Origin: Akkermansiaceae bacterium
Lineage (GTDB): Bacteria > Verrucomicrobiota > Verrucomicrobiia > Verrucomicrobiales > Akkermansiaceae
Assembly (NCBI GenBank): GCA_947491475.1
Contig: CANLKN010000030.1
Span: forward strand, 1 to 37,669
Direction of reading: 5' to 3'
Length of the DNA stretch: 37,669 bases
The notes under the pieces are model-generated. The model had not been told where the DNA came from. It did not search any database and saw nothing but the letters and a program-made list of their open reading frames with translations. Shown here one piece after another: positions 1 to 37,669 of this stretch. The translations under genes were made by a program, and so were the position numbers. Position 1 is the stretch's first letter; each line of letters opens with the position of its first letter.

Positions 1-557
1 ATGCGCATCGTGTTGGAAAGATTGTCAAGCGGCATGCCGCGGTCCCGCGTGTAATATCCCACCGCCGCGTTTTCCGGGTCCCAGCCGTCACCTGATGAAG
101 AAACCAGGCGGCGGGTGAATTCATCCCACGGCATGTTGTCCGCCATCGCCTTGCGCACCCAGTGGCGATATGGCTCATTGCTGGCAGTGGAATTGACGCG
201 ACCATCCGTCACGCGCAACAGATCGAAGGCCCAATTCGCCATGTGACTGGAATATCCCTGGGAATCGAGAAGATATGCCACCAATTGCTCGCGCTTCTGT
301 GGATCGTCAATTTCCAGAAACGCCAGCGATTCCTCCGAGGTCGGAATCCGCCCGATCGAAACAAGGAAAGCCCGGCGCATGAAGGTGGCATCGTCGGTGA
401 CTGGCGGCACCGGAAGGTTCTTGCTGCGGTAAAACGACGCTACGTGCCGATCGATTCGCAGCGCCGCATCCTTCAACGCCGCCAATTCCTGCGCCGCCGG
501 AGAAGCTCCAACCGAAGCGCCCAGAGCAAGCATCATCATTGTAGAAAACCTTTTCAT
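1..557 (-). CDS. DUF1549 domain protein, exported, 5' part only (runs off the window)
   Basis: The reading frame is open from an ATG at 555-557 to the left edge, giving about 185 residues of an N-terminal part. AGGA lies a few bases upstream of the start as a plausible ribosome binding site. Residues 1-22 look like a signal peptide (MKRF, then a hydrophobic stretch ending in ASP-AAQ). The following sequence has the DUF1549 pattern: DDATFMRRAFLVSIGRIPT, then FLEIDDPQKREQLVAYLL, then YSSHMANWAFDLLR. In Planctomycetes and Verrucomicrobia this domain usually pairs with DUF1553 and sits beside a DUF1501 gene; those parts would lie outside the window. The biochemical role of the family is not established. 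The divergent neighbour is ilvA, with about 150 bp between the two starts. Confidence 0.8.
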   Translation of the reverse strand, partial: MKRFSTMMMLALGASVGASPAAQELAALKDAALRIDRHVASFYRSKNLPVPPVTDDATFMRRAFLVSIGRIPTSEESLAFLEIDDPQKREQLVAYLLDSQGYSSHMANWAFDLLRVTDGRVNSTASNEPYRHWVRKAMADNMPWDEFTRRLVSSSGDGWDPENAAVGYYTRDRGMPLDNLSNTMR

Positions 558-708
558 AAATTCCTAGATACCTGAACAAACTAGGAAGACATCAGAGCCT
601 GTCAACACCCGGATTCACGCCGCGGGTCCCGTGGTGCGGGAGGCGTCTTTGAAGTCCCATAATGCCAAGCGTCTTGCGCAAAGCCCCGCCATCGTTCATG
701 AGTTGTGC

Positions 709-2259
709 ATGGACCGCGAGGACATGACGCTCGATCAAAGGTTGCGCCAGGAAATCCTGCTGGCACGGGAGCGTGTCTATCGTTTCGGCAAGCCCACTCC
801 GCTCGAAAAACTCGAACTGACCGGCCCGGGCCCGGAAATCTGGGTGAAACGCGAGGATCTCTCCGCCGTGAAATCCTACAAATGGCGCGGTGCCTGCAAC
901 CGCATGGCCACCCTCACACCCGGCGAAGCGAAACGCGGCGTGGTCACCGCCTCCGCCGGAAACCATGCCCAAGGCGTGGCGCTCGCCGCCAATACCCTCG
1001 GCATCCGCGCACGCATCCACATGCCACGCTCCACACCCAAGGTGAAACAATCCGCAGTAATCCAGCATGGCGGGGAGTTGGTGGAAATCCTTCTTTCGGG
1101 CGATAGTTATGACGATGCGCTGAAGGCCGCGCGCGAAGATCAGGCGCTCTCCGGCGCGGTTTACATCCATGCCTACGACGATCTCCTGGTGATGGCAGGC
1201 CAGGGCACGCTGGCCGATGAGATCATCTTGTCGGGCCACGGGCCGTTTGATGCTGCCTTTCTCCAGATCGGCGGCGGCGGCCTCGCGGCAGGTGTTTCCT
1301 CCTGGCTCAAAACCTATTGGCCGGATATCGCCATCACCGGTGTCGAAGGCACCGGCCAGGCATCGATGAAAGCCGCGCTCGATACAGGCAAACCCGTGGC
1401 GCTTGAGCAGATGGACCTGTTCTGCGACGGCACGGCTGTTAGAAAAGCAGGCGATCTGCCGTTCGAAATCTGTCGCCACACGCTCGGCGGTATCGAAACC
1501 GTCACCAATGCCGAGGTCTGCCATGCGATGCGCGTGTTATGGGAGGGCCTGCGCTGCATCTCCGAGCCCTCCGGTGCCATGGGGCTCGCCGCCGTGCTCA
1601 AGCACCGTGAAAACCTCATCGGCAAGCGCGTGTTGGTGGTGCTTTGCGGAGCCAATATCGATTTCCTGCAAATCGGTCTCGTCGCCCAGTCCGTGGGGGC
1701 CGCAAATCAGGTCAGCCGCACCCTGCGCGTGCGAATCTCCGAACAGCCCGGAACGATGCTCGAACTGTTGGACTCCTGCTTCGCGGGTATCAACATCGCG
1801 GATTTTCAGTATGGAAAAACCAGTGAATCGGATGCCTGGCCGGTTTTCACGCTCAGCTCCGACGATCCGGCCGGCCTCGACCAAGTTGCCTCCAAACTCA
1901 ACGCTGGCGGCTACGACTGGCAGGAACTCACCACCGCGGAGGATGTCAATTTCCGCGTCATCCCGCTGCGCGCGGATCTGCTCAAAAATCCGGTCTTTCT
2001 GCGCCTCGACTTCTACGAGCGCCCCGGTGCCCTGCACGCATTCCTGGACAAACGGGTGCGCGGCAATGCAATCCTTTGTTATTTCAACTACCGCCAATCC
2101 GGCGAACGCATCGGCCGCGCGCTCATCGGCCTGGATTTCCCTTCACCATTCGAACGTGATGCCATGATGATGGCCATCCCATCACACGGCGAAGGCTACC
2201 GGCTATGCGAAAGACTCGACGCGCCAACCTGCGCGCGCCTCACCGGCAGGATCTGCTGA
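709..2259 (+). CDS. ilvA: Threonine ammonia-lyase (biosynthetic threonine dehydratase)
   Basis: A PLP enzyme that deaminates L-threonine to 2-oxobutanoate, the first committed step of isoleucine synthesis. The PLP lysine lies in SYKWRGA (about K58). SAGNHAQG follows at about 82-89, and the glycine loop GGGGLAAG that binds the cofactor phosphate at about 188-195. PSGAMGLA and CGAN are further family signatures. After residue 335 come two ACT-like regulatory halves (QPGTMLELLDSCFAGINI and RPGALHAFLDKRVRGNAI), as in the long isoleucine-inhibited IlvA type rather than the short catabolic TdcB type. From ATG 709 the protein is 516 residues, close to the E. coli length of 514. ATG 724 and GTG 631 are also in frame; no start has a convincing Shine-Dalgarno sequence, so the N-terminus is uncertain. 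Confidence 0.92.
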   Translation: MDREDMTLDQRLRQEILLARERVYRFGKPTPLEKLELTGPGPEIWVKREDLSAVKSYKWRGACNRMATLTPGEAKRGVVTASAGNHAQGVALAANTLGIRARIHMPRSTPKVKQSAVIQHGGELVEILLSGDSYDDALKAAREDQALSGAVYIHAYDDLLVMAGQGTLADEIILSGHGPFDAAFLQIGGGGLAAGVSSWLKTYWPDIAITGVEGTGQASMKAALDTGKPVALEQMDLFCDGTAVRKAGDLPFEICRHTLGGIETVTNAEVCHAMRVLWEGLRCISEPSGAMGLAAVLKHRENLIGKRVLVVLCGANIDFLQIGLVAQSVGAANQVSRTLRVRISEQPGTMLELLDSCFAGINIADFQYGKTSESDAWPVFTLSSDDPAGLDQVASKLNAGGYDWQELTTAEDVNFRVIPLRADLLKNPVFLRLDFYERPGALHAFLDKRVRGNAILCYFNYRQSGERIGRALIGLDFPSPFERDAMMMAIPSHGEGYRLCERLDAPTCARLTGRIC

Positions 2260-2385
2260 GCGCATCAAACTTCCAGCCCCGCCGGCCGCGGCCGTTATCT
2301 AACAAAAGTGGCATGGGTGGAATTCAGCCACCAGCCATGAGAAAACATTTAAATCCAAACACGGAACCCGTATCCTGCCCCGTAT

Positions 2386-3471
2386 ATGCTGCTCTATCTC
2401 CATATCCCGTTCTGTCACCGGATTTGTCCTTACTGTTCGTTTTTCAAACACACGCCGGGTGACACACCGATTGGAGCGTTCATCGACGCGCTGGCGGATG
2501 AGGCACGACAACGCATCACCAGTCCGGCACGCACCGTCTATCTGGGCGGTGGCACGCCCAGCATGCTTTCTCCACGGCATCTCGAGCGTTTGTTCGCCGT
2601 GCTGCATGAATTGATCGATTTCACGAAACTCGATGAAGTCACGCTGGAAGCCAACCCCGCGACCTTCGATGTGCGCAAAGCGCGGTTGTTGCGCGATCTC
2701 GGCGTGTCCCGCGTTTCGCTGGGCATCCAGTCGTTTGCGCCGCATGTCCTGCAAACGCTTGGCCGTGAGCACACAGTGGAGCAGGCGTCCGAAGCGGTGG
2801 CCATTCTCCGCGAAGCGGGGATTCCGCAGGTGAACATCGATCTCATGTTCTCCATTCCCGGACAGACGCAGGCGGATTGGGAAGCCACGCTCCGCCATGC
2901 CGTCTTGTTGGCACCGGACCACATCTCCGCCTACAATCTCACTTACGAGGAGGACACCGCGTTTTTCGAATCGCTGCGGCGCGGGGAAGTGCGGGAAAAC
3001 GAGGACTCCGACGCGCAGTTCTTCGAATTGGCGGATGATTATCTAACAAGCGAGGGCTTCGATCATTACGAGACCTCAAACTATGCAAAACCCGGGATGC
3101 GCTCGACTCACAACGCTGGCTATTGGCACGGCGAAGACTACCTCGGCCTCGGCCCGTCCGCCGTTTCCACTTTCGGCCACGAGCGATCGAAAAACGTCGC
3201 GGACACCGCCGCCTATCTCACCCGAATCCGGGCGCTTGGCCATGCTATCGAGGAAGCGGAGACGCTTGATGAAGAAGCCCGGCGCATCGAGCGCATCGCG
3301 CTGGGCCTGCGCACCTCGTCTGGCATTCCGCTCTCACTGCTCGCCGGGGATGCCCGCAGGCGTGCGGTCATGCTTGAGGAGGAAGGCCTGGCCCGCATCG
3401 TGGGAGATCGCGTGGTTCTCGCAGGGCGTGGCAGGGCGCTGGTGGATCCCATCGCGGCGGAGTTGCTATGA
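2386..3471 (+). CDS. hemW: HemW-type radical SAM heme chaperone
   Basis: A 361-residue radical SAM protein. Its cluster-binding cysteines are in PFCHRICPYCSF (C10, C14, C17), the CxxxCxxC arrangement. YLGGGTPS, the NIDLMFSIPGQT stretch and GLGPSAVSTF are typical of the HemN/HemW family. The short N-terminus before the cluster and the PYCSF context fit HemW, which binds heme and passes it to target proteins, better than true HemN coproporphyrinogen dehydrogenase. It starts at an ATG 126 bp after ilvA in the same direction, with no clear ribosome binding site. Older annotations often call this family oxygen-independent coproporphyrinogen III oxidase; separating HemW from HemN here is by motif only. 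Confidence 0.86.
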   Translation: MLLYLHIPFCHRICPYCSFFKHTPGDTPIGAFIDALADEARQRITSPARTVYLGGGTPSMLSPRHLERLFAVLHELIDFTKLDEVTLEANPATFDVRKARLLRDLGVSRVSLGIQSFAPHVLQTLGREHTVEQASEAVAILREAGIPQVNIDLMFSIPGQTQADWEATLRHAVLLAPDHISAYNLTYEEDTAFFESLRRGEVRENEDSDAQFFELADDYLTSEGFDHYETSNYAKPGMRSTHNAGYWHGEDYLGLGPSAVSTFGHERSKNVADTAAYLTRIRALGHAIEEAETLDEEARRIERIALGLRTSSGIPLSLLAGDARRRAVMLEEEGLARIVGDRVVLAGRGRALVDPIAAELL

Positions 3472-3527
3472 AATGATCATGCGAATCCTTTGATTGATGG
3501 CAGCCGGAATTCCGCTAGGTTACAGCC

Positions 3528-4988
3528 ATGGCAGGCGCGTTCAACACAAACAAACGCCGAAGGTCGCTTCTCTCGTGGTTCGGCATTCGGGATGTTTTCT
3601 ATCTGGCTGTGCTTGTGCTCGTGTGGCTGGCATCCGGCTTTACCGGCAAGGTGAAGCGCGGCCTTAAGGAAATTTTTGCTCCGGAACCGGTGGTGATCAC
3701 TGCGGATGAGGAGGACATCCGCCGCCAGATCGAATCGCGGCTGCGTGCCGAGATGGAGGAACAACTCGATAGGGAAATCGAGGCCATGAAAATGGCCGCC
3801 GCCGAAAAAGAGGCTGCGGAAGCGGCGGATGCGATGAAACCCGAACCGGCAATCGAGCTGACGCCCGACTCGGTCACCGACGTGCGCAAGTTGCGTTCCG
3901 GAATTCCATTCAAGAGCGAGGTGAAATTCGACAAGGGTGGCATCGCCTCGGTGGAGCGTGTGGATGATGATAGCTACACCGCATTCTATCAACTCTCACT
4001 GCGCGTGCCCACACCGGCCAAAACGATGGCTGAACTCGAAAAAACCAGCCCGGACCTCGCTAAAATCCTGCCGGGGCTTCCGGCGCTGATCGGCAAGGCG
4101 GAGGTTTCCCCGTGGTTCCACAAGCTCTATGAGAACAAAGTCGCCCGCATTCGACGCGACGCGCATTCGCTCAACGAGCTGCTCACCAAGCACAACGTCT
4201 ATGACTGCGAGACCATCCTGAATCTCCGCACTCCGGCAGGGCGGCCCGTGTTCTTCATGCAGGCCGAGATGGATGTGGTTTCAGACGGTTCGGACGGCGA
4301 CCGCCTGCCGGTGATGCCCGATGCCATCGTCAACTCCACCCATTATCAGCCGTTCACGAGTTATGGCTGGAAAAAAAGCGGCCCCACCCCCAATCCGATG
4401 GTCGCCGGCTGGGAAAAGCGCCTCGCCGGCGGCGAGCGCGAGCTCGCCGATCCCGCGACCACTGCCGAGCGCAAGGCATGGTTGCGCGACCGCATCACCT
4501 ATCTCAAACGCGGCATCGACGACCTCAAGGCCCGCAGTTTCCTCATCGCCGAGTATGATCCCTTCATCGTCATCCCGGTCAACCTGCTCACCTCGCGCGA
4601 CACCTTCGCACCCAAGGTCGGCGACTACGCTGTGGTTGTTCATGAAGGGAAAATCTATCCGGGCATCGTCGGCGATGGCGGGCCTACTTTCAAGGTGGGA
4701 GAGGCATCGCTGCGGATGGCTAGGGAGATCAACGAGAAATCATCTCCCTACAGCCGGCCGGTGTCCGATCTCAAGGTGAGTTATCTCGTTTTTCCAGGCA
4801 GCCGGAATCCCGAGCGGGGGCCGCCGGATTTCGTCCAATGGCGCGACCGCTGCGCCGAGTTGTTAGGAGAAATCGGCGGACTCGGCGAGGGTTTCAAACT
4901 TCATGTGTGGGAGGATCTGCTCAAGAAACCCGAGCCGCCGCCAGAATCTCAAGCGCCGGCTGCGGATGCGCAACCAGATACTCCTTGA
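3528..4988 (+). CDS. Membrane-anchored glycoside hydrolase family 75 (chitosanase-like) protein
   Basis: 486 residues. A basic N-terminus is followed by one membrane segment (about 22-39, [16 protein letters not shown]). A charged, coiled-coil-prone stretch rich in E, R and A follows at about 58-105, then a globular domain from about 185. The second half resembles bacterial GH75 proteins: [20 protein letters not shown] with acidic catalytic candidates, YQPFTSYGW, then [32 protein letters not shown] and LVFPGS. GH75 enzymes hydrolyse chitosan using an Asp and a Glu. The protein ends in a Pro/Ala/Gln-rich tail. The topology suggests an anchored enzyme facing the periplasm. Family assignment is from motif memory, and activity on chitosan is inferred. 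It starts 56 bp after hemW. Confidence 0.66.
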
Positions 4989-5031
4989 TGCGGGGAGGAT
5001 GGCGCGCCGGAGCATTAAGGCTTCCGTGCCC

Positions 5032-5814
5032 TTACAAGAATGGATTTGCCCGGCGTTCCTCGCCCAAAGTGGTGGCCGGGCCGTGACCTGGCATCAACAC
5101 AGTGGCATCCGGCAACGGGGCCAGTGCCTGGCGCAGATGGAGCAGCGCCTGCTGATAAGTCGCAGGCGCGGCGCAACCGCCGATCGATCCGGCAAACAAG
5201 GCATCGCCGGTGACAAGCGCCGGGACTTCTAGCCCTTCAATCAGGAAACCCAATGCCGGCGTGAAGTGCCCCGAGAGTTCCACCGCGCGAATGATCAGTG
5301 GCCCGCAAAACACGGTGGCTCCGGGCTTCATGGCGATGGTGCCCGGGATGTGAGTCGCATGGACCGGCACGTCATTTTTCAAAAGGTGGTCGAGCCCGCC
5401 GATGTGATCGCGGTGGCCGTGGGTGATGAAGGCGCGGTCCGGCAAACGTCTGCCGCTGGGATCAAAGGCATGGAGCAAATCACCCACCGAGCATCCCGCA
5501 TCGAACAAGACCGCTTCATTTCCCGCGTCCAAGCGCCATGCATTCACCTGTTCCTTGCCGAATGGCAGATCGAGCCGCCGGATTTGCGGCAACGCCAGCG
5601 GCCGGGGCTGATAGTCGGCATGCGCGGCGAAGGCTTCCGGGTTGAGGCCAAGCACCGGGGCCAGGCGGCGGGCGGTTTCAGCGCAAAAAGTGCCGCGCAG
5701 GAATGCGAGCACCGAGTGTTCCGTGATGCCGGCCTGCGCTGCGGCCTGGGCCGGTGCGAGCTGATGCCCGGCAAGGGCCTTGCGCAGCACATAGGTAAAA
5801 TCGTCTTCAAGCAT
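5032..5814 (-). CDS. Metallo-beta-lactamase-fold hydrolase with N-terminal HTH-like segment
   Basis: 260 residues from the ATG at 5812-5814. The metal-binding motif THGHRDHIGG (H132, H134, D136, H137) is followed by further ligand candidates in SGHFTPA, TGDALFAG and PGHGP, giving a glyoxalase II / MBL-type site for two metal ions. Residues about 5-65 (VLRKALAGHQLAPAQAAAQAGITE and following) look like a small helix-turn-helix, as in XRE-type domains, before the hydrolase domain. The substrate cannot be named; glyoxalase II-like thioesterases are one possibility. A longer in-frame start at 5865 would translate the REP-like repeat and is rejected. It converges with the GH75 gene, with 43 bp between the stops. 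Confidence 0.82.
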   Translation of the reverse strand: MLEDDFTYVLRKALAGHQLAPAQAAAQAGITEHSVLAFLRGTFCAETARRLAPVLGLNPEAFAAHADYQPRPLALPQIRRLDLPFGKEQVNAWRLDAGNEAVLFDAGCSVGDLLHAFDPSGRRLPDRAFITHGHRDHIGGLDHLLKNDVPVHATHIPGTIAMKPGATVFCGPLIIRAVELSGHFTPALGFLIEGLEVPALVTGDALFAGSIGGCAAPATYQQALLHLRQALAPLPDATVLMPGHGPATTLGEERRANPFL

Positions 5815-5824
5815 GATATGAGAT

Positions 5825-5957
5825 TGTAGCGGCGGTCTATGACCGTCGAAGCGAATGAGAAGCAATGTAGCGGCGGTCTATGACCGTCGAAGCCAATGAT
5901 CCGCGCAAAACTTCTTCATGATCTTCTCTGCCGCGGAGCCAATTAGCGACCGCTACA
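5825..5957 (+). repeat. REP-like intergenic repeat cluster
   Basis: A 28-base unit beginning TGTAGCGGCGGTCTATGACC occurs exactly twice, at 5825-5852 and 5866-5893, with a 41-base period; similarity continues about 6 bases further with one mismatch. Each unit contains an imperfect palindrome (CGGCGGTC-TAT-GACCGTCG, 7 of 8 pairs). At 5948-5957 GACCGCTACA is the inverse of TGTAGCGGTC, so the cluster is bounded by TGTAGCGG in opposite orientations. It fills the gap between two minus-strand genes. REP-like elements of this kind are usually dispersed through a genome and mobilised by RAYT transposases; none is in the window. Confidence 0.75.
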
Positions 5958-5963
5958 GGCATA

Positions 5964-7247
5964 TCAGCGCATGCGGTAGTAGCCGTCCGGATTGTAGAGG
6001 AAATAGACATCCTTGGGATCGAGGCGCGGCAGCCAGGCGTATGGCCTGCCATCGCTATCAATTTCCTCGGTGGGGGCGCCGGGGCGGCTGATGGATGGCG
6101 CGGTGGAAGGGCTGGCGCTGGCAGCCATGTCCGGGTTCCTGGTGAAGGAGGTTTCATCCACGCCCTGCACGATGTGATTCACCCACTTTAGCTTCTGCGC
6201 GTCTTCGCCGAACTCATTCCAGTCGCCACTCGTCGAGCGGGCATACATGCGCTTGATGAGTTCATCGGTGGTGATGCCCATTTTATCGGCGATGGGAGTG
6301 CCGAAGCGGAACCACCAACGCTGGCATTCCTCATGAAACTCACGCTGCTGGGTAAGGTTCATCTGGCCCATGACCTGAGCGCTGATCTGGTGGTGGAGGA
6401 TCACGGCGTTCGGATAAGCATAGGATTCCTTGGCCAGAGTGGTGATGGCGGCGGCCATCGATGCGGCGAAGGATTTGACGACCACGTGCACCGGCGCATC
6501 GCTGGACTCCATGGATTTGAGAATGCGGTATCCGGCCATCACCGAGCCACCCGGCGAGGAATCGATGACGATAAAAATCGGCAACTCCCGGTCCATGTTG
6601 TTCCAGTAGTCGATGCGATTGGTGATGAAGTCGGCAGTGGCGGGAGTGATCATGCCGTTAAGCGGAATGCGGCGGTCGGATATGACCAGCGTGCCATCTT
6701 CGCGCAGCGGGTTTTTCAAATAGACGGGTTCCGAATCGGCATAACTCTTGCGTTTTTCCGCAGTTTCAAAACGCGTGATTTCACCCTGCAGGCGGGTGAT
6801 TTCGAGTGAGGATTCGGTCTGAGCCAACTTGAGTTGGTTGCCGATTTTTTCCGCACGGACCTTGGCGAGCTCGTTTTCACGCAGCAGGCGTTCGCGCTCG
6901 GATTCCAGCTCGGAGAGTTCTTTTTTGAGAGCCGCCTGACGCGCGGCCTCTTCGAGCGCAAGCCGCTCGGTCATGAGTTCGCGCTCCAGTTTGAGGCGGG
7001 TGACCTCAGCCCGCATTTCGTTGGTCCCCTTGGTGAGGCGCTCGGCTTCAAGCTTGTTATCAATGGAGAGCGCCTCCTGCTCCTTGCGCTTGGCCGCAAG
7101 CTCGGGATCTTCGGGTTTTGCCGCTTCAGCGACTTTGGCGGCTTCGGCGATCTCCTCAGGTTTGGCGGTTTCGGCGGATTCTTTGGCGGGTGACCATGCC
7201 GCGAGGGCGAGGCTTAACAGAATGGCAGGTGTGTGAATCGGTTTCAT
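5964..7247 (-). CDS. Exported ClpP-like serine protease with long coiled coil
   Basis: 427 residues from the ATG at 7245-7247, chosen because it begins a signal peptide (MKPIHTPAILLSLALAAWS). Residues about 50-165 are almost entirely heptad-like E/K/R/L sequence, a long coiled coil. Residues about 185-362 resemble the ClpP/crotonase fold: IDSSPGGSVMAG, then the nucleophile motif KSFAASMAAAIT (Ser263), then NAVILHHQIS (His285 or His286), then TSGDWNEFGEDAQKLKWVNHIV with Asp342 as the third residue. The spacing is close to the Ser98/His123/Asp172 triad of E. coli ClpP. A tail rich in S, P and A follows. Unlike true ClpP it appears to be exported. The partner, substrate and oligomeric state are unknown. 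Confidence 0.75.
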   Translation of the reverse strand: MKPIHTPAILLSLALAAWSPAKESAETAKPEEIAEAAKVAEAAKPEDPELAAKRKEQEALSIDNKLEAERLTKGTNEMRAEVTRLKLERELMTERLALEEAARQAALKKELSELESERERLLRENELAKVRAEKIGNQLKLAQTESSLEITRLQGEITRFETAEKRKSYADSEPVYLKNPLREDGTLVISDRRIPLNGMITPATADFITNRIDYWNNMDRELPIFIVIDSSPGGSVMAGYRILKSMESSDAPVHVVVKSFAASMAAAITTLAKESYAYPNAVILHHQISAQVMGQMNLTQQREFHEECQRWWFRFGTPIADKMGITTDELIKRMYARSTSGDWNEFGEDAQKLKWVNHIVQGVDETSFTRNPDMAASASPSTAPSISRPGAPTEEIDSDGRPYAWLPRLDPKDVYFLYNPDGYYRMR

Positions 7248-7406
7248 TGGCGGTTGCTGAAAGAAAACGAAGCCGGGGAGCGAAATCATTCAACGAAAAT
7301 TTCCGGAGACCCGGCAGATAGGCATTTTTCGTCGTTTTACAGATTCCAGATTGCCTGAGGCCGATTCCAGCGATAGCTATGCAGCCATCATTTCCCACCA
7401 AACCCA

Positions 7407-7940
7407 ATGAAAACCATCATCTCGATCCTGATAGCGGCGGCATGCGCATCGCAGGCCATTGCGCAGAACGCGAATCCCACATCCACCTCCGGTGCGGAGG
7501 TGCTCTACCGCCAGGGACTTGCCGCGGAAAAAGCGGGCGACCCCACCGCGGCGCGCAGTGCTTACGCCGAAGCACTGCGCATGCATCCGGGGCACGCGAA
7601 TGCCCGCTACCGTCTCGGGGAGCTCAAAATCCACGGGCCAGTCATCGCCGCCAAAGGCCGGGAAGCGAAGTTCGGAGCGGTGATCGTCCCGGAATTCAGG
7701 GTCGATGAAGCATCCCTCGGAGAGTGCCTGGACGCACTCGCCAAAATTGTAAGCAAGGAATCCAAGGATGAGGTGAGTCCGAACTTCATCATGCAGGATC
7801 CCAAAGAGCAGCTCGCGGAGGCCAAGATCTCACTCAATTTGAAAGCGGTGCCCGCCAGTGCGGTTCTCAGATACCTGCTCGACCAATCCTCGGCCAAGGC
7901 CCGCTTCGACGAGCACGCGATCGTGGTTGCGCCGAAGTGA
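7407..7940 (+). CDS. Small exported TPR protein with secretin/STN-like C-terminal domain
   Basis: 177 residues with a clear signal peptide (MKTIISILIAAACASQAIAQ). One TPR-like helical pair follows: EVLYRQGLAAEKAGDPTAAR, then ALRMHPGHANARYRLGEL. The C-terminal half (EASLGECLDALAKIVSK, then ISLNLKAVPASAVLRYLLDQ, then FDEHAIVVAP) resembles the short beta-alpha-beta modules of secretin N-domains and STN domains. It is divergent from the ClpP-like gene, with 159 bp between the starts, so shared control is possible but no operator is visible. Function unknown; periplasmic location is inferred from the signal peptide. Confidence 0.72.
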   Translation: MKTIISILIAAACASQAIAQNANPTSTSGAEVLYRQGLAAEKAGDPTAARSAYAEALRMHPGHANARYRLGELKIHGPVIAAKGREAKFGAVIVPEFRVDEASLGECLDALAKIVSKESKDEVSPNFIMQDPKEQLAEAKISLNLKAVPASAVLRYLLDQSSAKARFDEHAIVVAPK

Positions 7941-7957
7941 ACCTCACAACGCTCGGA

Positions 7958-8764
7958 TCATCCGCGCTTCAGTGATGGTTTTGTAGCGTGTTTCGAATAG
8001 GAAACCTTCCACAATATCAGCCCGTGCGCCGGGGCGTTCATGCCACGCGTCTGCGTGGAGTTTTTGTCTAACAATTTTTTCACATTCTCCGGGCTATTCA
8101 TACCGCGGCCGCAGCGCACCAAGGTGCCGACAATGCCGCGGCACATTTTGTAGAGGAATCCGTCGCCTTGGAGAATGAAGGTGAGGAGCGGCCCATCGGC
8201 GCGGATTTCACAGTGCGTCAAGGTGCGGGTTGAGTCGTTTAGAATGCCATCGCGCCGCGAGGTAAAAGCGCGGAAATCATGCCGTCCCGTGAGATTTGCG
8301 GCGGCCTCGCGCATGGTGGCAAGATCGAGCGCTTGCGGCACATGCCATGCCTGCGGCTGGAGCAGGGGATTCATCACCGGTGCGTTCCATACCTGATAGC
8401 GATATTGCTTGGAGGTCGCGCCGAAGCGGGCGTGAAAGGCATGGCAGGTGCGCGCTGCGGTGAGAATGCGTATTTCCTGTGGCAGGCGGGCATTGAGGGC
8501 GGCCGCCAAACGCCGTGCCGGAATGCGGTTTTCGGCGGCGGGCACATCGAAGTGAGCCACCATCCCCAGCGCGTGGACGCCGGAATCCGTGCGGCTTGAC
8601 CCGACAAGTTGAGGCGCCGACGGAAACAATCCCGCCAGCGCCTTTTGAATGTGATCCGAGACTCCCTTGCCGGAGCGGCCGGCATGCCAGCCGTGGAATG
8701 CAGTGCCGTCGAAGGCGATGGTGAGTTTGAACCGCGGATCGGCCGATGGATGGCAGTCGCTCAA
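7958..8764 (-). CDS. truA: tRNA pseudouridine(38-40) synthase
   Basis: TruA isomerises uridines at positions 38-40 of the anticodon arm. The catalytic aspartate is in [25 protein letters not shown] near the N-terminus, RYQVWNAP and [16 protein letters not shown] near the C-terminus are family signatures. The first possible ATG is at 8809, inside the upstream superoxide dismutase gene. I prefer a TTG at 8762-8764, whose last two bases overlap the TGA stop of that gene: it gives an N-terminus matching other TruA proteins ([20 protein letters not shown]) and suggests translational coupling. The start remains uncertain. Confidence 0.9.
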
Positions 8765-9384
8765 CCTGCGAAGTTGGCAGCCACCACGTCCCAGTTCACC
8801 ACGCTCCAAAACGCGGCGATGTAGTCCGGGCGGCGGTTCTGATAGTTGAGATAATAGGCGTGCTCCCAGACATCGAGGCCGAGGATTGGCTTGCCGTCAC
8901 AACCGGCCACTGCGGCACCCATGCACGGGCAGTCCTGATTGGCGGTGGAGCAAACGCCGAGCGAGCCGTCGTCCTTTTTCACCAGCCATGCCCAGCCCGA
9001 CCCGAAGCGGGTGGCACCGGCTTTGGCGAAGGCTTCCTTGAAGGCGTCGAAAGAGCCGAAAGCCTTGTCGATGGCGGCCGCGAGATCGCCAGACGGGGCT
9101 TTGGCACCGCCGGGAGCGATGACTTTCCAGAAAAACGCGTGGTTGGCGTGGCCGCCGGCGTTATTGCGCACGGCCATGCGGATGTCATCCGGCACGGAGG
9201 CGAGGTCGCCGATGAGTTCGCAGATCGACTTGGCTTCGAGGTCGGCCTTGCCGGCGATGGCGTTGTTGAGATTGGTGATGTATGCCTGATGGTGCTTCGA
9301 GTGGTGAATTTCCATCGTGCGGGCGTCGATGTGGGGCTCAAGCGCGTCGTAGGCGTATCCGAGTTCGGGTAGAGTGTGGGCCAT
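8761..9384 (-). CDS. sodA: Superoxide dismutase, Mn/Fe family (Mn-type features), cytosolic
   Basis: 207 residues from ATG 9382-9384 with no signal peptide. The metal ligands are H27 (EIHHSKHH), H82 ([10 protein letters not shown]), D171 and H175 (DVWEHAYY). The second-shell glutamine is in STANQD (Q150), the position used by Mn-type enzymes, and the C-terminal third closely follows E. coli SodA. An unusual cysteine cluster lies beside it (C145, C152, C154, C162). The gene overlaps the downstream truA start by two bases if TTG is used. It is divergent from rmuC, and the 112 bp between them hold a nested inverted repeat. A second, exported paralogue is at 27538-28278. Confidence 0.94.
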
Positions 9385-9401
9385 GGTAATTAGGGGAGTT
9401 T

Positions 9402-9464
9402 GGTTTGCTTCGCGCCGGGTGATCCGATAATGAACGGCCGCCCGGCGACGCCGCTTAGCAAACC
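9402..9464. promoter_or_regulatory. Nested inverted repeat between sodA and rmuC starts
   Basis: The outer arms GGTTTGCT (9402-9409) and AGCAAACC (9457-9464) are perfect complements. The inner arms CGCCGGG (9413-9419) and CCCGGCG (9441-9447) are also perfect. They could form a two-stage hairpin in either transcript, or mark protein sites on DNA. No matching known riboswitch is recognised. Confidence 0.5.
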
Positions 9465-9496
9465 GAGCTTTGCCCCACCCGCAAGAGAAATTCCAC

Positions 9497-10969
9497 ATGC
9501 AGCCTGAACTCGCCCCTTACCTCCCGGAAATTATTACCGCCCTGATAGCCCTGTTTGTTGGCTGGTTGTTCACGCGTCTAGTGGCCTCCAGCAAGATTGC
9601 CGCCGTCAGCGAGCGGCTCAAGGCGGAGGAGCGGCGCTCTGCGGAAATCGAGGCCCGCCTTGCCCAGATGACCGCCGAGGCCGGGCACAACGAGAACGAG
9701 GCCCAGGCATTCCGCAACCAACTCGGAGAACTGCGAGCCCGCCTCGAGGCCGAACTCAAGGCTGCCGCCGAAAAACAGGCGCTGCTTGAGCGCTCCGAGG
9801 TCAAGCTTTCCGACACCTTCAAGGCGCTCTCCGCCGACGCGCTGCGCGTTTCCTCCGAGCAGTTTCTCCAACTCGCCAAGGCCTCCCTCTCCGCCCAGAC
9901 CGAGGAAGCCAAGGGCGAGATCGAAAAACGCAAGGTCGCGATCGAAAATCTCGTCAAACCCGTGGCCGATTCGCTCGGGAAATTTGAAATCCGCATCGGC
10001 GAAATCGAGAAACTCCGCGAGGGAGCCTACGCCGAACTCAAGGAACAGGTCCGCTCCCTCGGCGAAGGCCAGCTCGGCCTCCAGCGCGAGACCGCCTCGC
10101 TCGTCAAAGCGCTGCGCCAGCCGACCGGCCGCGGCCAGTGGGGCGAAATGCAGCTCCGCCGCGTCGTCGAACTCGCCGGCATGCAGGAGCATTGTGATTT
10201 CGAAACCCAGCACAGCACGACCAACGAGGATGGCAGGAAACTCCGGCCGGACTTGGTGGTTAGACTGCCCGGCGGGAAATCCATCGTCGTCGATTCCAAG
10301 ACGCCGATGGATGGCTACCTCGACGCGCTTGAAGCCACCGATGAGGCGAAGCGCGAGGAAGCGCTGCTGCGTCACGCCCGCCAGGTGCGCACGCACATTC
10401 AGCAGCTTTCCTCGAAGAACTACACCGCGCAGTTTGCCCACGCACCGGAGTTCACCGTGTTGTTTCTACCGAGCGAGTCGTTCTTTTCCGCCGCGCTGCA
10501 AAGCGACCCCGGCCTGATCGAACGCGGAGTCGATCAAGGAGTGATCCTCGCCACTCCCACCACCTTGATCGCGTTGTTGCGCGCCGTGGCCTACGGTTGG
10601 CGGCAGGAGGCTGTCGCTGAGAATGCCCGCGAAATTTCCGCGCTCGGCCGCACCTTGCACGAGCGGCTTGCAAAGCTGGCCGAACATTTCACCAAACTCG
10701 GGCGCTCGCTGGGCAACGCTGTGGACAATTACAACAGCGCGGTAGGCACGCTCGAGACACGCGTTCTAACAACCGCCCGCAAGTTCGAGGACCTCAAGGC
10801 CACCGCCGAAGGGGCCGCCCTGCCACTGCTAGAGCCGGTGGACAAACAAGCTCGCACCTTGCAAGCCGGCGCTGCCGCATTGGAGCCAGCGGATGATTTC
10901 ACCTTCGTCCCCGATCCCCCCGCCAGTGCGCAAGGTGCCGCTGCCGACCTCCGCTCGGCACTGGGGTGA
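9497..10969 (+). CDS. rmuC: DNA recombination protein RmuC
   Basis: 490 residues. An N-terminal membrane segment (about 8-28) is followed by a long coiled coil (about 30-195) and then the RmuC domain. Diagnostic stretches are [19 protein letters not shown], then [19 protein letters not shown] with a nuclease-like D...DSK arrangement, then [18 protein letters not shown] and [17 protein letters not shown]. RmuC limits inversions at short inverted repeats in E. coli and has a predicted PD-(D/E)XK-type nuclease fold. The ATG at 9497 is preferred to one nine codons upstream because AAGAGAAA precedes it at a usable distance and the membrane segment begins soon after. Confidence 0.93.
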
Positions 10970-11070
10970 GTGGCAGCGCGTTTGCTCAGCGCTTCGCATT
11001 CACCATTGGTTTTTTGTCGTGCAAGCTTCGGGATTGGCGGGCGGGTTTTTATCGTTTAGAAACCGCGGCA

Positions 11071-13596
11071 ATGGAAACGCAGCATTCGGATGGCGTGAAA
11101 ATCGCGGACTTAACGGGTCATGCATTGATCGGAGAAGGCGGCTGCGGCGCGGTATTCAGCGTGGAGAATGAGAGAGGCGAGCGGCTTGCCCTCAAAATGT
11201 TCGACGAGTCGGCTGTCAACCGCGTGTTGCTGGAGAAAATGACGCGGCGTTTGGAGGTCGGTGGCTGGCCGGAACGGGTGATGCCCGTAATCGCCGGGGA
11301 CTACCACGCTGCGGCGGCTTTCCGCGTCATGCCGCTGATGGCGGATGGCGGGGAAGGGGACAATCCAAGGCCGCGCTCGTTGCAGCACCGACTCGACGAA
11401 CATCCGGGCCTGGATACCTGGAAGCTCGTCAAGGCTGTGGCACGCGCGCTGGCAGCCATGCACTCGCGGCGCGTTCCACATGGCAACCTCAAGCCCGGCA
11501 ATGTCTTTTTTTGCAAAGACGGCGAGCCTTTGCTGACCGATTGGACGCTGGGTAACATGCCTGACGTCAAGAATTTCGCGTTCACCGACGCGGTGCTCTA
11601 TCAGCCCCCGGAACAACTCCGGCATGTTGATCGCTATCCGGATGGAGGTTGCTATGGCTGGGATGTGTTTGCCTTCGGCGTTCTGGCGTTCCGGATTCTA
11701 ACAGGAAATTTTCCGCGCTGCGATGATAGCTTTTCACGGGTGGCACCGCCGCAGGGTGAGACGCGCCGCGAAGGACTGCGCGCGGATCTTAACAAAATCG
11801 CCGCCAATTTGGAAGCGCATGCGGAGATCAACTGGCCGGATGCGGAATGCAGTCAGCTTGAGAGCGACATGCGTGGGTGGATCGGCCGTTGTCTGGTGTT
11901 GGATCCGGCAAAGCGCCCGCATGACATGATCGAAGTGGCGGCAGGCCTTGATTTGGTGGAGGAAAAATCCGCCGCAGACCAAGAGCGCCGCGACCTCATG
12001 AACCGCGAGCGGCACAGCGCGCGGCGTGGGTGGCGGGCGGTTTCCGGCATGGCCGCAGTGCTGGTTATCGCTTTGGTGACGGCAGGGCTGTGGTATTCCG
12101 ACCGCACGCGGCATGCCGGTGAATCGCAGGCTCTCAAAGCGGCAACCGAGTCGGCGTTGGAACAGCAGCGCGCAGGGGAGGAGCGGGCTTTGCTTGCCGA
12201 GGAAGCGCTGGCCTACGAGCGCAAGACATGGCTGGCCCGTCTGGAGGGCTCACTCGAAACGAGCGATCTGTTGTTTGCATGGGCGATGCAACAGGGAAAC
12301 CGCAGGCTGCCCCCGCTGGATGGTCGCGAGCAACAGCTCACACACTTGGAAAGCCGCTTCGAGAAATTTCTCACAGATACCGCCGGGGAGCCGGATATGG
12401 TGGCAGAGCGTGCCCGCGTAAGAATGCAACTCGCTGAGATTTCGCTCGCCACCGGTGCGGCTGGGACCGCGGCCAGTCGTCTCGATGAAGCATTCAAAAT
12501 CTGGGACGCACTGCCACAGGATGCCGGCTTCAAACTCCGCGTGGCCACCAACTCACTATGGCTTGCCCTGCTCAAACAAGCGGCTGGCGATGTGCAAACA
12601 GCGGCCTGTTTTGACGCCGCCCGCAAAGCTCTCGCCGCAGTGCCGCGCGCGGAGGTGGATGCAGACCGCTTGGACCACCTGCTTGCCACGTTGGATTTTC
12701 ACGAGGCAAAACTGCTCGCCGCCAGAGGTGATGAAACCAAGGCGCTTGAGCAGTTGATGCGGGCCAGCCAGACGCTCAACCGCATCTCCGACCGGCGGCC
12801 GGCCGCCGCCATCCTGCGATCCGAACTGGCATCCTGCCACTTCGCCAGCGCATCCCTTTTCGATGGTGCGGGAAAACCCGGAGACGCCAATGAAATGCGC
12901 AAGCTCGCCATCACGGAGCTCAAGAAACTACTCGGGGAAAATCCTGCGGATCCCACACTCCAGTCCGAGCTCGCCGCCTGCTATGGAGCGATGGCCGAGT
13001 CCGCCATGCTGGCGGGCGATGTTTCAACAGCCGAGTCGCTCTCGCTCGAAGCGATGAAACTTTTGGAACAACTGCTTGCGTCACAACCAGACCATCTGGA
13101 TGCCACTTCGCGCAAGGCGGCCCAGCTTGGGTTGCGCGCCGTCATTCTGCAGGACCGCGGGCAGGCCGCCGAGGCCATGCGGACTTTGGACGAAGCCATC
13201 CGCATGCTTGAAGCACTGCGAACCTCTGCGCCGGGCGATGCCATGGTTGCCTACCGCCTCGCCCAGCTCTGGTGGCAGAAGGGCCGCATCGGCGGCTCAA
13301 ACGGAGGACGCGATGAGGGAATCGCGCTGCTTGGCCGCGCCAGTGACCTGTTAGACAGCCTGCTGGCTGCGCCACAGTCCAACGGTCCGCTGCCCGGCCA
13401 ACTGCGGCGCACCAGTGCCTATCTGGCCGGCGATCTCGGCCATGCCCTGCAACTCGCCAACCGCAGGAAAGATGCCGCACGTGCTTTCAAAACGGCAGTT
13501 TCCCTGTGGGAGGAGTTGCTCAAATCGCTCCCGCAAAACGCGGAATACCAGGAAGGCCTTTCATGGAGCCGCAAGCGGCTGGAGGATTTGAAGTGA
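11071..13596 (+). CDS. Membrane-spanning Ser/Thr kinase-like protein with TPR region (probable pseudokinase)
   Basis: 841 residues from ATG 11071. The kinase-like domain (about 10-295) has a glycine loop GEGGCGAVFSV (21-31) and an ATP lysine in LALKMF (K42). The catalytic loop reads HGNLKPGNVFF (137-147), so the HRD aspartate is Asn139. The DFG position reads TDWTLGN, with Asp157 kept. An APE-like QPPEQL and WDVFAFGVLAF follow. One membrane helix lies at about 321-342 (WRAVSGMAAVLVIALVTAGL). The remaining 500 residues are alpha-helical, TPR-like repeats, presumably outside the cytoplasm. The standard catalytic base is missing, so it may bind ATP and signal without phosphotransfer. The gene follows rmuC by 101 bp. 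An ATG at 10966 would add 35 atypical residues. Confidence 0.82.
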   Translation: METQHSDGVKIADLTGHALIGEGGCGAVFSVENERGERLALKMFDESAVNRVLLEKMTRRLEVGGWPERVMPVIAGDYHAAAAFRVMPLMADGGEGDNPRPRSLQHRLDEHPGLDTWKLVKAVARALAAMHSRRVPHGNLKPGNVFFCKDGEPLLTDWTLGNMPDVKNFAFTDAVLYQPPEQLRHVDRYPDGGCYGWDVFAFGVLAFRILTGNFPRCDDSFSRVAPPQGETRREGLRADLNKIAANLEAHAEINWPDAECSQLESDMRGWIGRCLVLDPAKRPHDMIEVAAGLDLVEEKSAADQERRDLMNRERHSARRGWRAVSGMAAVLVIALVTAGLWYSDRTRHAGESQALKAATESALEQQRAGEERALLAEEALAYERKTWLARLEGSLETSDLLFAWAMQQGNRRLPPLDGREQQLTHLESRFEKFLTDTAGEPDMVAERARVRMQLAEISLATGAAGTAASRLDEAFKIWDALPQDAGFKLRVATNSLWLALLKQAAGDVQTAACFDAARKALAAVPRAEVDADRLDHLLATLDFHEAKLLAARGDETKALEQLMRASQTLNRISDRRPAAAILRSELASCHFASASLFDGAGKPGDANEMRKLAITELKKLLGENPADPTLQSELAACYGAMAESAMLAGDVSTAESLSLEAMKLLEQLLASQPDHLDATSRKAAQLGLRAVILQDRGQAAEAMRTLDEAIRMLEALRTSAPGDAMVAYRLAQLWWQKGRIGGSNGGRDEGIALLGRASDLLDSLLAAPQSNGPLPGQLRRTSAYLAGDLGHALQLANRRKDAARAFKTAVSLWEELLKSLPQNAEYQEGLSWSRKRLEDLK

Positions 13597-13684
13597 TCAC
13601 CCCTTGGAGACCGGGGCTCTCGATGAATGAGATGATAACAAACCAAAGTGAATCTGCGCGTTCATCATGAAAACTGAGGCTCCC

Positions 13685-13702
13685 GGGATGACCCGGCATC
13701 CC
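13685..13702 (-). terminator. Weak hairpin just after the antiporter stop
   Basis: GGGATG (13685-13690) pairs with CATCCC (13697-13702) around a six-base loop, in the convergent gap after the antiporter stop codon. There is no T-run on either strand, so this is only a possible transcription end. Confidence 0.25.
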
Positions 13703-13703
13703 A

Positions 13704-14966
13704 TCAGCCATCGATGTCGCTGGAACCGGTGTCGGCGGCTTTCCGGACATGTCGGCCATAGACGTATTCGAAAATCGGTGTGGCCATGAGCGTGGTGACG
13801 ATGGCCATCACCACCAGAATGGCGAACAACTCGCGGCCGATGATGCCCATTTGCAGGCCGATGTTGATGATGATGAGTTCCATCAGCCCGCGGGAATTCA
13901 TCAGCGCGCCGACGGCGAGAGACGTGCGGTTGTCCTCACCGTGAAGGCGCGCAGCGGCCCAGCAGGCGACGCCCTTGCCTAGGATTGAAATGATGAGCAC
14001 CACGACTGCGATCAGCAGGATCTGCGGCTGGAGCATCACCTCGAGCCGCGTGTTCAATCCGGAAAACGTGAAGAACATCGGCAACAGGAAGACCACCGTG
14101 AAAGGTTCGAGCTTGCGGGTGAGGCCCTCGGTGAGTGGTCCGCGCGGCATCGCGATGCCGAGCAGGAAACCACCGAACACCGTATGAATGCCGATGAGGT
14201 CGGTGAACCATGCGCTCAGGCAAAAGAACATCAGAATCACCGCCATCATCGCCGGCGTGACATGGCCGTCGCGCAGAACGAGGCGGCCGAGGATCGCCAG
14301 CCACTTGCGTCCCAGTGTGAGCATGAAAGCAGCATAGAGGATGCCGCCGCCGATGGCGGTGATGGCGATGGCTGAATCACCGCCAAAGCTGGCGAGCACG
14401 ATGGCCAGCACACACCATGCCGCAGCGTCGTCGATGGCACCGGCGGCGAGTGTCAGGGTGCCCAGCGAGGTGCCAGCCAGTCCGCGCTCGTGGATAATGC
14501 GCGCAAGCATGGGAAATGCGGTGATGGCGATTGCAGCGCCGAGGAACAACGCGGCCTCGTGCTGCCGCGTGCTTTCCGCAAACAAGCCCGGCACCGTGAT
14601 GAGCCATGGCGCGAGCAATGCACCCAGCGCAAAGGGTGCCACCATGCCAGCCACCGAGACGCTCGCCGCGCTGCGCAATCGAGCGCGAAAAAGCTCGGTG
14701 CGGAATTCCATGCCCACCAAAAACATGTAAAGCCCCACACCCAGCTGCGATCCGATGTAGAGCATGCCGCGCGTTTCCTCGGTGAACAAGCGGGCGCTGG
14801 CTTCCGGAAACAAGAGACCGACCAGCGAGGGGCCTAACAAAACTCCGGCGATCATCTCGCCCACCACCTGCGGCTGGCCGATCCGGCGCGCCAACCAGCC
14901 GACGACCCGGCAGGCGCAGAGAATCACCGCCATCTGCAGGAAAAATGAGGCTGCAAGCTCGTGCAT
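13704..14966 (-). CDS. CPA2-family cation/proton antiporter
   Basis: 420 residues from ATG 14964-14966, with about 12 hydrophobic segments. The pattern RRIGQPQVVGEMIAGVLLGPSL near the N-terminus, FLVGMEF, and the paired acidic residues in AGAIDDAAAW (D179, D180) are typical of the CPA2 (KefB/NapA-like) Na+/H+ or K+/H+ antiporter fold. No TrkA-N or TrkA-C regulatory domain follows; the protein ends shortly after the last helix. It converges with the kinase-like gene and is divergent from the 1159-residue protein. Ion specificity cannot be read from the sequence. Confidence 0.88.
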   Translation of the reverse strand: MHELAASFFLQMAVILCACRVVGWLARRIGQPQVVGEMIAGVLLGPSLVGLLFPEASARLFTEETRGMLYIGSQLGVGLYMFLVGMEFRTELFRARLRSAASVSVAGMVAPFALGALLAPWLITVPGLFAESTRQHEAALFLGAAIAITAFPMLARIIHERGLAGTSLGTLTLAAGAIDDAAAWCVLAIVLASFGGDSAIAITAIGGGILYAAFMLTLGRKWLAILGRLVLRDGHVTPAMMAVILMFFCLSAWFTDLIGIHTVFGGFLLGIAMPRGPLTEGLTRKLEPFTVVFLLPMFFTFSGLNTRLEVMLQPQILLIAVVVLIISILGKGVACWAAARLHGEDNRTSLAVGALMNSRGLMELIIINIGLQMGIIGRELFAILVVMAIVTTLMATPIFEYVYGRHVRKAADTGSSDIDG

Positions 14967-15038
14967 GTGCCTGATGACTAGCGGGTTTGAAACGCGCCGC
15001 AACCCTGAATCACGCCATACTTTGCATGCTTACGGAGG

Positions 15039-15047
15039 TTATCCACA
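15039..15047 (+). promoter_or_regulatory. Isolated DnaA-box match TTATCCACA
   Basis: A perfect match to the consensus DnaA 9-mer sits in the 164 bp divergent gap between the antiporter gene and the 1159-residue gene. No second box was noticed nearby, so a replication origin is not supported. It could be a DnaA-regulated promoter or chance. Confidence 0.3.
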
Positions 15048-15130
15048 TGCGGGCGGTTTTGTTTCATGTTTTCGGTTGTCGCTTGGCTTGGCACCTGCTC
15101 CGCTCGCAGCGCACAAAGCAATTTCAAGAC

Positions 15131-18100
15131 ATGCCCCAACTCAAGGACCAGATCGGATTCACCAAAAACGGCCCCGCCATCGCCTCGGCGGAAGAAGAGA
15201 ACCGCTTGCGCGAGTTTGTGAACCTCAAGCTCGCAGCGCGCGGCTGCGCCATCGTCGGCAACGAGGAGGATTTCCCGTTCCTCGATCTCGGTCGCTCGTT
15301 GATCGCTAATTTCCAGGAAACAACCCGCCTGCTTTCCGATTACCTGTGCCCGGTGGACGCGGCGATCGACGTCTTCCTGCACTCATATCTCGGCGAGGAA
15401 ATCGTCGCCAAGGTATTTGCCGACCGCAATCATCTGGTGCCGGTGGGCGCACTCGTCGCCGAGCGCCATGGTATCGCACGGATGCTCTCGCTACCGCCGG
15501 ATGAGGATGAATTCAAGTCATCGATCCTGAGTTCCTACCGGGTGCATCAGGGAGTCTGCCACAATCCGGCCAGCGACCGGCGGACGACCGAGGGCGTGTT
15601 CCACGTCACCGAGGGCGGATTGCCGGTCCCTGCGGACAAGAAGGCGGTGCCCAAGGAAACTTTCGCACGTCTGCTCAACCACGCGCTGCAACCACCGGAA
15701 GACCTGATGACACTGCCCTTCACCGGCACCTCGCCGCGGCCGGCACGGGTTTTTGTCTCGCTGATGTTGCGCCCGGTAATCGCGCCGGCAGTGCCGGGTG
15801 TCTCGCCCGAGAAATCGATGGAGGTGCGCTTCTTCGTTCCTGGAAACCTGGTGAGCAACCTGGACTTTGTGGAAAGCATTTTCGGCAATGCCGGCGATCC
15901 TTATCTGCCGGACAATGACTCGCGTCTCGATGCCGAGCATTGGTCCGGCCACACCGGCTGTGTGATCCTCGCTCCGCACCTCGTCACGCTTACCAAGAAG
16001 GAACTCGGCCTGCCGCATGTTTCTCAAGCCACCGTGCGCCAGAAGCAGGATGGCATGTGTTATTCCGATGAAGCCGAACTCTACAACAACGGCGGCGCTT
16101 TCAAGATCACCTGCCGCGACAAGCGCGGAGTGGTCGTCACGCTCATCGCCGATAACTACTACGGCTACTGCAAAAAGGAGGTGAAAACCCAGATCAGTTA
16201 TGCCGCCAATCTTTATGGCAATGCCGAGGAGGAACACGCCGGCGGCGCGATCGCTTTTCCGAGTTATGACCTTGGCGAGGATTTCTCGCTAAGCGATCTC
16301 CAGCCAACGGTGGACCACACCTTCGGCGGAGTGATCGCACGCTATTACAAACTCTTCGATCTGCAGGCGGAGGGTTATGGAATCGATAAAACCTATCGCG
16401 ATATCTATTATGTTCCGGAGGACGTGCGCATCAGCCTGCAGGAACAGAAACTCACATGGACGAATTCCGATGGACCGCAGCAGATCCAACTCCAGCCCGG
16501 CATTACCTATGTGCTCCCATCCGGCTACAAGGTGGAGATGGTCAAGCCGCACGAAGGCATGCGCTGGCGCATCATCGGCACCACCGCCGAGGGAACCTTC
16601 TGCCACAAACCCTGCACCGTCTCCGGCGGTGGCAAGTCCGAGATTTCCAAGTCCATCTCGGATGCGATGTTTGCCGCTTCATTGCTGGTGCGCGAATTTC
16701 ACGGGGATTTCGCCGCGGCGGAGGCCATCATCCACCGCAATTTCGAGGATCGCTATCCGGAACCGCCTGATCCCGAAAAACCGAGCCGCCCGCTGCTCAG
16801 CCCGAAACGTTCGCTTGGCTCGGTAATCCGCCTGCTGACGCCAAGCCCGAATTTCACGCCCGAATACAATGCGTGGCTCAGCACCATCAGCCCAACTGTT
16901 AGGGATCTTGTGCTGCTCATCAAACGGCTCTACAAGCCCGACTGGGGTGATAACTGGCGCGAGCGCTTCACTGTGGATCTGATCAATGGACAGCCCGGCC
17001 GCCAGTTGATCTACCGCCGCCAGCGCCTCGTCGCACAGTATCTGCGCGTGGGTTTCAGCGAGGACGGCACCTGGCGCACCTTCAGCGTGCGCAAGGATTT
17101 CGCCCCCGCTAAAAAAATCCAGACCGAGGACGATATCAGCGCGGCTTTGGTCGTGCCGCGAGAGTCGGTGAAGGGACTGCACAGCGGTGTGACAAACCCG
17201 TCCGTCAAGTTCATCAAAAATTGCGAATACCGCTTGTTTCAGCGGCCGGACGACGCCGTCATTCGCGGTTATGACAAGAAGACCGAGCAGGACTTCAGCG
17301 GGCGCGGGACGTTCTTTTCCAATTACGAGCCGATCCACCACCGTGATGCGGCCGAGATGCTCAATGATGCGATCCGCTTCGAGCAGTTCACGCCGCCGAT
17401 GCGCAAGATGCTCACCGAGTTCGTCAATGCTCCGCAGCCGGATTATGTGATTAGTTCGCACCAGCCGCGCATCGTCGATGGCAAGCCGACGAAAAACCCG
17501 CGCTATCTTCAGAACCGGCCGGATCTTGAAGACCCGCGTTCTTTGTATCTAAGCATCCTCGGCACGCGCTTCATTCGCCGGCTGCCGATCGAAGCCGCGG
17601 TGCCGATGCCGGTGAACGCCGTGCTCGCCGGCCGCCGCAACAATCCTCCCGATGAAAAGGCCGGCATCCGCGCCCTCGCCGTTTACAACCCGATTCACTA
17701 TCAGGAACTGCCGGAGTTGTTCATGGATTTCATTGCCTCTCTCACTGGCAAGAGCCCGTCCACCACTGGCGCGGGCAGTGAGGGAGCGCTTACCAAAGGG
17801 CCGTTCAATGCCTTGCTCCCGGTCCATGATCTCAACGCGGCACTGGTTTCCTATCTCGTCACCGGCTACCAGGGATTCACCACCGCTGCCGGCCACATCG
17901 GCAGGAAATTCCGCGTCGATCATGATATCAGCCTGCTGGTGCCCGAGGTGTGGTCCCGCATGTTCGCCCATGAGCGCGATCCGCAATTCCTGATCGAAAA
18001 CGGCTTCTTGGAAAAAGTGGAGGACTTCGAGCAAGATGGCTCGCTCATTGAGGCCAGCCGCCTCGGCTACCGCATCACCGAGCACTTCGTCTCCTCGTTT

Positions 18101-18610
18101 TTCGGCCGCGTGTTTTCCGCTCCCGACACGGTTTTCAATGCGGAAATGCTCCGCCCGGAGCTGCAATCGATGGACGATTATGTCGATGGCCTCGACAACA
18201 TCATCAGCACCCAGCGCAGCGTAGCGCTCAACTACTTCGTGGACGGTGGCATCGACGCCGCCATTCCGCCGCTCAAAGCGCTGTTGCACATAATGGCCTA
18301 CGGGGAATATGAAGGGAAGGGCCTCAAGCATCCGGACATCCGCGCCATATTTACCCGCGAGGCCACGCTGGCGTCCGATTGGTATCAGGCACGGCTCGAT
18401 GCCAAGGTGCGCGTGGAAACCTCACTCTGGGAACGCCACATCGCCTATCTCCAATCGTTCCTCGAAAAACCGAACTACCAGAGCGAACTCCGGCGCCTGA
18501 AAATCATTCGCCGCCTCGATACCGCACTCGCCACGCTTCACCACGTGAAGTCGCCGGATTACCGCGCAGGCCTCGTCGGCATGCTCGGCACTGATCCGGA
18601 GTTGGTCTGA
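15131..18610 (+). CDS. Large cytosolic protein, tentative PPi-dependent phosphoenolpyruvate carboxykinase
   Basis: 1159 residues, no signal peptide or membrane segment, of ordinary soluble composition. The clearest motif is HKPCTVSGGGKSEISKSI (about 492-509), a glycine-rich phosphate-binding-like loop that resembles, but does not match, the kinase-1a loop of ATP/GTP PEP carboxykinases. Other conserved-looking blocks are FFVPGNLVSNLDFVESIFGN, TVRQKQDGMCYSD, FKITCRDKRGVVVTLIADNY and FSGRGTFFSNYEPIHHRDAA. Length and these blocks fit, from memory, the roughly 1150-residue PPi-type PEP carboxykinases described in Propionibacterium and Entamoeba, which interconvert PEP, CO2 and phosphate with oxaloacetate and PPi. 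That is family recall, not a search result. ATG 15047 is in frame and has GGAGG eight bases upstream, so a 28-residue longer form is possible. The start is therefore uncertain. Confidence 0.55.
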   Translation: MPQLKDQIGFTKNGPAIASAEEENRLREFVNLKLAARGCAIVGNEEDFPFLDLGRSLIANFQETTRLLSDYLCPVDAAIDVFLHSYLGEEIVAKVFADRNHLVPVGALVAERHGIARMLSLPPDEDEFKSSILSSYRVHQGVCHNPASDRRTTEGVFHVTEGGLPVPADKKAVPKETFARLLNHALQPPEDLMTLPFTGTSPRPARVFVSLMLRPVIAPAVPGVSPEKSMEVRFFVPGNLVSNLDFVESIFGNAGDPYLPDNDSRLDAEHWSGHTGCVILAPHLVTLTKKELGLPHVSQATVRQKQDGMCYSDEAELYNNGGAFKITCRDKRGVVVTLIADNYYGYCKKEVKTQISYAANLYGNAEEEHAGGAIAFPSYDLGEDFSLSDLQPTVDHTFGGVIARYYKLFDLQAEGYGIDKTYRDIYYVPEDVRISLQEQKLTWTNSDGPQQIQLQPGITYVLPSGYKVEMVKPHEGMRWRIIGTTAEGTFCHKPCTVSGGGKSEISKSISDAMFAASLLVREFHGDFAAAEAIIHRNFEDRYPEPPDPEKPSRPLLSPKRSLGSVIRLLTPSPNFTPEYNAWLSTISPTVRDLVLLIKRLYKPDWGDNWRERFTVDLINGQPGRQLIYRRQRLVAQYLRVGFSEDGTWRTFSVRKDFAPAKKIQTEDDISAALVVPRESVKGLHSGVTNPSVKFIKNCEYRLFQRPDDAVIRGYDKKTEQDFSGRGTFFSNYEPIHHRDAAEMLNDAIRFEQFTPPMRKMLTEFVNAPQPDYVISSHQPRIVDGKPTKNPRYLQNRPDLEDPRSLYLSILGTRFIRRLPIEAAVPMPVNAVLAGRRNNPPDEKAGIRALAVYNPIHYQELPELFMDFIASLTGKSPSTTGAGSEGALTKGPFNALLPVHDLNAALVSYLVTGYQGFTTAAGHIGRKFRVDHDISLLVPEVWSRMFAHERDPQFLIENGFLEKVEDFEQDGSLIEASRLGYRITEHFVSSFFGRVFSAPDTVFNAEMLRPELQSMDDYVDGLDNIISTQRSVALNYFVDGGIDAAIPPLKALLHIMAYGEYEGKGLKHPDIRAIFTREATLASDWYQARLDAKVRVETSLWERHIAYLQSFLEKPNYQSELRRLKIIRRLDTALATLHHVKSPDYRAGLVGMLGTDPELV

Positions 18611-18789
18611 GTCAAAGAGCCCAGGTGTCTCACCCGCGAACCCGTGACTCAGGCGCAAGGCCTGTCGAAATTCAATCTTCTCTTTAACCCAGTTGTGGGT
18701 CGGAGAGGGGGTGCTCGTCCGTCGCAAACCAAGGATTTTGATGAAAATTGAGTCCAATCGTAAAACTAATACCGCTGATTTTCAACAAC

Positions 18790-18827
18790 TTGTATTTTTT
18801 ACAGAATTGTAATTAGAATAATTCTTG
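18790..18827 (+). promoter_or_regulatory. Promoter with overlapping Per-box-like palindrome upstream of the Fur-family gene
   Basis: TTGTAT (18790-18795) and TAGAAT (18814-18819) are separated by 18 bases and can serve as -35 and -10. TTAGAAT-A-ATTCTTG (18813-18827) overlaps the -10; it is a 7-1-7 palindrome with 5 of 7 pairs, close to the Per-box form. It lies in an unusually AT-rich stretch 35 bases before the start codon. This arrangement would allow autorepression by the encoded regulator. Confidence 0.5.
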
Positions 18828-18861
18828 ATATTGGCGTGCTCCCGCCTAGTTTCCCGCCGCC

Positions 18862-19290
18862 ATGGTCAGCAAAGCCCCAGATTCACATCCTGCCCCGGAG
18901 ATTCCCGATGAAATCGCCGGCCTGCGCATGACGCGGCAGCGCCAGGAAATTTACCGCATCCTCATCGAGCAACGTGATCACCCGACGGCCAACGAGGTAT
19001 TCATGCGCGCCAAGGACCATCTGCCAAATCTCTCGCTCGCCACCGTTTACAACTGCCTCGAAGCACTGGTGCAGCACGGCATCATCCGGCAGGTGAATTT
19101 TGAACGCGAGTCCTCCCGCTACTGCCCGAACCTGCGCGAGCACGGCCATTTCCACGATGCCGCAACCGGAGTAATCCATGACATCGATTTCAAACCCGGA
19201 GTCAATCTCACCGACGTGCTCAACCTCCCACCCGGGGCCGTCATCCAGGACGTAGAAATCACCCTCCGCGGCAAACTCGTCGCCCCCTGA
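18862..19290 (+). CDS. Fur/PerR-family transcriptional regulator lacking the structural zinc cysteines
   Basis: 142 residues. A winged helix DNA-binding domain occupies about 18-85, with the recognition helix region LSLATVYNCLEALVQHGII. The dimerisation/metal part contains REHGHFHD (H94, H96, H98), matching the regulatory metal motif of Fur and PerR. The usual CxxC pairs are absent: the first position reads DAATG and no C-terminal cysteines exist, so the Zn(Cys)4 site is missing. One cysteine, C88, remains. A Per-box-like palindrome covers its own promoter. Downstream are a small membrane protein four bases away and then sufCBD, which suggests control of Fe-S assembly by peroxide or iron; that link is inference. 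Confidence 0.85.
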   Translation: MVSKAPDSHPAPEIPDEIAGLRMTRQRQEIYRILIEQRDHPTANEVFMRAKDHLPNLSLATVYNCLEALVQHGIIRQVNFERESSRYCPNLREHGHFHDAATGVIHDIDFKPGVNLTDVLNLPPGAVIQDVEITLRGKLVAP

Positions 19291-19294
19291 AACC

Positions 19295-19591
19295 ATGGCC
19301 TCCATCGCTTTCAGTGCCCTCGTTCTCTGCGCCGCGCTTTATTTCGTCGCGCGGCATGAAGCTGAAATTTCCCTGCCCGTCATCCTGATGATCACGGCAG
19401 GAGTGAGTGTGGTCACCCTGCTGCTCACTCTTGTGCATCCTCTTGCCTCTTTGCTTTCCCTACTCTTGCTCGCCTGGGCCATCCAGCGCTTCTGCTATGT
19501 CCGTTGGTCGCGTGCCTGGATTGTCACAGGCATCTATTTTGCCTCCAACCTCGGAGTGGCCGTAACGAGGGTAATGCTCCGTCAGTCATGA
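19295..19591 (+). CDS. Small hydrophobic membrane protein, unknown function
   Basis: 98 residues with about three membrane segments (FSALVLCAALYFVA, ILMITAGVSVVTLLLTLV, LASLLSLLLLAWAI) and a fourth weaker one near the C-terminus. Its start lies four bases after the stop of the Fur-family gene, so the two are almost certainly co-transcribed. I do not recognise the family. Position between a metalloregulator and sufC is the only hint to its role. Confidence 0.65.
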   Translation: MASIAFSALVLCAALYFVARHEAEISLPVILMITAGVSVVTLLLTLVHPLASLLSLLLLAWAIQRFCYVRWSRAWIVTGIYFASNLGVAVTRVMLRQS

Positions 19592-19606
19592 TTTCCCGAT
19601 ACCTTC

Positions 19607-19612
19607 TATAAT
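19607..19612 (+). promoter_or_regulatory. Possible -10 element upstream of sufC
   Basis: TATAAT lies 51 bases before the sufC start codon. No convincing -35 is seen at the right spacing, so an internal suf promoter is only possible. Confidence 0.25.
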
Positions 19613-19626
19613 ATCTCTCCTCTTCC

Positions 19627-19653
19627 ATCCACCATCTCCGATCCACGATCTCC
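19627..19653 (+). repeat. 14-base tandem direct repeat before sufC
   Basis: ATCCACCATCTCCG is followed directly by ATCCACGATCTCC, which differs at one base, in the spacer before sufC. Confidence 0.55.
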
Positions 19654-19662
19654 TTCCAAACC

Positions 19663-20415
19663 ATGAGCCTCCACATCCAAGACCTCCAAGCCACCCTCGA
19701 AGACGGCACCGAAATCCTCAAGGGAGTCACCCTTGAAATCCCGAAAGGTGAAGTCCATGCCATCATGGGCCCTAACGGCTCCGGCAAGTCCACCCTCTCC
19801 AAAGTCATCGCCGGCCATGAAGGCTATGTCGTCACCGGCGGCAGCGTGACCATCGACGGCGAGGACATCGAGGAAATGTCCATCGACGAACGTTCGCGCG
19901 CCGGTATCTTCCTCGCCTTTCAATACCCGGCCGAAGTTCCCGGTGTTTCCAATGCCAACTTCATCCGCGCCGCGCTGCAGGCCCGCTTGCCTAAAGGTGA
20001 GGAAATCGACGCCGTCGCGTATTACAAAAATCTCTATGCCAAAATGGACCTGCTCGAAATGGACCGCAAGTTCACCGCCCGCGCCGTCAACGAAGGCTTC
20101 TCCGGCGGTGAGAAGAAACGCAACGAGATCCTTCAGATGATGATGCTCGAACCGCAATACTGCATTCTCGATGAAACCGATTCCGGCCTCGACATCGACG
20201 CCCTGAAAATCGTCGCCAAAGGCGTCAACGCCATGCGCTCGCCCGACCGCGGCATGCTCCTCATCACCCATTACCAACGCCTTCTCGACTACATCAAGCC
20301 GGACCACGTGCACGTCATGGCCGAGGGCCGCATCGTCCGCTCCGGCGGACCCGAACTCGCCCACGAACTCGAAAAACACGGCTACGATTTTCTCAAGGAA
20401 GCCGCCATGGCCTGA
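19663..20415 (+). CDS. sufC: Fe-S cluster assembly ATPase SufC
   Basis: 250 residues, the ABC-type ATPase that drives the SufBCD scaffold. Walker A is GPNGSGKST (36-44), the Q-loop is [10 protein letters not shown], the ABC signature is FSGGEKKR (146-153), and Walker B is [11 protein letters not shown] (167-177), with the SufC-typical [12 protein letters not shown]. Cytosolic. It is first of three consecutive suf genes (C-B-D); the spacers to its neighbours carry short direct repeats. No cysteine desulfurase (sufS) or sufU gene follows in this window. Confidence 0.96.
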
Positions 20416-20425
20416 CGGCATTTCC

Positions 20426-20450
20426 AATTTGAAATCTCAAATCTCAAATT
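20426..20450 (+). repeat. 7-base tandem repeat with inverted ends before sufB
   Basis: AAATCTC is repeated at 20432-20438 and 20439-20445 and followed by AAATT. AATTTGA (20426-20432) and TCAAATT (20444-20450) are inverted. It lies in the 44 bp spacer between sufC and sufB. Confidence 0.5.
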
Positions 20451-20459
20451 CCTACCAAC

Positions 20460-21899
20460 ATGTCCTACGAACCCGCCACCGCCGTCCTCGACGAGGAAAC
20501 CCACGAGGCGATCAACATCGACCGCAGCAAGGGTGATTTCACCTTTCCGGAACGCAACAAGTTCGATGCCGGCCGCGGGCTTACGGAAAAAACCATCGAC
20601 TACATTTCCGACGTCAAAGACGATCCTCAATGGGTGCGTGAGTTCCGCCACAAGGCCCTCAAGGTGTTCCGCGACAAGCCGACACCTACCAATTGGGCCA
20701 CCGAAGACCTCAACAGCATCAACTTCGACGAGATCCGCTATTATCTATCCGATGGTGAGAAGCCGAAGCGTTCTTGGGACGATGTGCCGCCGGACGTGCT
20801 CGAAACCTTCGAACGTCTAGGCATCCCGCAACAGGAGCGCGCGTTCCTCGCTGGCGTAGAAGCACAGTTTGACTCCGAGGCAGCCTATTCCAACGTCAAG
20901 GAGGAACTCACCAAACAAGGCGTCATCTTCGTTACCTCCGCCGAGGGACTCAAAGAACACGAGGAGATTTTCCGCCCGTGGTTCGGCAAGGTGATCCCCA
21001 CTGGAGATAACAAATACGCAGCGCTCAACAGCGCCGTATTCTCCGGAGGTTCTTTCATCTACATTCCCAAAGGCGTGAAGCTGAAACAACCGCTGCAGGC
21101 CTACTTCCGCATCAACTCGGAAAGCTTTGGCCAGTTCGAACGCACCCTAATCATCGCCGACGAAGGATCGGAAGTGATGTATATGGAAGGCTGCACCGCG
21201 CCGAAGTTCGAAACCGCCACCCTGCACTCCGCCGTGGTCGAGCTCGTCGCATTGAAAGGTGCGAAAATTCAATATGTCACCGTGCAGAACTGGAGCAGCA
21301 ACGTCTTCAATCTCGTCACCAAACGCGGTCTTGCCATGGAGGATGCCGAAGTCCGCTGGATCGACTGCAACATCGGCTCGCGCCTCACCATGAAATACCC
21401 CGGCGTCATCATGAAGGGCGAGCGCGCCCGCGGCGAGGTGATCTCCATCGCCTTGGCCAACACCGGCCAGCACCAGGACACCGGTGCCAAGATGATCCAC
21501 GCCGCTAACAACACCACCTCCAACGTCGTTTCCAAATCCATCTCCGTCGGCGAAGGGCGAGCCACCTACCGCGGTCAGGTGCACATTCCCAAGCACCTCA
21601 AGGGCTGCAAGAACAACACCGAGTGCGACGCCCTGCTCATCAACAGCCACTCGCGCACCGACACCTATCCCGCCATCACCGTGCGCGGCAACCAGCACGC
21701 CACCCAGCACGAGGCGTCCGTCTCGCAAGTCTCCGAGGAAATGCTCTTCTACATGCAGCAGCGCGGCCTCAACGAAGGCCAGGCCATGTCCCTCGCCGTC
21801 AACGGCTTCATCAACGACCTCGTCCGCGAGTTCCCGATGGAATACTCCGTTGAGCTCAAGCGCCTGATCGACCTTGAAATGGAAGGCTCCGTCGGCTGA
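20460..21899 (+). CDS. sufB: Fe-S cluster assembly scaffold SufB
   Basis: 479 residues. Blocks typical of SufB include [10 protein letters not shown] (Cys at about 245), [39 protein letters not shown] and the C-terminal [20 protein letters not shown]. SufB is the scaffold on which the nascent Fe-S cluster forms within the SufB-C2-D complex. Length matches the usual 470-495 residues. ATG 20460 is followed directly by family-like sequence, and it is co-directional with sufC and sufD. Confidence 0.96.
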
Positions 21900-21904
21900 T
21901 TTCT

Positions 21905-21927
21905 CTGATCACTGCTCACTGATCACT
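21905..21927 (+). repeat. Direct repeat CTGATCACT before sufD
   Basis: CTGATCACT occurs at 21905-21913 and 21919-21927, a 14-base period, in the 35 bp spacer between sufB and sufD. The core TGATCA is itself palindromic. Confidence 0.55.
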
Positions 21928-21934
21928 TTTTTCC

Positions 21935-23215
21935 ATGACCACCACCGCTCCCCAGACACCCGCCGTCTTCCCCGCATGGTTTGCAGCCCGCCAGCATGAC
22001 GCGTGGGAACGCTACCTCGCCACCCCCGCGCCGAAACGCGGCGATGAAACATGGCGCTTCTCCAATCTCAAACAACTCAACTTCGAAGGATTCACCCGTG
22101 GTGCGGGCGTCTCGCCCACCGCCGATCTCGTCGCCCGCTCCACCGGCCTCGAAAAAACCGCCGCCAAGTTCGTCTTCATCAACGAAGAACTCGTCCACTC
22201 CGAGACGAATCTCCCGCAAGGTGTGATCTGCCTTCCACTCGCCGTGGCCCTGGTTTCGCACAGCGACCTCGTCGCCGCGCACTTCATGAAGCAGGAAACG
22301 CGCCTCGGCTCCGCCAAGTTCGCGGCATGGCACGAGGCGTCCGTTTCCAACGGCCTCTTCGTCCACACCGGCGACCACATCGAGGTCGAAGGCACCATCG
22401 AAGTCCACCACTGGATTTCCGGCGCGAACACCGTCATCTTCCCTCACACGCTAGTGGTCACTGGGAAATCCTCCAAAGTCCGTGTCATCGACATCTTCCG
22501 CTCGGAGGATGACATCTCTCCAGGTCTTGCCATCGCCTTCAACGACCTGTCCGCAGGGCAATACTCGCAGCTCGATTACGTCGCTGTCCAGGCGCTCAAC
22601 GAAGTCACGCGCATCATCCAGATCAACGAAACCTCGACCGCCCGCGACGCTTCGGCAAAGGGTTTCATCCTCAACACCGGCGCATCCTGGGCGCGCAACG
22701 AATGTCTCTCGCGCCTCGAAGGCCCCGGCTCGCGCTCCGATATGCTTTCCGTTTCCGTCCCCGCCCGCGAGCAGGAATACGACCAGCGCACTTTCCAGCA
22801 CCACGTTTCCGAAGGGGCCTATTCGGACTTGTTGTATAAAAACTCCCTATATGACAACTCCAAGACGATCTTCTCCGGATTGATCTTCGTGGACAAGAAC
22901 GCGCACCACACCGACGCCTATCAAACCTGCCGCAACCTGCTGATGAGCGACACCTGCGAGGCCAACTCCATGCCCGGCCTTGAAATCAACGCCGATCAGG
23001 TGAAGTGCTCGCATGGCTCCACATCCTCTCAAATCCACGATGAGGAAATCTTCTATCTCCAGGCGCGGGGCATTGATCCCGTCAGCGCCCGCCAACTCAT
23101 CGCCCGCGGGTTTTCGGTGGAAGTGGTCGAACGCCTCAACGACGTGGCCACCGAGGAATTTGTGCTGAGTTTTATCGACGACAAGTTCGCCCACATCGAC
23201 ACCGGTGGAGCTTGA
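21935..23215 (+). CDS. sufD: Fe-S cluster assembly protein SufD
   Basis: 426 residues. The N-terminal helical region has DETWRFSNLKQLNF, the usual SufD/SufB-paralogue entry motif. The right-handed beta-helix core follows, and then the conserved C-terminus HTDAYQTCRNLLMSD, ANSMPGLEINADQVKCSHGSTS and YLQARGIDPVSARQLIARGF. SufD partners SufB and SufC in the scaffold complex and contributes to iron acquisition. It is the last gene of the suf run; the next gene, HU, starts 188 bp later. Confidence 0.95.
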   Translation: MTTTAPQTPAVFPAWFAARQHDAWERYLATPAPKRGDETWRFSNLKQLNFEGFTRGAGVSPTADLVARSTGLEKTAAKFVFINEELVHSETNLPQGVICLPLAVALVSHSDLVAAHFMKQETRLGSAKFAAWHEASVSNGLFVHTGDHIEVEGTIEVHHWISGANTVIFPHTLVVTGKSSKVRVIDIFRSEDDISPGLAIAFNDLSAGQYSQLDYVAVQALNEVTRIIQINETSTARDASAKGFILNTGASWARNECLSRLEGPGSRSDMLSVSVPAREQEYDQRTFQHHVSEGAYSDLLYKNSLYDNSKTIFSGLIFVDKNAHHTDAYQTCRNLLMSDTCEANSMPGLEINADQVKCSHGSTSSQIHDEEIFYLQARGIDPVSARQLIARGFSVEVVERLNDVATEEFVLSFIDDKFAHIDTGGA

Positions 23216-23403
23216 GCGCATCCTGCATCGCTGGGCCCGCATTGGCTTTTATGGCAGCAAAGATGGGCGATTCCAAGGAGTCATTGCGACGCGCCTACGA
23301 TGGAATAATCAGGCAGTCAAGCCGGCAACGCGGATTTGCAATGTAAAATCAGCGGATTTTCTCTTGCCAAGGGCATACCCGCTCCGCACAAACTTTCGTT
23401 GCC

Positions 23404-23679
23404 ATGAACAAAGCTGAACTTATTGAATCCATCCAAGCCGCCCTCGGAAAAGAAGCCACCAAGCGCTCTGCCGATGAAGCCCTCGAAGCCGTCCTCTCCT
23501 CCATCGCCAATGGCGTGAAGAATGACAAGAAGGTCCAAATCGTCGGATTCGGCACTTTCGAAGTGAAGAGCCGTCCCGCCCGCACGGGTCGCAACCCCAA
23601 AACCGGCGAGTCGATGCAAATCGCAGCCTCCAAATCGGTGAGCTTCAAACCCTCGGCCGCTCTCAAAGGCTCGCTGTGA
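23404..23679 (+). CDS. HU-family histone-like DNA-binding protein
   Basis: 91 residues, the standard HU/IHF length. The N-terminal helix pair (MNKAELIESIQAALG, then ADEALEAVLSSIANGVK) is followed by the hallmark KVQIVGFGTFEVKSRPARTGRNPKTGE and SVSFKPSAALKGSL. It bends and compacts DNA. Whether it is HU or IHF cannot be decided, but one HU-type homodimer gene is most likely. It is monocistronic: a strong intrinsic terminator lies 65 bases after the stop. Confidence 0.93.
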   Translation: MNKAELIESIQAALGKEATKRSADEALEAVLSSIANGVKNDKKVQIVGFGTFEVKSRPARTGRNPKTGESMQIAASKSVSFKPSAALKGSL

Positions 23680-23743
23680 CCCGCACTAAAAACCATTTCT
23701 GCCGGCCTCTTCAGAGTCTGGACTGAAATTCAGAACCCTATCC

Positions 23744-23776
23744 AAAACCCCGGCCGCCCGAGGCCGGGGTTTTCTT
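23744..23776 (+). terminator. Intrinsic terminator after the HU gene
   Basis: AAAACCCCGGCC (23744-23755) pairs perfectly with GGCCGGGGTTTT (23762-23773) around a six-base loop and runs into TTTTCTT. The flanking A and T tracts make it potentially bidirectional. Confidence 0.9.
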
Positions 23777-23818
23777 GTCAAAACAACCCGAGCTCCGGCT
23801 GCCGTTGAGTAAGAAACC

Positions 23819-24496
23819 ATGAAACCAAGAATCACCCTCGCCGAGTGCCCGCTTGCCGATGGCGCCATGCTGAGCCTGCAGGAACATGACGGGCGCAAGT
23901 CCCTCTTGATCCACGGCCAGCAGATCTGTGGGCCTGCCACCCGCGCTGCCGAGGAGGAACTGGCACTTCTTGCCTGCGCCCCATTCCGGCCGGCGCGCCA
24001 GCCAAAACTTTTTTTTATCGGCCTCGGCCTCGGTCATTCAATCGCTGCCGCCGCAGCGGAGTTGAAACAAAAACGCGCCAGCTTCATCGTGGCCGAACCC
24101 CTGGCCGCACTGCCGGAGTGGCATCGCCAACACCTGCCCGATAGTCCGCTGCTCAACGAGCCGCGCGTGCTGCTGGAAAACGATTGCGGGCCAGCCGCGC
24201 TGATCCGCCAGGCCGGCATGTTGCACGCCATTCTGCTTCATCTGGACGCCTCGCCCAGCGGACCAGGCAACCGTCCGTGGGTGGACGACCGCCGCTGGCT
24301 CTCCGCCGCGTATGAGGCGCTGCAAGCAGGCGGGCTGCTGGCGATCGCCGGTTCGCGTCCGATTGCCAATCTCACGCGCCGCCTCCAGCGCTGCGGGTTC
24401 GATGTTGCGGAGTTCCAGGTGCCGGCCTCGCCCAATGCGAAGCGCTCACGCCTGCAACCGATCTGGCTGGCACGCAAGGGCCGCGCCGCTGGGTAA
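23819..24496 (+). CDS. Spermidine synthase-like SAM-fold protein
   Basis: 225 residues with a Rossmann-like nucleotide-binding motif FFIGLGLGHS (65-74) and an acidic residue at the end of the second strand (FIVAEPL), then HAILLHLDASPSG where spermidine synthases carry their conserved acidic motif. AAYEALQAGGLLAIAGSRP matches the usual fourth strand and helix of the fold. It is shorter than polyamine synthases, about 280 residues, and lacks a clear polyamine-binding domain, so aminopropyl transfer is not shown. It may be a methyltransferase-like relative. It stands alone between HU and a convergent isomerase gene. Confidence 0.6.
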   Translation: MKPRITLAECPLADGAMLSLQEHDGRKSLLIHGQQICGPATRAAEEELALLACAPFRPARQPKLFFIGLGLGHSIAAAAAELKQKRASFIVAEPLAALPEWHRQHLPDSPLLNEPRVLLENDCGPAALIRQAGMLHAILLHLDASPSGPGNRPWVDDRRWLSAAYEALQAGGLLAIAGSRPIANLTRRLQRCGFDVAEFQVPASPNAKRSRLQPIWLARKGRAAG

Positions 24497-24540
24497 GAAG
24501 GAAATCGGAGATTGGGAAATTCTTCTCTGCTGGCCGAGGT

Positions 24541-25470
24541 TTATGCGATGGATTCGGGAAATTCGCTCCGCCATCTTGCCAGCGCGCTGCGGATCTCCGC
24601 GGCGTCGCGGGTGGGGCTGAGTTCCCAGACCAACGGGCAGCCGGGTGGAAAATACTTGAGCAACGCGGCGTAATCGAGTGTGCCGCCGAAGGGCACCCGG
24701 TGATCCCGGGCGGGCCATTCGACATCGTGCACGTGGCCGCCGATCAGGTGCGGCGATATTTTTTCAAGCCACTCGATGTGATCGAGCAAGCCGAGGTTGT
24801 GCTTGAGCTGGACGTGGCCGAAATCGTGCCAGTAACCGATCCATGGGTTGTCGGCAAAGTGCTTCTGGAGATTGACCATTTCACGCTCGGTGGGCATATC
24901 CTCGAAGCGCGAGCGCGACTCTACGGCGAGTTTCACACCGAGCTTTGCTGCCTTTTCTGCGATGGATTCCAGTGCCTCGATCGCCCGGTGATAGTAGAGC
25001 GGGGCGATCTTCTCTCGTTTTTTCACGAAGGCGATCTTGGTCTTGATGAAATCCCGGCTGTGCGAACCACCCGCAGTGACCATCTCGGTGAGCACTCGTG
25101 TCCATTTCATCGGGTTCATCGGCACCGAGCCCATATGGAGGACGAGATAGGTTGCACCGAAATTCGCGGCGATATCGAGTGTGCGCAGCGTCATGTCCAT
25201 GGCGCGCTGGCGGTCGGCCGGCCGGTGCGAGGTGAACTCGTAGGCGTCCGGCGCATCAATCATCACCTCCACGGGCGCAGGAAAATAATTGTGCACACCG
25301 GCGCAGGTGAATAGCCCTCGCTCGAAGGCCTTCTTGATGCCCGGCAGCTTGGCGATGGTCATGCCGTGCGACAACTCGATGTGGGAAATTCCGAGATCTA
25401 CGATTTCCTCGATCATCGGCTCTCCATCGGAGTGACGGCTGTTGTTCCAGCAGGTCGAAAAGGCAATCAT
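24541..25470 (-). CDS. Sugar phosphate isomerase/epimerase (xylose isomerase-like TIM barrel)
   Basis: 309 residues from ATG 25468-25470. The TIM-barrel strands carry the expected metal-site residues: ELSHG, YLVLHMGS, LAVESRSRFEDMP (Glu), YWHDFGHVQLK (Asp, His), IGGHVHDVEW (His) and LVWELSPT (Glu). This is the AP endonuclease 2 / xylose isomerase-like superfamily, whose members act on sugars, inositols or hydroxypyruvate. The substrate is not predictable here. An upstream ATG at 25614 would add 48 residues of atypical sequence and is rejected. Confidence 0.85.
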   Translation of the reverse strand: MIAFSTCWNNSRHSDGEPMIEEIVDLGISHIELSHGMTIAKLPGIKKAFERGLFTCAGVHNYFPAPVEVMIDAPDAYEFTSHRPADRQRAMDMTLRTLDIAANFGATYLVLHMGSVPMNPMKWTRVLTEMVTAGGSHSRDFIKTKIAFVKKREKIAPLYYHRAIEALESIAEKAAKLGVKLAVESRSRFEDMPTEREMVNLQKHFADNPWIGYWHDFGHVQLKHNLGLLDHIEWLEKISPHLIGGHVHDVEWPARDHRVPFGGTLDYAALLKYFPPGCPLVWELSPTRDAAEIRSALARWRSEFPESIA

Positions 25471-25614
25471 GTGGCAGAAAAATACGCCCCGGAACGTGCC
25501 GGATGCCAACTTCAAATCAGAGGATGGTGAAAATGAACATGATCCAAGCCGTGCCGTTCGCTGCCAGCACCTGTCGATGTTCCGGGGGCATGCGCCGTTA
25601 GCCGGGAAAAGCAT

Positions 25615-25930
25615 CTATTTGCTTACATCCGCCTCGGAATAGACGGCGCAGGGCTTGTCGCCGTCGAACTTGAGTTCCCAGAAATCAATGTGGTTGCCAT
25701 CCATCTTCCATTCAAAGGCCGCCGAGATGAGCCGGTTGCCATCTTGGAACACTTGCATCCCGACAGTCCGCCCCCCCCGGGTTTCCAGGTGGTCCAGACC
25801 GGGCCTTCGTAAACCGGGTTCTTTTCGTAGCGCGTCCAATTGAAAAGATCCGGGCTGGCGGCCAGACCGATGCGCTGGCAACCGTGCGCCAGTTAGTCAA
25901 AGCCGGTGTAATCTGAGGCAAGTGCTACCG
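25615..25930 (-). pseudogene. Decayed C-terminal fragment of a GH43/GH32-like glycosidase
   Basis: On the minus strand one frame reads ASDYTGFD, then a TAA stop, then LAHGCQRIGLAASPDLFNW, TRYEKNPVYEGPVWTTWKPG. At the run of eight C's at 25771-25778 the match shifts frame and continues as RTVGMQVFQDGNRLISAAFE, WKMDGNHIDFWELKFDGDK to a TAG at 25615. The IGLAASPDLFNWTRYEKNPVY style is typical of five-bladed beta-propeller glycosidases (GH43/GH32/GH130 type). The N-terminal part is missing: the fragment abuts the holB stop. Three lesions (truncation, stop, frameshift) indicate a dead gene, although the homopolymer could also be a sequencing error. Confidence 0.65.
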
Positions 25931-25944
25931 TTTTTTCCAACCGC

Positions 25945-26955
25945 TCAGCCGAAGGCCTTGAGGAAGCCCACCTCGATGGCGAGTTGTTCTGATGCATTGG
26001 TTTCAAGCGTGCGGCGCAGCGAGTCGAGCGCGTTGATGCGCTGCAGCAAGCGGGTTTCCGATTCGGCCTCGGCAATTTTACGCAAGGCTTGAGCAGAATC
26101 CGGAAAATCCAGCCCACCGCCATTGACCTTCATGCGCAGTAAATCCGCCATCCATGACATCAACACATCGAAGAGTCGGCTGCGGGCATCGAGGTATTCC
26201 GCTTGGGCGGCGGCCTTGTGGAAGTCCTCGCGTTCCTTGAGCCAGGTGCCGTCGGTGGCATCCTTGTAGGCGGAGATTTCCTCTTTTTCGGCGGCTTTCG
26301 CTGCTGCGTCCGCAGTCTCCTTGCAGCGTGCCAGGAATGCCGCGAAAGTGGCTTTCAAATGCATCGCGGCCACCGGCGAGCCAAACCCGCGGGTCGCGGC
26401 ATGGTTGAGCGCAGCCACCAATTCCGCGCCGCCGCCTTCCAGCAAGGGCCGCCCGCCAAGAAGCGGCAGCCGCACGCAGCGCGAGAGAATCGTCGGCAGC
26501 AAGCGCTGGGGATTGGCTGTGAGAAGCAGCAGCAGTGTGTTCTGCGGTGGTTCCTCCAGTGTCTTGAGAAACGCGTTGGCAGCTTTGTCGTTCATGCGGT
26601 CGCACTCGACGATCACGCCCACCTTGCAGGCCCCGCCGGGTGCGGCGAGGTGCAGTGTTTGTTCGAGATCGCGGATTTCATCCACGCTGATTTGGCGTGA
26701 TTTCATGCGCGGCCGGATCACCCGGATCCAGCCGCTTTCGAATTCGTCCAATGGCGGTGTCTCCACCACCACCGGCTCGCCAAACAGATCGAATCCGCCG
26801 GACTGCGCGGCTCCGCTGACGAGCTGGATGACACGTGCGGCGAGCATTTCCTTGCCCGAACCGTGCGCACCGCTGATCAGGAAGGCATGCGCCAGCCGGC
26901 CGCGTTCGTGTGCGGAGGAAATCAGTTCGTATGCCCGGTCTGCCGTGTATGCCAT
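25945..26955 (-). CDS. holB: DNA polymerase III delta-prime-like clamp loader subunit
   Basis: 336 residues of AAA+ ATPase. LAHAFLISGAHGSGKEM (22-38) is a Walker A-like loop, and VIVECDRMNDKAANAFLKTLEEPPQ is the delta-prime/gamma signature, followed by LLLLLTANPQRLLPTILSRCVRLP with the SRC motif that supplies the arginine finger in trans. The four-cysteine zinc module seen in many clamp loader subunits is absent. The C-terminal region is helical. The clamp loader opens and places the beta sliding clamp. A perfect 17 bp hairpin lies about 75 bases upstream of its start. Confidence 0.85.
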   Translation of the reverse strand: MAYTADRAYELISSAHERGRLAHAFLISGAHGSGKEMLAARVIQLVSGAAQSGGFDLFGEPVVVETPPLDEFESGWIRVIRPRMKSRQISVDEIRDLEQTLHLAAPGGACKVGVIVECDRMNDKAANAFLKTLEEPPQNTLLLLLTANPQRLLPTILSRCVRLPLLGGRPLLEGGGAELVAALNHAATRGFGSPVAAMHLKATFAAFLARCKETADAAAKAAEKEEISAYKDATDGTWLKEREDFHKAAAQAEYLDARSRLFDVLMSWMADLLRMKVNGGGLDFPDSAQALRKIAEAESETRLLQRINALDSLRRTLETNASEQLAIEVGFLKAFG

Positions 26956-27029
26956 GCGCGCGGGATCGTCTCAGGCATGCATTTCATGGCAATCCGAAAA
27001 CATCCGGAAACCACCAAGGCATCCGCAGA

Positions 27030-27067
27030 TTACAAATCCCGCGTGCGGGCGCACGCGGGATTTGTAA
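27030..27067. repeat. Perfect 17 bp inverted repeat between the SRPBCC gene and holB
   Basis: TTACAAATCCCGCGTGC (27030-27046) and GCACGCGGGATTTGTAA (27051-27067) are exact complements around a four-base loop. It begins about 15 bases after the SRPBCC stop codon, where a terminator would be expected, but neither strand has a T-run after the stem. Confidence 0.8.
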
Positions 27068-27082
27068 TTCGGGTTTGATGGT

Positions 27083-27541
27083 TCATTTGCCGAAGCGGCG
27101 GGCGAGCAGTTCGCGGCGGAAGCCGAAGATCCATTCGAGCTTGCGGCGCACGAAGAGCGCGTGGGCGATCGTTCCGATGGGTCCGAAGGGCAGCGCGTAG
27201 TGAACTTTGTCGCGCATGAGCACGCCGCCGGGGACTTCCTCGAACTCATGGCGGTGATGCCAGAATTTGTATGGGCCGAAACGCTGCTCATCCACAAAAG
27301 CACGGCCTTCCTCGACGCATTTGATTTCGGTGACCCATTTCACATGGACCAGCGGCGCGATGCGCACACGGTAGGTGATGATCTGGCCGTCGAACATCTT
27401 TCCGGCGAGCGGACTGGTGATCTTGAAGCCGAGATCGTCGGGTGTGATTTCGTCGAGGTTGGCAGGCGATGAGAAAAAATCCCATGCCTCAGCCATGGTG
27501 ATGGGCAGGGTTTGTTCCTGTTCGAGGGTGTGGAGTGTCAC
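27083..27541 (-). CDS. SRPBCC-fold (START-like) protein
   Basis: 152 residues from a GTG at 27539-27541 that overlaps the TGA stop of the upstream superoxide dismutase gene, implying translational coupling. [20 protein letters not shown] and [18 protein letters not shown] form the typical start of the SRPBCC / polyketide cyclase-like ligand-binding fold. [20 protein letters not shown], then [20 protein letters not shown] and [11 protein letters not shown] follow along the beta sheet. Proteins of this type bind hydrophobic ligands or act as cyclases; no ligand is indicated. Coupling to an exported superoxide dismutase is the only functional clue. Confidence 0.82.
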
Positions 27542-28278
27542 TTGGATGCCTCCGCGAAGCGTTTCGAAACGGCGGCCCAGTTCACCACGTTCCACCAGGC
27601 ACCGATGTAATCCGCGCGGCGGTTCTGATAGTGGAGATAATAAGCGTGCTCCCAGACATCGAGACCGAGCAGCGGCGTGCCGAGCTCGGCATCGGGCACG
27701 AGGCCCTTCATCAGCGGGTTGTCCTGGTTGGGCGTGCTGGTGATTTTCAATTTTCCGTCCTTTAGAACGAGCCATGCCCAGCCGGAACCGAAACGCTTGG
27801 CGGCGGCCTCATTGAAGGCTTTCTTGAAATCATCCATCGAGCCGAAGGCTTCGTTGATGGCGGCTGCGAGTTTTTCCGATGGAGCGCCGGATTTCGCGGC
27901 GGGAGTCATGATTTCCCAGAAAAACGTGTGGTTCCAGTGACCGCCACCGTGGTTGCGCAAGGCGGTGCGCACGGATTCATCCGCCACTGCGGGTAGACCG
28001 GTCAACACGTGGTCCAGCGGATGTTTTGCGAGATCGGGCACCTTTTCGAGCGCGGCGTTGAGGCCCGCCACGTATGTGGCGTGGTGCTTGCCGTGGTGGA
28101 TTTCCATGGTCCGGGCGTCGATGTGCGGTTCGAGCGCATCGAAGGCATAGGGCAGGGCCGGCAGGGTTTGGGATGCGGTGGCGGCCCGCGCATGGCCGGG
28201 GAGCATGGCCGCACCGGCGGCGGTGATCGTGGCCAGTTGGACGAATTGACGACGGTTCATTTCGGCGGATTGTTTCAT
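27538..28278 (-). CDS. Tat-exported superoxide dismutase, Mn/Fe family
   Basis: 246 residues. The twin-arginine signal is [20 protein letters not shown] ending near HARA, so the protein is probably folded with its metal before export. Ligands are H61 (EIHHGKHH), H117 ([10 protein letters not shown]), D207 and H211 (DVWEHAYY). The glutamine in STPNQDNP is at the Mn-type position. It is clearly paralogous to the cytosolic enzyme at 8761-9384, but has no cysteine cluster. The start could be the first ATG (MKQSAEM) or the ATG six codons later. The gene's leader is nearly identical to that of the GH5-like gene upstream. Confidence 0.94.
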
Positions 28279-28319
28279 GGCAGAATTTTTCTATGCCGGA
28301 TGCGCCGGAATGCAAATGG

Positions 28320-28338
28320 TTATTGCGGCACGCAATAA
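28320..28338 (-). terminator. Hairpin between the GH5-like gene and the exported superoxide dismutase
   Basis: TTATTGC (28320-28326) and GCAATAA (28332-28338) form a seven-pair stem with a five-base loop, two bases after the GH5-like stop. There is no T-run, so it may be an RNA processing or attenuation structure rather than a full terminator. Confidence 0.4.
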
Positions 28339-28340
28339 GG

Positions 28341-29648
28341 TCATGTGCTGCGTATCCGTTCCGTCACGCGTTTGTGCCACGCGACATCGGCCCACAGACG
28401 CGGGAACTGCGGATGGGTGAAGTTGGAGCTGCAGTTGAAACGATAGCCGTGCTTGTGTCCGAGCCCGGCGCAAATCTCGCCCGCTTCCTTGATGATGTCC
28501 CAGGTGAGCGACGGATGGTCGAGCCAGTGGATCATGCCCCAGCCTTCGGTGCTGCCGATGGGTTTGTTGTATCGGCGGCCGTGCTCGGCGACCTCGGCCA
28601 TCTGCTGGTCCATCCACTCGATCAGTTGCGGTTTGTGTGTCGTCCAGTTCTTGAGAAGCGCTTCCTCCACCTTGGGGAAGGGGTCGTCGGTTCTGGCGAT
28701 CTTGTGGATATTCTGCCAGTAGCCCGACTCCGGGGTGCCGAACAAAGGGTTCATGACAAACCAATAGTGGACATCGAGAGCCGCGATTTTTGTGGGTGCC
28801 ATCACGCGCCAGTCGGCGGAGTCCTTGTTGTAGGGCAACGAGAACAGGAAATCCAGGTCGGGCCAGTTCTTCTGAAGGCGGCTGATCGCTTCTTCGGCAA
28901 AGTTGGTGTAAAAACGGCGCGACGCTTCTCCAGTATAGTTGCCGGCCTTCTCCTGCCATAAGTGCGCGCCGTCCTCACTGGCTTTTGCTGCGCGCGCCTT
29001 GATGTCGCCGTCCATCTGCCAGCGCAGCCATTGGAACCCACTGAAAAGCGGATACTCGTTGAGCAGGTCCACGTAGTAAACATTGTGGAGCAGGTCGTTG
29101 TCCTTGAGGAAGCGCAGCGTTTCGTCCCACACACGCACGAAACCATCGAGCCCCGTGATTTTTTCCACACCCGGCCCTAGAAACCATGTCGAAAGCCCGA
29201 GCAGGATGCCGCGCTCGAGGCAGTGCGGAATGAATTCCTTGAGCGCGCTCCGCGGCTGGACTGTGGTCGAGTGCTGGTTGCCCCATGCCCGCGGGCGTTT
29301 GCTTTCGTATGGGAAATGGAAACTCTCGGTCAACACGCCGTCCGCCCCCGTGGCGACGAGCGCCGGAAACACATCCAGCCGGATGGCGTTGTAGCCACGC
29401 TCCACAAGCTCATCGAGCACCTTGTCCCAATCCGCGAACTCACTTCCAATCTCATGTCCCGGATCGTGACGCAGCAACCACGAGAAATCCCACATCGCAA
29501 TGGCTGCGGGCTCCTTGAGCGCGCGCACGCCGGATGGTTTGCCTGCTCCGGCGGACTGCGCGCGTCCGGGCAGCATGGCAGCTCCCGCGGCGGTGACCGT
29601 GGCCAGTTGGACGAACTGACGGCGGTTCATGTCGGAGGATTGTTTCAT
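28341..29648 (-). CDS. Tat-exported GH5-like (cellulase-like) glycosidase
   Basis: 435 residues from ATG 29646-29648, with a twin-arginine signal peptide ([20 protein letters not shown]). The mature part is a TIM barrel of glycoside hydrolase clan A style: AIRLDVFP, then the acid/base motif VYYVDLLNEYP (Glu198), then ALDVHYWFV, and the nucleophile candidate IGSTEGWGMIHW (Glu368). This matches the cellulase-like proteins common in Verrucomicrobia and Planctomycetes. The substrate is unknown; the barrel fold and two glutamates argue for a retaining glycosidase. Its promoter and signal peptide DNA are duplicated in front of the neighbouring superoxide dismutase. Confidence 0.75.
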   Translation of the reverse strand: MKQSSDMNRRQFVQLATVTAAGAAMLPGRAQSAGAGKPSGVRALKEPAAIAMWDFSWLLRHDPGHEIGSEFADWDKVLDELVERGYNAIRLDVFPALVATGADGVLTESFHFPYESKRPRAWGNQHSTTVQPRSALKEFIPHCLERGILLGLSTWFLGPGVEKITGLDGFVRVWDETLRFLKDNDLLHNVYYVDLLNEYPLFSGFQWLRWQMDGDIKARAAKASEDGAHLWQEKAGNYTGEASRRFYTNFAEEAISRLQKNWPDLDFLFSLPYNKDSADWRVMAPTKIAALDVHYWFVMNPLFGTPESGYWQNIHKIARTDDPFPKVEEALLKNWTTHKPQLIEWMDQQMAEVAEHGRRYNKPIGSTEGWGMIHWLDHPSLTWDIIKEAGEICAGLGHKHGYRFNCSSNFTHPQFPRLWADVAWHKRVTERIRST

Positions 29649-29750
29649 TTGCAAAATTTCTGTACCGGATACGACTGCATGCAAATGGACTCACGCACAC
29701 GCCGCCAACGCTATGCGATGGGCGCATGGTTCTGACGGCTGGAAGTGGCC

Positions 29751-30779
29751 TTACTTCTTCGCAGGCTTTTTATCGTCGGCCGGTTTTTTCTCGTCCACCG
29801 GTTTTTCTTTGGTTGCAGGTTTTTCCTGCGGTGTGGCTTCGGCTTCCGGCTGCTTGTCGTTGGTGTTGTCCTTGGACTCGTATTTCAGGAGCCCCTTGAA
29901 CTCGACGGGCAGTGGAGCACCGGCACCGAGCGATTGCTCGAACATCCTTGCGATGGCCGATGCCTCGATGAGCTTGGTGTAGCCGGCGCTGTTTTTGTTT
30001 TGCTGGGGAGTGTCCCAGGCCTGGATCGCCTTTTGGACTTCGGGATGCTGGTTGAGAATGGCGAGCAGCCGCAGCGCAGCTTGGCGGGCGACATCCTCGG
30101 AGGCACCGGCATCGGCTGTGATTGCCGTCTGATAGGCAAACAAGGCCTCGTCCGGCCGCGCAAGGCCTTCAAGTGCGAGGCCGTGCAGATAGGCCACCTG
30201 GGCACGCTGGTCACCGGGCAGGCGGGTTTTGGCACGCTCGCGGGCAAGTCCTTCAAGGGTGGCCCAGTCCTTGGCACGCACAGCGTCCCACAGAACATAC
30301 AGCTCAAGCTGGCGCAGTTGGGTATCGCGGGTGAGCGGGGATTTGTCGAATTGCTGGAGTGCCGCAGCAAGGCCATCGAGATCGCCGAGTTTCCGCAGGC
30401 CCTCGAGTTCGTAAAACGCGGCGAGCGCAGCGTGGCTGTTTTCCACGGCATAAACGGGCTTGAAGCGATCCTTCACGGCAATGAATTTCTGCTTGGCCTC
30501 CTCATACTTGCGCGCCTGAAAGAGGTCCATTGCCTCGGTGAACTCGCGCGGTTCGTAGAGAAAGATGGTTTTGTAATCCAGCACCCGGGCATTGGCGGTT
30601 TCCGTGGCAACAGCGGTTTCGCGATACGTCAATTGGGACTTGGTTGCGGAAACCAGAAACGCCCGCTGGACGGAGCCGTCCTCCTTGATGAGCAGGGCGG
30701 GCGTCTGGAAGGGCGTCTGCGCGATGGCGGCGATGGCCAGCGCGGAAAGCAGGGCGGCTGTGAAACGAAGCGTTTTCAT
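29751..30779 (-). CDS. Exported TPR-like protein with Lys/Glu/Pro-rich tail
   Basis: 342 residues with a signal peptide (MKTLRFTAALLSALAIAAIA). Residues about 28-75 (ALLIKEDGSVQRAFLVSATK, then LTYRETAVATETANARVLDY) could form a small beta domain. TPR-like helices follow from about 80, then a low-complexity tail of alternating E, K, P and D from about 300 that may contact peptidoglycan or another charged surface. It is the last gene of the ExbB/ExbD/TPR run, 36 bp after the large TPR gene. Function is inferred from context only: a periplasmic partner of the ExbB/ExbD motor. Confidence 0.75.
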   Translation of the reverse strand: MKTLRFTAALLSALAIAAIAQTPFQTPALLIKEDGSVQRAFLVSATKSQLTYRETAVATETANARVLDYKTIFLYEPREFTEAMDLFQARKYEEAKQKFIAVKDRFKPVYAVENSHAALAAFYELEGLRKLGDLDGLAAALQQFDKSPLTRDTQLRQLELYVLWDAVRAKDWATLEGLARERAKTRLPGDQRAQVAYLHGLALEGLARPDEALFAYQTAITADAGASEDVARQAALRLLAILNQHPEVQKAIQAWDTPQQNKNSAGYTKLIEASAIARMFEQSLGAGAPLPVEFKGLLKYESKDNTNDKQPEAEATPQEKPATKEKPVDEKKPADDKKPAKK

Positions 30780-30815
30780 GAAAGTGTGCGGTGGGGGTTG
30801 GCGAGCCGCGGGTTA

Positions 30816-33809
30816 TCACCTGCGCCCCTGGGCGGCCTCCTTTTCAGCCTTGATCTGGGCCATGGATTTAATCTTCGGGTTGGCCTCGTAGGTTTTTACG
30901 AGCGCTTCCACCTCCTGCCAGAGCTTGAGATCGCTCTCGATCATCTTGTCCTTGAAGCGGCCGGTCAGCTCGATGTAGCGCGCGCCGCCTTCGTAAGCTC
31001 CCTGGCGGTCGGATGGCGTGGCAGGATCGGCCGATTCCTTATTGCGCTGCCATGAAAGTTCCATCCAGCGTTTCATGGCCGGCGCGGAAATCTTGATGTT
31101 GCCCATGTGGGCGGACCAGACCTTGACATACATGGCAATGGCGTCGTCCACCATCTTGCGTTCATCGAAGGTTCTGGCGAGCAGCAGGCCGACCTGCGGT
31201 GAGAATTTAGAGAAGCCGCTTTTCTCGCGGTCGAGGTAGATCTGGGCTTTTTCCGCGGCCTTGGCGTATTCCTTGTTGGCAATGAGCAGCTCGATGGTGC
31301 GGAAGAGCGAGAACTCGCGCTCGGCTTTCTCCTCGGACTCGTTGAAAACGGTTTCGAAATCCTTGAGGGATTTTTCGATGTCCGCAGCGACGCCGGAGTT
31401 GCCATAGACATCGGCGCGGCCGAGCAGGGCGGCGAAACGCATGGCCTTGTCCTCGCGGCCGAGGGCCTCGTCGTAATAGGGCAGCGCCTCGCGTGGAGTT
31501 GCGGTGTTGTTGCGCAGGTAGTCGCCCACTTTCACCAGAATGAAGTTGGTGAGATCCTTGAGCGCAAAATCCGTTTTGAGCTCCTGGAAGAGCACTTTGA
31601 TCATGGCTTCACCGGCGCGCTTCTTGGCTTCGTCCTGGATCTTGCGCAGCTCGTTTTCAAACACGCCGATGAGAGCAACGCGCAGCAAGGCGCGGGCGGC
31701 ACGGTCCTCGATGCGGATTCCCTCGAAGTTGTAGTAATGCTCCTTGAGCTCATCGGGCGTGTGTTGGGTGAGGTAGGCCTCGGTGTAGGAGTTGATCAAC
31801 GGCTCGAGGGCCGGATTTTCAGGCTGGCGCGCCATTTCGGAGACCACCTCGCGCAGGCGCTTGAGGCCATCCTGAGCGCGGTCCACGGCGCTGAGAGCGG
31901 GAAACTGGGCCACGGCCATGCGCGACTTGAATGGAGAGTCGTTGGCGTAACTTTCCCAGTAGCGGTCGGCAAAAGGCACGGCTTCCTTGAGGCGTGGATT
32001 GTCCGGCTGGCCGAGGAGCACGACCAGCGAGTAAAGCGCCTCAGCAGCCACTCCGGGGTGCTTGAGTTTCTCGGCGGCTTCGATCGCGGACTTGAAGGCT
32101 TGTTCGGCGCGGTCGTTGTTTTCGAGGGATTGCTCGATGTTTCCGCGCAGCAGGTATGCCTGGTCGAGCACGTTGGAGTTTGGAAACTCGCTCACGATGC
32201 GGGCGATCTTTTCGAGGGCGGGCTCGGGTTGCTCCTCCGCGAAGTGGGTGGTGGCGCGGTCATAAAGCGCGTAGGCCATGAAGATGTTTTTGGAGGCATC
32301 CGGGAAGTTCTTGAGGAACTCGTCGAGCAGGCTGGCGGCCTTGCTCCAGTTCTGTAGCCGCGATTGGTTGGCGGCGCGGAAGTAGGAGGACGAAAGCGCA
32401 AACGGGCTCTTGGGAAATTTTTCCACATGCTGGTCGAGCAGCGGCTGGGCCTTGTCGTGCTGGCCTGTGTAGAAATAGGAGCCGCCGAGCACGTGCACTA
32501 AGATGTCGTGCTCCGGAGTGCCGACCTCGATTTTTTCCAGCATTGGCACGCCGACCTCGATGCAAGTGTCGTATTCGCCATCGTAGAAAAGCACCGAGAG
32601 CATCATGCGCCGCACAGCCGGGATATGCTTCGAATCCGGGAAGGCCTTGACGAAGGACTGCGCGAAGCGATGGGTGTCCGCGGGATTACCGACGAGCGAG
32701 CTGGTGCGGATGAGATTGAAAAGGTTGTCCTCGCGCCGCTCGGATGCTGGGAAAAACTCTTCAAGCTGCAAGTAGGAAGCGTAAGCACCGCTGGCGTTGC
32801 CCATTTTCTCGTTGAGGAAAGCGGCAGCAGCCAGCTTGACCATTTCCGGGGAGCGCTTGCCGCGCCGCATTTCTTCGAGCGCCGCAAGGTCTTTTTCGAG
32901 CGCCTGGCGGACCAGGACATTGCCACCATCCGCGACACGCGGCAAAGGGCCGAGCGACTTGATGCGGGCGCGCACGTCGTCGATGGCGGCATCCGTGGTG
33001 GGCACGAATTGATACAAGGCGCTTGCTGCACGGTCCATTTCCGCAGCGATGGCGTCTCCGGCGAGTTTCATGAACACCGGCGTGTATTGGTGCATCAGGT
33101 AGGGATCGATGATGAGTTCACCGCGGTTTTTCTCGATGAAATCGAGCAGTGCCTGCTCGTTGCGCTTGGTGATGGCGCTGAGCACGAGCTCTTGGAAGCC
33201 GGCGACAATGGCGGTTTCCGGTGTGGGGAAGCGCGCCTTGTTCTTGATGGCGATTTCGAGGTGCTCGTTGCCCTCGGGGATCTTGCCGAGCTTGTAGTGG
33301 GAAATGGCCATGCCGATGTGGAATGGGCCCTGCGGATAATCGTCGCGCTCGGGATCGCGCTCCTTGAGGAATTTCTGATACTGGCTGATGGCCAGTTCGT
33401 AGTCACCGCCGCCCATGGCGGCTTCAGCCCATTTGAGCAGGGCCATTTTCCCGAACTTGTTTTCCCTACCCACGGCGTTCTCGGGATTTGGGAAATCCCG
33501 GTAGCAAATTTCAAAAGACTCCACCGCATTTTCCCACTTGCCGAGTTTCATCTCGGTGACGCCCTTGCGATAATAAATTTCACCGAACCTCGGACCGAAA
33601 AGCTGGAGCGGCTGGTTGCCGCCGTAGTTCTCCACCGCCTTGGTATGGAAAACGAGCGCTTCCTCCCATTTTTCCTCCTTCATCGCGGCGAGCGCGTTGT
33701 TGACGAGGGTGCCAAGATCTTCGTCCTCGGCGGCAGCCGCGACAGTAAGAACCAGTGGAATGGCACAGAGACCGCTGGCAAAAGCGATGAATGAACTGCG
33801 GGGAATCAT
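30816..33809 (-). CDS. Large exported TPR protein of the ExbB/ExbD locus
   Basis: 997 residues from ATG 33807-33809, which begins a signal peptide (IPRSSFIAFASGLCAIPLVL, cleavage near AAA-ED). An upstream ATG at 33911 would bury that signal. The whole mature chain is helical TPR and TPR-like repeats, for example EEKWEEALVFHTKAVENYGG, KLGKWENAVESFEICYRDFP and ENNDRAEQAFKSAIEAAEKL. There is no membrane helix beyond the signal and no enzymatic motif. It probably forms a long periplasmic superhelix that scaffolds partners of the ExbB/ExbD motor. Such genes occur next to exbB/exbD in Verrucomicrobia and Planctomycetes; the load they transmit force to is not known. Confidence 0.82.
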   Translation of the reverse strand: MIPRSSFIAFASGLCAIPLVLTVAAAAEDEDLGTLVNNALAAMKEEKWEEALVFHTKAVENYGGNQPLQLFGPRFGEIYYRKGVTEMKLGKWENAVESFEICYRDFPNPENAVGRENKFGKMALLKWAEAAMGGGDYELAISQYQKFLKERDPERDDYPQGPFHIGMAISHYKLGKIPEGNEHLEIAIKNKARFPTPETAIVAGFQELVLSAITKRNEQALLDFIEKNRGELIIDPYLMHQYTPVFMKLAGDAIAAEMDRAASALYQFVPTTDAAIDDVRARIKSLGPLPRVADGGNVLVRQALEKDLAALEEMRRGKRSPEMVKLAAAAFLNEKMGNASGAYASYLQLEEFFPASERREDNLFNLIRTSSLVGNPADTHRFAQSFVKAFPDSKHIPAVRRMMLSVLFYDGEYDTCIEVGVPMLEKIEVGTPEHDILVHVLGGSYFYTGQHDKAQPLLDQHVEKFPKSPFALSSSYFRAANQSRLQNWSKAASLLDEFLKNFPDASKNIFMAYALYDRATTHFAEEQPEPALEKIARIVSEFPNSNVLDQAYLLRGNIEQSLENNDRAEQAFKSAIEAAEKLKHPGVAAEALYSLVVLLGQPDNPRLKEAVPFADRYWESYANDSPFKSRMAVAQFPALSAVDRAQDGLKRLREVVSEMARQPENPALEPLINSYTEAYLTQHTPDELKEHYYNFEGIRIEDRAARALLRVALIGVFENELRKIQDEAKKRAGEAMIKVLFQELKTDFALKDLTNFILVKVGDYLRNNTATPREALPYYDEALGREDKAMRFAALLGRADVYGNSGVAADIEKSLKDFETVFNESEEKAEREFSLFRTIELLIANKEYAKAAEKAQIYLDREKSGFSKFSPQVGLLLARTFDERKMVDDAIAMYVKVWSAHMGNIKISAPAMKRWMELSWQRNKESADPATPSDRQGAYEGGARYIELTGRFKDKMIESDLKLWQEVEALVKTYEANPKIKSMAQIKAEKEAAQGRR

Positions 33810-33935
33810 GGTTTCAGAAGGTTTTGAATGACGGATTATGACCCGGTAAGCGGCTGCTCTGGTGACGAAAGCGTCGCCAAGCCGCCCCGGCAAGGGGGAA
33901 ATCCACGGCATCCGGCAGAAAACACGCTGCGGGTG

Positions 33936-34397
33936 TTAGTTGAGCAAGTCGGTGAAAGTGACCGAGTTGATGTTCACGCCGGCTAGTGCGTTGAGCACGT
34001 CGATCACCCGTTGTTGGGAAGCTTCGCCATCGGCGTAAATCTGCACCAGTGGCTTGGAGTTGGCGGCGCGGGCCGCGCTGGCATACATGTCGAGCTGGCC
34101 CCGCAAGAGCGGCATCTCGCGCACGCTCACATCGCTGTCCATCGGTTGCTGGGAGGCTCCGGTGCCGGTGAATACCGCGCCGTTGCGCTCGATGCGGATG
34201 AACAAGGGCTCGATCTCTGGCTGCTCGGTGCTCGGATTGGCCGCCGGCAGCGCCATGCCGAGATCGGTCTCGCGCGGTGCAATGGTGGAGGTGACGATGA
34301 AGTAGATGAGCAGCAGGAAGCAAACGTCGATCAGCGAGGAAATGTCCAATGCGGGATCGGCTTCCTCGGCAGCTTCGTATTTTCGGTGGCGGGCCAT
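33936..34397 (-). CDS. ExbD/TolR-family biopolymer transport protein (second copy)
   Basis: 153 residues: a short cytoplasmic N-terminus, one membrane helix carrying the essential aspartate (ALDISSLIDVCFLLLIYF) and a periplasmic domain ending in VLNALAGVNINSVTFTDLL. ExbD/TolR proteins sit inside an ExbB/TolQ pentamer, and the helix aspartate conducts protons. It follows the other ExbD by 30 bp. Two different ExbD paralogues may form a heterodimer in the motor, as reported for some dual-ExbD loci. Confidence 0.92.
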   Translation of the reverse strand: MARHRKYEAAEEADPALDISSLIDVCFLLLIYFIVTSTIAPRETDLGMALPAANPSTEQPEIEPLFIRIERNGAVFTGTGASQQPMDSDVSVREMPLLRGQLDMYASAARAANSKPLVQIYADGEASQQRVIDVLNALAGVNINSVTFTDLLN

Positions 34398-34427
34398 GTC
34401 TTGAAGATAGCGGTGATTTTCTCAGGG

Positions 34428-34874
34428 TTACCGGACGAAGACTCCGAAGACGACCTGATCGACTCCGGCGCGCGCCGCGCCGCGGATGGCGGTCCGGCAG
34501 TAGCGGAAGACGGCTTCCTTGTCGCCCCGCAAGTGCAGCTTGGAAACGACACCCAGAGACTCGTGGCGGGCCTTCATGGTTTTGACCATGTCGTATATTT
34601 CGTCCTCTCCCGGCAGGATCGTGTTGAAATCCTCGGCGGTGAAGGTGCCGTCCGGACGGATATTGACCACGATACGGCCGCTGCCGTCCTCCTGGCGCTT
34701 CGAATTCGCGGCCAGCGGCGGACGCACGTTGGGATCTGTCTGCACGACGATCGCTGTGGCGTTGACGATGAAGAAAATCAACAGCAGGAAGACCATGTCG
34801 ATCATCGGCGACATATCCAACATGCACTCGGCTTCGGGCTCGGTCGAAACGTTGCGGAGTTTTGAAGTGGCCAT
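34428..34874 (-). CDS. ExbD/TolR-family biopolymer transport protein (first copy)
   Basis: 148 residues with the membrane helix MLDMSPMIDMVFLLLIFFIV and its proton-path aspartate in PMIDM. The periplasmic part contains a GRIVVNIRPDGTF strand region and YDMVKTMKARHESLGVVSKL helices typical of the family. It differs clearly in sequence from the ExbD encoded downstream, so this is old paralogy and not a recent duplication. It is second in the transcription order exbB, exbD, exbD, TPR, TPR. Confidence 0.92.
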   Translation of the reverse strand: MATSKLRNVSTEPEAECMLDMSPMIDMVFLLLIFFIVNATAIVVQTDPNVRPPLAANSKRQEDGSGRIVVNIRPDGTFTAEDFNTILPGEDEIYDMVKTMKARHESLGVVSKLHLRGDKEAVFRYCRTAIRGAARAGVDQVVFGVFVR

Positions 34875-34945
34875 GAGATTGGAATTCAGGAATTGCGGCC
34901 GCGGGAGCCATACAGATCAACATTGCCCCACGATTATACTGGGAC

Positions 34946-35731
34946 TCATTCAGCGATACCTTCGGGAATCTTGGCGTAAAGGGTATCCGCGTTGACCGTG
35001 GCGATCGCCGCGTTGAGCAGTTCCTCACAGGCATGGACGGAATCAGCCACCAGATTGGACAGACGGTTTTTCAGTATATAGAAAACGATGATGCAGGGAA
35101 TCGCGTTGATCAGTCCCCAGAGGGTGGTGAGCAGGGCCACCGAGATGTCACCCGCCAACTGGCTGGGATCCGCACCGCCGCTCACCTGAAGAGTGCCGAA
35201 GGCGCTGACCATGCCGAGGACGGTGCCTAGAAGCCCCAGCATCGGAGAAGCTTGCGCACATACCGAGATGTAGTTGATCCATGTCATGGTCTTGCGGTTT
35301 TCGTTAACCGTGAAATCCGCCATCGCGTCCTCCACCTGATCGCGGCCGAGGTCCTCGCTACGGGTGGCGTCGATATTGGGGAAGGCATAGGCGACCATTC
35401 TCCCAAGATAGGAGGGGTGGCTTGCTGCCAATTCGATGGCGGAGCGCACGCGGCAGTTGATCATGTGGTCCATCAGCGCCGCCTTGAGATCATCGGGACA
35501 ATACTTGGCCTTGGTCAGCGCCATGAAGTTGTAAACCGCCAGCGCGATGAAGGCGATGATCGCGGCACCGATGAATAGCATCGTCGGGCCACCATCGATT
35601 ACCCATACATCAAGCATCGTTTTAGTCTTGGGAGCGGCACCTTGAGCGAACATGGCTGGAGTGGTGAGCGCAAGGGTCATCAGACTGGCAATGAAGGCCT
35701 GTCCGGAACGGCGGGAGAAATGAGGAATCAT
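34946..35731 (-). CDS. ExbB/TolQ/MotA-family proton channel protein
   Basis: 261 residues. An N-terminal cleavable-looking signal (SLMTLALTTPAMFAQGA) precedes the first conserved helix (TMLFIGAAIIAFIALAVYNF); extra N-terminal segments are known in some ExbB proteins. The hallmark region ASPMLGLLGTVLGMVSAFGT is followed by DISVALLTTLWGLINAIPCI, the two helices that line the motor pore. It forms the stator pentamer around ExbD and converts proton flow to mechanical work. It is first in a five-gene minus-strand cluster, and an intrinsic terminator structure lies in its leader region. Confidence 0.93.
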   Translation of the reverse strand: MIPHFSRRSGQAFIASLMTLALTTPAMFAQGAAPKTKTMLDVWVIDGGPTMLFIGAAIIAFIALAVYNFMALTKAKYCPDDLKAALMDHMINCRVRSAIELAASHPSYLGRMVAYAFPNIDATRSEDLGRDQVEDAMADFTVNENRKTMTWINYISVCAQASPMLGLLGTVLGMVSAFGTLQVSGGADPSQLAGDISVALLTTLWGLINAIPCIIVFYILKNRLSNLVADSVHACEELLNAAIATVNADTLYAKIPEGIAE

Positions 35732-35828
35732 TGGGGTTGCGGTAGGTCAGAGATTTCTTCGCGAACTCTGGAAATTGTGATGGCCCCAGCAAGCAAGAAT
35801 TTCAAAAAAATGCGACCATCCGTCTTTT

Positions 35829-35869
35829 CAAAAAAGCAAAGCCCCGCCGGTGCGGCAGACGGGCCTTGC
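35829..35869 (-). terminator. Intrinsic terminator in the exbB leader, minus strand
   Basis: Read on the minus strand, a stem with arms GCAA/TTGC, GGGC/GCCC and GCCG/CGGC is followed by TTTGCTTTTTTG, a good U-tract. It lies about 100 bases upstream of the exbB start codon in the same direction. It can act as an attenuator of the exbB cluster, or end an unseen minus-strand transcript from further right. Confidence 0.65.
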
Positions 35870-35902
35870 ATCGTCAGGACCAAAGCGCTAGTCAACGGCG
35901 CA

Positions 35903-36541
35903 ATGAGCAGTGCGCGGCCGAAACCACAGAGAAACCCCTCATGGCAGCGCACGCTGCTGCGTGTGCTGCTGATCTGCGCGGGCAGTGTCGCCATCCTGCT
36001 GCCAGCCTGGTTGCCCGATCGACCGGCCGTACCGGTAAGTCGCGGCACGGTGGAGTTGTTGCAAGCCTTCCTGCTGGCGGCGGCGGCCGCCGTGATGCTC
36101 GGTGCCGCACCACACGCCGGAGCATACCGTCCGGTTTGTCGGGTTTTGGCGCTGGGCTTGATCGCTGCATTTGTCGGCGAGATTGAGGATTTTATCTCAG
36201 GGATTCTGCAATGGCCGTTTCCGGAGGCATGGGTGATCGGGGGAATCCTGCTGGTAGCGCTGGTGACGACTTTCAAGCACCGGCGGGTAATGCTGCATTT
36301 CCTCGCCACGTTCGGGCAGCACGCTGGTTCCGGTTTGATTGCCGCAGCCCTGCTGATCATTTATGTATTCAACCGGGTGATCGGGGCTGCTGCGTTTTGG
36401 AAGGCCTCGCTCGGCGATGCTTTCTCGCCGGACATTCCGAAAATCTGTAAAAGCTATCTCGAACTGCTTGCGTGTTATCTGATTTTCATCGGAGCGCTGG
36501 GCTTATCGATCACGCTCGCCCGCCGCAAGGAACCTCTCTGA
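35903..36541 (+). CDS. Six-helix membrane protein, unknown function
   Basis: 212 residues from ATG 35903. Six membrane segments are visible: TLLRVLLICAGSVAILLPAW, ELLQAFLLAAAAAVMLGAAP, VLALGLIAAFVGEIEDFISG, WVIGGILLVALVTTF, GLIAAALLIIYVFNRVIGAA and YLELLACYLIFIGALGLSI. Charged residues inside helices (EIEDF, NRV) could be functional. I do not recognise the family. Longer in-frame starts at 35780 and 35642 would place the terminator stem in coding sequence and are less likely. It ends three bases before trmL, so both are probably one transcript. Confidence 0.7.
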   Translation: MSSARPKPQRNPSWQRTLLRVLLICAGSVAILLPAWLPDRPAVPVSRGTVELLQAFLLAAAAAVMLGAAPHAGAYRPVCRVLALGLIAAFVGEIEDFISGILQWPFPEAWVIGGILLVALVTTFKHRRVMLHFLATFGQHAGSGLIAAALLIIYVFNRVIGAAAFWKASLGDAFSPDIPKICKSYLELLACYLIFIGALGLSITLARRKEPL

Positions 36542-36544
36542 ATC

Positions 36545-37006
36545 ATGTTCCACATTGTTTTGTTAGAACCGGAAATCCCGCACAACGCCGGTGCCGCAGG
36601 CCGCTTGTCGCTGGCTACGGATTCCACGCTGCACCTCATCGAGCCGCTCGGGTTTTCGCTCGATGACAAACACGTCCGCCGCACCGGCCTCGATTACTGG
36701 CACGATGTGAAACTGCATGTCTGGAAATCCTTGCCTGCCCTGCGGGCCGCCGCGGACCCCGGCGCCTCATTCTGGTATCTCAGCACCAAGGCGGGAAACA
36801 CGCCATGGACCGCCGCGTTCAAACCCGGCGACTACCTCGTCTTCGGTCGTGAAACCAAAGGCCTGCCGGAGGAAATCATCCGCAGTGCCGGTGATCGCGC
36901 CCTGCGCATCCCGATGGTCCCCGGCGGCACCCGCAGCCTGAATCTCGCCACCGCCGTGGCCATCGTGCTCTACGAGGCGGTGCGCCAACAAGACCCCGAC
37001 TGGTGA
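36545..37006 (+). CDS. trmL: tRNA (cytidine(34)-2'-O)-methyltransferase
   Basis: 153 residues of SPOUT methyltransferase. EPEIPHNAGAAGR (8-20), FGRETKGLP (100-108), IPM (122-124) and RSLNLATAVAI (130-140) form the trefoil-knot SAM site. TrmL methylates the 2'-hydroxyl of the wobble nucleotide in tRNA-Leu isoacceptors. Length and motifs match the minimal TrmL enzyme with no extra RNA-binding domain. It starts three bases after the membrane protein stop. The DNA after its stop is not coding and carries an intron remnant. Confidence 0.93.
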   Translation: MFHIVLLEPEIPHNAGAAGRLSLATDSTLHLIEPLGFSLDDKHVRRTGLDYWHDVKLHVWKSLPALRAAADPGASFWYLSTKAGNTPWTAAFKPGDYLVFGRETKGLPEEIIRSAGDRALRIPMVPGGTRSLNLATAVAIVLYEAVRQQDPDW

Positions 37007-37282
37007 TGCCACTAGGGAGCGCATGGTAATCAACGGCTACTTTGCGGCATCCGGGAGGCGGACTTTTACGACGAGAGCATCGGATACCGCGGAGGGGTTG
37101 GCCGCCCGCAAGCCGGGAGCTCACGGATGTTCTCTATGGCGGAACCTACCGCTGGGTAACCGTAACCCGCGTGGTTGAAACATTCCCAAGTCCAATATTG
37201 CGCCAATCGCCCAAACCTGCGTGAATCACACTGCCAACAACATCAATCAGGTCCGCCGCGCTCTGCCTGCGCGTCCTCCGAG
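37007..37282 (+). other. Non-coding stretch after trmL, possible 5' part of a degraded group II intron
   Basis: No reading frame here has a recognisable product; the longest (37042-37224, 60 codons) shows no family features. The segment leads directly into the domain V-VI structure. It may be deleted remains of intron domains I-IV, but I cannot fold or match it with confidence. Confidence 0.35.
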
Positions 37283-37355
37283 GAGCCCGGTGCGGTAGTT
37301 CCGCACGCCGGGATCTGCGAGGGGGGTATCAGGCAACTGACGTCCCTACCTTAAT
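37283..37355 (+). ncRNA. Group II intron 3' end (domains V and VI), remnant
   Basis: Domain V: 37283-37315. The lower stem GAGCCCGG/CCGGGATC carries the AGC catalytic triad, a two-base CG bulge sits on the 3' side, and the upper stem is TGCGG/CCGCA with a TAGTT loop. This is the domain V layout, although the usual GNRA loop is replaced and one G-U pair is G-A. Domain VI follows after a short linker (37319-37350): GGGGGG...TATCAG-GCAA-CTGACGTCCCTACC, with an unpaired A at 37348. A 3' end at 37355 would read AT, the AY consensus, seven bases after the branch A. No intron-encoded reverse transcriptase exists, and only 276 bases separate it from trmL, so the intron is incomplete. Confidence 0.65.
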
Positions 37356-37448
37356 CAGCAACAAAATGAACACTGGTTGTGGCCTGTAGTTTTCCTGGCA
37401 GCAGCAGCTTTCCTCTCAAAAATCATCAGAAATAGAGCCGAACAATAA

Positions 37449-37493
37449 AGGGTGCCGCTAAGGCTGAGGGACGAAGCCTTCGTCTGCGCCCTT
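37449..37493. repeat. Compound inverted repeat after a possible minus-strand gene end
   Basis: AAGGGTGC and GCGCCCTT form outer arms at 37448-37493 with one wobble. Inside, AAGGCT/AGCCTT and GACGAAG-C-CTTCGTC offer competing stems. Placed directly at a TTA (minus-strand TAA), it could be a minus-strand transcript end, though it lacks a good T-tract. Confidence 0.4.
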
Positions 37494-37669
37494 ACTTGAC
37501 GGCCATAGCTTCAGCGACGTCTGATGCGTTTTGTGTTTGCAGTGCCGCTGTTAGAGGCTGATGCGACACAAGGTGGGCGGCGATTTGATCGTTTCGCCCG
37601 ATGGGACTGGGGGTGGATTTTCCCGCATCGCACCACCGATGGGAGGTTTGCAAGCCACATGGCGCGGCG
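37492..37669 (-). CDS. Possible 3' end of an unrecognised gene (partial, runs off the window)
   Basis: The minus strand is open from the right edge to a TAA at 37492-37494, giving 58 codons that end in SDVAEAMAVK. The stretch GRNDQIAAHLVSHQPLTAAL looks like a plausible helical protein tail. Codon choice is less GC-biased than in neighbouring genes. I do not recognise it. It could equally be a chance open frame. Confidence 0.3.
   Translation of the reverse strand, partial: AAPCGLQTSHRWCDAGKSTPSPIGRNDQIAAHLVSHQPLTAALQTQNASDVAEAMAVK

Follow-up and report, generated by a model that had tools for sequence, protein, structure and literature searches.

ClpP (peptidase family S14; PDB 6cfd, 6dkf, 7uvm) is the textbook cytosolic proteolytic chamber and needs an ATP-driven gatekeeper. 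SppA (family S49) shares the ClpP superfamily fold and uses a Ser-Lys site. The NfeD N-terminal and SDH ClpP-like proteases (PF25145, PF01972) are membrane-linked serine proteases of the same superfamily, and ClpP-related phage prohead proteases act without an unfoldase beside a helical scaffold. ClpX docks in hydrophobic pockets on the apical face of ClpP and the N-terminal loops gate the pore (PMC7112952, PMC9753991); two ClpP paralogues occur in several bacteria (PMC9753991). SppA has been described as a membrane protease that forms an octamer, cleaves its own C-terminus and has a partner in the membrane; K199A is its inactive form (PMC7568657).

We analysed 37,669 nucleotides of an Akkermansiaceae genome; this whole stretch is called the window below. 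One of its genes probably encodes an exported ClpP-fold peptidase that works without an ATP-driven unfoldase, a reading that can be put as a whole as an ‘envelope peptidase on a helical stalk’. The ORF assigned to the gene in the initial annotation is present, and its parts and its downstream neighbor are laid out as follows.

5964..7247, minus strand: whole gene of the putatively exported ClpP-like protein, 427 aa plus stop (ORF 5967–7247 plus stop; dN/dS 0.15–0.17 against four relatives)
7182..7247, minus strand: signal-peptide-like N-terminal segment, residues about 1–22 (end point set by eye)
6741..7106, minus strand: long charged alpha helix, residues 48–169 (AlphaFold model)
6156..6692, minus strand: predicted ClpP-fold domain, residues about 186–364 (Pfam, PDB alignments, Foldseek, VIA-align and profile comparison)
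6459..6461, minus strand: codon of Ser263, predicted nucleophile (75/75; aligned to the ClpP Ser)
6390..6392, minus strand: codon of His286, predicted catalytic His (74/75; aligned to the ClpP His)
6222..6224, minus strand: codon of Asp342, predicted catalytic Asp (73/75, Asn in two; aligned to the ClpP Asp)
5967..6047, minus strand: conserved C-terminal tail, residues about 401–427, of the LPRLxPxDxYxLYNPDxYYR type (core motif in 74/75)
5032..5814, minus strand: downstream gene for a metallo-beta-lactamase-fold hydrolase, a conserved neighbor in close relatives

Sequence comparisons connect the protein to ClpP. The Pfam CLP_protease model matches residues 188–297 (E = 3.9e-14; 53.4 bits against a gathering cut-off of 20.2), as it does all 35 members of family alignment A1 (E ≤ 0.001). 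The models for the NfeD1b and SDH proteases give weak matches below their cut-offs (PF25145, 19.6 against 40 bits; PF01972, 17.1 against 31.3), PF01343 (S49) gives none at E ≤ 1, and TIGR00706 scores 22.7 bits against a cut-off of 155.45. Nor does the protein reach the NCBIfam cut-offs for ATP-dependent ClpP (PRK12553, 52.3 against 228 bits; TIGR00493, 33.2 against 308.6). In a PDB sequence search the best 60 of 101 matches are ClpPs; with the 35-row family profile the best E-value is 5.5e-15, and hhalign aligns the family profile to ClpP with a probability of 99.4% (E = 1.1e-21) and the triad columns in register.

The full-length AlphaFold model (28-row alignment as input; mean pLDDT 68.8) shows ClpP-like elements at residues 186–365, with pLDDT below 50 at 284–293 and 338–342, that is, around His286 and Asp342. 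A domain-only model (mean pLDDT 56.4) was set aside, and no fold search was made with it. Among the Foldseek matches listed for the full-length model are ClpP chains at E about 1e-10 and TM 0.66–0.78 by target length. VIA-align superposes the model on 7uvm (Z 18.6, rmsd 3.5 Å over 167 residues) and 6dkf (Z 18.4, rmsd 2.5 Å over 160); its best 50 rows are all ClpP, and the lack of SppA among them carries no weight. On this model of moderate confidence, the window protein has the ClpP fold. The ClpP-like domain of the initial annotation is thereby borne out: Pfam, profile and fold matches all lead to ClpP, and a fold outside ClpP/crotonase was looked for and not found. The likeness to S14 ClpP covers the fold over the whole domain, the triad in the same columns and the PGGSV motif. 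Unlike ClpP, the window family adds a signal-like N-terminus, a long helix at the N-terminal end and a conserved extra C-terminal tail; it also has changed docking positions, forms a separate 100/100 clade, and has Gly341 (75/75) where 20 of the 21 comparison rows have Arg.

In pairwise and profile alignments, Ser263, His286 and Asp342 fall on the nucleophile, His and Asp of ClpP. For conservation we kept 75 of 117 ORF hits, non-identical in their last 250 residues. Ser263 occurs in all 75, His286 in 74 (Pro in L040) and Asp342 in 73 (Asn in L012 and L015). The initial annotation had left His285 and His286 as alternatives within a triad whose order and spacing hold as described. We favor His286 as the catalytic residue because His285 is Gln in one of the 75 members, a paralog that retains His286; it is also His286, not His285, that aligns to ClpP. 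Ser263, His286 and Asp342 are thus the predicted catalytic triad, at ClpP positions and conserved among homologs, and proteolysis by the family is the activity that the sequence suggests.

A signal peptide had also been proposed, and a signal-like N-terminus is found in 73 of the 75 members by a crude test (ahead of the helix, a Met that is followed by a basic residue and by a stretch of hydrophobic ones). This test picks the best Met, contains no cleavage model and is suggestive only. Of the 19 ClpP-like comparison rows placed by the script one passes, and of 3750 shuffled N-termini 650 do; the shuffles are a control not exactly matched, as they start at the frame’s first Met and the family test at the best Met. 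Identical copies, and L030 and L046, whose open frames gave no Met start, were dropped from a table of 42 rows built from 58 ORF hits. A lipobox-like form is flagged in L088 (LMFAGC) and, more weakly, in L107. The window family has an A/P/E-rich linker, which is typical of exported proteins. We infer that the protein is exported by Sec to the periplasm.

Between this N-terminus and the ClpP-like domain, the AlphaFold model has a continuous helix at residues 48–169 (pLDDT block means of 80–93 for residues 61–150), and by a last-proline rule the helix measures 37–232 residues across the 75 members. In many fold alignments, for which ranges only were compared, the model from about residue 160 onward matches ClpP from residues 2–5 onward; the helix therefore appears to join at the site of the ClpP N-terminal loops. 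The initial annotation had described about 115 residues of coiled coil. The long helix of that description stands in the model, but its heptads do not: in the window protein the hydrophobic residues give little power at a period of 3.5, and 736 of 2000 shuffles reach its best peak. When the hydrophobic positions of eight groups were put through a Fourier test, power at 3.5 stayed below 0.5 in six; the remaining two gave 0.72 and 2.07. The top peak lies at 3.56–3.58 in five groups, between heptad and hendecad repeats (reached by 223, 96, 135, 753 and 67 of 2000 shuffles, so that two are nominally below 5% and three are not, before allowing for eight tests on groups related by descent), and at 3.20–3.24 in the other three (121, 424 and 939 of 2000). 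A classical heptad coiled coil is thus not supported; a long helix, possibly bundled, is the most that the data allow.

At the other end of the protein, 74 of the 75 members have the tail core motif D-x-[YWLFH]-x-x-[YHF]-[NDSE] in their final 40 residues, the sole miss being the frame-shifted L107. In L058, a 44-codon ORF (6091–6225) encodes the tail alone, between a membrane protein and a metallo-hydrolase, and overlaps the hydrolase start by four bases. Coupled translation could explain this arrangement, as could a function of the tail.

The positions at which an unfoldase would bind differ from those of ClpP. We take the pocket-lining residues of ClpP to be those of the E. coli Tyr62, Phe82, Met92 region. 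At the corresponding positions, 71 of 75 members have Val227 (Tyr in 19 of the 21 comparison rows), 74 have Ser, Ala or Gly at 248 (Phe or Leu in 20 of the 21) and 74 have Lys258 (Thr, Ile, Met or Leu in at least 19 of the 21); these 21 rows include one divergent row and one phage row. A fourth position, 225, is uninformative, since the ClpPs used for comparison differ from one another there. On this mapping, the sites corresponding to ClpP’s unfoldase-binding residues are altered in the family sequences. No ClpX-like ORF was found in the window or in 49 wide-flank loci (query, this genome’s own ClpX; control found), and a canonical tig-clpP-clpX operon lies elsewhere in the same genome. Altered docking positions and the lack of a ClpX-like neighbor would fit a protein that takes no unfoldase, but are not proof. 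The unfoldase independence claimed in the initial annotation gains from both and from an expected location outside the ATP pool, all of which bear on it indirectly.

The family is uncharacterized and is carried by a group of environmental bacteria. A full-length copy is present in 34 of 61 same-genus genomes, including the window’s own, and in 13 of 38 other genomes of the order; as none was found in 27 of the 61 genus members, some of them incomplete drafts, the gene seems dispensable. Across Verrucomicrobiota, 33 of 387 sampled genomes carry a full-length copy (E ≤ 1e-50), eight of them two copies. The remaining hits have much poorer E-values (1e-10 to 1e-15), and the ones that were fetched look by eye like ordinary ClpP. 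All sampled genomes of g21, one genus of the same family (20 listed), are without a copy. The 29 named contigs with the family are all from Verrucomicrobiota, strains of Luteolibacter and Haloferula among them, and one (L058) has the tail only. A plasmid search gave no match at 1e-10, and a viral scan no relative.

A maximum-likelihood tree separates 36 family rows from 19 ClpP rows by a 100/100 branch, with both sides long and flagged by the tree program, and its topology within the family follows host groups by eye. This tree was rebuilt with S49, phage and divergent rows removed and 36 instead of 44 family rows; in the first tree, which held those rows, the family side reached only 69/69, with branches of 4–10 changes per column. 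In L081, L082 and L083 the family occurs as tandem copies, of which the first copies form their own 100/99 branch and have degenerate tails; two diverged subunits may therefore assemble together. By part of the protein, dN/dS is 0.06–0.12 in the ClpP domain, 0.14–0.25 in the helix and 0.17–0.41 in the tail, and the ClpP domain is lowest in all four comparisons; the values are rough, with dS of 0.8–1.7 in most comparisons. Judged by these substitution rates, the family is under purifying selection, strongest in the ClpP domain.

Close relatives often have a cluster of tatC, a membrane protein, the protease and the metallo-hydrolase. Across 50 loci (the window and L058 included, several of them short), the hydrolase is directly downstream on the same strand in 14, a membrane-protein gene lies upstream on the same strand within 1500 bases in 30, and tatC does so in 15. 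The membrane protein has hydrophobic segments at its N- and C-terminal ends, and its gene immediately precedes the protease gene in 30 of the 34 genomes of the genus that have the latter (exceptions G000, G018, G020 and G023). In the genome that the window comes from, the protease and hydrolase are on one contig and tatC and the membrane protein on another, and G018 is split likewise; G014 and G031 have tatC, the membrane protein and the hydrolase without the protease. The membrane protein was rejected as an obligatory partner, being matched in 92 of 99 relatives (many weakly) with a full-length protease in 47 of the 99. This protein after tatC (L135, 1831–4052 for the pair) is uncharacterized, and its L054 homolog has no Pfam or NCBIfam match. 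By eye, the translated hydrolase lacks a signal-like start, so the protease and hydrolase do not form a purely envelope unit. Outside the order, the loci read did not show the tatC cluster; groups there have shared neighbors of their own by eye, e.g. the three loci L097–L099, which have their flanking genes in common.

How might such a protein work? After Sec export to the periplasm, the core fold would assemble subunits into a ClpP-like ring or double ring. The subunit helices, leaving where the ClpP axial loops sit, may come together as a stalk by which the particle is kept in the envelope, and which would let in only peptides or unfolded segments. The conserved tail could be a latch for assembly, or a peptide that is self-occluding or, like the SppA C-terminus, self-cleaved. 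We more tentatively conjecture a family, so far seen in Verrucomicrobiota only, of extracytoplasmic, self-compartmentalizing ClpP barrels, in which seven-fold long-helix bundles replace the axial gating loops to make an ATP-free, stalked envelope chamber with a C-terminal latch; we hold this extended form doubtful. The initial annotation had called an envelope-located ClpP-like protease unusual. Envelope members of the ClpP superfamily such as SppA are already known, and therefore the unusual point is the putative export of a triad-type ClpP-proper domain, not of the fold. Searches of one open-access library turned up neither a triad-type ClpP-proper domain with a signal-like N-terminus and long helix nor an exported ClpP, and, judged by their listings, no paper that appeared to deal with this family; public databases may well carry the family under ‘Clp protease’ names. 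If the reading is true, an exported ClpP with a changed docking surface and a helix-extended entrance would be a natural test of how a chamber is opened and fed without ATP, and the Verrucomicrobiota envelope would gain an unstudied protease.

By analogy, SppA is the closest working counterpart of the family; by sequence the family is not SppA. The two share an envelope location (predicted for the window family), a C-terminal segment that is possibly regulatory and a nearby membrane-protein gene, often directly upstream. The protein may accordingly be SppA-like in function: a small inner-membrane ring with an uncleaved signal anchor that clears signal or antimicrobial peptides, the helix being a spacer and the conserved tail a propeptide, for which SppA offers a precedent (PMC7568657). 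We regard this as possible but improbable, as the sequence is nearer ClpP than S49 by the PF01343 and TIGR00706 results above, the triad His and Asp are kept, the genome already holds two S49 members elsewhere, and the membrane neighbor is present also where no full-length protease was found. Less probable again is a scaffold with little or no catalytic activity: a helical protein of the periplasm that reuses the ClpP fold for assembly or peptide binding. Asn342 in two members, Pro286 in one and the persistence of a 44-codon tail-only remnant in one genome are what it would explain; the near-invariant triad (Ser263 75/75, His286 74/75, Asp342 73/75) and the lowest dN/dS in the ClpP domain in four of four pairwise comparisons speak against it.

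Descent from phage is unlikely to a like degree. A domesticated head-maturation (prohead) protease would account for five of the eight listed PHROGs families being head-maturation proteases (best 7.2e-12), for the NCBIfam Clp_rel_HeadMat match (1.4e-10) and for a tblastn hit (7e-7) in phage MMB025, to its head maturation protease. Better scores come from Pfam CLP_protease (3.9e-14) and PRK12553 (5.3e-14), though these are E-values of different libraries; the viral scan is without a relative, and in the first tree the only phage row had a long branch. No phage structural gene was found among the scanned window neighbors, and by eye no capsid or terminase gene was recognized among the neighbors of 18 relatives’ loci. 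The window family differs from ClpP-related head maturation proteases (NF045542, phrog_2976) in that no phage context was seen, and in its N-terminal helix and its signal-like N-terminus. We give very little credence to a cytoplasmic ClpP paralog whose hydrophobic N-terminus is an inward-facing anchor and which serves the canonical ClpX: the genome does have ClpX, and paired ClpP paralogs in several bacteria provide a precedent (PMC9753991), but the signal-like N-terminus in 73 of 75 members, the A/P/E-rich linker, the lipobox-like form in L088 and the altered docking positions all speak against it. Of these readings we prefer the exported peptidase that works without an unfoldase.

The scanned window neighbors include metallo-hydrolase, TPR, TruA-type, SOD, RmuC, radical SAM and GH75 proteins and one protein without a match. 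Between the hydrolase ATG (5814) and the protease stop (5964), a 23-base palindrome-bearing repeat beginning GTAG stands in two copies (5826–5848 and 5867–5889); with up to two mismatches it occurs at 36 places in the genome (none for a reversed control), and it is presumably a REP element. Divergent to the protease gene, 7407–7940 encodes a small TPR protein that looks exported and weakly matches STN (secretin N-terminus); among 88 loci it is present only in L001, the window’s own copy. The predicted protein at 3528–4988 has an N-terminal hydrophobic segment and a charged helix, and it matches glycosyl hydrolase 75 (chitosanase).
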